From: an uncultured Bacteroidota bacterium
Lineage (GTDB): Bacteria; Bacteroidota; Bacteroidia; Flavobacteriales; Flavobacteriaceae
Length of the DNA: 64,000 nucleotides
Reading direction: 5' to 3'
Assembly: GCA_902518355.1 (NCBI GenBank)
Contig: CABYFY010000005.1
Location: forward strand, 62,001-126,000
Positions 1 to 64,000 of the stretch are shown piece after piece (within the stretch, counting starts at the first letter, position 1; each line of letters begins with the position of its first letter). A program made the position numbers and the translations under genes. The notes below the pieces were generated by a model. It saw nothing but the letters and a program-made list of their open reading frames with translations, searched no databases and was not told the DNA's origin.

Positions 1-651
1 AATGTTGAAGTTATTTTGTTTGGAGAAAACTTTACCCAAGCTTATGAAAAAGCGTTGCAAGAATGTGATAAATATGATAAAACTTTTATACATCCTTTTG
101 ATGATAAAAAAGTAATTGCAGGACAGGCTACATTATTTTTAGAAATAATTAATCAATTTAAAGATCATCTAGATTATCTGTTTATTCCAATCGGGGGTGG
201 CGGATTAATTTCAGGCGCAATAAATGTTTTCAAGCAATTGAGTCCAAATACAAAAATAATAGGCATTGAGCCTAAAGGAGCCCCATCAATGTCTAAATCC
301 ATTGAAAAAAATAAGTTAATTACTTTAAATAGAATTGATGGTTTTGTTGATGGAGTTGCGGTTAAAAAAGTTGGCAATTATAGCTTTGATTACTGTAAAG
401 AACATTTAGATGATTTAATAATTTTAGATGAGAATGAAATTTGTAATTCTATTCTAGAACTAAAATCGTATGAAAATATTATTGCTGAACCTGCAGGTGC
501 AATGTCAAGTGCTGCTCTGAGACATTACAGACATAAAATCTTAAATAAAAATATTGGTTGTATAATATGTGGAGGTAATAATGATAATTCTAGAATGCCC
601 CAAATAATAAAAAGAGCTGAGATTTGGAAATCTAATAATCCAAAAAACTAG
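1..651 (+). CDS. ilvA: Threonine ammonia-lyase (PLP fold-type II), C-terminal part; 5' end outside the window
   Basis: Frame is open to position 1 (NVEVILFGENFTQAYEKA). Contains the GGGGLISG phosphate-binding loop and IICGGNNDNSRM. Typical IlvA catalytic-domain sequence. Confidence 0.85.
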   Translation, partial: NVEVILFGENFTQAYEKALQECDKYDKTFIHPFDDKKVIAGQATLFLEIINQFKDHLDYLFIPIGGGGLISGAINVFKQLSPNTKIIGIEPKGAPSMSKSIEKNKLITLNRIDGFVDGVAVKKVGNYSFDYCKEHLDDLIILDENEICNSILELKSYENIIAEPAGAMSSAALRHYRHKILNKNIGCIICGGNNDNSRMPQIIKRAEIWKSNNPKN

Positions 652-1615
652 TTTTTTCTTGCTGCCCAGTGAAATGAAAGTATTTTTCTAAAACCAACAA
701 TGATATAAGGTCCTCCCTGCTTTTATTTTTGAATTGTATAACATAATCATTGGCATTTTTGATAATACTTTTACATTTTTCAGGATTCTTTATGTAGTAT
801 TTAATTTTACTTTCTAAATCTGAATAATCTTCCTTAATTTCAATATAATGCTTTTCCGGAATCAACTTATTTTCCATAAACCAAGATTCAATTTTAGGTC
901 TAGGCATCACAGCAATTGAATTTGAAGACATTACCCATTTTAGATTTGTAGCAACATCAACTCCCTCAACACACATAATAAATTTATATTTTAAATGATC
1001 CTCTATTGATATTTTATTTTTTAGCCATTCTGGGTATGGTGTATTCTTATTTATTGCTCCAAGATCGCATAAATGATTATTAAAGTATATTTTAAAAAAA
1101 TCAATTCTTTTTTTATGCTTTTTAGTTATCGCAGATCTTCCAATTAGTTTATTTATTTTATGATCAAATTCATTCGAATCTTTTGTATAGGTAAAATGCC
1201 TGATTTTGTTTAGTTTCAGCAAAATTGAATTTTGATTATTTTCATTGATTGGTCTGCTTTTTACAATAGATGGAACATCAGGGCTATGAGTGATATCTCC
1301 AAATAGCATTTTTAACTTTAATCTTTTTTCAAAGAATCTAGTGTATTGGTAAGTATCAAAAAAATAAGTTCTATGGAAGTTTTTAATTTTAAAATTATTA
1401 AGACTTTCATCATCCTTATTTAGTTTAATTTCTTTATTTAGTTTGTTGTAATAGTTTACCCTATTTTTAATATAATCAAAATCAAAATCAGACAGAGAGT
1501 TTAATTTTTTTCTTAAGTTATTTCTGTAGAAAAAATCAGGAATTAATAAACTTAAATAATTTAATAAATAATATTTCTGCTTATTGTTGCGATGTTTAAT
1601 ACTTGAAAGCATCAA
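632..1615 (-). CDS. Glycosyltransferase family 90 / CAP10-like (LPS-modifying) protein
   Basis: KFIMCVEGVDVATNLKWVMSSNSIAVMPRP resembles the GT90/CAP10 core motif. Convergent with ilvA and overlaps it by 20 nt. Confidence 0.7.
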   Translation of the reverse strand: MMLSSIKHRNNKQKYYLLNYLSLLIPDFFYRNNLRKKLNSLSDFDFDYIKNRVNYYNKLNKEIKLNKDDESLNNFKIKNFHRTYFFDTYQYTRFFEKRLKLKMLFGDITHSPDVPSIVKSRPINENNQNSILLKLNKIRHFTYTKDSNEFDHKINKLIGRSAITKKHKKRIDFFKIYFNNHLCDLGAINKNTPYPEWLKNKISIEDHLKYKFIMCVEGVDVATNLKWVMSSNSIAVMPRPKIESWFMENKLIPEKHYIEIKEDYSDLESKIKYYIKNPEKCKSIIKNANDYVIQFKNKSREDLISLLVLEKYFHFTGQQEKTSFLDY

Positions 1616-1692
1616 AAATTATAATTAATGAATTTCAAACTTAGTGATTTATTTTTTTGGAATGGAAATTGCTGCTAGGTAAATTAATTATT

Positions 1693-3285
1693 ATGGAATT
1701 TAAATTTAAGCATATACCACAAGAGTTTGAGATAACTGAAAAGATAAAGCAAGATAACTATCTGATCAATGGAAATTTGGTAAAGTGGGATGGTGAATTT
1801 TCACCTGTTTATTCTACAATCTCATCAACTCCTGAATATAAGCCTACTTTGCTTGGTGAAATACCAAGTTTGGGTAAAGATGAAGCTATTAAGGCGCTTG
1901 ACTCTGCTTGTAATGCATTTGATAAAGGTAAGGGTTTATGGCCAACGATGAAGGTTGTTGATCGCATTAATGCAATGGAAAACTTCGTTGAAGAAATGAA
2001 GCAGAAAAGAGATGTAGTTGTAAAGTTATTAATGTGGGAGATTGGAAAAAACCATACTGATTCTCAAAAAGAATTTGACAGAACCGTAGATTACATATAC
2101 GATACAATTGAAGCTTACAAGAAAATTGATAGAGATTCTGCAAAATTTCAAAAACATAGTGGTATTAACGCACACATTCGTAGGGGACCACTTGGTGTAG
2201 TTCTTTGTTTAGGACCATATAATTATCCATTGAATGAGACATTTTGTCTTTTAATTCCAGCTTTAATTATGGGTAATACGGTGATATTTAAGCCAGCTAA
2301 ACACGGTGTACTATTAATATCTCCATTAATGGAAGCTTTCAAAAAACATTTTCCACCCGGTGTGGTAAATATTTTATTTGGAAGAGGTAGGGTTTTAGCA
2401 ACTCCTATTATGGAGTCTGGTAAAGTAAATGTCTTGGCACTAATAGGACACAGTTCATCTGCTAATTCCTTGCAAGAATCTCATCCAAAGAAAAATAGGC
2501 TAAGATTAGTCTTGGGTCTTGAGGCAAAAAATCCAGCGATTATATTGCCAGATGCTGACTTAGACTTAACGATTCAGGAATGTATAAATGGATCCCTTTC
2601 TTATAACGGACAAAGATGTACCGCCCTTAAAATAATTTATGTACATAATGAAATTAGAGATGAATTTCTCAAAAGATTTTCTAAGGCTGTTGATGAACTA
2701 AAATACGGAAATCCATGGGAGGAAAACGTTAAGTTAACTCCGCTACCAGAACCAAATAAACCCGAATACATAAAATCACTAATTGCTGATGCAAAACAGA
2801 AGGGTGCTAAGATAGTTAATCCTAAAGGAGGAGTTCAATGTGAAAATTATGTATATCCAGCTATTTTATACCCTGTCACTAAAGATATGAGTGTTTATAA
2901 AGAAGAGCAGTTTGGGCCAGTGATTCCGATAATTTCATTTAAAGATATTAATGAACCTCTTGATGATATGGCAGAATCAAATTACGGACAACAGGTTAGT
3001 ATTTTCGGAAAGGAAACAAAGAAGCTAGGACCCTTAATTGACACCTTAGTGAATTTAGTTTGTAGGGTCAACATAAATAGCTCATGTCAAAGAGGCCCAG
3101 ATATTTATCCATTTACAGGAAGAAAAGATTCTGCATTCAGCACCCTAAGTGTTCATGATGCACTAAGATCATTTTCAATTCGTACGTTTGTTGCCTCAAA
3201 GGATAATAATGAAAACAATAAAATAATTAAGGATTTGTTAAGTTCTGATAATTCTAACTTTGTATCTACAGATTATATTCTTTAG
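1693..3285 (+). CDS. gapN: NADP-dependent non-phosphorylating glyceraldehyde-3-phosphate dehydrogenase / aldehyde dehydrogenase
   Basis: ALDH signatures [27 protein letters not shown] and NGQRCTALK (catalytic Cys). The ORF track starts at 1657 but the internal ATG at 1693 is more plausible. Confidence 0.75.
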
Positions 3286-3341
3286 ATAATTTTCTTTTTT
3301 TTAATAAATATTATTTACATTAGACCAATTAATTTTTAAAA

Positions 3342-3401
3342 ATGCTATTTTTTAACTACAACTTTGACTTCTATTACTTCTTTTATTTAAAACGGATGTA
3401 G
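3342..3401 (+). CDS. Putative aromatic leader peptide MLFFNYNFDFYYFFYLKRM (19 aa; 6 Phe, 4 Tyr)
   Basis: ATG at 3342, TAG at 3399-3401. 10 of 19 residues are Phe/Tyr. Followed by an intrinsic terminator directly before pheA. Not in the supplied ORF track because it is too short. Confidence 0.75.
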   Translation: MLFFNYNFDFYYFFYLKRM

Positions 3402-3437
3402 AGGCTGTTGTAATATAACTAATCAAAATTATTTATG

Positions 3438-3464
3438 GTCTCGAAATTTCGGGACTTTTTTTTT
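3438..3464 (+). terminator. Intrinsic terminator / attenuator upstream of pheA
   Basis: GTCTCGAAATTTCGGGAC inverted repeat (3438-3455) followed by T9 (3456-3464). The pheA ATG follows at 3465. Confidence 0.75.
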
Positions 3465-4292
3465 ATGAAAAAAAATATAGGTATACAGGGAATAAGGGGT
3501 TCATTTCATCACATAGTTTCAAACAACTATTTTGAAGAAGATATTAATTTGATTGAATATCTTTCCTTCGAAGAATTGATTTTAAATTTATTAAACGATA
3601 AAATAGATTATGCTATCATGGCAATAGAAAATTCTACTGCTGGATCTATTATTCCTAATTATGCATTAATTGATGAATATGGAGTAAATATTGTAGGTGA
3701 ATATTATCTTCAAATAACACATAATTTGATTGCCTTAAAAGGTCAATCAATTGAAGATATAAAAGAAGTTCAGTCTCATCCCATGGCTCTTCTTCAATGC
3801 AGAGATTTTTTTAAAGATAATGCGGATATTGTTTTAATCGAGGATAAGGATACTGCTCAGGTAGCAAAGAAAATTTCTGAAAATAAAATTAAGGGTTTAG
3901 GTGCAATTGCAAGTGATTTAGCCTCAAAAATTTATGGGCTGGATATTATAAATGAGAATATTCAAACTATAAAAAAGAATCAAACAAGATTTGTTATTCT
4001 TCAAAAAAAAGGTCCAATTAAAAACTTAAATTTTAATAAGGCATCAGTAAAATTTGAATTGGATCATAAAAGGGGAAGCTTGGCAGCTATTTTAAATGTT
4101 TTAAGTGATTGTAAGTTAAATTTAACTAAGATTCAATCAATGCCTAAGATTCAAACTCCGTGGAGATACTCATTTTTTGTTGATGTCACTTTTGATAAAT
4201 TAGAAGATTATTTTAAGGCTAAGTCTATAATTGAAATTATGGCTAAAGATTTTAAAGTATTAGGTGAATACAAAAACTCAAAAGATGATTGA
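3465..4292 (+). CDS. pheA: Prephenate dehydratase with C-terminal ACT domain
   Basis: GIQGIRGSFHHIV, IENSTAGSI, TRFVILQ and ACT-like KRGSLAAILNVLSDCKLNLTKIQSMP. The ORF-track start at 3435 lies inside the terminator hairpin, so the start is moved to ATG 3465. Confidence 0.85.
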   Translation: MKKNIGIQGIRGSFHHIVSNNYFEEDINLIEYLSFEELILNLLNDKIDYAIMAIENSTAGSIIPNYALIDEYGVNIVGEYYLQITHNLIALKGQSIEDIKEVQSHPMALLQCRDFFKDNADIVLIEDKDTAQVAKKISENKIKGLGAIASDLASKIYGLDIINENIQTIKKNQTRFVILQKKGPIKNLNFNKASVKFELDHKRGSLAAILNVLSDCKLNLTKIQSMPKIQTPWRYSFFVDVTFDKLEDYFKAKSIIEIMAKDFKVLGEYKNSKDD

Positions 4293-5427
4293 ATTTTCAA
4301 AAAGAATAGAAGGATTAAGTGAGTACTATTTTTCCTCCAAGCTGAGAGAGGTAAAGTCTTTAATTGACTATGGAGAAGATATAATCAACCTTGGAATTGG
4401 GAGTCCAGATTTATCTCCTCCAACTCCGGTAATAAAAAAATTAAAAGATTCGTTAAATGTTGCTGGAGCGCATAAATATCAAAGCTATATCGGAATTGAA
4501 AAATTTAGAAAGGAAATATCAAGTTTTTATAAGCTACACTATAATTGTGATTTAAATTATCAATCTGAAATTTTACCATTGATTGGAAGTAAGGAGGGAA
4601 TTTTTCATATTTCAATGTCTTTTCTCTCTGAAGATGATAAAGTCTTAATACCAAATCCCGGATATCCAACATATACATCAATAACAAAGTTGATCGGAAA
4701 TGAAATTATATATTATGATTTAAATGAAAAAAATAACTGGTTGCCTGACTTGGAGCAATTAACTAAACTTGACTTATCTAGTGTTAAGATAATGTGGATT
4801 AATTATCCTCATATGCCAACTGGAGCAGTAGCATCCCATGAATATTTTTCTGAGATTATAAATTTTGCTAAGTCTAATAATATTTTAATCGTAAATGATA
4901 ATCCATATAGTTTCATTTTAAATGATAATCCATTAAGTATTATGAATGTTAACGGAGCCAGAGATATTTGTATTGAGTTAAATTCTTTAAGTAAAAGTTT
5001 TAACATGGCTGGATGGAGATTAGGTTTTGCTGTGGCAAATCCTGAATACATTTCAAATATTTTAAAGGTGAAAAGTAATGTTGATTCAGGCATGTTTTTT
5101 CCTTTACAAATGGGTGCTGTCTCAGCATTAAGTCAATCAAAGGATTGGTTTAAAAACTTGAACTTTGAATATTCAAAAAGAAGAAAATTAGTATGGGAAT
5201 TAGCTGATAAATTAAATTGTAATTTTTCAAGATCTTCATCGGGAATGTTTGTTTGGGCTAAGATTAAAAGTAATAAAACCTCTATAGATTATGTGGATAG
5301 CCTTTTAAATGAAAAAGGTATTTTTATTGCACCTGGCAGTATTTTTGGATCAAATGGTGAAGGATATGTAAGGATCTCACTCTGCAATTCTGAAACCAAT
5401 ATTAAGAAAGCAATATTAAGATTATGA
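4285..5427 (+). CDS. Pyridoxal-phosphate aminotransferase class I/II (aromatic operon)
   Basis: INLGIGSPDLSPP, NPGYPTY and SLSKSFNMAGWRLGFAV (PLP lysine). ATG 4285 overlaps the end of pheA. Confidence 0.85.
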   Translation: MIEFSKRIEGLSEYYFSSKLREVKSLIDYGEDIINLGIGSPDLSPPTPVIKKLKDSLNVAGAHKYQSYIGIEKFRKEISSFYKLHYNCDLNYQSEILPLIGSKEGIFHISMSFLSEDDKVLIPNPGYPTYTSITKLIGNEIIYYDLNEKNNWLPDLEQLTKLDLSSVKIMWINYPHMPTGAVASHEYFSEIINFAKSNNILIVNDNPYSFILNDNPLSIMNVNGARDICIELNSLSKSFNMAGWRLGFAVANPEYISNILKVKSNVDSGMFFPLQMGAVSALSQSKDWFKNLNFEYSKRRKLVWELADKLNCNFSRSSSGMFVWAKIKSNKTSIDYVDSLLNEKGIFIAPGSIFGSNGEGYVRISLCNSETNIKKAILRL

Positions 5428-6278
5428 AAAAGAAAATTTATGTGATTGGTGTTGGTCTTATTGGTGGCAGCTTTGCCATTGATATGAGAAAGTTGTTTCC
5501 AAGATCTACAATTATTGGAATAGATAAGTCAGAAATTCACCTTGAGAAAGCACTTGAGTTAAGGTTAATTGATGAAACATCTGAACTTTCAAAAATAAAT
5601 AATCCAGATATTATTATAATCTCAGTGCCTGTTAAATCTATACTTAATGTTTTACCGATTGTTTTAAAATCTGTAAATAATAACAGCTTAGTTATTGATT
5701 TTGGTTCCACAAAAAAAAGTATTTGCCAAATAGTAAAAGACCATCCTAATCGTCAAAATTTTCTAGCTACTCACCCAATCGCTGGAACAGAATTTTCAGG
5801 ACCCGCGGCTGCTCACGAAGGATTATTCGAAGGAAAAAATATAATTATATGCGATAAGCATAAAACAGATAAATCGATACTTGAGCTTGGACTGAAAATA
5901 TTTAATTTAATGAAAATGAAAATTGGCTATATGGACTCTGCTTCTCATGATAAGCATATTGCATACGTTTCACATTTATCCCATATAAGTTCTTTCATGT
6001 TAGGTAAAACCGTTATGGACGAAGAAAAAAATGAAAAGAATATTTTTGATATGGCAGGGAGTGGTTTTGAATCAACAGTTAGATTAGCAAAAAGTTCACC
6101 TGAAATGTGGACAGATATTTTTGAGGATAATAAAAAAAATATTATTAAATCATTAGATGATTACATTGAAAATTTAGCATATATAAATTCTTTGATTAAA
6201 AAAGATAGATTCGATGAAGTTGAATCTCAATTAAAGTCAACTAATTATATAAAAACAATTTTAAAAGGAATAAATTAG
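5424..6278 (+). CDS. tyrA: Prephenate dehydrogenase
   Basis: N-terminal GVGLIGGSFA Rossmann motif; THPIAGTEFSGP and HDKHIAYVSHLSHI are typical of TyrA. Confidence 0.9.
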   Translation: MKKKIYVIGVGLIGGSFAIDMRKLFPRSTIIGIDKSEIHLEKALELRLIDETSELSKINNPDIIIISVPVKSILNVLPIVLKSVNNNSLVIDFGSTKKSICQIVKDHPNRQNFLATHPIAGTEFSGPAAAHEGLFEGKNIIICDKHKTDKSILELGLKIFNLMKMKIGYMDSASHDKHIAYVSHLSHISSFMLGKTVMDEEKNEKNIFDMAGSGFESTVRLAKSSPEMWTDIFEDNKKNIIKSLDDYIENLAYINSLIKKDRFDEVESQLKSTNYIKTILKGIN

Positions 6279-6281
6279 AAT

Positions 6282-7364
6282 ATGAAGAATAGTAAAAATT
6301 TGAGAAAATGGTTGGATGATATGAATCTTTCACACCCACTTTTAATTGCAGGACCATGTAGTGCCGAAACTGAGAATCAAGTTTTAGATATTGCACACCA
6401 GCTTAAAGACTCTGATACAATAGTTTATAGAGCAGGTATTTGGAAGCCAAGAACAAGACCTGGAAATTTTGAAGGTGTTGGATCTTTAGCATTACAGTGG
6501 ATGAAAAAAGTAAAAAAAGAGACAGGAATTCTTACTACTACCGAGGTTGCTAATGCTAACCATGTTGACCTCGCACTTAAAAATGAAATCGATATTTTGT
6601 GGATTGGAGCTAGGACAACTGTAAGCCCATTTATTGTTCAAGAAATCGCGGAAGCACTTCGAGGTACTGAAAAAACTGTTCTAATTAAAAACCCTGTAAA
6701 CCCTGATTTATCCTTATGGTTAGGAGCAATTGAAAGATTTTTTTCTTCAAATATTAAAAATATTGGAGCAATACATAGAGGGTTTTCAACTTATGAAAAA
6801 ACAAAATATAGAAATAATCCTGAGTGGCAAATTGCTATTGATCTTCAAAGAAGACTTCCTGATTTACCATTGATTCTGGATCCCTCTCACATAGCAGGGA
6901 GAAGAGATCTTATTTTTGATTTATGTCAAACTGCACTTGACTTAAATTATGATGGATTGATGATTGAATCACATAATGATCCAGATAATGCATGGAGTGA
7001 TGCCAAACAGCAAATAACACCTGAAAAGTTAAAAGAATTGACTATGAACTTAAAAGTAAGAAGGATTACTAATAATGATGAAGTTTTCTTAGAAGATTTA
7101 GATAATTTAAGAGCCCAAATTAATGTTCATGACAATCAATTAATCAATATCTTAGGAAACAGAATGAAAGTTGCAGAAAAAATTGGTCTTTTAAAGAAAA
7201 AAAATAATGTTGCTGTTCTTCAATCTAAAAGATGGAATGAAATTTTAGGGAAAATGATTTTAGAGGGTGATGAAAAAAACTTAAGTGAAGAATTTATTTT
7301 AAAAGTTTTCAAGGCAATTCATCAAGAATCAATAAATCACCAAGAAAAAATATTAAAGAATTAA
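6282..7364 (+). CDS. Bifunctional 3-deoxy-7-phosphoheptulonate synthase / chorismate mutase type II
   Basis: GPCSAETENQ and YRAGIWKPRTRPGNFEGVG (DAHP synthase), plus C-terminal LRAQINVHDNQLINILGNRMKVAEKIGLLKK (chorismate mutase). Confidence 0.9.
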   Translation: MKNSKNLRKWLDDMNLSHPLLIAGPCSAETENQVLDIAHQLKDSDTIVYRAGIWKPRTRPGNFEGVGSLALQWMKKVKKETGILTTTEVANANHVDLALKNEIDILWIGARTTVSPFIVQEIAEALRGTEKTVLIKNPVNPDLSLWLGAIERFFSSNIKNIGAIHRGFSTYEKTKYRNNPEWQIAIDLQRRLPDLPLILDPSHIAGRRDLIFDLCQTALDLNYDGLMIESHNDPDNAWSDAKQQITPEKLKELTMNLKVRRITNNDEVFLEDLDNLRAQINVHDNQLINILGNRMKVAEKIGLLKKKNNVAVLQSKRWNEILGKMILEGDEKNLSEEFILKVFKAIHQESINHQEKILKN

Positions 7365-7370
7365 ACATAT

Positions 7371-8300
7371 TTGAAAGGATTAGTCTACAAATCAACAGGT
7401 TCATGGTACACGGTTAAATCAGAAACCGGAGACACATTTGATTGTAAGATTAAAGGGAAACTTAGACTAGAAAATATAAATAGTACAAACCCAGTTGTAG
7501 TTGGAGATTTTGTTGAATTTGATGTTGAAGACCACGATCAGCAAGAAGTTGGTATCATAAAAAAAATATTTGAAAGAAGAAACTATATTTTAAGAAAGTC
7601 TGTTAATCTATCAAAGCAGACACATATTTTAGCATCAAATATAGATCTTCTTTTACTAGTTATTACTTTAAAAAATCCGATTACAACTACTAGTTTTATT
7701 GATAGATTTTTAGTAAGTGCAGAAGCGTATTCAATCAAAACCCTGCTAGTTTTTAATAAGTGTGATTTATATGATGAAGCAGATGAAGATTCATTAAATT
7801 CTCTGATTAATATTTATGATAGTATTGGTTATGAAACGATTAAAACATGTGCAAATTCAGGTAAAGGTATTAAAGAATTGGAGAATAAAATATCAAATAA
7901 AACCATTATGTTAGGAGGTCATTCCGGTGTGGGTAAAACATCAATAATTAATGCAATAGATGGTACTTTAAATTTAAAAGTAGGTAATATTTCTGATCAA
8001 CATTCACAAGGTAAGCATACAACTACTTATGCAGAACTTTATGATCTTGAAAATAACATTAAACTTATAGATACACCGGGGATAAAAGGATTTGGATTAG
8101 TGAATTATAATATAGATGAGATTAGTAATTTTTTTCCTGAATTTTTTAATGTTAAATCAAAATGTAAGTTTAATAATTGTATACATTTAAACGAGCCTAA
8201 ATGCTATGTGAAAGAAAAAGTAAAGTCCGGAGAAATTTCAAAATCTAGGTATGATAGCTATATTCAAATAATAAATGATGATAATTTAAAACATAGATAA
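7371..8300 (+). CDS. rsgA: Ribosome small subunit-dependent GTPase A
   Basis: FNKCDL, GHSGVGKTSIINAI and DTPGIKGFGL (circularly permuted GTPase), CKFNNCIH zinc motif. TTG start. Confidence 0.9.
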   Translation: MKGLVYKSTGSWYTVKSETGDTFDCKIKGKLRLENINSTNPVVVGDFVEFDVEDHDQQEVGIIKKIFERRNYILRKSVNLSKQTHILASNIDLLLLVITLKNPITTTSFIDRFLVSAEAYSIKTLLVFNKCDLYDEADEDSLNSLINIYDSIGYETIKTCANSGKGIKELENKISNKTIMLGGHSGVGKTSIINAIDGTLNLKVGNISDQHSQGKHTTTYAELYDLENNIKLIDTPGIKGFGLVNYNIDEISNFFPEFFNVKSKCKFNNCIHLNEPKCYVKEKVKSGEISKSRYDSYIQIINDDNLKHR

Positions 8301-8301
8301 A

Positions 8302-8742
8302 TTGAAATTAGTTATTCAGAGGGTAATAGAATCAAATTTAACAATTGATAAAAAGATATATTCTTCGATTGGATACGGTATGGTAATATTCATCGGAATT
8401 TCTGCAAATGATAATGAAAGTTTTTTGAACAAAACAGCAAGTAAAGTTTCAAAACTTAGAATTTTCAATGACGAATTTGGGAAAATGAATAAAGATATAA
8501 ATGATATTAATGGAGAAATTTTATTGGTTAGTCAATTTACTTTGTATGCAGACACAAAAAAAGGAAATCGCCCAAGCTTTATCAAAGCTGCCAAACCAGA
8601 AAATGCTATTAAAATTTATAATAGTTTTACAAAAGAATTACAAACATATATAAACACAAAAATTAAGACAGGAAAATTTGGTGCTGACATGAAAATTAAT
8701 TTAATTAATGATGGCCCGGTAACAATAATCTTAGAAAACTAA
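8302..8742 (+). CDS. dtd: D-aminoacyl-tRNA deacylase
   Basis: MKLVIQRV, LLVSQFTLYADTKKGNRPSF and KTGKFGADMKINLINDGPVTIILE are diagnostic. TTG start. Confidence 0.95.
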   Translation: MKLVIQRVIESNLTIDKKIYSSIGYGMVIFIGISANDNESFLNKTASKVSKLRIFNDEFGKMNKDINDINGEILLVSQFTLYADTKKGNRPSFIKAAKPENAIKIYNSFTKELQTYINTKIKTGKFGADMKINLINDGPVTIILEN

Positions 8743-8748
8743 ACACTT

Positions 8749-11229
8749 ATGAAAACTTATACAAAAACCAAAAAAACTACCTTTTTTATTAGCATTTTTT
8801 TGATGGGTTTATTGACATTTTCACAAAATGATGAAAAAAAATCAAAGGATGATAGCTCAGACAAAAAGGAGAAAAAAGAAAAAGTTTATTCAGATTTAAT
8901 TAATGAAGATGCGATAACCGACAATGGTTTATTTGATGTTCACAAAGTAGATGACAAATATTATTATGAAATTAACGATACTCTTTTAGGTAGAGATATG
9001 TTAATGGTTACTAGAGTTGTAAATCTTTCAAAAGAAATTCCCATTAATCGTCATAAAATGAGTGAACAGGTTTTAAGTTGGCAGAGATTCAATAATAATA
9101 TTTTATTAAAGGAAATTTCATACTCGAATTATGCATCTGATTCTCTTCCTATAAAGGAGGCAGTTTCTAATGCCAATTTTGAACCAATAATTGCAAGTTT
9201 TAAAATAGAGGTTACCAATAAGGATAAAAATTCAGTAGTCATAGATGTCACTAGTTTATACAAAAATGATGTCAAATCATTTGGATATCCGCAATTTAGT
9301 AGAAAGAGAAATAAAATTACAGGTTTAGATTCTAAACTTTCATTTATTGAATCAATAAGAAGTTTTCCCATGAATATTGAGGCAAAACACATTAAAACAT
9401 ATAAATCCTCTGAGGCAAAAAATGGTCAGATTTCTATGGTTTTAAATAATTCAATGATTCTTCTACCTAAGGAACCAATGAAGAGGAGGTATTATGATGA
9501 AAGAGTTGGATGGTTTACAACAAGTCAAACAGATTATGGTATCGATAATCAAGAAGCAGAGACTGTTAGATATTTAGACAGATGGAGATTAGAAATTAAA
9601 GATGAAGATATTGAAAAATATAAAAGAGGAGAGTTGGTTGAACCAAAAAAACCCATCGTATATTATGTGGATAGAGCAACTCCAAAAAAGTGGAGAAAAT
9701 ATTTAAAGCAGGGAATTGAAGATTGGCAAGCAGCCTTTGAAGCTGCTGGTTTCAAAAATGCAATTATAGCAAAAGACCCTCCATCTAAGGGGGAGGATCC
9801 TGATTGGAGCCCAGAAGATATTAGATATTCTGTTGTGAGATATTTAGCTTCACCTACTTTAAATGCAAACGGACCCCATGTTAGTGATCCAAGATCAGGA
9901 GAAATAATTGAATCAGATATTAACTGGTATCATAATGTAATGAAATTACTTAGAAATTGGTATTTTATTCAGACATCAGCTGTAGATCCAGATGCAAGAA
10001 GCACCGAGTTTAAAGATGAATTGATGGGAGAGTTGATTCGATTTGTTTCAGCACACGAGGTAGGACATACAATTGGTCTTCCACATAATATGGGTAGTAG
10101 TAGTGCCTTTCCTGTTGATTCACTCAGGTCAGCAACTTTCACAAAAAAATATGGAACTGCACCCTCTGTTATGGACTATGCACGATTTAATTATGTTGCT
10201 CAGCCAGAAGATAAAGGAGTAGTTCTAATGCCATCTCACTGGGATTCTCCAAATGTTGGTATTTATGATAAATTTTCAGTAATGTGGGGATACAAACCTA
10301 TTCTTGATGTTACAGAAGAGGAGGAAAAAGATATTTTAAAAAAATGGATTATTGAAAAGGAAGATGATTTAATGTACAGATTTGGACCAAGTGGTGGTAT
10401 TGATCCAAGTTCACAAACTGAAGATCTCGGCGATAATGCAATTAAAGCAAGTAGTTATGGAATAAAAAATCTCAAGAGAATTGTTCCAAACTTAATGGAA
10501 TGGACAACTAAAGATGGTGAGAACTATGACGAGTTGGAATACATGTATTCGCAAGTTCTAAATCAATTCAGAAGATATATGGGACATGTAACTACCAATA
10601 TTGGTGGAGTATATCAATATTATAAAACCTCTGATCAAGACGGAGCAGTGTATACACATGTAGATAAAAATCATCAAAAAGAATGTTTAAAATTTCTGAA
10701 TGAAAATTTATTTGAAACTCCTACATGGATGATAAACAAAGAAATTTTAAATAAAATTGAATATGCAGGAACTACCGAGAGAATTAGATCATTACAATCA
10801 AGTTATCTAAATAGAATTCTAGACTTTGGAAGAATGGCAAGAATGATTGAAAATGAAGCATTAAACGGCTTTAACTCATATTCTTTAAATGAAATGATGA
10901 ATGATCTAAAAAGAGGAATTTGGTCTGAATTGAAAGGTACTAAAACTATTGATATTTACAGAAGAAATTTACAAAGAAGCTATATATCAAGATTAACATA
11001 TATTATGAAAAATGATCAAGAATTTAGATCCGGATGGGAGGATTATATAACAAATGTAAATGTAAATGTTTCTGATATTAGATCAATAACAATGGGCTCT
11101 TTATTAGACCTAAAAAAAGATTTAAAAAGAGCTGTAAAAAAATATTCTGATAATGCCATCAAGAGTCATATAAATTATTGTATTTCAATGATTGATGAGG
11201 CTTTAAAAACAGCTAACAAAAATTCATAA
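8749..11229 (+). CDS. Secreted zinc-dependent metalloprotease (DUF5117/DUF5118-type)
   Basis: Signal-like N terminus; HEVGHTIGLPHN matches HExxHxxGxxH; YYVDRATPKKWRKYLKQGIEDWQAAFEAAGF. Confidence 0.85.
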   Translation: MKTYTKTKKTTFFISIFLMGLLTFSQNDEKKSKDDSSDKKEKKEKVYSDLINEDAITDNGLFDVHKVDDKYYYEINDTLLGRDMLMVTRVVNLSKEIPINRHKMSEQVLSWQRFNNNILLKEISYSNYASDSLPIKEAVSNANFEPIIASFKIEVTNKDKNSVVIDVTSLYKNDVKSFGYPQFSRKRNKITGLDSKLSFIESIRSFPMNIEAKHIKTYKSSEAKNGQISMVLNNSMILLPKEPMKRRYYDERVGWFTTSQTDYGIDNQEAETVRYLDRWRLEIKDEDIEKYKRGELVEPKKPIVYYVDRATPKKWRKYLKQGIEDWQAAFEAAGFKNAIIAKDPPSKGEDPDWSPEDIRYSVVRYLASPTLNANGPHVSDPRSGEIIESDINWYHNVMKLLRNWYFIQTSAVDPDARSTEFKDELMGELIRFVSAHEVGHTIGLPHNMGSSSAFPVDSLRSATFTKKYGTAPSVMDYARFNYVAQPEDKGVVLMPSHWDSPNVGIYDKFSVMWGYKPILDVTEEEEKDILKKWIIEKEDDLMYRFGPSGGIDPSSQTEDLGDNAIKASSYGIKNLKRIVPNLMEWTTKDGENYDELEYMYSQVLNQFRRYMGHVTTNIGGVYQYYKTSDQDGAVYTHVDKNHQKECLKFLNENLFETPTWMINKEILNKIEYAGTTERIRSLQSSYLNRILDFGRMARMIENEALNGFNSYSLNEMMNDLKRGIWSELKGTKTIDIYRRNLQRSYISRLTYIMKNDQEFRSGWEDYITNVNVNVSDIRSITMGSLLDLKKDLKRAVKKYSDNAIKSHINYCISMIDEALKTANKNS

Positions 11230-11230
11230 A

Positions 11231-11557
11231 ATGGAAATAAAAAATTTACAGTTAAAAGTTGATAATTGGATAAAAAAACACGGGGTAAGATATTTTAATG
11301 AATTGACAAATATGGCACAACTTACTGAAGAAGTTGGTGAAGTAGCTCGTATAATTTCCCGTCAATATGGAGAACAAAGTTTTAAAGAATCCGATAAAGA
11401 AGTTGATTTAGCTGGTGAACTTTCAGATGTTTTATTCGTTTTGTTATGTCTTGCAAATCAAACAGGAGTTGACCTTCAAACCTCGTTCAACAATAGACTA
11501 AATATGAAAGCAAAACGAGATCATGATAGACATCATTCAAATCAAAAACTTGACTAA
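11231..11557 (+). CDS. MazG-like nucleotide pyrophosphohydrolase
   Basis: LTEEVGEVARIISRQYGEQ and LAGELSDVLFVLLCLANQTGVDL (MazG-like EExxE...ExxD pattern). Confidence 0.8.
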   Translation: MEIKNLQLKVDNWIKKHGVRYFNELTNMAQLTEEVGEVARIISRQYGEQSFKESDKEVDLAGELSDVLFVLLCLANQTGVDLQTSFNNRLNMKAKRDHDRHHSNQKLD

Positions 11558-12771
11558 TGAATCTTTCATTGAAGAGTGCTCAACTTAATGATGCTCATAT
11601 TGTTATTCCAGGATCGAAAAGTGAATCTAATAGGTTATTAATTTTAAGCTCTCTTTTTAAAAAGTTGTCTTTGGAAAATATATCAAATTCAGATGACACA
11701 AATTATTTATTAAAAGCTCTGAGTTCTAAATCAAGTACTATTGATATCGGTCATGCAGGAACTGCAATGAGATTTTTAACTTCATACTTTTCATTAACCA
11801 CTAAAAAAGAGATAGTATTGAGTGGTTCCCAAAGAATGCATAATCGACCAATTAAAATACTAGTAGATTCTCTTCGTGAAATTGGGGCCTCAATTCATTA
11901 TATAGATAAGGAAGGTTATCCACCTCTTCTCATTAAACCATCGGAATTAATTAGTAAGAATTTGATTATAGATTCTTCAACAAGTAGTCAATATATATCA
12001 TCTTTATTATTAATCGCCCCTAAGATTTCAGGAGGATTGAAAATACAATTAACAGGAAGGGAGACATCCAAGCCATATATTGATATGACCATTTCTATAC
12101 TTAAAAAACTCGGAGTTGAAGTTACTACAACAGATAACCAAATATCTATTTCTGAACTTCAGAAAATTGAATCTAAAAAACATTATATTGAGTCTGACTG
12201 GTCTTCAGCCTCTTATTTCTATTCAGTGGTTGCACTAGCAAAAATTGGTTTTAGCTTGAAGCTTTCAAAATTTTCTTTTGAAAGTTTACAAGGTGATTCT
12301 AAAGTTGCAGACATTTACAAATCATTTGGGGTTAAAACAACATACAAAGATGATCTTGTAATTTTAAAAAAAGTCGAATCTAATACTGATAAATTTTCAT
12401 TTGATTTATCTTCGAACCCAGATTTAGCACAAACAATTTGTGTCACTTGTTTGGGTCTTGGTATTAAATGTAATTTAACCGGTCTACATACATTAAAAAT
12501 TAAAGAAACTGATAGACTTTTAGCATTAAAGAAGGAGTTAAGCAAGTTTAATCTAAAAGTTATAATTACAGATGATTCCATTTCTTTTGATAATGTTGAT
12601 TTTATAAAACCAAATGTAGTAATAGAAACATATGATGATCACAGAATGGCAATGTCATTCGCTTGTTTGGCGACTAAAGTCAAAATTATAATCAAAGATC
12701 CTAAAGTTGTAAGTAAATCCTACAGTTCCTTTTGGTCAGATTTAGAGAGAATAGCTATATATTCTGAATAA
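11557..12771 (+). CDS. aroA: 3-phosphoshikimate 1-carboxyvinyltransferase (EPSP synthase)
   Basis: PGSKSESNRLLIL, GHAGTAMRFLTSYF, LKIKETDRLLALKKEL and DDHRMAMSFA. Confidence 0.9.
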   Translation: MNLSLKSAQLNDAHIVIPGSKSESNRLLILSSLFKKLSLENISNSDDTNYLLKALSSKSSTIDIGHAGTAMRFLTSYFSLTTKKEIVLSGSQRMHNRPIKILVDSLREIGASIHYIDKEGYPPLLIKPSELISKNLIIDSSTSSQYISSLLLIAPKISGGLKIQLTGRETSKPYIDMTISILKKLGVEVTTTDNQISISELQKIESKKHYIESDWSSASYFYSVVALAKIGFSLKLSKFSFESLQGDSKVADIYKSFGVKTTYKDDLVILKKVESNTDKFSFDLSSNPDLAQTICVTCLGLGIKCNLTGLHTLKIKETDRLLALKKELSKFNLKVIITDDSISFDNVDFIKPNVVIETYDDHRMAMSFACLATKVKIIIKDPKVVSKSYSSFWSDLERIAIYSE

Positions 12772-12785
12772 TTTTGTCAAATTAC

Positions 12786-12817
12786 TTGACATCCCCTATT
12801 TCCACATTGTATATTTG
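12786..12817 (+). promoter_or_regulatory. Bacteroidetes-type promoter for queA
   Basis: TTG (12786-12788), 21-nt spacer, TATATTTG (12810-12817), matching the Bacteroidetes TTG / TAnnTTTG consensus. Confidence 0.65.
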
Positions 12818-12840
12818 CAACTTTCAAAACCCCCTTTAAT

Positions 12841-13896
12841 ATGAGAATGAAACTTTCAGATTTCAATTACGAACTTCCTAAAGAATTAGTTGCTGAATAT
12901 CCAAATAAAAATCGAGATGAAGCTAGATTAATGGTGATAGATAGAAAAGACTATTCAATTCAACATAGGCAGTTTAAAGATATGATTGAATACTTTGATG
13001 AGAACGATGTAATAGTACTAAACAATACAAAAGTATTTCCAGCTCGTTTGTACGGAAACAAAGAAAAAACTGGAGCTAGAATTGAAGTTTTTTTACTCCG
13101 TGAACTAAATGCTGAACAGAGGTTATGGGATGTGCTAGTTGATCCAGCTAGAAAAATCAGAATAGGAAATAAATTGTATTTTGGAAATGATGATACACTT
13201 GTTGCAGAAGTTATTGATAATACAACATCCAGGGGGCGAACTTTGAGGTTCCTTTGTGATGTTGGTTATGAAGATTTTAGAAAACTTTTAAATGATTTAG
13301 GTGGGACTCCCTTACCAAAATATATAAATAGAGAAGTTGAGCCTGAGGATAAGGATAGATATCAGACTATTTATGCCAAAAATGAAGGAGCTGTTGCAGC
13401 TCCAACAGCTGGATTACACTTTTCAAAACACCTAATGAAAAGACTTGAAATAAAAGGTATAAATTTCTCAGAAGTTACTTTACATGTTGGTCTTGGTTCA
13501 TTTTACCCTGTAGAAGTAGAAGATTTATCAAAGCACAAGATGGATAGTGAAAGGGTAATTATTGAAGGTGATTCTGCAGCTATTATTAATAAAGGACTGG
13601 CAAATAAAAAGCGAATATGTGCAGTTGGAACAACTGTGATGAGAGCAATTGAAAGCTCCGTATCTTCAATGGGAACCCTTAATGAATATGATGGATGGAC
13701 AAATAAATTTATTTTTCCTCCTTACGATTTTTCAATTGCCAATTCAATGATAACCAATTTTCATATGCCTAAATCAACACTATTGATGATGACATCTGCC
13801 TTTTTAGGTAATGATTTTATTAAGAAAGCCTATGAAGAAGCGATTAAGGAAAAATATAATTTCTTTAGTTATGGAGACTCTATGCTAATCATTTAA
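12841..13896 (+). CDS. queA: tRNA preQ1(34) S-adenosylmethionine ribosyltransferase-isomerase
   Basis: [30 protein letters not shown] and [13 protein letters not shown] are diagnostic. Confidence 0.95.
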
Positions 13897-13900
13897 AATT

Positions 13901-14938
13901 TTGTCTTCTAAAAAGGACATTAGATCACTTAACGAAGATGAGTTAAAAGAAATTTTAACTAATAATTCCTTTAAATCATTTAGAGCAAATCAAATTTATC
14001 ATTGGATTTGGAAAAAATCAGCTCATAGCTTTGATGAAATGTCCAATCTACCTGAAAGTTTAATAAAATTTCTCAAGGATAATTTTATTATAAATTTTAT
14101 AAAGGTTCATAGAATGCAAAAAAGCTCTGATGGTACAATAAAAAATGCTATTAAGCTTTTTGATGGATATATTGTCGAGTGTGTATTAATCCCAACAAAA
14201 AATAGAATTACTGCATGTGTCTCCTCACAGGTTGGTTGTAGTCTAAACTGTAAATTTTGTGCAACCGCAAAACTTAAAAGAATGAGAAATCTAAATCCTG
14301 ATGAAATTTATGATCAGGTAGTTTTAATCCATCAGCAAAGTATTGAGCATTTTCAAAGACCCCTAACAAATATTGTATTTATGGGTATGGGTGAACCATT
14401 AATGAATTATAATAATGTTTTGAGTTCAATTGGAAAAATCACTTCAAAATCAGGTTTGGGAATATCTCCAAAAAGAATAGTTGTTTCGACCTCAGGAATT
14501 CCAAAAATGATAAAAAAAATTGCTGATCAGGGAGTGAAATTTAAACTTGCAGTTTCTTTACATTCTGCGATAGATGAAAAAAGAACCTCAATTATGCCAT
14601 TTAATGATAAAATGAATCTAATTGAATTAGAAGAGGCCTTGAAATATTGGTATGATAAAACAAAAAAAATTATAACTTATGAATATGTTGTTTGGAAGGA
14701 TATTAATGATCGTGATGAGGATATTGCAGCCTTGGTCAAACTTTGTAAAAGAATTCCAAGTAAAGTTAATCTTATTCAATATAATAGTATTGATGATCCA
14801 GGTTTTGTTCAAGCATCAGATGATGTAATTGCTAAATATGTTAAAACCTTAGATTCAAATAAGATTAAGGCAACTTTCAGAAAATCTAGGGGTCAGGATA
14901 TTGATGCGGCCTGTGGCCAACTTGCGAATAAGTCGTAA
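13901..14938 (+). CDS. rlmN: 23S rRNA (adenine-C2)-methyltransferase, radical SAM
   Basis: CVSSQVGCSLNCKFCATA (CxxxCxxC), FMGMGEPLMNYNNV and SRGQDIDAACGQL. TTG start. Confidence 0.95.
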   Translation: MSSKKDIRSLNEDELKEILTNNSFKSFRANQIYHWIWKKSAHSFDEMSNLPESLIKFLKDNFIINFIKVHRMQKSSDGTIKNAIKLFDGYIVECVLIPTKNRITACVSSQVGCSLNCKFCATAKLKRMRNLNPDEIYDQVVLIHQQSIEHFQRPLTNIVFMGMGEPLMNYNNVLSSIGKITSKSGLGISPKRIVVSTSGIPKMIKKIADQGVKFKLAVSLHSAIDEKRTSIMPFNDKMNLIELEEALKYWYDKTKKIITYEYVVWKDINDRDEDIAALVKLCKRIPSKVNLIQYNSIDDPGFVQASDDVIAKYVKTLDSNKIKATFRKSRGQDIDAACGQLANKS

Positions 14939-15007
14939 ACCAATTATCTTATTTATTATTTATCAAGAATAATTCCTTAAATTAATTGATTCAAATAAAT
15001 TTTTAAA

Positions 15008-16957
15008 TTGATTTCAAAAAGAACCATAGAGAAAGTTTTTGAAACTGCTCGAGTCGAGGAAGTTATCGGAGATTTTGTTCAGCTTAAAAAATCTGGATCA
15101 AATTATAAGGGCTTAAGTCCTTTCACTGAAGAAAGAACTCCAAGCTTTATGGTTTCACCCGCTAAACAGATTTGGAAAGATTTTTCCAGTGGAAAGGGCG
15201 GTACTGTTATAACATTTTTAATGGAGCATGAGCAGTACTCTTATCCTGAGGCCATCAAATATATCGCTAATAAATACAATATTGAAGTTGAGGAAACCGA
15301 AAGAACACAAGAACAAATCTCTCAGGATAATGAAAAGGAGAGTTTATTTTTAGTATCCGATTTTGCAAAAAATTACTTTATAAAAAACCTCTTTGAAGAG
15401 GAGGGTAAAACCGTTGCGTTAAGTTATTTAAAGGAAAGAAATTTTAATGATGAAATTATTCAAAAGTTTGAAATTGGATATTCGGTAAATGCAAAGGATA
15501 ATTTTTCTAAAGCTGCTATTCATGCAGGATATAAATTAAACTTTTTAGAAAAAACTGGCTTAACAATTGTCAAAGAAAATGAAAATATTGACAGATTTAG
15601 GGGAAGGGTTGTTTTTCCTATTAGAAGTATGTCCGGAAGAATTTTGGGATTTGGTGGTAGAATTTTGGGTTCTTCAAAAAATATTGCTAAGTATATTAAT
15701 TCCCCCGAAAGTTTAATTTACCAAAAGAGTAAAGTTTTATATGGGATATTTGAAAGTAAACAATCAATAGTAAAGAATGACAATTGTTTTTTGGTTGAAG
15801 GCTACACTGATGTGATTAAAATGCATCAATGTGGAATTTCTAATGTTGTTGCTTCATCTGGCACAGCATTGACTGAAAATCAAATTAGATTAATAAATAG
15901 GCTAACCAAAAATATTACGGTTGTATTTGATGGTGACGCTGCGGGCTCCAGGGCGGCTCTTAGAGGTATTGACTTGATATTAGAGCAAGGAATGAACGTA
16001 AAAATATGCAATCTACCTGAAGGTGATGATCCTGATTCTTTTGTTTCTAATAAAAATTTAGAAGAAGCACAGTCATATTTAAATAAAAACTCTAAAGATT
16101 TTATCGTTTACAAAGCATCATTATTATTAGATGATTCAGAAAATGATCCTGTAAAAAAAGCTGCAGTAATTAGGGATATGGTCGAGAGTATTTCTAAAAT
16201 CTCTGATTATATTAAACGGGAATTATATATAAAGGAGTGTTCAAGCATAATGAACATTAGCGAGCAGGTGTTATATAGCACCTTGGCTCAAATTGCTAAG
16301 AAAGATTTTAATAATTTAAAGAAGAAGCCTGTAAAAGAATTTGAGCCAATCTCAATTGTTAAAGGTGATAAAAAGAAAAGTCAGGTTAATGAATTATACG
16401 AACTTGAAAGAAAAATCATTGAAATATTAATTTTATATGGAAATGATTTAATTGATTTCGAGGAAGAGGTTTTTTTACAAAGTAAAGATGGTGGTTCAAC
16501 TAGAAAAAATTCGAAGAGATCATTAAAAGTTTTTGAAAAAATCTATATGGACTTACATATTGACGAAATGGAGTTTTCAAATGACAATTTTAAAAATATT
16601 TATTTTAGGATAATCGAATGTTTTAATGAAAATAAAGAAATCAATATTGATAAATTTATCAATGAATTAAGCGAGGAGCAACAGTTAGAGGTGACTAATA
16701 TCGTTATGGATAACGAAAAGTATTTTTTACATGATTGGGAAAAAAATAATATATACCCCAAAAGAAAAAAAGACACTCTTGCACAGCTGACTATTGAGAC
16801 GGTCTTAAATCTAAGGTGTTTCTTAATTGATAAAAAAGTTAACGGATTTAGGGATGAAGTCAAGGAAAATCAATTGGATAAAAATAATCTTGAGGAGGTC
16901 ATAAACTATTCCAAATTAAGGAAGCTATTATCCGAAAAGTTAAACAGAGTTTTATGA
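15008..16957 (+). CDS. dnaG: DNA primase
   Basis: YKGLSPFTEERTPSFMVSPAKQIWKDFSSGKGG and TOPRIM LVEGYTDVIKMHQ / FDGDAAGSRAALRG. TTG start. Confidence 0.95.
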   Translation: MISKRTIEKVFETARVEEVIGDFVQLKKSGSNYKGLSPFTEERTPSFMVSPAKQIWKDFSSGKGGTVITFLMEHEQYSYPEAIKYIANKYNIEVEETERTQEQISQDNEKESLFLVSDFAKNYFIKNLFEEEGKTVALSYLKERNFNDEIIQKFEIGYSVNAKDNFSKAAIHAGYKLNFLEKTGLTIVKENENIDRFRGRVVFPIRSMSGRILGFGGRILGSSKNIAKYINSPESLIYQKSKVLYGIFESKQSIVKNDNCFLVEGYTDVIKMHQCGISNVVASSGTALTENQIRLINRLTKNITVVFDGDAAGSRAALRGIDLILEQGMNVKICNLPEGDDPDSFVSNKNLEEAQSYLNKNSKDFIVYKASLLLDDSENDPVKKAAVIRDMVESISKISDYIKRELYIKECSSIMNISEQVLYSTLAQIAKKDFNNLKKKPVKEFEPISIVKGDKKKSQVNELYELERKIIEILILYGNDLIDFEEEVFLQSKDGGSTRKNSKRSLKVFEKIYMDLHIDEMEFSNDNFKNIYFRIIECFNENKEINIDKFINELSEEQQLEVTNIVMDNEKYFLHDWEKNNIYPKRKKDTLAQLTIETVLNLRCFLIDKKVNGFRDEVKENQLDKNNLEEVINYSKLRKLLSEKLNRVL

Positions 16958-17737
16958 TTTTAATTCCTTTGGAATTTTACAAATTGGAATACCAATCATT
17001 TTATGTTTGTTAGCCATATGATGTTTAATATATATATCATATTTTCCCTTTAAATCTTCAGCAATTTCGTCAGGGTCTACTCCATTTTCTAAAATATTCA
17101 TTATTAGTTCTAAATCATTGTATGTTGCCCCTATTTGATCTTCGTCAGATCTATCATCATCCCATAAACCGTCTGTCGGTTTTGCATCGATAATCTCGTC
17201 ATTGATTTGTAGTGCTTTTGAAATTTTAAATACTTCAGACTTCATTAAATCAGCAATCGGGCTTATATCAACTCCACCATCTCCGTATTTTGTATAAAAT
17301 CCAATTCCAAAATCTTCAACTTTATTGCCTGTCCCTACAACTATTGAGTTATTAATTCCTGCATAGTAATATAAAGTTGTCATTCTAATTCTAGATCTGG
17401 AATTGGCAAGCGCTAAGTTATTTTCCGAAGAATTATTTTCAACTGTGGATTTGAACTCGTTAAAAACTTTTGTTAAATCAATATCTATTGAATTAACATT
17501 TTTAAATTTATTTTTCAACCAATTGATGTGGTTATTCGCTCTATTGTACTGTTCTTCTTTTTGTCTTATAGGCATATTTAGGCATAATGTATTGATGCCA
17601 GTCATTGCACATAATGTTGACGTTAAAGCAGAATCAATACCACCAGAGACTCCTACAACAAAACCATTAACTCCGTTGACTTCCTTATAATTTTTAATCC
17701 AACTAACAATATAGTCTATTGTTTTAGATGTTTTCAT
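16952..17737 (-). CDS. nadE: NAD(+) synthase
   Basis: VVGVSGGIDSALTSTLCA (PP-loop), GTGNKVEDFGIGFYTKYGDGGVDISPIADL. Confidence 0.95.
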   Translation of the reverse strand: MKTSKTIDYIVSWIKNYKEVNGVNGFVVGVSGGIDSALTSTLCAMTGINTLCLNMPIRQKEEQYNRANNHINWLKNKFKNVNSIDIDLTKVFNEFKSTVENNSSENNLALANSRSRIRMTTLYYYAGINNSIVVGTGNKVEDFGIGFYTKYGDGGVDISPIADLMKSEVFKISKALQINDEIIDAKPTDGLWDDDRSDEDQIGATYNDLELIMNILENGVDPDEIAEDLKGKYDIYIKHHMANKHKMIGIPICKIPKELKS

Positions 17738-17796
17738 TTAATAAATATTAGCTCAAAAAGTATATTATATTTGTAATACAAAAATATATAAAACCT

Positions 17797-18753
17797 ATGT
17801 CAATTTCTCTGCCAAACTACACAAAAAATACGTTAATGATTTTATTTTTTTTTATTGTAGTTTCCTGTAATGAAAAAGTTGATAAAACCGATAAATATAT
17901 TATTGATAGGTTTGAAAAACAATTTTATAATTCCAAGCCAATTGAGTTAAATGAACTCAAAAAAAAATATCCTTATTTTTTTCCAGAATCGTTTCCAGAA
18001 AGTGTTTGGGTTGAAAGACTTAATGACCCCATACAACAAGAAATTTTTAACGAAATTCAGAAAGAGTATGAATCTGTAAATTTTTTAGAATTAGAAATTT
18101 CTAGTTTTTTCAATAGAAATTTAGAGATAAATAAAAACTTTATAAAACCCAAAGTCATAACAGTTAATACAGATATTGATTACAGAAATAAAATTATTCT
18201 TGCTGATTCAATATTAATTATAGGTTTAGACAATTATTTAGGCCCAACTCATCGCTTTTATGAAGAAATACCTTTGTACTTAAAAGAAGATTTTACAACT
18301 TCAAATATTATTTCAGATATTGCTGAACAATTTGCGATTGACATTGTGCCAAGAATTGAATTTTATACATTTCTTGATAAAATAATTTATTATGGGAAAA
18401 TTTTATATTACAAAGATTTCTGTCTAAATATAGAAGATAGACTTAAAATTGGATATTCTAAATATAAAATGAAATGGGCAAAAGAAAATGAATATTTTGT
18501 TTGGACTTATTTCATTGAAAATAATATCTTATTTAATCCAGATAATAATCTGATGAATCAATTTATATTTGATGCTCCATTTTCAAAATTTTATTTAGAA
18601 ATTGATAATGAGTCGTCTGAAAAGATAGGTCAATATATAGGTTGGCAGATTGTTAAATCTTACATGAATAACAATGATGTATCATTAACGGAATTACTAA
18701 AAACAAGTCCAACAGATATTTACAATAAATCAAAATATAAGCCTAACAAGTAA
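17797..18753 (+). CDS. gldB: Gliding motility lipoprotein GldB
   Basis: Lipoprotein-type N terminus (IVVSCNEK), GldB-like body (FDAPFSKFYLE...GQYIGWQIVKSYM), directly followed by gldC. Confidence 0.85.
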   Translation: MSISLPNYTKNTLMILFFFIVVSCNEKVDKTDKYIIDRFEKQFYNSKPIELNELKKKYPYFFPESFPESVWVERLNDPIQQEIFNEIQKEYESVNFLELEISSFFNRNLEINKNFIKPKVITVNTDIDYRNKIILADSILIIGLDNYLGPTHRFYEEIPLYLKEDFTTSNIISDIAEQFAIDIVPRIEFYTFLDKIIYYGKILYYKDFCLNIEDRLKIGYSKYKMKWAKENEYFVWTYFIENNILFNPDNNLMNQFIFDAPFSKFYLEIDNESSEKIGQYIGWQIVKSYMNNNDVSLTELLKTSPTDIYNKSKYKPNK

Positions 18754-19085
18754 TGAAAAATAAAAAATCTAAAATAGAAATTCTTGTGGAATTAGATGAA
18801 AATAAAATTCCTGAAACAATACATTGGTCAGCAAGTGATGCTGGCATAAAAAATAGTGAAACTAAAGCTACGTTTCTTTCTGTGTGGGATTCAAATAGAA
18901 AAGAAAGTTTGAGAATTGACCTTTGGACAAAAGATATGCCATTAGATGAAATGAAAATATTTTTTTATCAGATACTTACAAGTATGTCTTCAACATTTAA
19001 AAGAGCTACACAGGATGAAAAAATGTCACAAACTATGTTAGATTTTTGTGATTACTTTGCTGAAAAATTAGAGATAAAAAAATAG
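18753..19085 (+). CDS. gldC: Gliding motility protein GldC
   Basis: LDENKIPETIHWSASDAGI...ATFLSVWDSNRKESLRIDLWTKDMPLDEMKIFFYQ. Confidence 0.9.
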   Translation: MKNKKSKIEILVELDENKIPETIHWSASDAGIKNSETKATFLSVWDSNRKESLRIDLWTKDMPLDEMKIFFYQILTSMSSTFKRATQDEKMSQTMLDFCDYFAEKLEIKK

Positions 19086-19087
19086 TT

Positions 19088-20368
19088 TTACCATTCATTT
19101 TTTTTGTTACCGTCAAGTCTTAAAAATATCGAAAGTAATAAAGTAAATGCTATCAAACTTGAACCTCCATAACTTAAGAAGGGTAACGGGATTCCAATTG
19201 TTGGGGTTAATCCAAGGACCATCCCAATATTAATCATAAAATGAATAAATAAAATTGAAGCAGTACAATAGCCATACACTCTGCTAAATTTGTTTTTCTG
19301 ATTTTCAGATAAATATATTATTCTAATTATTAGGATTGTGTATAAGAGAATTATAAATACGCTGCCAAAAAACCCCCATTCTTCACCAACCGTACTAAAA
19401 ATATAATCACTATGTTGTGCCGGAACAAAGTTCCCCATGGTACGAGTACCTTTTAGATAACCTTTTCCTGTAAGACCCCCAGAACTAATAGCTTTCTTAG
19501 ATTCATTTAAATTATATAAAATGGTCCTTTCCATTTGCTTAATTTTATTTGGATCTTTTTCTAAATTAAGCCATACTTTTATATAGTTTTTTTGATGATT
19601 TCTAAGGATATTATCATAACTATATATAGTTCCAAAGCAGGTTATTAAACATAAAGATGATAAAGAAATTATTTTAATAATTTTATTTCTGACCTTCCTT
19701 TTAAATAGATAATAGATTAAAATAAAAGATATTGAAACTGATACTGTAACTGATGCTGAAAGTTTTAACGATAGTATCGCAAGGATAATTATACTAAAAA
19801 TAGCTTCCACATAGTTTTGCGAAATTCCCTCACGATATAAAACAAAAAATAAAGAGAAAAAAACAATTGAGCTACCGGTATCATTTTGAAAAACTATAAT
19901 TATAATGGGTATAAAAATGATAAGGAAAAGTTTCAGCTGATCATTTGTGTTTTTTAAATCTGTCTGAAAGTCACTAATATATTTAGAGACTGCAAGTGCT
20001 ACTGTAATCTTTACAAATTCACTTGGCTGAAGATTAAACCCTCCTATAGGAAACCATGACAAAGCCCCATTAACTCTTTTTCCAAATAAGAATAGGCATA
20101 ATAAAACAATCAATGAGATTAAATAAAATATACTAGAAAATCTTTCATAAAATTTAACCTCAATTGAAATTGCAATAAATCCCAAAAAAATTGAGATTAA
20201 GGCATATAAAAGTTGTTTGCTGTAAAGATTAGAAAGGTCCAGAAAATTTACTTCTTCACCAGAGATACTTGATGATAAAATATTACCTACACCAAAAGCC
20301 AGTAATAAAAAATAAAGCAGAATTATAACCCAATCTAGTTTAAGTATGTTTTTTCTCTGGCCAATCAA
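19088..20368 (-). CDS. rodA: Rod shape-determining protein RodA (SEDS glycosyltransferase)
   Basis: FNLQPSEFVKI, PAQHSDYIFSTVGEEWGFFGS and GIPLPFLSYGGSSLI. Confidence 0.95.
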   Translation of the reverse strand: MIGQRKNILKLDWVIILLYFLLLAFGVGNILSSSISGEEVNFLDLSNLYSKQLLYALISIFLGFIAISIEVKFYERFSSIFYLISLIVLLCLFLFGKRVNGALSWFPIGGFNLQPSEFVKITVALAVSKYISDFQTDLKNTNDQLKLFLIIFIPIIIIVFQNDTGSSIVFFSLFFVLYREGISQNYVEAIFSIIILAILSLKLSASVTVSVSISFILIYYLFKRKVRNKIIKIISLSSLCLITCFGTIYSYDNILRNHQKNYIKVWLNLEKDPNKIKQMERTILYNLNESKKAISSGGLTGKGYLKGTRTMGNFVPAQHSDYIFSTVGEEWGFFGSVFIILLYTILIIRIIYLSENQKNKFSRVYGYCTASILFIHFMINIGMVLGLTPTIGIPLPFLSYGGSSLIAFTLLLSIFLRLDGNKKNEW

Positions 20369-22230
20369 AGTTTATTAATTTTAAATGGTTTATTTGAGAA
20401 GGGTTTTTGGTACTCATCGTCTAAACTTTTATTTATGACAAGGTTTTCAATTCTTTGATTACTAATATTCCCTTTTAAATATTTTTCAATCATTAAGCTT
20501 GAAATTCTTCCTGCCCATGTTGAACCATAATACCCATTTTCAACTAAAACAGCTATTGCAATTTGGGGATTATTTTTTGGTGCATATGCTACAAAAATAG
20601 AGTGATCTGTAAGTTGGGTTTTTTTACCGTTTATTTTTGTAAAATTTTCAGCAGTTCCAGATTTTCCACATATTTCAATTCCTGGAATATTTAAAAGTTT
20701 TCCTGTACCACTTTCGTAAACTTTTGAAAGACCGACTTCAATTATATCAAAATATTTTTTTTCAATGTCAATTGTTTTTTTCTCTTTAAACCTCGTTGGA
20801 ATAGAATCTCCCTCGATTTTTTTAATTATATGAGGTGTGTAATAAAATCCTTTGTTTGCAACAGCAGCTATCATATTAGCTAGCTGAATAGGGGTTACAA
20901 GTATTTCTCCCTGACCTATTGAATTTGAAAGGTTTGTTGTTGGACCCCATCTAAAGTCAGGATACCACCTATCATAAAATTCTGAGGTTGGAATCATACC
21001 TTTTTTTCCTATCGGCAGGTCATTGTTTAGATAGTTGCCTAAACCAAAACTTTTAACACTTTCACTCCATGAATTGAAGTTATCCGAAATTTCATTGTTT
21101 TTACTAATAGTTTTTCTATATATATCTGCAAAGTATGAATTGCATGATTCAGAAATTGCATTATAAATATTTCTGTAACCACCTCCGCATTGACATTTCA
21201 TAGATTTTTTATTTCTTCCGTATATATATTGACCCTTGCAAAAAATTGTACTCTTTTCACTGATAACCTCCTCCTCCAATGCAATTAATCCAACAATAAC
21301 TTTAAACGGAGATCCTGCTGGAAATGTAGACAGAAGACCTTTATCTAATAGAGGTTTATAAATACTGTCTTGGTATAATTCAAAGTAGTTTTTTGACCTT
21401 TCTCTGCCAACCAATAGATTTGGGTTATATGAGGGAGCAGAAACAAGTGTTAATAATTCACCAGAGCTTGGTTCAATAGCTACAATTGCCCCTTTCTTAT
21501 TAGACATTAAAAGCTCGCCATATTCTTGTAGTTCCGAATCAATTGTAATAGTCAAATCATTTCCAGCAATTGAATTAATATCATTTAGACCATCATTGAA
21601 ACTCCCAATATCTCTATTAAATCTGTCTTTTTGAATAAACTTAATTCCTTTTTCGCCCCTCAAATATTTCTCATATGATAATTCAACTCCTTGTTTACCA
21701 ATAATATCCCCCTGAGAATAATAGTTGTCTTTTTCTAAATTTGATCTATTGACTTCAGCTACATATCCAAGCACATTTGCTCCTATTGTTGTATTATATT
21801 GACGTAAATTTCTTTTTTGGATATAAAAACCATCATATTTTCTAATCTTTTCAGCAAGAAAACCATAATCTTCTTTTGAAAGATGCGCTAGAAAAACCGA
21901 TGGAATTCTTGTTGAATATCTTTTTGTTCTTTCAATTTTATTATCAAAATAATCCTTTGATATTTTTAATAGTTTACAAAATTCTGTAGTGTCTAGTTCT
22001 TTAACTAAACCAGGAATAATCATTACATCATAAGAAGGTTGATTCGATACTAATAGGTTGTTATTTCTATCATATATATATCCTCTTTTTGGATAAGTAA
22101 AAACTTTGCGAATTGCATTATCTTCATAAATAGAATAAGGTTCTGTAGCATATACTTGTAAATAATAAAGTCTCAGTATAAAAACCAAAGAGGTGGAAAT
22201 AACAATTAGAATTAAAAGAGTTTTTCTCAT
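20365..22230 (-). CDS. mrdA: Penicillin-binding protein 2
   Basis: KRGYIYDRNNNLLVSN, GSPFKV (SxxK), GKSGTAEN (KSGT) and SIGQGEILVTPIQLANM. Confidence 0.93.
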   Translation of the reverse strand: MRKTLLILIVISTSLVFILRLYYLQVYATEPYSIYEDNAIRKVFTYPKRGYIYDRNNNLLVSNQPSYDVMIIPGLVKELDTTEFCKLLKISKDYFDNKIERTKRYSTRIPSVFLAHLSKEDYGFLAEKIRKYDGFYIQKRNLRQYNTTIGANVLGYVAEVNRSNLEKDNYYSQGDIIGKQGVELSYEKYLRGEKGIKFIQKDRFNRDIGSFNDGLNDINSIAGNDLTITIDSELQEYGELLMSNKKGAIVAIEPSSGELLTLVSAPSYNPNLLVGRERSKNYFELYQDSIYKPLLDKGLLSTFPAGSPFKVIVGLIALEEEVISEKSTIFCKGQYIYGRNKKSMKCQCGGGYRNIYNAISESCNSYFADIYRKTISKNNEISDNFNSWSESVKSFGLGNYLNNDLPIGKKGMIPTSEFYDRWYPDFRWGPTTNLSNSIGQGEILVTPIQLANMIAAVANKGFYYTPHIIKKIEGDSIPTRFKEKKTIDIEKKYFDIIEVGLSKVYESGTGKLLNIPGIEICGKSGTAENFTKINGKKTQLTDHSIFVAYAPKNNPQIAIAVLVENGYYGSTWAGRISSLMIEKYLKGNISNQRIENLVINKSLDDEYQKPFSNKPFKINKL

Positions 22231-22730
22231 TTCTTTCTGTTTATTATCAATTCAAAAAGAATATATATTACAACAAAAGTAAAAATTGTACTACCCAAAG
22301 TATTTTTTAAAATCAAGGATATTTTAGAAATATCAAATATTTCTAAACCAAATAAAATTAGATGATGAATAAAAATTATTGAGAATAGATATAATAAGTT
22401 CTGCCTTAGATCAATTGAATCAAATTTAACAACTTGGTGTTCATATGCTATCCCAAAAAAAAGTTTTAGGAGATTTGGCCTAAGAAATGAAATTACAAGA
22501 GTAGCTGCTGCATGAATAGCGTGAGTATCAGAAAAAATATCAATAATTAGTCCATAAATAAAAGCACAAAAAATGAAAAATGTCCTGTTATTTTTTAAAG
22601 GAAAATATGCAATAAAAAAAACATATACAAAGGGATTAATTGAGCCTAAAAAATTAATGTTATTAAAAAATAACCCCTGTGCAAAAATTAATATTAATGC
22701 TGTAATTATATTAGATACAAATTTATTCAT
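22227..22730 (-). CDS. mreD: Rod shape-determining protein MreD
   Basis: Small polytopic membrane protein located between mreC and mrdA; FIYGLIIDIFSDTHAIHAAATLVISFLRP. Confidence 0.85.
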   Translation of the reverse strand: MNKFVSNIITALILIFAQGLFFNNINFLGSINPFVYVFFIAYFPLKNNRTFFIFCAFIYGLIIDIFSDTHAIHAAATLVISFLRPNLLKLFFGIAYEHQVVKFDSIDLRQNLLYLFSIIFIHHLILFGLEIFDISKISLILKNTLGSTIFTFVVIYILFELIINRKK

Positions 22731-23517
22731 CCAATGAGTTTATCTCACTTAAATTATTATTTTTTAGCACATAAATTTTTTCAATGTTGGCCATGTCTGT
22801 AGCTAATTGAATCTCTAATTCAAGATAGTTTTGAGAATTATCTAATTTATACGAGTCAACATACCCAATCGGAATCCCCTTTGGGAAAATTAACGAATTC
22901 CCTCCTGTGACAATTGTATCTCCAATAGAAACGTTTGCTTGTTTTGGTATATCTTTTAATTGTACTTTGTTAATATTTATACCATCCCATGAAAGTATTC
23001 CGAAGTAGTTTGAGTTTTTAAACTTTGCGTTTAATAAAAAATTAGTGTTTAAAACCGAAATAAATCTTGAATAATTAGAGGTAGTTTTATCAATAATTCC
23101 AACAACACCTTTGGATGAAATCACCCCATGATCAATTTCAATACTGTCCTTTTTTCCGACATCTATCGTAATAAAATTATTTGTAAATGAATAGCTGTTT
23201 TTTATAACCGATCCCGATGTTACATCAAAGTTAATTTTTTCTAAATCGTCAACTTTTTTATCATCCATATTATAAATATGGAGTCTTAATTTTCTATTTT
23301 CTTCGGTTAGAATTTTATTTTGATATTCAAGATTGAAATATTTTGAAATTGTAAATTTTGTGTCATATAAGTAGGAGAAAAGAGAATTGCTTGAGTTTAA
23401 AAATTTACTCTTATTGTATTCATTATAATTTATGTTTATAGACAGACAAATTAAAAGCAACGAAAGAAATAAAATAAAATCCTTATTTCTAATTAAGAAA
23501 TAAATAATTCGCTGCAT
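22723..23517 (-). CDS. mreC: Rod shape-determining protein MreC
   Basis: Single N-terminal TM segment and coiled-coil, DHGVISSKGVVGIIDKTTSNYSRFISVLN, adjacent to mreB. Confidence 0.9.
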   Translation of the reverse strand: MQRIIYFLIRNKDFILFLSLLLICLSININYNEYNKSKFLNSSNSLFSYLYDTKFTISKYFNLEYQNKILTEENRKLRLHIYNMDDKKVDDLEKINFDVTSGSVIKNSYSFTNNFITIDVGKKDSIEIDHGVISSKGVVGIIDKTTSNYSRFISVLNTNFLLNAKFKNSNYFGILSWDGININKVQLKDIPKQANVSIGDTIVTGGNSLIFPKGIPIGYVDSYKLDNSQNYLELEIQLATDMANIEKIYVLKNNNLSEINSLDE

Positions 23518-23527
23518 ATTTATCTAA

Positions 23528-24556
23528 CTATTTTATAAGCACACTCTTATATTTTGGAATATTTTTAAGTACGATACCAGTTCCTCTTACAACTGCTCTC
23601 AGTGGGTCTTCAGCGATATAAACAGGTAAATCGGTTTTTTTAGAAAGTCTCTTATCAAGTCCTCTCAACATTGAGCCCCCACCGGCCAAATACATTCCTG
23701 TATTATAAATATCTGCTGCAAGCTCGGGTGGTGTCTTTGAAAGTGTTTCCATAACAGAGTCCTCAACCCTTAGAATAGATTTCTCAAGTGCCTTAACAAT
23801 TTCCCTATACGATATTTCAATTTGCTTTGGTTTTCCAGTCAATAAATCACGACCTTGAACACTCATTTCTTCTGGTGGATCGTCAAGGTCCTCGGTTGCA
23901 GCACCTATCTGAATTTTAATCTTTTCTGCGGTTCTATCTCCAACATACAGGTTATGCTGAGTCCTCATGTAGTAAATAATATCATTGGTAAATACATCTC
24001 CAGCTACCTTTAATGATTGATCACACACAATACCTCCAAGGGCTATAACAGCAATTTCAGTTGTCCCTCCGCCAATATCAATAATCATATTTCCCTTGGG
24101 CTGCATAATATCTACACCTATACCAATAGCTGCAGCCATAGGTTCATGTATTAAGTATACTTCTTTTCCATTAACCCTTTCAGCAGACTCCTTTACAGCT
24201 CTCATTTCAACTTCGGTAATTCCAGATGGAATACAAATAACCATGTTTAACGAAGGTGAAAAGATTTTATTTTTAAGTGTTGGTATGCTTTTGATAAACA
24301 AATTTATCATTTGTTCAGAGGCATCAAAATCAGCAATTACACCATCTTTTAAAGGTCTAATAGTTTTTATGTTTTCATGAGTTTTACCTTGCATTAAATT
24401 AGCCTCATTTCCAACGGCAATTATTTTACCAGAAATTCTATCTTTAGCAACAATTGAAGGACTGTCAACTACAACTTTATCATTATGAATAATTAGTGTA
24501 TTAGCAGTACCTAAATCAATCGCAATTTCTTCCGTTAAAAAATCAAAAAATCCCAT
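23528..24556 (-). CDS. mreB: Rod shape-determining protein MreB (actin homolog)
   Basis: IAIDLGTANTLI, GNMIIDIGGGTTEIAVIALGGIV and TGMYLAGGGSMLRGLD. Confidence 0.97.
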   Translation of the reverse strand: MGFFDFLTEEIAIDLGTANTLIIHNDKVVVDSPSIVAKDRISGKIIAVGNEANLMQGKTHENIKTIRPLKDGVIADFDASEQMINLFIKSIPTLKNKIFSPSLNMVICIPSGITEVEMRAVKESAERVNGKEVYLIHEPMAAAIGIGVDIMQPKGNMIIDIGGGTTEIAVIALGGIVCDQSLKVAGDVFTNDIIYYMRTQHNLYVGDRTAEKIKIQIGAATEDLDDPPEEMSVQGRDLLTGKPKQIEISYREIVKALEKSILRVEDSVMETLSKTPPELAADIYNTGMYLAGGGSMLRGLDKRLSKKTDLPVYIAEDPLRAVVRGTGIVLKNIPKYKSVLIK

Positions 24557-24647
24557 AGGGTTAAATCAAAAAAATCAAGTTTCTAATACTTAGGCCTGTA
24601 CTGTAAATCTATGAATAAAAATTAAATAATAAAACAATAAAATGATA

Positions 24648-26144
24648 TCAATGTTTAAAATGTCTGACCCCTGTAAAAACCATTGCAATATTATTGTTAT
24701 TACAGTAATCAATACTTAGGTTATCTTTAATTGACCCACCCGGTTGAATTATAGAGTTTATGCCTTTTTTGTGGGCAATCTCAACGCAATCTGGAAAAGG
24801 AAAAAATGCATCACTAGCCATTGATGCACCTGATAAATCAAATCCAAATTTCTCAGCTTTTTCAATTGCTTGATTTAAAGCATCAACACGGCTTGTTTGT
24901 CCAGTTCCAGAGGCTAAAAGTTGTTTGTTTTTTACCAACACTATTGTATTAGATTTTGTGTTTTTACAAATTTTCGAAGCAAATAGTAAGTCGTCAATTT
25001 GTTTATCATCTGGATTAAGTTTTGTTGGATAGCTCAAAATTTCTCTATCATCAGTAATATTGTCTGAACTTTGTATTAATTTACCGTTCAAACATGATCT
25101 CATAATATTATTCTTTTTTGGATACAATTTAAGTTCTAAAATAATTCTGTTTTTCTTTTGCATTAATATTTCTAAAGCGCTCTTTTCAAATTCAGGAGAA
25201 ATGACAACCTCACAAAAAAGACTATTTATTGTTGAAGCTGTTTCACTATCAATTTTGCTGTTTGATATAAGTATACCTCCAAACGCTGAAACTGGATCAG
25301 CTTCAAGGGCTGCATCATAAGCTTCTTTTATATTATTCCTTATTGCAATGCCACATGCATTATTATGCTTTAAAATTGCAAAAGTTGGTTTATCCCCTTT
25401 AAATTCTGACATTAAATCCATTGCAGAATCAATATCAAGTAAATTATTATAGCTTAAGTCTTTACCACTTAATTTAGTGAATACATCATCTAATTTCCCA
25501 GAAAAAATTCCACTTTGATGAGGGTTTTCACCGTATCGAAGGCTTAGGTTTTCTACACCATCAAAATAATTAAATATCGCTGAATCATATTTGGATGAAG
25601 TTAAAAATGAATTTCTTGCAAAATATTTTCTTTCATCCAGACTAAGTTGACCGTTGTTGTTTTTGTAAATTTCTAAAAAAGACTCATAGTCATTTACAGA
25701 CGAAATACAAACCACATTTTTGTGATTTTTTGCCGCAGCTCTAATTAATGCAATACCTCCAATATCAATTTTTTCGATTATTTCATCTTGGGTTCCGCCT
25801 TTTTTTACAGTTTCTTCAAATGGGTATAAATCAACAATAACCAAATCAATCGAAGGTATTTCATATTTTTCTTTTTCTTCAATGTCCTCATTGTTTTCTC
25901 TTCTGTAAAGAATGCCACCAAATATCTTTGGATGAAGTGTTTTTACTCTTCCTCCAAAGATGGATGGATAGTCTGTAATATTCTCAACTTCGATAACATC
26001 ATAACCAAGTTTAGAAATATATTTATATGTTCCACCAGTTGAATATAATTTCACTTTATTTTCTACCAGCTCATCAACAATTGGGGCAATCCCTTCCTTT
26101 GAGAAAACTGAAATTAAAGCCGATTTGATTTTGATATTATTCAT
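24648..26144 (-). CDS. purH: Bifunctional AICAR formyltransferase / IMP cyclohydrolase
   Basis: ALISVFSKEGI, GGRVKTLHPKIFGGIL, SLRYGENPHQ, LKHNNACG and SDAFFPFPDCVE. Internal ATG 26144 (MNNIKIKSALISV) is preferred over the ORF-track start at 26216. Confidence 0.95.
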   Translation of the reverse strand: MNNIKIKSALISVFSKEGIAPIVDELVENKVKLYSTGGTYKYISKLGYDVIEVENITDYPSIFGGRVKTLHPKIFGGILYRRENNEDIEEKEKYEIPSIDLVIVDLYPFEETVKKGGTQDEIIEKIDIGGIALIRAAAKNHKNVVCISSVNDYESFLEIYKNNNGQLSLDERKYFARNSFLTSSKYDSAIFNYFDGVENLSLRYGENPHQSGIFSGKLDDVFTKLSGKDLSYNNLLDIDSAMDLMSEFKGDKPTFAILKHNNACGIAIRNNIKEAYDAALEADPVSAFGGILISNSKIDSETASTINSLFCEVVISPEFEKSALEILMQKKNRIILELKLYPKKNNIMRSCLNGKLIQSSDNITDDREILSYPTKLNPDDKQIDDLLFASKICKNTKSNTIVLVKNKQLLASGTGQTSRVDALNQAIEKAEKFGFDLSGASMASDAFFPFPDCVEIAHKKGINSIIQPGGSIKDNLSIDYCNNNNIAMVFTGVRHFKH

Positions 26145-26246
26145 AATTTCAAAAATAATTAAATTGGAATATGAATTATCCTTATTTTTAGCGAAAGAAT
26201 TCAATTTTGTTAACACTTACATTTAATAAGTTATTTCAAGCCAAGT

Positions 26247-26804
26247 ATGCGTAAAATTCATATTAAAAATATGGTTTGTTCAAGATGTACTGAAGCTGTT
26301 GAAAGTATTTTTATAGGTCAAGGAATTGCCATTAAAAATATTCAACTGGGTGAGGTGATTGTAGATGAAATTACTGATCTTCAAATTTTATCAATTGAAT
26401 CCGAACTTAATCAAAAAGGATTTGAAATTTTAAAAGAAAAAAACTCGGTATTAATTCAAAAAATAAAAAATGTTATTATTGATCATATTGAGTTTTCAAA
26501 CAAATTAAAAGAAAGATTTTCTGTATTTCTTTCTAAAAAAATTGGATATGATTATTCCTATATAAGTAGAATATTTTCTTCAAATACTGGATATACAATT
26601 GAAAAATATTTTTCGATGCAAAGGATTGAAAAAACCAAAGAATTAATAAATTACGATGAACTTAATTTAAGTGAAATTGCTTACAAATTGAATTATTCAA
26701 GTGTTGCACATTTGTCCAAGCAATTTAAACAAGTGACAGGTATGAGCCCCTCAGAGTTCAAAAAACATCAAAATTCTCAAAGAAAGGGTATTGATCAAAT
26801 TTGA
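26247..26804 (+). CDS. HMA-like domain fused to AraC-type HTH transcriptional regulator
   Basis: N-terminal MRKIHIKNMVCSRCTEAVE (CxxC, HMA-like); C-terminal LNLSEIAYKLNYSSVAHLSKQFKQVTGMSPSEFKKH (AraC HTH). Confidence 0.85.
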   Translation: MRKIHIKNMVCSRCTEAVESIFIGQGIAIKNIQLGEVIVDEITDLQILSIESELNQKGFEILKEKNSVLIQKIKNVIIDHIEFSNKLKERFSVFLSKKIGYDYSYISRIFSSNTGYTIEKYFSMQRIEKTKELINYDELNLSEIAYKLNYSSVAHLSKQFKQVTGMSPSEFKKHQNSQRKGIDQI

Positions 26805-26887
26805 GATAATTTTATAAATATATTCAATCATTATATAAGTTTATAACCTAACTCTTTAGTAATTTTGTATTATAAAATTTATGTACA

Positions 26888-29155
26888 TTGATTAGTAAGA
26901 ATTCTTTTTTGGCAATTGTATTTATTTTCTTTTCATCCTTTGTATTTTCTCAAGATGTGAAAGGGACAGTTCTGGAGATTATTGAAAATAAAGAGATACC
27001 TATTGTTGGTGCTTATATATATTGGATAGACAATTCAGGTGGTACAATTTCTGATATCGATGGTAAATTCAAATTATCCAACCCTGATAATAAGAATAGC
27101 TATGTTGTCAGTTTTGTTGGATATCAAAATGATACCGTAAGCGTTGGATCATCAAATGCTAAAATTATATTAAAAGCGGATTCAGAATTAGATGCAGTTT
27201 CCATTAGATATAATACTAAATCATCTTCGGTTTCTCTATTAAGCTCTGCAAATGTTTTAAATATTTCTTCTGATGAATTATTAAAGGCTGCATGTTGTAA
27301 CCTCTCTGAGAGTTTTGAAACAACCCCCTCAATTGATGTAAATTTTTCAGACGGTATTTCCGGTAGAAAACAAATTAATATGTTGGGTTTGAGTAGTCCA
27401 AATATTTTGATGTCCATTGAAAATATTCCTTCCATTAGAGGAGCTGTTCAATCATATGGTTTAACATATATTCCTGGAACTTGGATAGAAAGTTTACAGG
27501 TTGCAAAAGGTTCCGGTAGTGTAGTAAATGGCTATGAAAGTATTTCGGGTCAGATTAATGCAGAGTTACTTAAACCGTTAACAGACGATAAGTTTTTTTT
27601 AAATCTATTTGCTAATCAGATGGAGCGTCTAGAATTAAATACGCATTATACAGCTAATTTAAACCATAAATTAGATTACGGACTTTACTTTCATGCGAAT
27701 AAAAAAGACACAAGTGCAGATAATAATAATGATGGTTTTAGAGATGATCCAACTGGTCAACAATTAAATATTTTAAATAGGTTTCAATACACAAATCTTG
27801 AAAAAGGACTTGTTGGGTTTTTTGATTTCAATTATGTTTTTGATGAAAGAGTTTATGGTGAAAATGAATACATAGATGGAATTATATTTCCAGAAAATCA
27901 AAATTACTGGGGAGGAAAAACCGACTCAGAAATGGTAAAAACAAATTTTAAATTTGGATACGTAGACCCTGAAATTACTTACAGATCTTTGGGAATTCAA
28001 TTCGCATATACTGGGATTGATATGGGGTCTTCTTTTGGAAACAGCATTCATGATACAAATCAATCAAGTATTTTTACAAATCTTGTATATAATTCAATTA
28101 TTGGAAATATTAATAATAAGATTAAAACAGGAATTTCTATCTCTTATGATGAGTATGATGAATATGTAAACAATCTTGGTTTTAATGATTTTGATATTTC
28201 AAGAATTGAAAAGTCAGTTGGTGCTTATTTTGAATACAATTATGATAATTTGGATAAAATAAATTTATCAGCTGGAATAAGGTTTGACAATCACAATAAA
28301 ATTGGAAATTTCATTTCTCCCAGATTTCATATGAACTATATGGTTTTACCAAAATCGACAATTAAATTTTCTTTTGGTAAAGCAACTCGTCTTGCTAATA
28401 TTTTCTCTGAAAATCAAAAACTATTTTATAGCTCAAGAGAAATAATTTTTACAGAAAATTCATTACCTAGTGATTTTTCAAGTATGAAAGCTGATCAAGC
28501 TTGGAATTATGGCGTTTCGATTATTAATAGTTTTAAGTTATTCGGAAAGGAATCTCAATTGATTCTTGATTATTACATAACTGACTTTGAAAATAAAGTG
28601 GTTGCAGACTGGGAAACTCCAGCTCAGATTAATTTTTATAATTTGACCGGAAAAAGCTTCTCAAATAGTTTTCAAGCTCAATTTTCTTATACTCTTTCAA
28701 ATTCGATTGATTTCTTATTTGCATATAAAAATACTGATGCAGAAACTGACTACAATTCACATGGAAGATTAAAAAATCCATTAACTCCCAGCGATCGTAT
28801 TTTCTTTAATGTAGCATATAATGGACCAACAAATGATAAAGGAAGAAATTGGAAGTATGATTTTACTTTCAATCATGTTGGTCAACAAAGACTACCTTCA
28901 ACTCAAAACAATCCATCAGAGTATAGGCTTTCGGGTACATCCGAGAGGTTAAATCTTATCAATACCCAAATTACAAGGGTCTTTAGCGATTCGTTTCAGC
29001 TTTATCTTGGGGTTGAAAATTTGACAAACTACAGGCAAAAAAATACAATACTTGGATCAGATGATCCGTTTGGAGATTATTTTGATGCTACATATATATA
29101 TGGCCCAATTTTTGGGCGAATGTCTTATGTCGGATTAAGATATTATATTAATTAA
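26888..29155 (+). CDS. TonB-dependent outer-membrane receptor, probably metal (copper)-associated
   Basis: Signal peptide, carboxypeptidase-like N domain, plug KAACCNLSESFETTPSIDVNFSDGISGRKQINMLGL, beta-barrel ending YVGLRYYIN. TTG start. Followed by an HMA protein. Confidence 0.85.
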   Translation: MISKNSFLAIVFIFFSSFVFSQDVKGTVLEIIENKEIPIVGAYIYWIDNSGGTISDIDGKFKLSNPDNKNSYVVSFVGYQNDTVSVGSSNAKIILKADSELDAVSIRYNTKSSSVSLLSSANVLNISSDELLKAACCNLSESFETTPSIDVNFSDGISGRKQINMLGLSSPNILMSIENIPSIRGAVQSYGLTYIPGTWIESLQVAKGSGSVVNGYESISGQINAELLKPLTDDKFFLNLFANQMERLELNTHYTANLNHKLDYGLYFHANKKDTSADNNNDGFRDDPTGQQLNILNRFQYTNLEKGLVGFFDFNYVFDERVYGENEYIDGIIFPENQNYWGGKTDSEMVKTNFKFGYVDPEITYRSLGIQFAYTGIDMGSSFGNSIHDTNQSSIFTNLVYNSIIGNINNKIKTGISISYDEYDEYVNNLGFNDFDISRIEKSVGAYFEYNYDNLDKINLSAGIRFDNHNKIGNFISPRFHMNYMVLPKSTIKFSFGKATRLANIFSENQKLFYSSREIIFTENSLPSDFSSMKADQAWNYGVSIINSFKLFGKESQLILDYYITDFENKVVADWETPAQINFYNLTGKSFSNSFQAQFSYTLSNSIDFLFAYKNTDAETDYNSHGRLKNPLTPSDRIFFNVAYNGPTNDKGRNWKYDFTFNHVGQQRLPSTQNNPSEYRLSGTSERLNLINTQITRVFSDSFQLYLGVENLTNYRQKNTILGSDDPFGDYFDATYIYGPIFGRMSYVGLRYYIN

Positions 29156-29165
29156 ATCAAATATT

Positions 29166-29516
29166 ATGAAATTAAATTTTATACTAACTCTTTTAGTTCT
29201 TTTTTTTACTGTTGATGGTATTTCTCAAACCAAGTCAGAGGTTATTTTTGTTGATGGTGTTTGTGGAATGTGTGAAAAAAGAATTGAATCAAGTTGTTTA
29301 GCTACAAAGGGAATTAAATTAGCTGACTGGAACAAAGAAAACAGAATGCTTAAGGTAATTTTCAATGAGAAAAAAATTTCGTTAGAACAAATACATAAAA
29401 AGATTGCTTCGATTGGTCATGATACCAAATTAGAAACTGCGCCTGATGAGGCATATAATAACCTTTATATGTGTTGTAAATATCGAGATGAAGAAGTTGT
29501 AAAGAATCATCAATAA
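29166..29516 (+). CDS. Secreted heavy-metal-associated (HMA) domain protein
   Basis: Signal peptide; VDGVCGMCEKRIESSCL (CxxC) with ferredoxin-like HMA pattern; C-terminal MCC. Confidence 0.85.
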   Translation: MKLNFILTLLVLFFTVDGISQTKSEVIFVDGVCGMCEKRIESSCLATKGIKLADWNKENRMLKVIFNEKKISLEQIHKKIASIGHDTKLETAPDEAYNNLYMCCKYRDEEVVKNHQ

Positions 29517-29552
29517 AAAAAAGAGCTGTTTTTTAAACAGCTCTTTTTTTTG
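29515..29552. terminator. Bidirectional intrinsic terminator between the HMA gene and groEL
   Basis: AAGAGCTGTTT (29521-29531) / AAACAGCTCTT (29535-29545), flanked by an A-run on the left and a T-run on the right. Confidence 0.85.
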
Positions 29553-29561
29553 ATATATATT

Positions 29562-31208
<1,647 letters not shown>

Positions 31209-31211
31209 TTA

Positions 31212-31487
31212 TTATACAATTGCCAGAATATCTTTTTCTGACATCATTAAATAATCTACTCCGTCAAACTTAAGTTCTGTTCCAGAATACTTTCCGTATA
31301 ATACAACATCACCAACTTTAACCGTCATAGGATTGTCTTTTGTACCATTTCCAACAGCTACAACTGTTGCTTTTTGAGGTTTTTCTTTTGCATTATCAGG
31401 GATAATTATTCCTGATGCTGTTTTAGTTTCTGCTTGCATTGGTTCAACTAGAACTCTGTCAGCAAGCGGTTTAATATTTAATTTCAT
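31212..31487 (-). CDS. groES: Co-chaperonin GroES
   Basis: [34 protein letters not shown]. Confidence 0.98.
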
Positions 31488-31567
31488 ATCTAATTAATTT
31501 GATTAAAATTTTCCACAAATCATGCCATCTCAAAAAATATGACAAAATTACATGAAAAGTAAAATTC

Positions 31568-31903
31568 TTATTTATCTTCAGAAGAATTTTCCTCGGTAGT
31601 GTTAATTGGTAGTGGCTCCACAACTATTTCTTCAGTATTTAAGGCTTTAGACTCGGAAATTGCATCTGATTGTGTGAATGTAATATTGGATAATAATATT
31701 AGTCCAATCAAAGTTCCGCCTAGAACCCAAGTACTCTTATCAAGAAAATCGGTTGTTTGCTTTACTCCACCTAATTGTTGAGTGCCACCTCCACCAAATG
31801 ACGATGATAATCCACCTCCCTTGGGATTTTGTACCATAATTACAACAACCAGTAGGAATGCAACTATAACTATAAGAATAAGAAAAATTGAATAAGAACT
31901 CAT
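31568..31903 (-). CDS. secG: Preprotein translocase subunit SecG
   Basis: Two TM segments and VMVQNPKGGGLSSSFGGGGTQQLGGVKQTTDFLDKSTWVLG. Confidence 0.95.
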   Translation of the reverse strand: MSSYSIFLILIVIVAFLLVVVIMVQNPKGGGLSSSFGGGGTQQLGGVKQTTDFLDKSTWVLGGTLIGLILLSNITFTQSDAISESKALNTEEIVVEPLPINTTEENSSEDK

Positions 31904-32541
31904 CTTTTTAAGCTTTTAATTTTTTTAATTTGATCTGCAAAGTAACTGTTTTTTTCTGGAAATTTCAAAATTAATATTTTGTAAGACTGAATAGCTTTTT
32001 CATAATTTTTTTGATTAAGATATAACTTAGCCAATGTCTCAGTCATATAACCTGCTTGATTACTGAGATTATCTGGTTTATCATTACTTGACTCATTCTC
32101 ATTTACTTCAACTTTTAATTTAGGTTTTTCAGAAATAAACCTATCTATTGTTTCTGTTTCATTACTTCTATCAATGGGCTTTAAATTTGACAATTTTAAC
32201 CACTCGACAAAACTATTTTCCTCAATAATCTCTTCTTTAATAATTTTATATTCACTTTGTACAGTTGTGATTTCATTTTTATTAAAGTAAACTTTTTCAT
32301 TTTGATTTTGACTTTTATTAATAAAATCAAAAAGAATTTTTCTATCTCTAGAATAAGCTGCAGTATATCTGAGAAATTTTTTAAATTTTATATCATCATT
32401 TTCCTTCAAGGTCTTTAAATAAATAGCCTTGCTTATTTGAAAGTATGGAAATTCGCGATTGATTTCGTCTAAAAACGATAATTCTTCCGCTGTTAGATTT
32501 TCAGGATTTTGAAGGGTCTTTATAAAATTTTTTTTGTTCAT
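31900..32541 (-). CDS. TPR-like hypothetical protein
   Basis: C-terminal ETLAKLYLNQKNYEKAIQSYKILILKFPEKNSYFADQI resembles a TPR unit. Confidence 0.7.
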   Translation of the reverse strand: MNKKNFIKTLQNPENLTAEELSFLDEINREFPYFQISKAIYLKTLKENDDIKFKKFLRYTAAYSRDRKILFDFINKSQNQNEKVYFNKNEITTVQSEYKIIKEEIIEENSFVEWLKLSNLKPIDRSNETETIDRFISEKPKLKVEVNENESSNDKPDNLSNQAGYMTETLAKLYLNQKNYEKAIQSYKILILKFPEKNSYFADQIKKIKSLKR

Positions 32542-32542
32542 T

Positions 32543-33043
32543 TTACCACTTTGCTAGTGAAGCATTAAAAACATCTTGTGTAATTCTTTCAAAAATTTCG
32601 TCAAGTGCAGTATCTCTTTGACCTCCGATTAATTGAACGTTTCCAGGATAATCATAGTAAAAAGAGAATCTTTTTTCAAAATCAGCTTCGCTATCATTTT
32701 TATCATAAAATCTAATATTAACTCCAACTGTCAATCTATTTTGAGCTGCAGTATTATTTGCCGTCGCAGTAGTTGGTGAAATTCGATATTCAACAATTTC
32801 ACCTTCATATGTTAAGTCACCATTAGATTTAACTAATTCTAAGCTGGTTTGATTAATTAGTAAATCTATTAGTTTATTTGTGAAATCTCTTTCAATTCCT
32901 GGTTCGATTAAAGGGGCGTTATTTTGAAAATAATTGACCTGAAATGTCTTGGTCTCAGGAGATATTGATGCACCTGTTAAACTGTATTTTACACTACAAC
33001 TTGTGGTGAATATAATTAAAATTAATAGTTTAACGAATCTCAT
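32543..33043 (-). CDS. lptE: LPS assembly lipoprotein LptE-like
   Basis: Lipoprotein signal (FTTSCSVKYSLTGASISPETKTFQV); Bacteroidetes LptE-like ...RDTALDEIFERITQDVFN. Confidence 0.75.
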   Translation of the reverse strand: MRFVKLLILIIFTTSCSVKYSLTGASISPETKTFQVNYFQNNAPLIEPGIERDFTNKLIDLLINQTSLELVKSNGDLTYEGEIVEYRISPTTATANNTAAQNRLTVGVNIRFYDKNDSEADFEKRFSFYYDYPGNVQLIGGQRDTALDEIFERITQDVFNASLAKW

Positions 33044-33046
33044 TTG

Positions 33047-34294
33047 TTATAAATCAAATTGTTTTATTTTTCTATATAAGGTTCTTTCGCTAATACCCAA
33101 TTCTTCAGCTGCTAATTTTCTTTTACCCGCGTGTTTCTCTAAAGATTTTTTTATTAGTTCTAATTCTTTTTCCTGAATTGATAATGATTCAATTGCTTTA
33201 ACTTCCTGAATATAATCAAATTTGTCTTCAAAATCTTTATTTTCTTCAATGCTTTTATTATTCTCTACATTAAATATTTCAATATTTTTTTCTGATGAAT
33301 AATTTTCATTTTGATATACTTTATTAATCAGTTGTTCATTATTTTTTTTGAATTCACTAATGTTAGAAGTTTGCATTAGTTCCAGGGTTAATTTTTTTAA
33401 ATCATTCAAATCCCCTTTCATATCAAATAATACTTTATATAAAATCTCACGCTCATTATTAAATTCAGACTTTTCAGACTTTTCAGAAATAATCGCTGGT
33501 AAATTATCACCCAAATTAGGTAAGTAATCTATAAGAACGTCTTTTTTTATCATCCTATTTTCTTCTAAGACTGATAATTGTTCTGCAATATTTTTTAATT
33601 GTCTAATATTCCCGTCCCATCTGTAATTTGTCAAAATACTGATAGCTTCTTCATCTAATTTTATCGTTGGCATACTATACTTTTGAGCAAAATCTGAACA
33701 GAATTTTCTAAATAATAAATGAATGTCTTCAGGTCTTTTTCTTAGTGGTGGTAAATTAATTTCTACAGTACTCAACCTGTAATACAAGTCTTCTCTGAAT
33801 TTATTTTTTTTGATTGCCTCTTGCATATTTACATTTGTAGCTGCCACAATTCGCACATTGGTCTTCTGAACTTTACTGGACCCAACTTTTATAAACTCTC
33901 CGTTCTCCAGTACCCTCAATAATCTTACTTGTGTTGTTAACGGAAGTTCGCCAACTTCATCTAAAAAAATTGTTCCCCCATCTGCAACTTCAAAATATCC
34001 AGCTCTTGTTTGGGTAGCACCTGTAAATGCCCCTTTTTCATGACCAAATAACTCACTATCAATTGTTCCCTCTGGAATAGCACCGCAGTTAACAGCAATA
34101 AATTTAGAGTGTTTTCTATGTGAAAGCTGATGAGCAATTTTTGGAATAACTTCTTTTCCAACACCGCTTTCACCTGTTATCAATACTGAAATATCAGTGG
34201 GAGCTACTTGCATAGCCTTTTCTAGAGCTCTGTTAAGCCCTATACTATTTCCTATAATTTCAAATCTTTGTTTTAATGCTTGTAATGAAACCAT
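33047..34294 (-). CDS. Sigma-54 interaction domain / Fis-type transcriptional regulator without receiver domain
   Basis: GESGVGKEVIPKIAH (Walker A), GAFTGA loop, GGTIFLDEVGELP (Walker B), C-terminal Fis-type HTH. Internal ATG 34294 gives the typical start MVSLQALKQRF. Confidence 0.9.
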   Translation of the reverse strand: MVSLQALKQRFEIIGNSIGLNRALEKAMQVAPTDISVLITGESGVGKEVIPKIAHQLSHRKHSKFIAVNCGAIPEGTIDSELFGHEKGAFTGATQTRAGYFEVADGGTIFLDEVGELPLTTQVRLLRVLENGEFIKVGSSKVQKTNVRIVAATNVNMQEAIKKNKFREDLYYRLSTVEINLPPLRKRPEDIHLLFRKFCSDFAQKYSMPTIKLDEEAISILTNYRWDGNIRQLKNIAEQLSVLEENRMIKKDVLIDYLPNLGDNLPAIISEKSEKSEFNNEREILYKVLFDMKGDLNDLKKLTLELMQTSNISEFKKNNEQLINKVYQNENYSSEKNIEIFNVENNKSIEENKDFEDKFDYIQEVKAIESLSIQEKELELIKKSLEKHAGKRKLAAEELGISERTLYRKIKQFDL

Positions 34295-34298
34295 AATC

Positions 34299-35774
34299 TT
34301 AATTATTTTTAGAAAAAGCAATAGCTTCACCTATGAGGGTAGCACTAGTGCAACTATTGATTTTAACATTAACAAAATCTCCTATTTTATAATTTTCTTT
34401 TGGAAACACAACTGTAGTATTTTGTTGATTTCTTCCTGCCCAATGTAAATTTGATTTTTTGGATTCTTTTTCTATTAAAACCTCGACAGTTTTACCAACA
34501 AATTCTTTACTCCTGTAAAGGGAATGCTTTTGTTGTAATTCAACAATTTCGCTTAATCTTCTGCTTTTAGTTTCCTCATCAATGTTGTCCTCCAATTTTT
34601 TTGCAGCAAGAGTTCCCGGTCTTTCAGAATATTTGAACATGTAACCAAATGAATATTTCACTTTTTCCATTAAGGATAAAGTATCATTATGATCTTGTTC
34701 TGATTCGTTAGGAAATCCAGAAATCATATCATGGCTAATACTGCAATCAGGAATAATTTGAAAAATATTTTCAACCAAGTTTATATATTCCTCTCTTGTA
34801 TGCTGTCTATTCATTGCCTTGAGAACTTTATTACTACCGCTTTGTACAGGTAAATGAATGTAGTTACAAATATTTTCATACTTTGACATCACTTTTATCA
34901 CATCAAGTGACATGTCTTGTGGGTTTGATGTTGAGAATCTTATTCTCATTTTAGGTTGAGTTAATGCACACATTTCTAATAGCTTAGCAAAATTTATAGA
35001 CGATGCTTTTTGAATTTCACTTGCTTTTGAAAAGTCTTTCTTTAATCCGCCCCCATACCATAAATAGCTATCAACATTTTGACCTAGTAAAGTTATTTCC
35101 TTAAAACCTTTTTCATGTAAATCATTCAATTCTTCTATTATAGATTGTGGATCTCTACTTCTTTCACGTCCTCTAGTAAATGGAACAACACAAAATGTAC
35201 ACATATTATCACATCCTCTAGTTATTGATATAAAAGCACTAACTCCATTTGAATTAATACGAGTTGGTGTTATATCGCCATATGTTTCATCCTTTGACAG
35301 AATCACATTAACTGCAGATCTACCATCTTCAATTTCTTCCAGTAAATTAGGTAGGTCTTTATAAGCATCAGGACCAACCACCATATCTACAATCTTTTCT
35401 TCTTCTAAAAATTTATGTTTCAATCGCTCAGCCATACAACCTAATACACCCACCTTAACATTTGAGTTGGTTTTTCTAACCTTATTGAATTTTTCAAGTC
35501 TTTTTCTAACTGTTAGCTCAGCCTTTTCTCTAATTGAACAGGTATTCACCAAAATCAGATCGGCAGTGTATAAATCATCAGATGTTTTATAGCCGTTTTT
35601 AGAGAGTATTGATGCAACAATTTCGCTATCACTAAAATTCATAGCACAGCCATAGCTTTCAATGTAAACAGATTTGGTTTTACTGTTATCGTTTATGTTT
35701 TTAACAACTAATGCGTCACCATTATATTTATATGGATTCTTTTCGCTCATTTCTTTAAACATTTTGCACAGCAA
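34299..35774 (-). CDS. miaB: tRNA-2-methylthio-N6-dimethylallyladenosine synthase MiaB; start may be internal (ATG ~35750)
   Basis: YIESYGCAMNFSDSEIVASIL, TRGCDNMCTFCVVPFTRGRERSR, LLGQNVDSY and C-terminal TRAM-like region. Confidence 0.95.
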   Translation of the reverse strand: MLCKMFKEMSEKNPYKYNGDALVVKNINDNSKTKSVYIESYGCAMNFSDSEIVASILSKNGYKTSDDLYTADLILVNTCSIREKAELTVRKRLEKFNKVRKTNSNVKVGVLGCMAERLKHKFLEEEKIVDMVVGPDAYKDLPNLLEEIEDGRSAVNVILSKDETYGDITPTRINSNGVSAFISITRGCDNMCTFCVVPFTRGRERSRDPQSIIEELNDLHEKGFKEITLLGQNVDSYLWYGGGLKKDFSKASEIQKASSINFAKLLEMCALTQPKMRIRFSTSNPQDMSLDVIKVMSKYENICNYIHLPVQSGSNKVLKAMNRQHTREEYINLVENIFQIIPDCSISHDMISGFPNESEQDHNDTLSLMEKVKYSFGYMFKYSERPGTLAAKKLEDNIDEETKSRRLSEIVELQQKHSLYRSKEFVGKTVEVLIEKESKKSNLHWAGRNQQNTTVVFPKENYKIGDFVNVKINSCTSATLIGEAIAFSKNN

Positions 35775-35893
35775 ATATATTAAAAATACGACAATTTGTC
35801 ATGCTTTAAATTTTATCATTTTTATTCTGGCTTAATATTTGAAACATATAATTATGAAAAAATAATCTACATTTGTACTCTTAAAAATCAAAA

Positions 35894-38350
35894 ATGGCAG
35901 AGAATTTAGTAATTGTTGAGTCCCCGGCAAAAGCCAAAACAATCGAAAAATATTTAGGCGTAAACTATAAAGTTGCCTCAAGTTTTGGTCACATTTCTGA
36001 CTTACCCTCAAAAAATATAGGGATTGATATTGAAAATGATTTTAAACCTAAATATGAGGTTTCATCTGACAAAAAAACTATTGTAAAAAACTTAAAAGAT
36101 TTAGTTAAAAAGTCTAAAACTGTTTGGCTCGCAAGTGATGAAGATCGTGAAGGTGAAGCGATTGCTTGGCATTTATTTAGAACTTTAAAGTTAGATGCTG
36201 ATAACACCAAGAGAATTGTATTCAATGAGATAACAAAATCAGCCATTACAAATGCAATCAATAATCCTAGATCGATAAATTATGACCTAGTGGATGCACA
36301 ACAGGCAAGGAGAGTTCTTGATAGGATAGTTGGTTATGAACTATCACCTGTGCTTTGGAGGAAAGTTAAGGGCGGACTATCCGCTGGAAGAGTTCAATCC
36401 GTTGCTGTAAGGTTGATTGTCGAAAAAGAAAGAGAAATAAGAAATTATGTATCAAAATCAACCTATAAAGTTGAGGCGGTATTCAAAAATTCGAATGGAA
36501 AAGAGTTTGTTGCTAGACTTTCAAACGAGTTTAAATCAAAAGATGATGCAATTGATTATCTTAACAGTTCTACAGGATCTACATTTAAGGTTTCAGAAAT
36601 AGTAAAAAAACCTGTAAAAAAATCGGCACCAGCTCCATTTACCACATCAACATTACAACAAGAAGCATCCAGAAAACTATCTTTTCCTGTTTCCAAAACA
36701 ATGAGTGTTGCCCAGAGATTATACGAATCAGGACATATTACCTATATGAGGACTGATAGCGTTAATTTATCAAACCTTGCTATAGATGAGGCAAAAAAGC
36801 AGGTTGTTAAAAATTTTGGTGAAGCATACTCAAACCCTAAAAATTTTAGCACGAAAGCAAAAGGCGCTCAACAAGCCCACGAAGCAGTCAGACCAACAAA
36901 TTTCGATATGTCACCTGACAACGTTAAAGATTATGATCAAAAAAGATTATACCAACTAATCTTGAACAGAACACTTGCGTCCCAAATGAAACCTGCTGAA
37001 CTTGAAAAAACCAATATTAAAATTTCAAGTTCTAATAGAAGTGAATTATTTACAGCTAATGGTGAGGTAATCAAATTTGATGGTTATCTAAAATTATATC
37101 AAGTTTCAAAGGATGATGATTCAGCAGAAGATGATGGGATTTTACCTAGATTTAACCAAGATGAGATCTTAAATTTAGAAGAGTTATTTGCTACACAGAA
37201 ATTTAGTAGACCCCCATATAGATATTCCGAAGCATCATTGGTAAAAAAACTTGAGGAATTAGGGATTGGTAGACCATCAACATATGCACCTACAATCTCC
37301 ACAGTTCAAAATAGAGGTTATGTTGAAAAAGGATCCACTGAAGCAAAATCAAGAAAAGTAATAAAGGTTTCAATCTCCAACGCAGTAATTTCTGAAAATA
37401 CCCTTAGTGAGAAATTTGGATCTGATAAAGGAAAATTAATTCCAACTGATATTGGAATGATAGTTACTGACTTTTTGAAAAATCACTTCGAGTACATAAT
37501 GGATTATAACTTTACAGCAAAGGTTGAACAAGATTTTGACAGTATAGCTAGCGGTAAAAAGAATTGGACAGAAATGATGAAAAGTTTCTATGGAAAATTT
37601 CATCCGGTTGTTGAGGATGTGCAACAAAATGCTACTAGAGAAAGTGGTAAAAGAGTTTTAGGCTCACACCCTGAAAACGGCAAAGAAGTAAGTGTAAGAT
37701 TGGGTAAATTTGGTCCAATGGTTCAGATAGGAACTGTTGACGATGAAGAAAAGCCCAAATTTGCTAGCCTTCCCCAAGATTTTCAGATTGAATCTGTAAC
37801 ACTTGACCAAGCCTTATCCTTATTTGAATTACCGAGAACATTGGGAGAATTTCAAGGCGAAACATTAGAGGCTAATAATGGTAGATACGGACCGTATATA
37901 AAATTTGGGAAAAAATTTGTATCAATCCCTGCTGGAAAATCTCCTACATCAATTTCATTGGAAGATGCAATAGTGATTATAGAAGATAAAATTAAAGCTG
38001 ATGCTCCAATTCATGTTTATGAAAATATGAATGTTCAAAAAGGAAAAGGAAGATTTGGACCTTATATCAAATGGAATAATATATTTATCAACGTCAATAA
38101 AAAGTATGATTGGGATAATCTTTCGATTGATGATATTGAAGAATTAATTGAAGAAAAGAAACAAAAAGAAAAAGACAAGGTTATTCATAACTGGGAACAG
38201 GAAGGAATTAAAGTTGAAAAAGGTAGATGGGGTAAATTTTATTTGATAAAATCTAAAAAGAAGATTTTGTTAGATAAAAATCTTGATGTTGCGTCAATTG
38301 ATATAGATCAAGCCAAGGAGATATACAAAGCAAATACATCTAAAAAGTAG
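35894..38350 (+). CDS. topA: DNA topoisomerase I
   Basis: NLVIVESPAKAKTIEKYLG, YMRTDSVNLS and LGIGRPSTYAPTI. Confidence 0.97.
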   Translation: MAENLVIVESPAKAKTIEKYLGVNYKVASSFGHISDLPSKNIGIDIENDFKPKYEVSSDKKTIVKNLKDLVKKSKTVWLASDEDREGEAIAWHLFRTLKLDADNTKRIVFNEITKSAITNAINNPRSINYDLVDAQQARRVLDRIVGYELSPVLWRKVKGGLSAGRVQSVAVRLIVEKEREIRNYVSKSTYKVEAVFKNSNGKEFVARLSNEFKSKDDAIDYLNSSTGSTFKVSEIVKKPVKKSAPAPFTTSTLQQEASRKLSFPVSKTMSVAQRLYESGHITYMRTDSVNLSNLAIDEAKKQVVKNFGEAYSNPKNFSTKAKGAQQAHEAVRPTNFDMSPDNVKDYDQKRLYQLILNRTLASQMKPAELEKTNIKISSSNRSELFTANGEVIKFDGYLKLYQVSKDDDSAEDDGILPRFNQDEILNLEELFATQKFSRPPYRYSEASLVKKLEELGIGRPSTYAPTISTVQNRGYVEKGSTEAKSRKVIKVSISNAVISENTLSEKFGSDKGKLIPTDIGMIVTDFLKNHFEYIMDYNFTAKVEQDFDSIASGKKNWTEMMKSFYGKFHPVVEDVQQNATRESGKRVLGSHPENGKEVSVRLGKFGPMVQIGTVDDEEKPKFASLPQDFQIESVTLDQALSLFELPRTLGEFQGETLEANNGRYGPYIKFGKKFVSIPAGKSPTSISLEDAIVIIEDKIKADAPIHVYENMNVQKGKGRFGPYIKWNNIFINVNKKYDWDNLSIDDIEELIEEKKQKEKDKVIHNWEQEGIKVEKGRWGKFYLIKSKKKILLDKNLDVASIDIDQAKEIYKANTSKK

Positions 38351-38362
38351 AATAATTAAATC

Positions 38363-39550
38363 ATGGGTTCAGACTATTTAACATCACCCTTTGACGATTT
38401 GTTAAAACCTGTGGATGATCACCTTATAGTCCACAATGAGCTTATGACTCCATTGATTCTTGGAAATAGAATTAGTATTCATTCTTCTGAAAAAGGTATT
38501 CCAGATTTAGACTCTATAAAAATTGCTATAATTGGTGTTCCCGAAGAAAGAAATTCGGTTGATTATTTAGGTGATAATCTTAACTTAAATGAGATACGAA
38601 AATCGCTTTACAACCTTTATCCGGGAAATTGGTCATCAAGAATTGCTGATTTAGGAAACTTAATTTTGGGAGGTAGTGCTGATGAAACATATGGAAGAGT
38701 AATTTCCCTGCTTACAATAATATTTAAAAAGAATATAATTCCTGTAATTATTGGTGGTAGTCAAGATCTGTTATACGCTGTATACAGAGCATATGATTCT
38801 ATTCAAAATACTGTCAATATTGTCAATGTTGATTCAAATTTTGATTTGGGTGATTCCTCAAAACCAATCAATAATCTTAGTTATCTTGGTAAAGTAATAC
38901 TTGATCAGCCACACAATTTATTCAATTATTCTAACATTGGATACCAAACATATCACAATTCTCAAGAGGAAATAGATTTGATGGATAATTTATATTTTGA
39001 AGCTTACCGGCTTGGTGAAGTTTCTTCAAAAATTAGATTGGTAGAACCCGTCATGAGGGATGCTGATATCGTTAGCATTGATATGAAATCAATAAGAGCT
39101 GCCGAGTTGAGTTCTAGACAAAAGTTTTCTCCTAATGGGTTTGACGGTAAAGAAATATGTGCAATTAGCAGATACGCTGGTATCAGTAATAAAGTTAGTT
39201 CATTTGGTGTTTTCGAATACAAATCTTCAAATGAGGATGAAGTTACAGAGATGCTTATTTCACAGGTAATATGGTATTTTATCGAAGGGGTAAATTGTCG
39301 AATAATTGATTCTGATTTTACCAATGAAGATGAATACAATAAATTCACGGTTATTGTAGACGAATATGAATTAGTTTTCTACAAAAATAAAATTACTTCA
39401 AGATGGTGGATAGAAATTTTTGGTGAAGGCTCTAATACTAAACTGAAACAAACCACGTTATTACCCTGTACAGTAGAAGATTATGAAACCGCTAAAAATG
39501 GTTTAATTCCTGATAGATGGTTTAAAGCAATAAAGAAAAATATATTATAG
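38363..39550 (+). CDS. Arginase/formimidoylglutamase-family protein with degenerate metal-binding motifs
   Basis: Arginase-like fold pattern (IIPVIIGGSQDLLYAVY, VNIVNVDSNFDLGD, ADIVSIDMKSIRAAE), but the canonical GGDHS, DAHxD and SxDxDxxDP ligands are altered. Adjacent to gldK. Confidence 0.7.
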   Translation: MGSDYLTSPFDDLLKPVDDHLIVHNELMTPLILGNRISIHSSEKGIPDLDSIKIAIIGVPEERNSVDYLGDNLNLNEIRKSLYNLYPGNWSSRIADLGNLILGGSADETYGRVISLLTIIFKKNIIPVIIGGSQDLLYAVYRAYDSIQNTVNIVNVDSNFDLGDSSKPINNLSYLGKVILDQPHNLFNYSNIGYQTYHNSQEEIDLMDNLYFEAYRLGEVSSKIRLVEPVMRDADIVSIDMKSIRAAELSSRQKFSPNGFDGKEICAISRYAGISNKVSSFGVFEYKSSNEDEVTEMLISQVIWYFIEGVNCRIIDSDFTNEDEYNKFTVIVDEYELVFYKNKITSRWWIEIFGEGSNTKLKQTTLLPCTVEDYETAKNGLIPDRWFKAIKKNIL

Positions 39551-39628
39551 TTTTTTTTTATTTTTAAAAAACACAAAACAATAACAGGAAATTATAATGT
39601 TTCATAATTTGTTTATTTAAATTTATAT

Positions 39629-39653
39629 GGGTAAGTTTACCCCACTTTTTTTT
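39629..39653 (+). terminator. Hairpin plus T-run between the arginase-like gene and gldK
   Basis: GGGTAA-GT-TTACCC (39629-39642) followed by CACT8 (to 39653). 17 nt upstream of the gldK start. Confidence 0.55.
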
Positions 39654-39669
39654 AAAAGTAATAGATAAA

Positions 39670-41325
39670 ATGAGAAAAATTTTACAACTTTTTATAGTAG
39701 CACTAGTAGCTTTTAGTTGTGGTTCCAACGGAAACGTGAATAAATCTAAAGGTGAACTTGTTGGGGTTAAAGGAAATAAATATTATGCCGAAAAGCCATT
39801 CGGGATGGTTTTAGTCCCAGGTGGATCTTTTATTATGGGTAAATCTGATGACGATATGCCATCAATTCAAGATGCTCCTACGAAAACTGTAACAGTAAGG
39901 TCATTTTACATGGATGAAACTGAAATTACCAATGCTGAATATAGACAATTTGTAAGATGGGTTAGAGACTCTGTTATTAGAACTGCATTAGCAGAACAAT
40001 TTAGAGACAGAGACGACATAGGTCCTGAAAGTGAATATTTTCAATACTTATACAAATCTGAAAAAGCCAGTAAAGAATCTGATGATGAATCTGATTGGGA
40101 TGGAAAAACTGACTTAGACTGGGATGTAGATTTGGATTATTTTGGACCTACCTATGGAAATGGTAAATCATCCTACTCAAGAGATTCAATCTTCTTCAAT
40201 AGTGACAGTGAATATGCAGAAGTTGTTAGAAGGTTTTTATTTGATGAAGACCAGATTTTCAACGATATGGTATTTTCTTGGAAGGTAGATCAGTTTGCAT
40301 ATGAAAATAAATATTCAAATTTATCAGGTCCAAATGGTTACTTGGCAAGAATGGAAGAATATAAAAGAATGGCTATTGATGAATTATATGATCAACAGAC
40401 TGGACAATTAATTCAAGATGATCAGATGCAGGTAACCGATGTATCTCAGCCTGGTTCTTTTAGACAATTTGAGATTAGATTGGCAACACCAAGCGGTGGA
40501 TACGGTGAAGTTGAAGAAACAATAACTATCAATGATGACTACATTCACGAAAGGTTTCCATCGAGTAAAAGAAGTAATTTTATTAAGCAAATTCCTGTTC
40601 CTATTTACCCGGATACAACTGTTTGGATAAGAGACTTTAATTACTCATATAATGAGCCAATGCATAATGACTATTTTTGGCATGATGCATACAATGATTA
40701 CCCTGTAGTTGGAGTAACATGGCACCAGGCTAAAGCATTTTGTGAGTGGAGAACCAAGACAAAAAATAATTATCAAAAAACTAAAAAGAAAAAGAGTTTA
40801 GTTCCTGAATTCAGGCTTCCTACTGAAGCTGAATGGGAATTTGCTGCAAGAGGTGGTCTTCAAGGTGCTATGTATCCTTGGGGAGGACCATATACAAAAA
40901 ATGACAGAGGATGTTTCATGGCTAACTTTAAACCTATGAGAGGTGATTACTCAGTTGATCAGGCACTTTATACAGTTGAAGCAAATGCCTATGACCCTAA
41001 TGGTTACAACCTGTTTAATATGGCAGGAAATGTTTCAGAATGGATTGATTCATCTTACGAGCCTGAAGCATACGAGTTTTCTTCAACAATTAATCCAAAT
41101 GTAAATGACGAAGAAAATGAATTAAAAGTAGTTAGAGGAGGTTCTTGGAAAGATGTAAAGTATTTTTTACAGGTTAGTTCAAGGGATTATGAAAATGCTA
41201 ATCAAGCTAGAAGTTATATTGGCTTCAGAACTGTCCATGACTATCTTGGTGCAGACATGACTGCAAACGCAATGACCAATGCATCAATTAGAAAACAAAA
41301 TAATAGAAGAAGTTCTATCAAATAA
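39670..41325 (+). CDS. gldK: Gliding motility / T9SS lipoprotein GldK (FGE-sulfatase-like domain)
   Basis: Lipoprotein signal (LVAFSCGSNG), MVLVPGGSFIMGKSDDD, RLPTEAEWEFAARGG, NVSEWIDSSYEP and VVRGGSW. Confidence 0.95.
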   Translation: MRKILQLFIVALVAFSCGSNGNVNKSKGELVGVKGNKYYAEKPFGMVLVPGGSFIMGKSDDDMPSIQDAPTKTVTVRSFYMDETEITNAEYRQFVRWVRDSVIRTALAEQFRDRDDIGPESEYFQYLYKSEKASKESDDESDWDGKTDLDWDVDLDYFGPTYGNGKSSYSRDSIFFNSDSEYAEVVRRFLFDEDQIFNDMVFSWKVDQFAYENKYSNLSGPNGYLARMEEYKRMAIDELYDQQTGQLIQDDQMQVTDVSQPGSFRQFEIRLATPSGGYGEVEETITINDDYIHERFPSSKRSNFIKQIPVPIYPDTTVWIRDFNYSYNEPMHNDYFWHDAYNDYPVVGVTWHQAKAFCEWRTKTKNNYQKTKKKKSLVPEFRLPTEAEWEFAARGGLQGAMYPWGGPYTKNDRGCFMANFKPMRGDYSVDQALYTVEANAYDPNGYNLFNMAGNVSEWIDSSYEPEAYEFSSTINPNVNDEENELKVVRGGSWKDVKYFLQVSSRDYENANQARSYIGFRTVHDYLGADMTANAMTNASIRKQNNRRSSIK

Positions 41326-41356
41326 TAAATAAAAACAACAACTAAAATTATAAAAA

Positions 41357-41887
41357 ATGAGATTACTTAATAAAACACAAATGAATTTTGCCTATGGAAT
41401 GGGTGCTGCTGTAGTAATTATTGGAGCATTAATGAAAATCACTCACTTTTCAATAGGTTTTTTAACTGGTAATGTTATGTTAACAATTGGACTTGTAACA
41501 GAGGCGATTATTTTTGCCCTTTCTGCATTTGATCCACCTGCTGATGATTATGCTTGGGAAGAGGTGTATCCGGAACTAGCTGGAGGTAAAAAAGGTTCTT
41601 CAGCTGATAAAAAGAGTCCAAAGGCCTTAATGAGCGACAAAATTGACGAAATGTTTAAAAATGCAAAGTTAGATGAATCAGTTGTAAAAGGTCTTACGCA
41701 AAGTATTAAGGATTTTGAAGCTTCTGCTAAATCTGGTGCAGACAATGCAGGTGAGTTGGCTAAAATCAATAAGGAATTTGCTGACAACGCAAACAAGCTT
41801 ACAACTCAAATGGAAAGTTTAGCTAAAAATCTAGAATCTCTTAATAATGTGTATGGTGGGGTTCTTAATGCAATGAACAAAAAATAA
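41357..41887 (+). CDS. gldL: T9SS inner-membrane motor protein GldL
   Basis: Two N-terminal TM helices (MNFAYGMGAAVVIIGALMKITHFSIG...LTIGLVTEAIIFALSAFDPP); gene order. Confidence 0.95.
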   Translation: MRLLNKTQMNFAYGMGAAVVIIGALMKITHFSIGFLTGNVMLTIGLVTEAIIFALSAFDPPADDYAWEEVYPELAGGKKGSSADKKSPKALMSDKIDEMFKNAKLDESVVKGLTQSIKDFEASAKSGADNAGELAKINKEFADNANKLTTQMESLAKNLESLNNVYGGVLNAMNKK

Positions 41888-41953
41888 TTTTCATTATTTA
41901 ACAACCAGATTTTGTCTGAGTTGATATAATAATTAACGCTAAAATATAATATT

Positions 41954-43696
41954 ATGGCAGGAGGAAAAGAGAACGCAAGACAGAAGATGATTAATCTTAT
42001 GTACCTTGTATTTATTGCGATGCTAGCTTTAAATATGTCAAAGGAAGTTTTAATGACTTTTGGTGAAATTGATAGAGAAGTAACAAAATCAACAAAATCC
42101 TTAAAAGAAGCTAATAAAGCGGCAGTTCAAGTAATAAAAAATAGTGCTAAAAACGATTCTTTACAGTGGTATACTGCATATCAACCTATAAGTAAAATTG
42201 CCGAAGCGGCAAATGAATTAACTAATTTCATTAATAAAACCGAAAATGAATTTGTTAATCCTTATGAAGTTAATAAAGTTACTTATCAAAGTTTCAAAAG
42301 ACCCATTTTAGAAAAGGAAAATGATTTTAAGAGAACAATTAACGGGTCTATTCCTGAAATGGTAGGTGATTATGAAGTAATGGATAATTCCGCAGCTTAT
42401 GATGAAATGCTTTTCAACGGAGCTTATGTTAATGAGGAAAATCCTGGTTACACCGATGCTGGAAAGGAATTTGTGAGACTTGTAAATAACTTTAGAAATG
42501 TAGCAGTTAATGAAATTACTAACTCAGATATTTCACTAGACACTACAAAAAATAAAATTTGGAATGATTCTAAGTCTGGATTAATAAGTCAAATTGAGCA
42601 AAGCTTTAATACTGATGTTGTTAAGGTTGGAAAAGCTGATGATAAAATTAAAAGTTGGCTTCATTTCAATTTTGAAGGATTTCCTGAAATTGCATCCATC
42701 ACTAAGCTTACATTGATGGAAGAAGATGTTGAAAATGTAATTCAAGGTATGATATCATCTGTAAATGAAATTATTCTTGGTGAAAATTTAACTTCATTAA
42801 GAGCTATACCTATGAATGTGAATGTTTTTTATGAAAATTCAAAATTAGAAGGAACTGTAGCTCTTGGTAAATATGATGAAACATTCGTAGCAAGTAAGGT
42901 TAAAATTAAAAATGGTAATGCACCAATGAAAGAATACAGAGCAATTGACGTTATGGAAAACGGAGAAGTTGTTCTGGAAAAACTAAACTTAAATGTTGGT
43001 TCTGCTGGTGCTAAACAACTGACTGGTGAAATTATTTTTGTAAGAACTGAAAATGGTGTTGATGTAGAGAAATCTATCCCTATTGATCATGAATATTTTG
43101 TAAATCCGCCATTAGCAAATGTTTCAAATAAGGATATGAATATTGTTTACGAGGATATTGAAAATATATTAAATATTACAATGCCTGGAGTTTCAAACGA
43201 TAATATTCAAATTGTTTCACCTCCAACAATTAAGCCTGGAAAAAATGGTGAATTTATAATGACAAATCAGAAAAAGGGTAGAACAGGAAAAGTTTCTATT
43301 GTTGTTAAGGACAAATTAACAAACTTTACTTCTCCACCAGTAGTTTTTGATGTTGTTGCGGTTCCAGATCCATTTGCTTCATTCTCCCAAAAGGGAGATA
43401 AGTTTTCAGCAAATCAAATTTTGACTGGAAAAATTGGTGGTACATTTAATAACGAGAGACTTGATAATAGTCTTCAGCTAAGAGTTTCTGAATTTAAAGT
43501 TAGAATTGGACTTCGTAATTTAGGTGTTGTTAGAAATACAAATGGTGCTTTTAATGACAGACTTAAGAGTGAAATCAAAAAAGCTAGGAGAGGTACACAA
43601 ATTACCATCTCAGATATAGTTTTTAGTAGTTCTAAAATAGATAAAGGAAGAAAGTCGCTGTTTTCTCAAAATCAAGTTGTTTTAACAGTTAGATAA
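41954..43696 (+). CDS. gldM: T9SS inner-membrane motor protein GldM
   Basis: MAGGKENARQKMINLMYLVFIAMLALNMSKEVL is the GldM N-terminal signature. Confidence 0.97.
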   Translation: MAGGKENARQKMINLMYLVFIAMLALNMSKEVLMTFGEIDREVTKSTKSLKEANKAAVQVIKNSAKNDSLQWYTAYQPISKIAEAANELTNFINKTENEFVNPYEVNKVTYQSFKRPILEKENDFKRTINGSIPEMVGDYEVMDNSAAYDEMLFNGAYVNEENPGYTDAGKEFVRLVNNFRNVAVNEITNSDISLDTTKNKIWNDSKSGLISQIEQSFNTDVVKVGKADDKIKSWLHFNFEGFPEIASITKLTLMEEDVENVIQGMISSVNEIILGENLTSLRAIPMNVNVFYENSKLEGTVALGKYDETFVASKVKIKNGNAPMKEYRAIDVMENGEVVLEKLNLNVGSAGAKQLTGEIIFVRTENGVDVEKSIPIDHEYFVNPPLANVSNKDMNIVYEDIENILNITMPGVSNDNIQIVSPPTIKPGKNGEFIMTNQKKGRTGKVSIVVKDKLTNFTSPPVVFDVVAVPDPFASFSQKGDKFSANQILTGKIGGTFNNERLDNSLQLRVSEFKVRIGLRNLGVVRNTNGAFNDRLKSEIKKARRGTQITISDIVFSSSKIDKGRKSLFSQNQVVLTVR

Positions 43697-43709
43697 CAAA
43701 TAAACTAAA

Positions 43710-45245
43710 ATGAAATTTTTCAATAAAATATTTTTCTTTTTCTTTTTACTATTCTCTTTCAGTATTTTTTCTCAAAATTCGGGATATAAAACAGGAGTGA
43801 GTAATATACTTAACGCCGCCAACCCTGAAGATATTGGAGTACGTACAGCTGTACAAGTTCAAGAGGATAAAGATGATCCATTAGAGTATGGTTATGTAAA
43901 TGATAAGGATATTTTATGGTCTACCACAGTATGGGAAATTATTGATCTTGATCAAAGAGTAAATTACCCTTTACTATACCCTGTTGATACTAGTGTTGTA
44001 GGTGACGAGAGAAGACCTATGATATGGTGGCTTAAACAGGAGATAGAGAAATTTAATTTACCTGTATACGACGCTGAAAATACAGAAAGTGAAGGAGAGT
44101 TTATTGAAAGATTACCTGACGAAAGGGTAGAAAATATATTTAAAAGAAGGATTATTAGTGATGAAGGGAGAGAAAAGTTTAAAAATGCTATTGCTGTAAT
44201 TGAAGAAAGAATAAGTGTTCAGTATGATAAGTACAACTTTAATCCCTATGAAGAAGAAATTTCAGCTGAGGAAAAACAAATTCTAGCAAACGATTCTACC
44301 TTTAATCCAATTTTTCCCTATACCATTAAAAAATTTACTGGTTATAAAGAGTTAACAGACGAGGTTTTCTCCTATGCCCAATTTTTAGGATTTACTAGTC
44401 CTGATGGTCCAGTTAGGGTTGTTCAGCCACAGGGTATACCTGAAGAATTAAGCCAAGATGCTATTAATGAGTATACAGCTGTTTTACGTGAAATTCTTGA
44501 TACAGAGTTTTTTGTTGAAGACACTGATTTTTATTACAAGAACTTCCAATTCGAAGAACTTAAGCAGTGGTTGATTAAGGGAATATGGTATTTTGACAAG
44601 AAATATTCTGAGTTAATCTATAGACCAATAGGTATTGCTCCAGTTGCTACTTCTTTGGATGAAGATGGAGCTGGCGATGTCGGTGGTGGCGGTGGTGCTA
44701 TGATTGATCCAAGAATTCTTGATGAGCCTAACGGTGAAGATTCTGATGGTGATGGTATCTCTGATTTAGATGAGACGGATATTTTTGGAACTGACCCTCA
44801 ACTAGCTGATACTGACGGTGACGGAGTAAATGATGGTTTAGAAAATCAAAATGGACTAGATCCTCTTTTTGGAGCCCCAGAAGATAAACAACAGTTTGAT
44901 GAAATGGTTGCTGAATTTGAGGCTTCACAAGTTTCAGGTCCAAGCGCTCCTGAAGATTCTGTAAAGGAAAACATAATCCCGTTATTTTGGGTATATTATC
45001 CTCATGCAAGAGAAATCTTAAAGAAGGGTCAAGCATTTAATAACAGAAATACATCTAAATATATTTCTTTTGATGATATTATTAATTCTAGAAGATTTAG
45101 CTCTGTGATATACAAAGAGGAAAATGTATATGAGAATAGGGAAGTAAAAGACTATATTAAGAATAATTCCTTTATGAGATTACTTGAATCAGAAAGAATT
45201 AAAGAGAAGATCAGAAATTTTGAACACGATATGTGGAGTTGGTAG
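43710..45245 (+). CDS. gldN: T9SS protein GldN with an acidic thrombospondin type-3-like insertion
   Basis: Signal peptide; GldN motifs YRPIGIAPVA and LFWVYYPHAREILKKGQAFN...SFDDIINSRRFSSVIYKEENVYENREVKDYI, separated by an approximately 110-aa acidic segment. Confidence 0.9.
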   Translation: MKFFNKIFFFFFLLFSFSIFSQNSGYKTGVSNILNAANPEDIGVRTAVQVQEDKDDPLEYGYVNDKDILWSTTVWEIIDLDQRVNYPLLYPVDTSVVGDERRPMIWWLKQEIEKFNLPVYDAENTESEGEFIERLPDERVENIFKRRIISDEGREKFKNAIAVIEERISVQYDKYNFNPYEEEISAEEKQILANDSTFNPIFPYTIKKFTGYKELTDEVFSYAQFLGFTSPDGPVRVVQPQGIPEELSQDAINEYTAVLREILDTEFFVEDTDFYYKNFQFEELKQWLIKGIWYFDKKYSELIYRPIGIAPVATSLDEDGAGDVGGGGGAMIDPRILDEPNGEDSDGDGISDLDETDIFGTDPQLADTDGDGVNDGLENQNGLDPLFGAPEDKQQFDEMVAEFEASQVSGPSAPEDSVKENIIPLFWVYYPHAREILKKGQAFNNRNTSKYISFDDIINSRRFSSVIYKEENVYENREVKDYIKNNSFMRLLESERIKEKIRNFEHDMWSW

Positions 45246-45270
45246 TTAATAAATTACCAATTCAAAAAAA

Positions 45271-45301
45271 AGCGGTTTACATCTGTAAATCGCTTTTTTT
45301 A
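45271..45301 (+). terminator. Intrinsic terminator after gldN
   Basis: AGCGGTTTAC (45271-45280) / GTAAATCGCT (45285-45294), followed by a T-run. Confidence 0.85.
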
Positions 45302-45324
45302 TATCTATAATTTACTTTTTATTC

Positions 45325-45354
45325 TTGCCAATCTTAAAAACCATCGTATATTTG
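45325..45354 (+). promoter_or_regulatory. Bacteroidetes-type promoter for tRNA-fMet
   Basis: TTG (45325-45327), 19-nt spacer, TATATTTG (45347-45354), 10 nt before the tRNA 5' end. Confidence 0.75.
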
Positions 45355-45364
45355 TAGACCACAT

Positions 45365-45437
<73 letters not shown>

Positions 45438-45447
45438 CTGAAACAAC

Positions 45448-45481
45448 AAAACGGTTATACTCTAGTATGGCCGTTTTTTTA
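45448..45481. terminator. Intrinsic terminator after tRNA-fMet; overlaps the 3' end of the convergent DUF998 gene
   Basis: AAAACGGTTATAC (45448-45460) TCTA GTATGGCCGTTTT (45465-45477), plus T-run. Confidence 0.75.
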
Positions 45482-46079
45482 TTTCTACGGAACATAGAAA
45501 TATCCAAAGGGCAAAAATTATTTCTATTATCCTTTGGTATAATCCAACATATTTACCTAACAAATCTGATCCAAATAAATAGACAAGTATTGAACTAAAC
45601 AGACCAAGTATAACAGATTGGATAGAGAACCAATGCCTTGTTTTTCTTATTGTCAAACCAATTAATATTATAAAAAAAGGAACAAATAGATACATTAATA
45701 AAGCAGCGATATTATGGATAATTTGTGATAAGCTTATATTTAATAACTCTTTATTGCAACCACTATCACAAGGGAAAATTCCCGTAACAGTTGTACCTAA
45801 TCCATAAAATATTCCGATTCCGTAAAACCCTATTTTAACAACTAATTTAGAATCTAAATATTTCTCACCAAGAAAACAAAATAAGGCGATTATAATGCCA
45901 CTTGGAATGTATCCCAATAGTCTTAGAAAAAAACCATGTTTTGTATCAATTGCATATGATTCACTTATAAATTGATTTGTGATATAATAATTTTTTATCA
46001 ATAGTCCACCAAAAATTAATGTAAAAATGAGTAAAGAAACACCTATAAACCCCAGATTTGAAACTGTTTTATTATTCAT
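45462..46079 (-). CDS. DUF998-family membrane protein
   Basis: Six-TM pattern; GIFPCDSGCNKELLNISLSQIIHNIAAL is typical of DUF998. Confidence 0.75.
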   Translation of the reverse strand: MNNKTVSNLGFIGVSLLIFTLIFGGLLIKNYYITNQFISESYAIDTKHGFFLRLLGYIPSGIIIALFCFLGEKYLDSKLVVKIGFYGIGIFYGLGTTVTGIFPCDSGCNKELLNISLSQIIHNIAALLMYLFVPFFIILIGLTIRKTRHWFSIQSVILGLFSSILVYLFGSDLLGKYVGLYQRIIEIIFALWIFLCSVEIKKRPY

Positions 46080-46080
46080 A

Positions 46081-47289
46081 TTAAAGTTCTAAAAGCCCTT
46101 TAATTTCAGTTTTAAAATCTTCTTTGTAATCTACATATGCTTGACCTGTAGCGGGGCCATTAAATCCTGTATGAATACTATTAACCTTTCCGGACTTATC
46201 AATTATTATAGTGGTTGGATACGAAATTATATTTTCTAACATAGGAATTTTTTCTAGAAATTTTTCTTTATCTGTTCCACCATACTGAGCAAGTAATATA
46301 GGATAAGGAATATTAAATTTATCAATCATATTTTTAATCCTTTTCATCGCCTTTTCTTCTGTTTTCGCTGCCTCCACACTTAAACCGACGAATGCTAAAT
46401 CTTCGTTAGGATGTTCTTCTAAATAAGAAAGGAAAAATTGAGTTTCATCCAAGCAGTTTGGACACCAGGTTCCTAATATTTGAACAACAACAACTTTATC
46501 TTTAAATTGAATATCATCTAGACTAATAAATTTTCCATTTGTATCCTTAAAATTAAAATTAATTGATTGAACTCCATCTTTAAGTTTTGTTAGGGTTTTC
46601 GAATCGGCTAATTCATAACCTTGATCCTCAATCATCCAAAATTCTGTTACTGAATCATTGTAATAATGTAAATTCCCAAAAATAGTATCTCCTTTTTTTT
46701 CAGCTTTGATTAAATAAGGGTGGGCTCCGTCAAAAGTTGAAAGAAGGATAGAATCTCCAAATGTGATTCCTGAAAGGAATCTGGTATCTCCTGTATTTTT
46801 TCTAAATGTACCTGAAACCTCATTACCATTTTGGGTAAATACACCTAGTCCAGGATAAGGATTTTCCGGTCTAAAAACCGTTTTGTATTTTCCGCTTAAA
46901 TAAAAATTAGCTTTTTTATCTGATCGAAATTTCGATTCATTGTTTATTATAGCAAAAAAAGGAGCTTCCTTACCAGATTCTTCTTTTAAGTACCTCCCAC
47001 GTAATGATTCGTTTTCAACTTTGGCAATTATTACTGCATCATATGGAGGCATAAAAATTTTTAAAGAATCAGCTTCAAAAATAATATCGTCATAAATAAG
47101 TGTTTCCTTATCATTCTCAACTACCATAATTAATTTGTTTGATTCATTTATCAATTCAAATTTAAAAGGAAGTATCGAGTTATCTTTTGTTCTTATTTCG
47201 GCTCTATATTCACCTAATTTAGGGATTATATCGTTACTGCATGATTGAAATAATAGAATAAAAATTGAAAATAATTTAAAAACCCTCAT
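46081..47289 (-). CDS. TlpA-like thioredoxin-fold lipoprotein
   Basis: Lipoprotein signal (LLFQSCSNDI); VVVQILGTWCPNCLDETQFF (CxxC). Confidence 0.85.
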   Translation of the reverse strand: MRVFKLFSIFILLFQSCSNDIIPKLGEYRAEIRTKDNSILPFKFELINESNKLIMVVENDKETLIYDDIIFEADSLKIFMPPYDAVIIAKVENESLRGRYLKEESGKEAPFFAIINNESKFRSDKKANFYLSGKYKTVFRPENPYPGLGVFTQNGNEVSGTFRKNTGDTRFLSGITFGDSILLSTFDGAHPYLIKAEKKGDTIFGNLHYYNDSVTEFWMIEDQGYELADSKTLTKLKDGVQSINFNFKDTNGKFISLDDIQFKDKVVVVQILGTWCPNCLDETQFFLSYLEEHPNEDLAFVGLSVEAAKTEEKAMKRIKNMIDKFNIPYPILLAQYGGTDKEKFLEKIPMLENIISYPTTIIIDKSGKVNSIHTGFNGPATGQAYVDYKEDFKTEIKGLLEL

Positions 47290-47316
47290 AATTAAACTTT
47301 TCGACTAATCATTATA

Positions 47317-48063
47317 TTATTCAGGAAATTTAAATTCACTGTCATCAATAACGGGATTAAGTTTAATAGAATTAAATTTTATAGGCTGACCGGGTTGATC
47401 TTTAACCCCTTGGGTCATAGAAAACGGCAGATATAAGCCTTCTACCTCTTGATAATTACTCATTTTAGACTCCATAATTACACCCTTAGCAGGGCCACTC
47501 ATAACCTCTTCCTGAACCATAATCGGAAAAAATTCTTTGGAATCAAAATAGTAAACCGAAACGTTAGGAACTTCAATTTCATCAATAAGCATTGGTTTTT
47601 TTATCAATTTTATTTTAAATGTATCGGAACCGTCTACTATCTCTGTACCCATAAATTCCAATGAAAATCCTTTTTCCTTGTAGTTTAAAAAGGGATTTGG
47701 AAATTCACCAAGTTCATTTTTTAGCTTGTCTATATCTTCTTGGCTACTTTTTTCAGCTTTCATTGTCATGAAATTTGTTGACCACAATGTCTCTCCGTCA
47801 AATACACCCTGCTTTATTTCTTGACCTTGAATGAAAATTTTAGTATAACTTTTGTTTGCTGATTGTACCATTTCAATAGGTATTTCCATTCCCATTTGAT
47901 TAATTATAGCGTTCATTTTTATTGCTTTGACATTTTGCCAATTTTCATCTCCACCAATCTTTTCAATATAATTTTCAATGATCTCGTCAGCAGTTTGGGC
48001 ACTAAATGATATTGAAATCATAAATACAAAAGCAGTTAGCAATAAATAGTTTAGTTTTTTCAT
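47317..48063 (-). CDS. Secreted outer-membrane lipoprotein-sorting-like protein
   Basis: Signal peptide; TADEIIENYIEKIGGDENWQNVKAIKMNA...VSVYYFDSKEFFPI...LYLPFSM. Confidence 0.6.
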   Translation of the reverse strand: MKKLNYLLLTAFVFMISISFSAQTADEIIENYIEKIGGDENWQNVKAIKMNAIINQMGMEIPIEMVQSANKSYTKIFIQGQEIKQGVFDGETLWSTNFMTMKAEKSSQEDIDKLKNELGEFPNPFLNYKEKGFSLEFMGTEIVDGSDTFKIKLIKKPMLIDEIEVPNVSVYYFDSKEFFPIMVQEEVMSGPAKGVIMESKMSNYQEVEGLYLPFSMTQGVKDQPGQPIKFNSIKLNPVIDDSEFKFPE

Positions 48064-48151
48064 TTTAATCTTTTTAATTATAACTCAAACATAGATATTT
48101 GTTTATATCAATGGAAATTAATTAAGTTAAATTTATCAAAAGATTTTTATA

Positions 48152-49072
48152 ATGAATAATATCAAAGTTTTTTCTCCTGCATCAGTTTCAAATGTTTGTT
48201 GCGGCTTTGATGTTTTGGGTTTTTCAATCGAGGGTATTGGAGATGATATATTTATACAAAAGTCCAATTCAAAAGGGATAAAAATTAAAAGAGCAACTGG
48301 TTATGAAATTCCTATTGATAGAAAAAAAAATACAGCATGCGTAGCAGCAAAAGCATTGCTTGATTATTTAAATATTGATCAGGGTTTTGATATTGAAATC
48401 AATAAGAACATAAAGCCAGGTAGTGGAATAGGTAGCAGTGCTGCATCTGCAGTTGGAGTTGTATACGGAATCAATAAAATATTAGGTAGTCCTTTAGAAA
48501 AAGAAGAGCTTCTAAAATTTGCAATGCAAGGTGAATTTATTTCAAGTAAGACAGCTCCTGCAGATAATGTTGCATCAGCATTATATGGTGGTTTAATTTT
48601 GGTAAATAACCGAGAAAACTATAATGTTATTAAGCTTCCTGCTCCAGAAGATTTATTGGCGGTAGTTCATCATCCTTTAATTGAAATAAAAACCTCTAAA
48701 TCAAGATCAGTTTTGCCAAAAACTATTGATATAAATCTTGCTTCACAACAATTAGCATCTATGGGTGGTTTTATTCATTCGCTACATACTGAGAATTTCG
48801 ACTTAATGAGATTGATTTTAAAAGACTACCTAGTTGAACAGTATAGAGCTGATCAAGTTCCATTATTTCATGAAATAAAAAAAATAGGTGATTCCAGAAA
48901 TGTTATTTGTTGCTCAATTTCTGGATCTGGACCCTCAGTTTTTTCTCTGGTTAATGGTTATGAAAAAGCAAAAGAATTAAAACTTATTTGTGACAAAACG
49001 TATTCAAAAAATAACATAAAATTTAATTCATACATCACAGGATTGAATTCAGGCGGAGTCAGAATTATGTGA
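48152..49072 (+). CDS. thrB: Homoserine kinase
   Basis: FSPASVSNVCCGFDVLGFSIEGIGD, KPGSGIGSSAASAVG and CSISGSGPSVFSLV (GHMP kinase). Confidence 0.93.
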   Translation: MNNIKVFSPASVSNVCCGFDVLGFSIEGIGDDIFIQKSNSKGIKIKRATGYEIPIDRKKNTACVAAKALLDYLNIDQGFDIEINKNIKPGSGIGSSAASAVGVVYGINKILGSPLEKEELLKFAMQGEFISSKTAPADNVASALYGGLILVNNRENYNVIKLPAPEDLLAVVHHPLIEIKTSKSRSVLPKTIDINLASQQLASMGGFIHSLHTENFDLMRLILKDYLVEQYRADQVPLFHEIKKIGDSRNVICCSISGSGPSVFSLVNGYEKAKELKLICDKTYSKNNIKFNSYITGLNSGGVRIM

Positions 49073-49276
49073 TTGTCAGTAATTGAGTTTTTTATCAATT
49101 ATTAAATTCTTTTTTTTCACACACTTTTTTTTACATTTTTTCAATTTTAATTATTGTATTTTATCAAATATGTAAAAGTTAATAATTGATAAAATTTATT
49201 ATCAACTTTATATAAATATTTAGATATCTTTATTAATTATTCAAAAAAACAAAAAAACATCTAAAAACTATTTATT

Positions 49277-50563
49277 ATGACTTTTAACTTTTTTCTCCAA
49301 TCATCTGTAGAGGTTGATCTCACAGTTTTGTGGGTAACCATAGCAGGTTTTCTTGTATTTTTCATGCATGCAGGTTTTACATTGCTTGAGTCAGGTATGA
49401 CTCAATCTAAAAACGCAGTAAATATTGCCATGAAAAATCTTATGGCTATTTCTGTAGGTACAATTATTTATTGGTTTATTGGATATTCTCTTATGTATGG
49501 TGAGTCTGATAATGGATTTTTTAGATGGTCAGGATTTTTTACTCAAAATGGACCCCCTCAAGCATATGATTTATTTTTTCAAACCATGTTCGCTGCTACC
49601 TGTGCAACAATTGTTTCCGGTGCAGTTGCGGGGAGAACAAAGTATTCTATATTTGGAATTTTTGCTGTCTTGATGACGGGATTAATTTATCCAATTGCAG
49701 GAGGCTGGGAATGGAATCCTGACGGGTGGTTGAATACCGCAAATTTTTTACCCAAAGATTCTATGGGTGAAACGGTTGAATTCATTGACTTAGCAGGATC
49801 ATCAATTGTTCATGCAGTTGGTGGATGGGCAGCCTTAGTTGGTGCCTACATGGTAGGTCCACGTCTTGGAAAATATGTAAACGGAAATGTTGAGGCAATT
49901 CCAGGACACAATAAAACCTTAGCAACACTGGGAGTTATGGCACTTTGGTTTGGATGGTTTGGATTTAACGGTGGATCTCAATTAGCTTGGGGAGGTGATA
50001 ACACAGTAGGAGCTACAACTATCGTTTTATATACAAATCTTTCTGCTGCTGCTGGAGCTGTTGGAGCGTTAATTACAACTTGGATTTGGTATGGAAAACC
50101 AGATATTGTTCAAACATTGAATGGTGCACTTGCTGGACTTGTTAGTATAACTGCTGGTGCAGCAAATATGGATGCTCTCGGCACATTTTTTGCTGGTTTA
50201 TTAGGGGGTATTATTGTTGTATTTGCAATAGAATTTATCGAAAAAAAGCTTAAAATTGATGATGCAATTGGTGCATCTTCAGTTCACGGAGTTGTCGGAG
50301 TTTGGGGTACTATTGTAATTGGTCTTTGGGGTATTGATGCTGATGGTCCAATTGGACTCTTTAACGGTGCAGGTCCAGACCAATTAATTAGTCAGTTAAT
50401 CGGTGCATCAGCATACTCTTTTTGGGCAGCTTTTTTTGCATTTGTTTTCTTCTGGCTGCTGAAGAAATATATCGGATTAAGGGTAACTAAAGAAGAAGAA
50501 ATTGAAGGATTGGATATAGCTGAACATGGTATTAGGGCATATCCAGGAAAAAGAAACAGATAA
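49277..50563 (+). CDS. amt: Ammonium transporter
   Basis: FFMHAGFTLLESGMTQSKNAVNIAMKN, GGWAALVGAYMVGPRLGKY, ALWFGWFGFNGGS and GASSVHGVVGVWGTI. Confidence 0.97.
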   Translation: MTFNFFLQSSVEVDLTVLWVTIAGFLVFFMHAGFTLLESGMTQSKNAVNIAMKNLMAISVGTIIYWFIGYSLMYGESDNGFFRWSGFFTQNGPPQAYDLFFQTMFAATCATIVSGAVAGRTKYSIFGIFAVLMTGLIYPIAGGWEWNPDGWLNTANFLPKDSMGETVEFIDLAGSSIVHAVGGWAALVGAYMVGPRLGKYVNGNVEAIPGHNKTLATLGVMALWFGWFGFNGGSQLAWGGDNTVGATTIVLYTNLSAAAGAVGALITTWIWYGKPDIVQTLNGALAGLVSITAGAANMDALGTFFAGLLGGIIVVFAIEFIEKKLKIDDAIGASSVHGVVGVWGTIVIGLWGIDADGPIGLFNGAGPDQLISQLIGASAYSFWAAFFAFVFFWLLKKYIGLRVTKEEEIEGLDIAEHGIRAYPGKRNR

Positions 50564-50590
50564 GTGGATTAAACTAACCTTGTGAGATAT

Positions 50591-50616
50591 AACTCCTACT
50601 ACGGGAGTTGGTTTTT
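50591..50616 (+). terminator. Intrinsic terminator downstream of amt
   Basis: AACTCC (50591-50596) / GGAGTT (50604-50609), then GGTTTTT. Confidence 0.6.
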
Positions 50617-50629
50617 AGTTTGTTTTTTT

Positions 50630-50654
50630 AAAGGGTTCCAAATTGGAGCCCTTT
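50630..50654. terminator. Second hairpin between amt and era
   Basis: AAAGGGTTCC (50630-50639) AAATT GGAGCCCTTT (50645-50654); 10-bp stem with one G-T. Confidence 0.5.
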
Positions 50655-50695
50655 ATCTTTTGGTTCTTATTTAATTAATACATTAACTTTGGGTT

Positions 50696-51574
50696 GTGCA
50701 TAAAGCAGGATTTATAAATATTATTGGCAACCCGAATGTAGGTAAATCTACACTAATGAATTGTTTGGTTGGAGAAAAATTATCTATTATCACTTCAAAA
50801 GCTCAAACAACAAGACATCGAATTCTAGGAATAGTAAACGGTGATAATTTTCAGCTGATTATTTCTGATACCCCTGGAATTATTAAACCATCCTATGAAC
50901 TTCAGAATTCTATGATGGACTTTGTCAAATCTGCCTTAGAGGATGCCGATGTTTTAGTTTATATGCTTGAGATCGGAGAAAAATCTATTAGGGATATAGA
51001 GGTTCACAATAAAATAAATAATGCCAAAGTTCCCGTAATAATCCTATTAAATAAAATTGATTTGTCTGATCAAAAGCAAATAGAAACTGAAATAGATAAT
51101 TGGTCAAAAATGTATCCAAATTCAGATGTTTTCCCTATTTCTGCTTTGAATAATTTTAATATGGAAAAGTTGTTTGATAGAATTATTGAATTAATCCCTG
51201 AATCTCCACCATATTTTCCAAAAGATCAACTTACGGATAAACCCGAGAGATTTTTTGTTAATGAAAAATTGAGAGAAAAAATTCTTTTGTATTATGATAA
51301 AGAAATTCCTTATTCAGTTGAAGTCGTTACTGATGAATTTAAAGAAGAGGAATCAATAATTAAAATTAGATCTAAAATTTTAGTGGAAAGAGAGTCTCAA
51401 AAAGGAATCATAATTGGTCATAAAGGAGTTGCACTTAAAAAAATAGGTACTAAAGCTCGGCAAGATTTAGAGAAATTTTTTGGAAAAAAAGTATTTATTG
51501 AATTACATGTCAAAGTGAGTAAAAACTGGAGGTCTAATTCTAGCCAATTAAAGAGATTTGGTTATAAAAATTAA
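50696..51574 (+). CDS. era: GTPase Era
   Basis: GNPNVGKSTLMNCLVGEKLSIITSKAQTTRHRILGI, SDTPGI, LNKIDL and KH domain IIGHKGVALKKIGTKARQDLEKFFGKKVFIELHVKV. GTG start. Confidence 0.97.
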   Translation: MHKAGFINIIGNPNVGKSTLMNCLVGEKLSIITSKAQTTRHRILGIVNGDNFQLIISDTPGIIKPSYELQNSMMDFVKSALEDADVLVYMLEIGEKSIRDIEVHNKINNAKVPVIILLNKIDLSDQKQIETEIDNWSKMYPNSDVFPISALNNFNMEKLFDRIIELIPESPPYFPKDQLTDKPERFFVNEKLREKILLYYDKEIPYSVEVVTDEFKEEESIIKIRSKILVERESQKGIIIGHKGVALKKIGTKARQDLEKFFGKKVFIELHVKVSKNWRSNSSQLKRFGYKN

Positions 51575-51660
51575 TTTAACAATTAATTAATATGGACATA
51601 GTGACGTCGGTCTTTTTTTTTGTTAGATTGTTAGTTAATTCAAACTATAAATAACTAACC

Positions 51661-52410
51661 ATGAAAAAACTAATTTTATTAGTAGCTGTTGTTTTTACAT
51701 TTAGTAATTCAATAGCTCAAACCGCTTGGACAACTATGTATAAGGTTGCTCCAGAAAACATGCAGGCAGCTAAAGATGCAATTGGTAAAAAAACAAAAAA
51801 GTTTAACTCAAAAGCTGATGGCGAATTAATTTATACATTTCAAATTATTGCCGGAGAAAGAGCTAATTATATTGTAAGGGAAGGTTTAGGAGATTCTTAT
51901 GCTGAGCTTGATTCTTATGGAAATCAAGGTTTAGATTACTGGATGGAGAATGTTGCCCCTCTTATGACTAATGTCGGTGGAACTGAGTATATGTCCTATG
52001 TTCCTACAGCAAGTTTTGACGACAGGCCATCTGATGCAAAAAAAATATGGAAGGTACTTCATTATAACGTAAAAAGAAACGGTGGTCCTGATTTCTGGAA
52101 GTATAGAAATCGAGTAGCAAAGGCTGCTGAAAAAGTGGGAGGACTTAGTCTTCATGTATGGGCTTGGTCCATTGGTGGGTCATCTTCTGGACACGTAAAA
52201 GTTGGATATGGAAGTCCTGATATGTCAGGAATCGATAATGAAACTGAGACCTGGCCAAAAGTCATTGAAGCATATGGTGAATTATTTGGAGAAGATGCAC
52301 ACGAAATAGATCAAAAAGCATTTAACGCAAGTTTAGAAATGTGGGGAAATTTTTCTGAAATCTGGAGATGGCTACCAGAACTAAGTTCTCCTGCAGTTGA
52401 ATTAGATTAA
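51661..52410 (+). CDS. Secreted protein of unknown function (paralog A)
   Basis: Signal peptide MKKLILLVAVVFTFSNSIAQ; shares GKKTKKFN...YTFQIIAG...YW..NVAP with the next gene. Confidence 0.8.
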   Translation: MKKLILLVAVVFTFSNSIAQTAWTTMYKVAPENMQAAKDAIGKKTKKFNSKADGELIYTFQIIAGERANYIVREGLGDSYAELDSYGNQGLDYWMENVAPLMTNVGGTEYMSYVPTASFDDRPSDAKKIWKVLHYNVKRNGGPDFWKYRNRVAKAAEKVGGLSLHVWAWSIGGSSSGHVKVGYGSPDMSGIDNETETWPKVIEAYGELFGEDAHEIDQKAFNASLEMWGNFSEIWRWLPELSSPAVELD

Positions 52411-52436
52411 TTAATAAATTTTAAAAAAATAAAAAG

Positions 52437-53198
52437 ATGAAAAAAATATTTTTATTGGCACTATTAGCTCCTTTATTTGTCTTTTCTCAAAATAATACAA
52501 ACTGGGAATACTGGCAGACAAATAGATGGGAAGCAAAAGACGGAATGGCAAAAGAATTTGAAATGGCCGTTTCAAAAAAGACTAAAAAATTTAATAATAC
52601 TCAAGAAACAGGGATTTTAACTTTTCAAATAGTTACAGGTCCCGATTCAGGAAAATACATGCGAGTAGTTGGTCCAAAAACCGCTGATTTTTTTGATCAA
52701 GGAGTATCAGGTTCTGCTGAGTACGACTACTGGGTTAAGAATGTAATGCCTTATGTTAAAGCTCAAGAAGGAAATAAAAGAACATGGAGGATCCAAGGTC
52801 TAGGATATAATTGGGATAACAATCAGGCTCCAAAGAAGTTTATAAGATATACTACTATTAGACTAAAACAAGAAAATGCTCGAGACTGGTTCCATGAAAT
52901 GAGAAATGATGCAAAATTAAAAAGAGAAAATGGCTATACTGGAATTAGAGGTGTTTTTGCTCTTGTTTCCGGTGGTCAATGGGAAATAACAGTAGTTGAA
53001 CCTTATGATGCTCACGGAACCGGATTAGGTTCTTTTGGAGATGAAGATTTTGATTATCGTGATGAGTATAATGAAATGTTTGGTTGGAGATCATTGAGAT
53101 ATAACCAAATCAGAGGAGATGCAGCAATTAGAGACTATGGTGGTCAGATAGTTGAAACACTAGAATTTAGACCAGATATGTCAACTTCTATTGAATAG
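52437..53198 (+). CDS. Secreted protein of unknown function (paralog B)
   Basis: Signal peptide MKKIFLLALLAPLFVFSQ; SKKTKKFN...LTFQIVTG...YWVKNVMPY. Confidence 0.8.
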   Translation: MKKIFLLALLAPLFVFSQNNTNWEYWQTNRWEAKDGMAKEFEMAVSKKTKKFNNTQETGILTFQIVTGPDSGKYMRVVGPKTADFFDQGVSGSAEYDYWVKNVMPYVKAQEGNKRTWRIQGLGYNWDNNQAPKKFIRYTTIRLKQENARDWFHEMRNDAKLKRENGYTGIRGVFALVSGGQWEITVVEPYDAHGTGLGSFGDEDFDYRDEYNEMFGWRSLRYNQIRGDAAIRDYGGQIVETLEFRPDMSTSIE

Positions 53199-53221
53199 AT
53201 TGAATTTAACCATTTGATTTT

Positions 53222-53256
53222 AAAAAAGGGCGGTATTAATACCGCCCTTTTTTTTA
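53222..53256. terminator. Strong intrinsic terminator between paralog B and der
   Basis: AAAAAAGGGCGGTATTAATACCGCCCTTTTTTTTT: near-perfect palindrome with A and T runs. Confidence 0.85.
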
Positions 53257-53271
53257 CAGCTAATTTAGTAT

Positions 53272-53279
53272 TACATTTG
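53272..53279 (+). promoter_or_regulatory. Putative -7 element for der
   Basis: TACATTTG matches TAnnTTTG and lies 12 nt before the revised der ATG. No clear -33 TTG. Confidence 0.4.
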
Positions 53280-53291
53280 TCCACCATTATT

Positions 53292-54593
53292 ATGAGTAAT
53301 ATAATTGCAATAGTAGGAAGACCTAATGTCGGAAAATCAACGTTGTTTAATAGGCTTATTCAACGAAGAGAGGCGATTGTTGATTCCATAAGCGGGGTTA
53401 CCAGAGATAGACATTATGGTAAGGGAGACTGGAATGGAAAGGAGTTCTCTGTAATTGACACTGGGGGATATGTAGTGGGTAGTGACGACATTTTTGAAAC
53501 GGAGATTGATAATCAAGTTGAACTAGCTATAGATGAAGCTGATATAATTTTATTTATGGTTGATGTTGATTCAGGAATAACTTCGATGGATTCAGAAATT
53601 TCAGATTTATTAAGAAAGATTGAAAAGCCAGTTTTTTTGGTTGTTAACAAGGTTGATAATTCCTCTAGAATGAATGATATTAACGAATTCTATTCAATGG
53701 GAATAAAAAAACTCTACCCAATTGCAAGTTCTAATGGTTTTGGAACGGGAGAATTACTAGACGATGTTGTAAAACTATTTAAAGAAGAAAAAGAAATAGA
53801 TAATGATGTACCAAAGTTCGCAGTTGTTGGTAGACCAAATGCAGGCAAATCTTCTTTTATTAATGCATTGATTGGAGAGAACAGGAACATTGTAACTGAA
53901 ATTCCTGGAACTACAAGAGATTCAATCAATACTAGATATAACAGATTTGGGTTTGAATTTGATCTTATTGACACAGCAGGAATACGAAAAAAGTCAAAGG
54001 TTAGGGAAAATCTTGAGTTTTACTCTGTAATGAGAAGTGTTAGAGCTATCGAAAATTCTGACGTTTGTATCTTGTTATTTGACGTATCAAGAGGGTTTGA
54101 TTCGCAGGTTAAGAATATTTTTTGGTTATGTGAAAGAAATAAAAAAGGAATAATTTTAATTGCAAACAAGTGGGACTTAATCGAAAAAAATACAAATTCA
54201 ACAAAACAGTTCGAAACTACTGTTAAAAAAAAAATTGAACCTTTTACAGATGTAAATATAATCTTTGTATCAACCTTAAATAAGCAAAGAATTCATAAAG
54301 CTATAGAAACCGCTGTAAAAGTATTTAAGGGTAGATCTGAAAAAATAAAAACTAGAAAGTTAAATGATATTTTACTTCCGATAATTGCATCATATCCTCC
54401 ACCAGCAATCAAAGGGAAATATGTTAAAATAAAATATATAACACAGTTACCAACACATCATCCGCAATTTGCTTTCTTTTGCAATTTACCTCAATATGTT
54501 AAAGAGCCTTATAAAAGGTTTTTAGAAAATAAGATTAGAGAAAATTTTGACTTTACAGGTGTTCCAATAACTATTTTTCTGAGAAAAAAATAG
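53292..54593 (+). CDS. der: Ribosome biogenesis GTPase Der (two G domains)
   Basis: MSNIIAIVGRPNVGKSTLFNRLI and FAVVGRPNAGKSSFINALIGE. The ORF-track start (53214) lies upstream of the terminator; ATG 53292 is the plausible start. Confidence 0.95.
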   Translation: MSNIIAIVGRPNVGKSTLFNRLIQRREAIVDSISGVTRDRHYGKGDWNGKEFSVIDTGGYVVGSDDIFETEIDNQVELAIDEADIILFMVDVDSGITSMDSEISDLLRKIEKPVFLVVNKVDNSSRMNDINEFYSMGIKKLYPIASSNGFGTGELLDDVVKLFKEEKEIDNDVPKFAVVGRPNAGKSSFINALIGENRNIVTEIPGTTRDSINTRYNRFGFEFDLIDTAGIRKKSKVRENLEFYSVMRSVRAIENSDVCILLFDVSRGFDSQVKNIFWLCERNKKGIILIANKWDLIEKNTNSTKQFETTVKKKIEPFTDVNIIFVSTLNKQRIHKAIETAVKVFKGRSEKIKTRKLNDILLPIIASYPPPAIKGKYVKIKYITQLPTHHPQFAFFCNLPQYVKEPYKRFLENKIRENFDFTGVPITIFLRKK

Positions 54594-54917
54594 TTATAAT
54601 TGGTTTCGTATCTCGATTAATTTGTCCTTTATTAACTTAAGTTTATTTACAATATCTAACTTATCCGAAGATTTTTCATTATTAATGTAATGCTTAGCAC
54701 CTTGGATTGTATATCCTTTTTCCTTTAGTAAAAAATATATTTTGTTTATCGCTTCAATATCTTTTTGAGTAAATTTCCTATTACCTCTTGAATTTTTCTT
54801 AGGATTTAAAATTTTGAATTCTTGTTCCCAGAACCTGATCAGTGAGGGATTTACATTAAATTTTGATGCAACTTCTCCGATTGAGTAATATCTTTTGTCT
54901 TGAAGATTGATTTTCAT
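54594..54917 (-). CDS. MerR-family transcriptional regulator
   Basis: YSIGEVASKFNVNPSLIRFWEQEFKILNPKKNSRGNRKFTQKDIEAINKIYFLLKEKGYTIQGAK. Confidence 0.9.
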   Translation of the reverse strand: MKINLQDKRYYSIGEVASKFNVNPSLIRFWEQEFKILNPKKNSRGNRKFTQKDIEAINKIYFLLKEKGYTIQGAKHYINNEKSSDKLDIVNKLKLIKDKLIEIRNQL

Positions 54918-55888
54918 TAATCTAGGGATTGATTAACCACAGAAGCTTGTTTTAATAATTCGTCATATTCTTTTGCAGTTAAGTTTCCGTAGTAGAAATT
55001 AATCGGATTTATCTTTACCTTGTCTTTAAAAATTTCATAATGCAAGTGGGGGGCGCTTGATCTCCCAGTACTACCAACATAACCAATTAAATCACCTCTT
55101 TTTACTTTTTGATATCTTTTAACATTGAATTTATAAAGATGTGCATATAAACTAGTATAACCATAACCGTGGTCAATTCTTATATGATTTCCATACCCAG
55201 AAGATCTATTATCAGCTCGAATTACAGTTCCATCCCCCGTAGCATAAACTGGCGTACCTTGTGGAGCTGTAAAGTCAATTCCATAATGGTGTTTTCTAGC
55301 CTTTGTAAATGGATCAATTCTATAACCAAATCCTGAGGCAATTCTGGTTAAGTCATCATTATTAACAGGTTGAATAGCAGGTATGGATTTTAGAAACTTT
55401 TCCCTATCCATCGCTAATTTTGCAATTTCATCTAATGATTTTGATTGTATTGTTAATCTCTTTTGAATTACATCGATTTTTCTATTACTTTCCTTAATAA
55501 TATTAGAATATTCAAAACCGTCAAATTTTTTATATCTGTTAACACCTCCAAAGCCTGCTTTTCTTTTGTCTTCACTTATAGGAGACGCCTCGAAATAGAT
55601 TCTGTAAATGGCATTATCTCTTTCTTCAATGTTTTTAAGAACACTTTCAATATTTTCCATTTTTTTGTCTAATTGAGAATATTGAAATTTCATATTTTCA
55701 AGTTCCCTATTTAAAGATCTCTCCTGAGGTGATTGAAAATATTGACTCCCAATGAAAATAAATAAAAAGCCAAAAAATGCAGATCCAGTTAGATATAGTA
55801 GAATATTTTTGAATACATCACTTTTGCTCTTTTTAATTTTTTTAAATGAAAGAGATTCAGAATCGTAATAATATTTAACTTTAGGCAT
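54917..55888 (-). CDS. M23-family peptidase (LytM domain), membrane anchored
   Basis: One TM segment plus coiled-coil; GFGYRIDPFTKARKHHYGIDFTAPQGTPVYATGDG and SSAPHLHYEIFKD. Start revised to ATG 55888 (MPKVKYYYDSESLSFKK). Confidence 0.9.
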   Translation of the reverse strand: MPKVKYYYDSESLSFKKIKKSKSDVFKNILLYLTGSAFFGFLFIFIGSQYFQSPQERSLNRELENMKFQYSQLDKKMENIESVLKNIEERDNAIYRIYFEASPISEDKRKAGFGGVNRYKKFDGFEYSNIIKESNRKIDVIQKRLTIQSKSLDEIAKLAMDREKFLKSIPAIQPVNNDDLTRIASGFGYRIDPFTKARKHHYGIDFTAPQGTPVYATGDGTVIRADNRSSGYGNHIRIDHGYGYTSLYAHLYKFNVKRYQKVKRGDLIGYVGSTGRSSAPHLHYEIFKDKVKINPINFYYGNLTAKEYDELLKQASVVNQSLD

Positions 55889-55988
55889 AATTAAAATTAT
55901 ATCTTTGTAATTAATGTTTATCTGATAAACATAAATGCAAATATAACAATACTTTTTTTGTTCGATAAAAACTGATAATAACCATAAA

Positions 55989-58613
55989 ATGAACTCCAAC
56001 GAAGTAAGAAAAAAATTTTTAGACTTTTTCGAGAAAAAAAAGCATAAAATTGGTCAATCTTCTCCAATTGTTTCAAAAAATGATCCTTCATTGATGTTTA
56101 TAAATTCAGGAATGGCTCCTTTTAAGGACTACTTTTTAAATCAGGAAAACCCTAAAAATAAAAGAGTTGCTAATTCTCAAAAATGTCTTCGTGTTTCAGG
56201 AAAACATAATGACTTATCTGAGGTTGGTCATGATACATATCATCATACATTTTTTGAAATGCTTGGAAATTGGAGTTTTGGAGATTATTTCAAGGAAGAT
56301 GCAATTAACTGGTCATGGGAACTATTGACTAAAGAGTATGGTATTAACCCTAATGATTTATACGTTACTATTTTTGAGGGCTCAAAGCAAGATGGAGTCT
56401 CTGAGGATTCAGAGGCATTTAATATCTGGATTAAGATCATAGAAAAAGAAAAAATATTATTTTGTGGAAAGGATGATAATTTTTGGGAAATGGGTGAACA
56501 AGGACCATGTGGGCCATGCAGTGAAATACATGTAGATTTAAGGGATGAATCCGAAAAAAAGAAAGTACCTGCTCAATCCTTGATAAATAAAGATAACCCT
56601 CTTGTTGTAGAGCTCTGGAATCTTGTATTTATTCAGTATAACAGGAAAGCTGATGGAAAATTAGAAGATTTACCAAAAAAACATATTGATACTGGAATGG
56701 GACTTGAAAGGTTATGTATGGTCCTTCAAAAGGTCAAATCCAATTACGATACAGATATTTTCAGGTCTATAATTAAAGAGATCGAACAATTAACAGATAT
56801 TGAATATGGAGAAGATGATAAAGTAGATATAGCAATGAGGGTTATTGCAGATCATCTGAGAGCGGTTTCTTTTTCTGTAGCTGATGGTCAACTACCAAGT
56901 AACAGTGGAGCTGGTTATGTAATCAGAAGGATTTTAAGAAGAGCAATTAGATACAGTTTTACATTTTTGAAAATCAAAGAGCCCATTTTATATAAATTAT
57001 TTGCTGCACTACACTTAAAAATGGGGGATTTTTACCCTGAAATACAAAAACAAAGAATTTTAATTGAAAATGTTATTAAAGAAGAAGAAAACTCTTTTTT
57101 AAGAACTCTTGAACAGGGACTGATACTTTTAGAAGAAATAATCTCATCATCTAATAATAAGTTGATTCCTGGTAAAAAAACATTTGAACTATATGACACC
57201 TATGGTTTTCCGGTTGACTTAACTAACTTAATTCTTGAAGAAAGAGGATTCAACCTTGATATTGAATCATTTAATAGTGAACTTGAAAAACAAAAAGACA
57301 GGTCAAGAAAGGCTGCGGAAATTTCCTTTGATGACTGGATGGTTTTAATTGATGATCCCGTTCAAGAATTTGTCGGATATGATTCGCTTGAAGCTAATGT
57401 AAAAATTGTCAAATACAGAAAGGTAAAGTCAAAAAAAGATGGTATAATATTTCAATTGGTTTTTAACCTAACTCCTTTTTATGCAGAATCTGGCGGTCAA
57501 ATCGGAGATATTGGATTTATTGAATCAAAAGACGGAGATGTAGTCCATATTCACGATACAATTAAAGAAGGTAGCTTATCTATTCATTTAACCAAAAATT
57601 TACCAAAAAAACTTGATTTAATTTTTAGAGCAGTAGTTGATAGCAAAAACAGATTTAGAATTCAGTGTAATCATACCGCAACTCATATATTACATCAGGC
57701 ACTTAGAAATATTCTTGGCAATCATGTTGAACAAAAAGGAAGTAGGGTAAGTTCTGAAAACTTTAGATTTGATTTTTCTCATTATTCAAAACTTGATCAA
57801 AGTGACATAATATCGGTGGAAAACTTTGTTAACTCACGAATTGAAAATTCTATTGATTTGATTGAGGAGAGAAATGTTCCTTTAAAAAAGGCTCAAGATA
57901 ATGGAGCTATCGGTTTATTTGGAGAAAAATACGGAGATACCGTTAGAACAATTAAGTTTGGGGCATCCTATGAGCTATGTGGTGGTACACATGTAAATAA
58001 TACTTCTGAACTATGGCAGTTCAAAATTATTAGTGAAGGTGCAATTGCTTCTGGTATAAGAAGGATAGAGGCTATTACAAATGAGTCTGTTAAAAATTAT
58101 TATAATTCAAAAATTAACGAATTTGATAAGATAAAGGATATATTAAAAAATCCAAAAAGCTTATATGAAAGTATTAAATCACTGTCTGAAGAAAATTCTT
58201 TACTAAAGAAAGAAATTGATAAATTAAGTAATGAAAAAGTTTTTTCAGTAAAAAAAGATATCATAACAAAGCTTGAAAATATTTCCGGATTGAATGTTAT
58301 TACTACTACTGTAGATTTAAAACCTGCAAAAATCAAGGATTTATGTTTTTCAATCGCTTCTGAAATAGAAAATCTTTTTTTAATAATTATCACTAAAGAC
58401 TTAAATAAAGTGTACTGCTCTTGTTACATATCAAAAAATCTAGTTTCTGAAAAGAATTTAAATTCCTCTGAGATTATATCAAAACTTAGTAAGTTTATTA
58501 ATGGTAGAGGAGGAGGTCAAGCTTTTTACTCCACATGTGCAGGTGATAATTTAGAAGGAATTCAAAAACTATTCACTGCTGCTAAAGATCTTCAAATTCA
58601 ATTTTTAAAGTAA
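55989..58613 (+). CDS. alaS: Alanyl-tRNA synthetase
   Basis: MNSNEVRKKFLDFFEKKKHKI, LMFINSGMAPFKDYFL, CNHTATHILHQALR, CGGTHV and NGRGGGQAFYSTCAG. Confidence 0.97.
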   Translation: MNSNEVRKKFLDFFEKKKHKIGQSSPIVSKNDPSLMFINSGMAPFKDYFLNQENPKNKRVANSQKCLRVSGKHNDLSEVGHDTYHHTFFEMLGNWSFGDYFKEDAINWSWELLTKEYGINPNDLYVTIFEGSKQDGVSEDSEAFNIWIKIIEKEKILFCGKDDNFWEMGEQGPCGPCSEIHVDLRDESEKKKVPAQSLINKDNPLVVELWNLVFIQYNRKADGKLEDLPKKHIDTGMGLERLCMVLQKVKSNYDTDIFRSIIKEIEQLTDIEYGEDDKVDIAMRVIADHLRAVSFSVADGQLPSNSGAGYVIRRILRRAIRYSFTFLKIKEPILYKLFAALHLKMGDFYPEIQKQRILIENVIKEEENSFLRTLEQGLILLEEIISSSNNKLIPGKKTFELYDTYGFPVDLTNLILEERGFNLDIESFNSELEKQKDRSRKAAEISFDDWMVLIDDPVQEFVGYDSLEANVKIVKYRKVKSKKDGIIFQLVFNLTPFYAESGGQIGDIGFIESKDGDVVHIHDTIKEGSLSIHLTKNLPKKLDLIFRAVVDSKNRFRIQCNHTATHILHQALRNILGNHVEQKGSRVSSENFRFDFSHYSKLDQSDIISVENFVNSRIENSIDLIEERNVPLKKAQDNGAIGLFGEKYGDTVRTIKFGASYELCGGTHVNNTSELWQFKIISEGAIASGIRRIEAITNESVKNYYNSKINEFDKIKDILKNPKSLYESIKSLSEENSLLKKEIDKLSNEKVFSVKKDIITKLENISGLNVITTTVDLKPAKIKDLCFSIASEIENLFLIIITKDLNKVYCSCYISKNLVSEKNLNSSEIISKLSKFINGRGGGQAFYSTCAGDNLEGIQKLFTAAKDLQIQFLK

Positions 58614-59554
58614 TGTCTTATGAAAGACATAATATTAAATCAGTTTCTAAAGATTTACAGAAATTTGTAATAAAGACCCCAGTTTTAAGATTTGATATTA
58701 TTGATTCTTTATGTAATTGCAATGTTTTTTTTAAGTGTGAAAATTTTCAACATACAGGGTCATTCAAATATAGGGCTGCAATAAATGCTATTAAAAAAAT
58801 GCCTGTTGAATTTAAACAAACAGGATTTATAACACATTCCTCGGGAAACTTTGCTCATGCATTGGCTAGAGCAGCCTATGAATTAAAAATTCCTTGTCAC
58901 ATAGTAATGCCTAATAATACTCCAAATTTTAAAAAGTCTTCAGTGCTATCTTACACCAAAAATGTTATAGAATGTGAATCAAACTTAAAAGCAAGGGAAT
59001 TTACAACCAGTGAAATAATAAAAAATAAAAATTTATATTTCATACATCCCTCAAATAATATGGATGTAATTTTAGGAAATTCTTCTTGTGCACTTGAGTT
59101 TGTAAATGATTATCCAAATTTAGATTTTATCTTTTCCCCCATTGGTGGAGGGGGGCTAATTGCCGGTACATCTATTGCAATTAATAATTTTTCCGAAAAT
59201 TGTCAGGTTATTGGTGCTGAACCGTCAAATGTAGATGATGCATATAGATCTTTAATTTCTGGAAAAATTGAATTCAATGAATCTACCAATACAATAGCAG
59301 ATGGATTAAGAACTAATCTTGGGTCAATTAATTTTCCTATTATTCAAAATTATGTAAAAGAGATTTTATTGGTTAGCGAAGATGAAATTATGGATTCTTT
59401 AGATATTATAATTAACAAGTTAAAAATTGTGGTTGAACCATCAAGCGCAGTTGTTTTAGCTGCTTTGATTAAAAACAATAAAAAGTTTAAAAATAAAAAT
59501 ATCGGATTGATAATGTGTGGTGGAAATATCGACTTTAATTCTCTAAAATTTTAA
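58613..59554 (+). CDS. Serine racemase / threonine dehydratase-like PLP fold-type II enzyme
   Basis: CENFQHTGSFKYRAA (PLP Lys), THSSGNFAHALA, SPIGGGGLIAGT and IMCGGNID. Complete catalytic domain without an ACT-like domain. Confidence 0.8.
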   Translation: MSYERHNIKSVSKDLQKFVIKTPVLRFDIIDSLCNCNVFFKCENFQHTGSFKYRAAINAIKKMPVEFKQTGFITHSSGNFAHALARAAYELKIPCHIVMPNNTPNFKKSSVLSYTKNVIECESNLKAREFTTSEIIKNKNLYFIHPSNNMDVILGNSSCALEFVNDYPNLDFIFSPIGGGGLIAGTSIAINNFSENCQVIGAEPSNVDDAYRSLISGKIEFNESTNTIADGLRTNLGSINFPIIQNYVKEILLVSEDEIMDSLDIIINKLKIVVEPSSAVVLAALIKNNKKFKNKNIGLIMCGGNIDFNSLKF

Positions 59555-60397
59555 ATATTTCTTATAAATCACTTTCCATCTAAAATTTCTTATATAGACT
59601 CCTTCTTCATCTGTAACAATAAATGGCTTTTGTTTTAAAAATGATACACAATAACCTATTAGCCCAAAAAATAATCTAGATAAACTATAATTATTTAAAG
59701 AAGATTTTAATAAAGAAAGAATACTCAATATAAACCCAAATCTCATTTTATATAATGATTCACCTTGTAGTATTTTTGAATGAAGAGAATATTTTTGCCC
59801 TGTAGGTTTTAAGTGTTTAACAATCAAATTTTTATCTGTATAAATTAACCACCCTTTTTTTTGTGCAAGTAAAACGTCAACTGTGTCCCAGCCTATTGAA
59901 GATTTTAAAGCATTTATATCATTAAAACATTCGGCTCTATATGCTTTTATTGGTCCTCGTACATGAGTCTTAGCAGCTATATTTTCATAAATCCATTTCC
60001 TATTTTTTAGTATGTATAAATTTCCTCCTGCAATCCCTACTTTTTCTTTTTCATTGAAAATTTCAATAATTTTTTCAATATAGTTTTTAGGAAGTATAAT
60101 GTCACCATCAAATTTACAAATGATATCAAATTGTGTTTCTAAATTTTTTAATCCAAAATTAAATGCTTCGATAACCTTACTTCCAGGAACATGTTCTTGA
60201 ACCGACTTATGGTCAATAACCCTAATCCATTCACAATTACCTATTAAATTTTTAATGATATTCTTAGAATTATCAGTTGAGTTATCATTTACATATATTA
60301 CTTCTGCAGGATTAATTGTCTGATTAATTAATGACTCAACTGATTTTTTTATAAAATCCTGCTCGTTAAAAACCGGTATGATTATACATACTTTCAT
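59543..60397 (-). CDS. Family 2 glycosyltransferase
   Basis: IIPVFNEQDFIKKSVESLINQTINPAEVIYVNDNSTDNS and ICKFDGDIILP. Confidence 0.9.
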   Translation of the reverse strand: MKVCIIIPVFNEQDFIKKSVESLINQTINPAEVIYVNDNSTDNSKNIIKNLIGNCEWIRVIDHKSVQEHVPGSKVIEAFNFGLKNLETQFDIICKFDGDIILPKNYIEKIIEIFNEKEKVGIAGGNLYILKNRKWIYENIAAKTHVRGPIKAYRAECFNDINALKSSIGWDTVDVLLAQKKGWLIYTDKNLIVKHLKPTGQKYSLHSKILQGESLYKMRFGFILSILSLLKSSLNNYSLSRLFFGLIGYCVSFLKQKPFIVTDEEGVYIRNFRWKVIYKKYLKF

Positions 60398-60921
60398 AAA
60401 TCAATTTTTTCAGCATAAATAATCATATATCTATATGTAAACAGTCTAAAGAATGGTCTTATTCCTATTTTTTTTACAGGATTTGTAAATTTTTTTTCTT
60501 CAATTATTTTCCAACCTGTTTTTTCAAGTAATAATCTAAATTGCCAATCTTCAAATTCATGAAAATGATTATCTCTGATATCACTGAAATTTCTATATGC
60601 TTTAGCAAACCAGAGTCTTAGGGGAACACTACAAACTAACTTTTTAGCTTTGATACTGTTTAATATTTGAAACGGGTTTAATAAGTGTTCAAATATTTGA
60701 AATGCAGTTACCACTGTAGCTTTTGTTTCCAATATTAATGATTGATCTATATCAAGGTCCTCACCATTTGTATTTATTATTTGGAAGCCATCCTCTTTTA
60801 AAGCCTCTGATAAAGGGTTTTTGATTCCTAAGTCTAATATTAACTCACTTTTATCAATATGTTTATTAATAAAATCGGTTGTTATTCTATATCTCTTGTA
60901 CGGAAAGTTTCTAGTATACAT
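60394..60921 (-). CDS. Class I SAM-dependent methyltransferase
   Basis: ELILDLGIKNPLSEALKEDG and VVTAFQIFEHLLNPFQILNSI. Confidence 0.75.
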   Translation of the reverse strand: MYTRNFPYKRYRITTDFINKHIDKSELILDLGIKNPLSEALKEDGFQIINTNGEDLDIDQSLILETKATVVTAFQIFEHLLNPFQILNSIKAKKLVCSVPLRLWFAKAYRNFSDIRDNHFHEFEDWQFRLLLEKTGWKIIEEKKFTNPVKKIGIRPFFRLFTYRYMIIYAEKIDL

Positions 60922-60924
60922 TTA

Positions 60925-61983
60925 TTAATATTGGTACACCATTGCATTAATATGCATTCCAGCACCTACACTAGCAAAAATAATTTTATCACCCTTCTCA
61001 ATTTTATGGTCCCCAAGTTTATTTTTTACAATTAAATCAAACATTGTTGGTACTGTTGCCACTGAACTGTTACCGAAGCGATCTACGGTAAGGGGCATAA
61101 TTTTCTCGGGAGATTCTTCATTGAAAAGTTTATATAATCTTTTAACTATCGCATCATCCATTTTAGCATTTGCTTGATGAATTAAAATCTTTTTTATTTC
61201 CGAAATATCGGTATTAGCTAAATCTAAGCATTCTTTCATGGCAGAAGGGACATTTGTTAAAGCAAATTCATAAACTTTTCGCCCCCTCATTTTAATATAT
61301 TTAGTTTTTTCATCAGCCTGAGGATTATAAGATTTCCCGTAAAAAAGATAAAAAACTTCATCATCTGTGTAAGTTGCTGTGTTATGAGATAAAATACCAC
61401 CTTCTTCATCTGTCTTTTCAATTATTGTAGCACCTGCTCCGTCTGCAAAAATCATGGAGTCTCTATCATTAACGTCAACAACCCTTGATAATGTATCTGC
61501 TCCGATTACTAGACATCTTTCAGCCATTCCAGCTTTAATAAAACCATAACCTTGAATCACACCTTCAAGCCACCCTGGACATCCAAATAAAATATCATAT
61601 GCTACACATTTTGGATTTTTTATTTTTAATAAATTTTTAACCCTTACAGCTAAACTGGGAAATACATCAACTTGTGTTGAATTATTACTAGCATTACCAA
61701 AATTATGAGCTAGTATGATGTAATCAATTTTCTCAGGATCAACTTTTGAGTTTTTAATGGCTTCTTTTGCTGCTAAATAGGCTATATCCGAAGTATTTAA
61801 TTCATCTTTCGCATATCTTCTTTCTCTAATTCCAGTTATCTTCTGAAACTTTTCAATAATTTCTTCATTTTTTGTTTCAATTCGATTTCCCTCATTATCA
61901 AAAAAATTTCTGTCTAAAAATTTAGAATTGTCCTGCACAATTTCTGGAATATAGGATCCAGTTCCGGTTATTTTAATGTTCAT
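60925..61983 (-). CDS. 3-oxoacyl-ACP synthase III-like (KAS III / FabH family)
   Basis: Cys-His-Asn triad contexts ILFGCPGWLEG, ILIHQANAKM and RFGNSSVATVPTM; ITGIRERRYA. Confidence 0.9.
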   Translation of the reverse strand: MNIKITGTGSYIPEIVQDNSKFLDRNFFDNEGNRIETKNEEIIEKFQKITGIRERRYAKDELNTSDIAYLAAKEAIKNSKVDPEKIDYIILAHNFGNASNNSTQVDVFPSLAVRVKNLLKIKNPKCVAYDILFGCPGWLEGVIQGYGFIKAGMAERCLVIGADTLSRVVDVNDRDSMIFADGAGATIIEKTDEEGGILSHNTATYTDDEVFYLFYGKSYNPQADEKTKYIKMRGRKVYEFALTNVPSAMKECLDLANTDISEIKKILIHQANAKMDDAIVKRLYKLFNEESPEKIMPLTVDRFGNSSVATVPTMFDLIVKNKLGDHKIEKGDKIIFASVGAGMHINAMVYQY

Positions 61984-62040
61984 TTACAAATGAATTTTTA
62001 ATTAAGGTAAACTTATTAAATAATAGCGATTTTTGGAAAA

Positions 62041-64000
62041 TTAATCAGCATATAATTCTATCGGTGTACAACTACAAACTAGATTACGATCGCCGTATGC
62101 ATCATTAACTCTTCTAACTGGTGGCCAGAATTTATTTTCTTTAATATAATCTAAAGCGAATGCAGCTTTTTCTCTCGAATAGTTAAAGCTCCATTTGTCA
62201 GAAGTTACCATTTCAAGCGTGTGTGGAGAATTCTTTAATAAATTATTTTCTTCGGAGGGTTTACAGAGAATAATTTCTTCTTTGATTGAAATCATAGCAT
62301 CACAAAATCTATCAATTTCCTCTTTGTTTTCACTTTCAGTTGGCTCAATCATCATTGTACCTGCAACAGGGAAAGAAACCGTCGGCGCATGAAATCCGTA
62401 GTCCATTAACCTCTTAGCAATATCAACTACTTCAATACCATAATCTTTAAATGGTCTACAATCAATTATCATTTCATGAGCAGATCTTCCTAGTTCACCG
62501 GTATATAGAATATCAAAGCTACCATGAAGTCTTTCTTTGATATAATTGGCATTCAATATTGCAATTTTAGTGGCTTTTGTTAGCCCATCTGACCCCAACA
62601 TTGATATATATCCATATGAAATTAAACACGCTAGAGCAGATCCAAATGGCGCAGCTGAAATTGAAGAAATCGCTTTATCCCCTCCGGTTTTGATAATTGG
62701 GTTTGAAGGTAAGAAAGGACTTAGGTGTTTTGCTACACAGATTGGTCCGACTCCAGGCCCACCACCTCCATGAGGAATAGCAAATGTTTTGTGTAGATTT
62801 AAATGACAAACATCAGCTCCTATAATTTTTGGATTTGTAAGACCCACTTGTGCATTCATATTAGCTCCATCCATATATACTTGTCCACCGTTTTTATGGA
62901 TGATTTCTGTTATTTTTAAAATATCAGATTCAAAAACTCCATGCGTTGATGGATAAGTAATCATTAATGCACCCAATGTATCTTTATACTCAACTGCCTT
63001 TTGTTCAAGGTCTGAGACATCTATATTTCCATTATCAGATGATTTGACAACAACGACTTCCATTCCAGCCATAACAGCACTTGCAGGATTAGTGCCATGA
63101 GCCGATGATGGAATGAGGCATACTTTTCTATCAAAATCTCCGTTATTTTCGTGATATGCTTTTATTACCATTAGGCCGGCATATTCTCCTTGAGCACCTG
63201 AGTTTGGTTGTAATGAAACAGCATCAAAACCTGTAATTTCCTTAAGTTGATTTTCTAATTTCTTCAGAACTTTCTCATAACCAACAGCCTGATCTTTTGG
63301 AGCAAACGGATGAATATTTAACCATCTATTCCAGCTTAATGGAAGCATTTCAGCAGCAGCATTTAATTTCATAGTACACGAACCTAGTGAAATCATTGAA
63401 GTATTTAGGGCGAGATCCTTATTCTCAAGAAATTTTATATATCTCATCAGAGAGGTTTCTGATTTATATTTTGAGAAAACTTCATCTGTCAAAAAATCTG
63501 ATTTTCTCTGATAGTTTTTGGGGATGCTGTTCAGACTTTCAAAATTTGAAAAATTTTCCAGTTTAGTGTTTTTAGACTCAGCAAAAATTGCAATAATTTC
63601 AAATATATCATTTGTAGTTGTCGTTTCATTTATTGAAATTGAAACCAGACTATCACTTGGATAATGAAAATTTACTTTTTTTTCTAATGCTTTTCCTTTT
63701 ATAAGTTTAGAGTTACACTCTACCAGAATGGTATCAAAGAAAGATTTATTTGGTGTTTTAAAGCCAAGCAAATTTAAATTTTCTTCAAGTATACAGGCAT
63801 TTGAATGGATTTTATTTGCGATTTCTTTCAAACCGTCAGGACCATGATAAACAGCATACATACCTGCCATAACAGCAAGTAAAACTTGTGCAGTACAAAT
63901 ATTCGAGGTAGCTCTATCTCTTTTAATGTGTTGTTCTCTTGTTTGCAAGGCCATTCTAAGTGCTCTATTTCCATTTTCATCAATACTTACCCCGATTATT
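62041..64000 (-). CDS. gcvP: Glycine dehydrogenase (aminomethyl-transferring), C-terminal part; 5' end outside the window
   Basis: CHLNLHKTFAIPHGGGGPG (PLP Lys) and SLGSCTMKLNAAAEM. Frame is open to the window edge (IIGVSIDENGNRALRMALQTREQHIKRDRATSNICTAQ). Confidence 0.97.
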   Translation of the reverse strand, partial: IIGVSIDENGNRALRMALQTREQHIKRDRATSNICTAQVLLAVMAGMYAVYHGPDGLKEIANKIHSNACILEENLNLLGFKTPNKSFFDTILVECNSKLIKGKALEKKVNFHYPSDSLVSISINETTTTNDIFEIIAIFAESKNTKLENFSNFESLNSIPKNYQRKSDFLTDEVFSKYKSETSLMRYIKFLENKDLALNTSMISLGSCTMKLNAAAEMLPLSWNRWLNIHPFAPKDQAVGYEKVLKKLENQLKEITGFDAVSLQPNSGAQGEYAGLMVIKAYHENNGDFDRKVCLIPSSAHGTNPASAVMAGMEVVVVKSSDNGNIDVSDLEQKAVEYKDTLGALMITYPSTHGVFESDILKITEIIHKNGGQVYMDGANMNAQVGLTNPKIIGADVCHLNLHKTFAIPHGGGGPGVGPICVAKHLSPFLPSNPIIKTGGDKAISSISAAPFGSALACLISYGYISMLGSDGLTKATKIAILNANYIKERLHGSFDILYTGELGRSAHEMIIDCRPFKDYGIEVVDIAKRLMDYGFHAPTVSFPVAGTMMIEPTESENKEEIDRFCDAMISIKEEIILCKPSEENNLLKNSPHTLEMVTSDKWSFNYSREKAAFALDYIKENKFWPPVRRVNDAYGDRNLVCSCTPIELYAD

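Follow-up and report, generated by a model that had tools for sequence, protein, structure and literature searches.

The gene for prephenate dehydratase, pheA (positions 3465-4292, plus strand), opens a compact run of genes in a 64,000-nucleotide stretch of the genome of an uncultured Flavobacteriaceae bacterium (the window, to which all coordinates refer), and the short T-rich interval in front of it raises the question of how this run is controlled. Downstream of pheA, all on the plus strand, lie a PLP aminotransferase of the LL-DAP/aspartate type (4285-5427), presumably acting on aromatic amino acids to judge by its context, tyrA (prephenate dehydrogenase; 5424-6278), a DAHP synthase fused to chorismate mutase (6282-7364), and rsgA and dtd (7371-8742). 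With gaps of no more than 7 nt, the same-strand run continues beyond dtd via two more genes to its last member, aroA (EPSP synthase; 11557-12771). We propose, with a probability of about 0.92 based on sequence comparison and modeled folding, that transcription of pheA and of the aromatic genes co-oriented with it is controlled by a ribosome-mediated attenuator encoded in this interval, with charged tRNA-Phe and tRNA-Tyr as the signals sensed. Its reach could possibly include rsgA and dtd. Terminator-like sites along the run are no commoner than in shuffled sequences and the gaps contain none; because the run is in addition effectively gapless, aroA may share the same control.

A preliminary description of this locus, prepared from the sequence alone, had placed a 19-codon ORF rich in Phe and Tyr before pheA, and its boundaries proved exact to the base: the predicted leader MLFFNYNFDFYYFFYLKRM runs on the plus strand from the ATG at 3342 to the TAG ending at 3401, and 10 of its 19 residues are Phe or Tyr. 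The products of the operon, Phe and Tyr, are thus the amino acids that abound in the leader. Among the 57 ORFs of at least 100 amino acids in the window, only pheA is preceded by an aromatic mini-ORF with a terminator. An aromatic ORF with a hairpin on the minus strand (47499-47576; 7 of 25 residues aromatic) lacks pathway context and was taken as a chance occurrence.

Behind the leader, an intrinsic terminator occupies 3437-3464 of the plus strand, its stem (the 3:4 helix) spanning 3437-3456 and its U tract 3456-3464. The hairpin GTCTCGAAATTTCGGGAC (3438-3455) is followed by nine T (3456-3464) and then by the pheA ATG at 3465, confirming the earlier placement of a hairpin and T9 ending directly at the start codon. 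An intrinsic terminator thus stands between the leader ORF and the first structural gene, as in known attenuators. Between 2.8 and 3.8 kb, neither strand has another terminator-like site, shuffled sequences leading one to expect 0.2, and folding of 3330-3475 gives a z-score of -2.8. A further in-frame ATG, at 3435, falls within the antiterminator arm and hence within the switch; it is improbable as the pheA start, but it leads simple ORF callers to place that start 30 nt too far upstream and to include the terminator in the gene.

The antiterminator is formed by segment 2, GAGGCTGT (3401-3408, plus strand), which begins with the final base of the leader's stop codon, and segment 3, ATGGTCTC (3435-3442, plus strand). 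This pairing had been proposed by hand, and we obtained the same eight base pairs, three of them G-U. The two structures were also said to be mutually exclusive, and they are, for ATGGTCTC shares bases with the 5' arm of the terminator. A third helix was missed at that stage and completes the set of 1:2, 2:3 and 3:4 pairings. In the window its arms, located by folding and by a pairing test, are segment 1, TACAAC (3357-3362, plus strand, within the leader ORF), and GTTGTA (3407-3412, plus strand), which overlaps segment 2. Further examples of the two arms are ACACATAT/GTATGTGT, ATACATATTA/TAATATGTAT and CGCATATTGG/TTAATATGCG; the first arm lies in the 5' part of the leader ORF, approximately 30 nt upstream of where the aromatic run ends, and pairs with bases overlapping or just behind segment 2. 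A hairpin that could hide segment 2 when the leader is untranslated is thus at hand, although in some genera another pairing scores better; the existence of this hairpin implies that the untranslated state should also terminate.

The preliminary description had suggested looking for covariation in both helices of the switch. Classical covariation, examined with RNAalifold in 20 close leaders, was scarce, the terminator hardly varying within the family, and because the terminator is too uniform there for covariation to be seen, we turned to pairing tests across genera. Segment 2 is very different in sequence from genus to genus, yet it fits the segment 3 of its own locus: the 2:3 pairing score over 51 genera was 18.6 with the true partner vs 13.5 ± 0.43 with permuted partners, and for the 1:2 helix it was 16.9 vs 14.6 ± 0.35, none of 10,000 permutations being as high in either case, with the qualification that both permutations leave some phylogenetic relatedness in place. 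The expectation therefore holds for the antiterminator, which is exclusive with the terminator and shows compensating changes in the 51-genus permutation.

Evidence that the leader is translated comes from its reading frame. In 15 congeneric leaders of 19 codons each, pN/pS was 0.46 in frame, compared with 0.96 and 1.17 when those bases are read in the other two frames, from which we conclude that the frame is under selection and that the constraint is moderate. Among the 94 leaders detected (see below), the aromatic run includes Phe in every case, Tyr in 93 and Trp in 27. The leader ORF rich in the codons of the operon products that characterizes this class of attenuator is accordingly present here as a predicted ORF, on the combined grounds of composition, in-frame constraint and conservation.

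Upstream of the leader ORF, TACATTAG (3316-3323, plus strand) is a putative -7 element, recognized by its likeness to the consensus box and lying 18 nt before the leader ATG; from it, transcription is predicted to start at approximately 3328-3330, upstream of 3342 as the preliminary description required. The -7 box of Bacteroidota has the consensus TAnnTTTG. Similar boxes precede most of the leaders, and all six positions are matched in 25 of 94, vs 5% of shuffles. The box in the window matches five of the six, which 59% of shuffled upstream sequences also reach, so that it discriminates weakly, and for this reason we regard the promoter evidence as moderate.

The distribution of the device was studied in 128 pheA upstream regions gathered from relatives and across the phylum. 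A detector requiring an ORF of 12 to 45 amino acids with at least six and at least 28% Phe, Tyr or Trp, a downstream terminator and a segment that could pair with its 5' arm, with thresholds fixed after a first look at the data, was positive in 94 of the 128 regions, in none of 1,280 dinucleotide shuffles and in none of the 128 reverse strands. Eleven more leaders were added, ten of them evident by eye and one displaced from pheA, which brings the device to 15 of the 22 families sampled. Within the family of the window, where the conservation of the mini-ORF had been named as a check on the proposal, it was present in 68 of 68 regions, 67 of them found by the detector and one displaced upstream. 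In the displaced case (L020; G033:C21), the attenuator sits approximately 516 nt before pheA, with repeat-like sequence in between. A covariance model built from 20 leaders and run on 60 whole genomes gave 37 matches at E ≤ 0.0016, the training leaders being among them by construction, and all 37 were upstream of pheA; they lay 0 to ~60 nt from the gene, the exceptions being the match at 516 nt and, in a tandem pair, the outer copy. The window's genome contained a single match, at 3339-3464. Matches with E of 0.003 to 0.1 were nearly all away from pheA and were treated as chance.

Leaders were not found in five loci of family f16 (L081-L085), which come from endosymbiont-sized genomes of 600 kb that keep pheA, nor in family f5, where most PheA proteins are divergent (~30% identity; 46% for L087), nor at L037 and L093-L095, nor in most sampled members of the other classes of the phylum. 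Three loci outside the class (L117, L118 and L119) do carry a leader, and their PheA proteins are 42 to 44% identical to that of the window, suggesting that leader and pheA may have moved together. Other members of the phylum with more distant PheA proteins lack a leader, unlike these three. Taken together, the presence of the device, with its compensating changes, before pheA across much of the Bacteroidota makes it very likely, as far as comparative sequence evidence goes, that the feedback switch is real and ancient and of the kind known from E. coli trp and phe.

Two further loci were unusual. In L042 (G059:C25:18767-19036), a tandem pair of complete Phe-rich leader and terminator units, MNNLVSTFRFFGFFFFRKEGAMS and MNQNTQQNFSFFGFFFFKWKSEAVD, precedes pheA. 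Genome G005 has two leader-bearing pheA loci on separate contigs (L002 and L031), each encoding a PheA 97% identical to that of the window; the assembly, at 6% contamination, probably represents a mixed bin.

The placement of segment 2 relative to the codons bears directly on how the switch could operate. Over the 51 genera, segment 2 begins a median of 10 nt (range 5 to 18 nt) after the last aromatic codon ends, whereas its position relative to the end of the stop codon varies from 33 nt before to 5 nt after, which suggests that the geometry is set by the codon run rather than by the stop codon. The best pairings fell at 5 to 14 nt in 97% of real cases vs 39% with scrambled terminator arms. 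Approximately 10 nt separate the A-site codon from the leading edge of a bacterial ribosome (E. coli value); the gap matches this distance and is therefore what stalling on aromatic codons requires.

We modeled the ribosome as a mask covering 15 nt behind and 13 nt from the first A-site base, on RNA ending before segment 4 has been made. The predicted probability of the antiterminator in the window was 0.03 with no ribosome, rose to 0.96 when a ribosome was stalled among the aromatic codons and fell to 0.00 when it had reached the stop codon, in keeping with the earlier suggestion that a stalled ribosome frees the antiterminator and one at the stop masks it; the corresponding means for the 51 genera were 0.65, 0.95 and 0.16. 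Codon placement that frees and covers segment 2 is thus found in the window, and the stalled state behaved as expected in 49 of 51 genera. Masking of segment 2 by a ribosome that has reached the stop codon (P < 0.2) was seen in 41 of the 51; in the other 10, which have late stop codons, such a ribosome leaves segment 2 unmasked in this static model, and there the switch may depend on ribosome transit. Once the RNA is full-length and at equilibrium, the terminator prevails whatever the state of the ribosome (51-genus average), and the window's antiterminator, with eight pairs of which three are G-U, is weak. The antiterminator would therefore have to act during transcription.

Working from computed features, namely the parts, their mutual exclusivity, their conservation, coding selection, conserved pairing and ribosome-scale spacing, we infer the following cycle for promoter use, stalling, termination and response to amino acids. 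RNA polymerase would start approximately 12 to 14 nt before the leader ATG, with a ribosome following. When Phe- or Tyr-tRNA is short, the ribosome would stall on the aromatic codons, covering segment 1 or having passed it, and segment 2, free just past its leading edge, would pair with segment 3 and let transcription go on. When both tRNAs are plentiful, the ribosome would reach the stop codon and cover segment 2, and the 3:4 terminator would form. If the leader were not translated at all, the 1:2 hairpin would hide segment 2 and the terminator would again be expected to form. The trp/pheA-type attenuator claimed in the preliminary description is thus supported by conservation, coding constraint, pairing, spacing and modeled masked folding.

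Could the ribosome be arrested by the leader peptide itself rather than by a shortage of charged tRNA? In a TnaC-like arrangement, stalling follows when the nascent peptide, still within the exit tunnel, detects a ligand, and the invariance of Phe13 and Tyr15 within the window's genus, together with an FYFFF-like core seen repeatedly among the leader peptides, could be read in this way. However, the length of the leader, the order of its residues and the order of Phe and Tyr all differ from genus to genus, the constraint on the frame is moderate (pN/pS 0.46), and what is kept is composition and the distance to the antiterminator. The fixed residues at fixed positions before an arrest site that mark arrest leaders were not seen, and we consider this explanation very improbable.

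We give similarly little credence to a riboswitch, a T-box or an RNA-binding protein using the terminator without leader translation. Any sensor could employ a terminator and an antiterminator, and the best, albeit weak, Rfam match to the window is to a riboswitch candidate, the trpB motif (RF04312), which, like our device, precedes amino-acid genes and combines an antiterminator with two hairpins, of which the second is a terminator (PMC11109978). This match scored 23.8 bits against a cut-off of 59, below what membership in the family requires, and the motif was described from Firmicutes and Fusobacteria (PMC11109978). A scan of the whole window with Rfam returned nothing at cut-off except a tRNA, all families including the T-box falling below it, so that neither a T-box nor a known riboswitch was recognized; the alignment of the leaders has no conserved core resembling a ligand pocket, and the conserved properties are codon composition and distance to segment 2.

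That the hairpin merely terminates the upstream aldehyde dehydrogenase gene, which lies on the same strand, ends at 3285 and has no further terminator before pheA, with a T-rich spacer reading as an aromatic ORF by accident, is most improbable given the coding constraint on the leader, a device held across 15 families (once displaced by insertion, in L020) and present once per genome, at pheA, and a segment 2 that would be of no use to a plain terminator and still pairs with the terminator arm.

Returning to the attenuator, its closest functional counterpart is the E. coli pheA attenuator (RF01859, Phe_leader), in which a Phe-rich leader likewise precedes pheA and is followed by 1:2, 2:3 and 3:4 helices and a U tract. 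The RF01859 model can be aligned over its full length to the window and to 7 of the 20 loci of relatives scanned. The scores are 17.9 bits for the window and at most 36.1 for the relatives, and because the curated cut-off of the family is 55, the device is placed outside it; no Rfam family matches the pheA-leader device. Unlike the E. coli leader, those detected here have Tyr beside Phe (Phe in 94/94, Tyr in 93/94), and the leader heads a joint run of pheA, aminotransferase, tyrA and DAHP synthase; the likeness seen is one of functional logic. The trp and his leader attenuators (Rfam Trp_leader and His_leader) share the logic and differ in regulatory codons and genes, their relation in sequence being judged here by Rfam scores.

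Leaders for other amino acids were also observed among these genomes. Outside the window, the same genome carries a Trp leader, MKKLQLNMWWWKHEIFIS, with a terminator upstream of trpE (L153; G000:C5, ~30750-30810), and similar WWW leaders stand before trpE in most relatives. A His-rich mini-ORF with a terminator was present upstream of hisG in nine of nine relatives with HisG (L144-L152). HisG itself was not found in the 21 genomes of the window's genus (G000-G020; 56-86% complete), control genomes being positive, and the genus may have lost histidine synthesis. Upstream regions of ilvD in the genus showed no convincing leader with terminator.

Leader-peptide attenuation is textbook knowledge in Enterobacteriaceae, and the mechanism proposed here is of a known kind, which in Bacteroidota has so far just been hinted at in the searchable literature. 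The main text of Guerin et al. (2021; PMC9723704) mentions clues to leader-peptide attenuation before amino-acid operons in F. psychrophilum, and a structured 5' element upstream of pheA that is conserved in other Flavobacteriaceae and absent from Rfam. That element concerns the same gene and family as the device in the window and can be likened to it by description, the main text giving no sequence, peptide, helices or spacing for it (PMC9723704). No other treatment of such amino-acid leaders in Bacteroidota was found in the open-licence literature searched. What the present analysis adds is the anatomy, the third helix, the linkage to pheA, the distribution beyond the family, the dual Phe and Tyr codons and the ribosome-scale spacing rule.

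Bacteroidota mostly initiate translation without Shine-Dalgarno pairing. We put forward tentatively, and with less than even confidence, the broader view that in such bacteria the pheA leader is an ancient Phe and Tyr attenuator that moves with its pheA, that its spacing would show close coupling between the lead ribosome and RNA polymerase, and that lineages with late stop codons work by ribosome transit. The device predicts joint control of pheA, tyrA and DAHP synthase by Phe and Tyr and its strict linkage to pheA, its conservation in 15 families and its absence from Rfam make it a convenient natural reporter. Should the prediction hold, a stalled ribosome would decide the fate of RNA polymerase, and transcription and translation would then be closely coupled in Bacteroidota.
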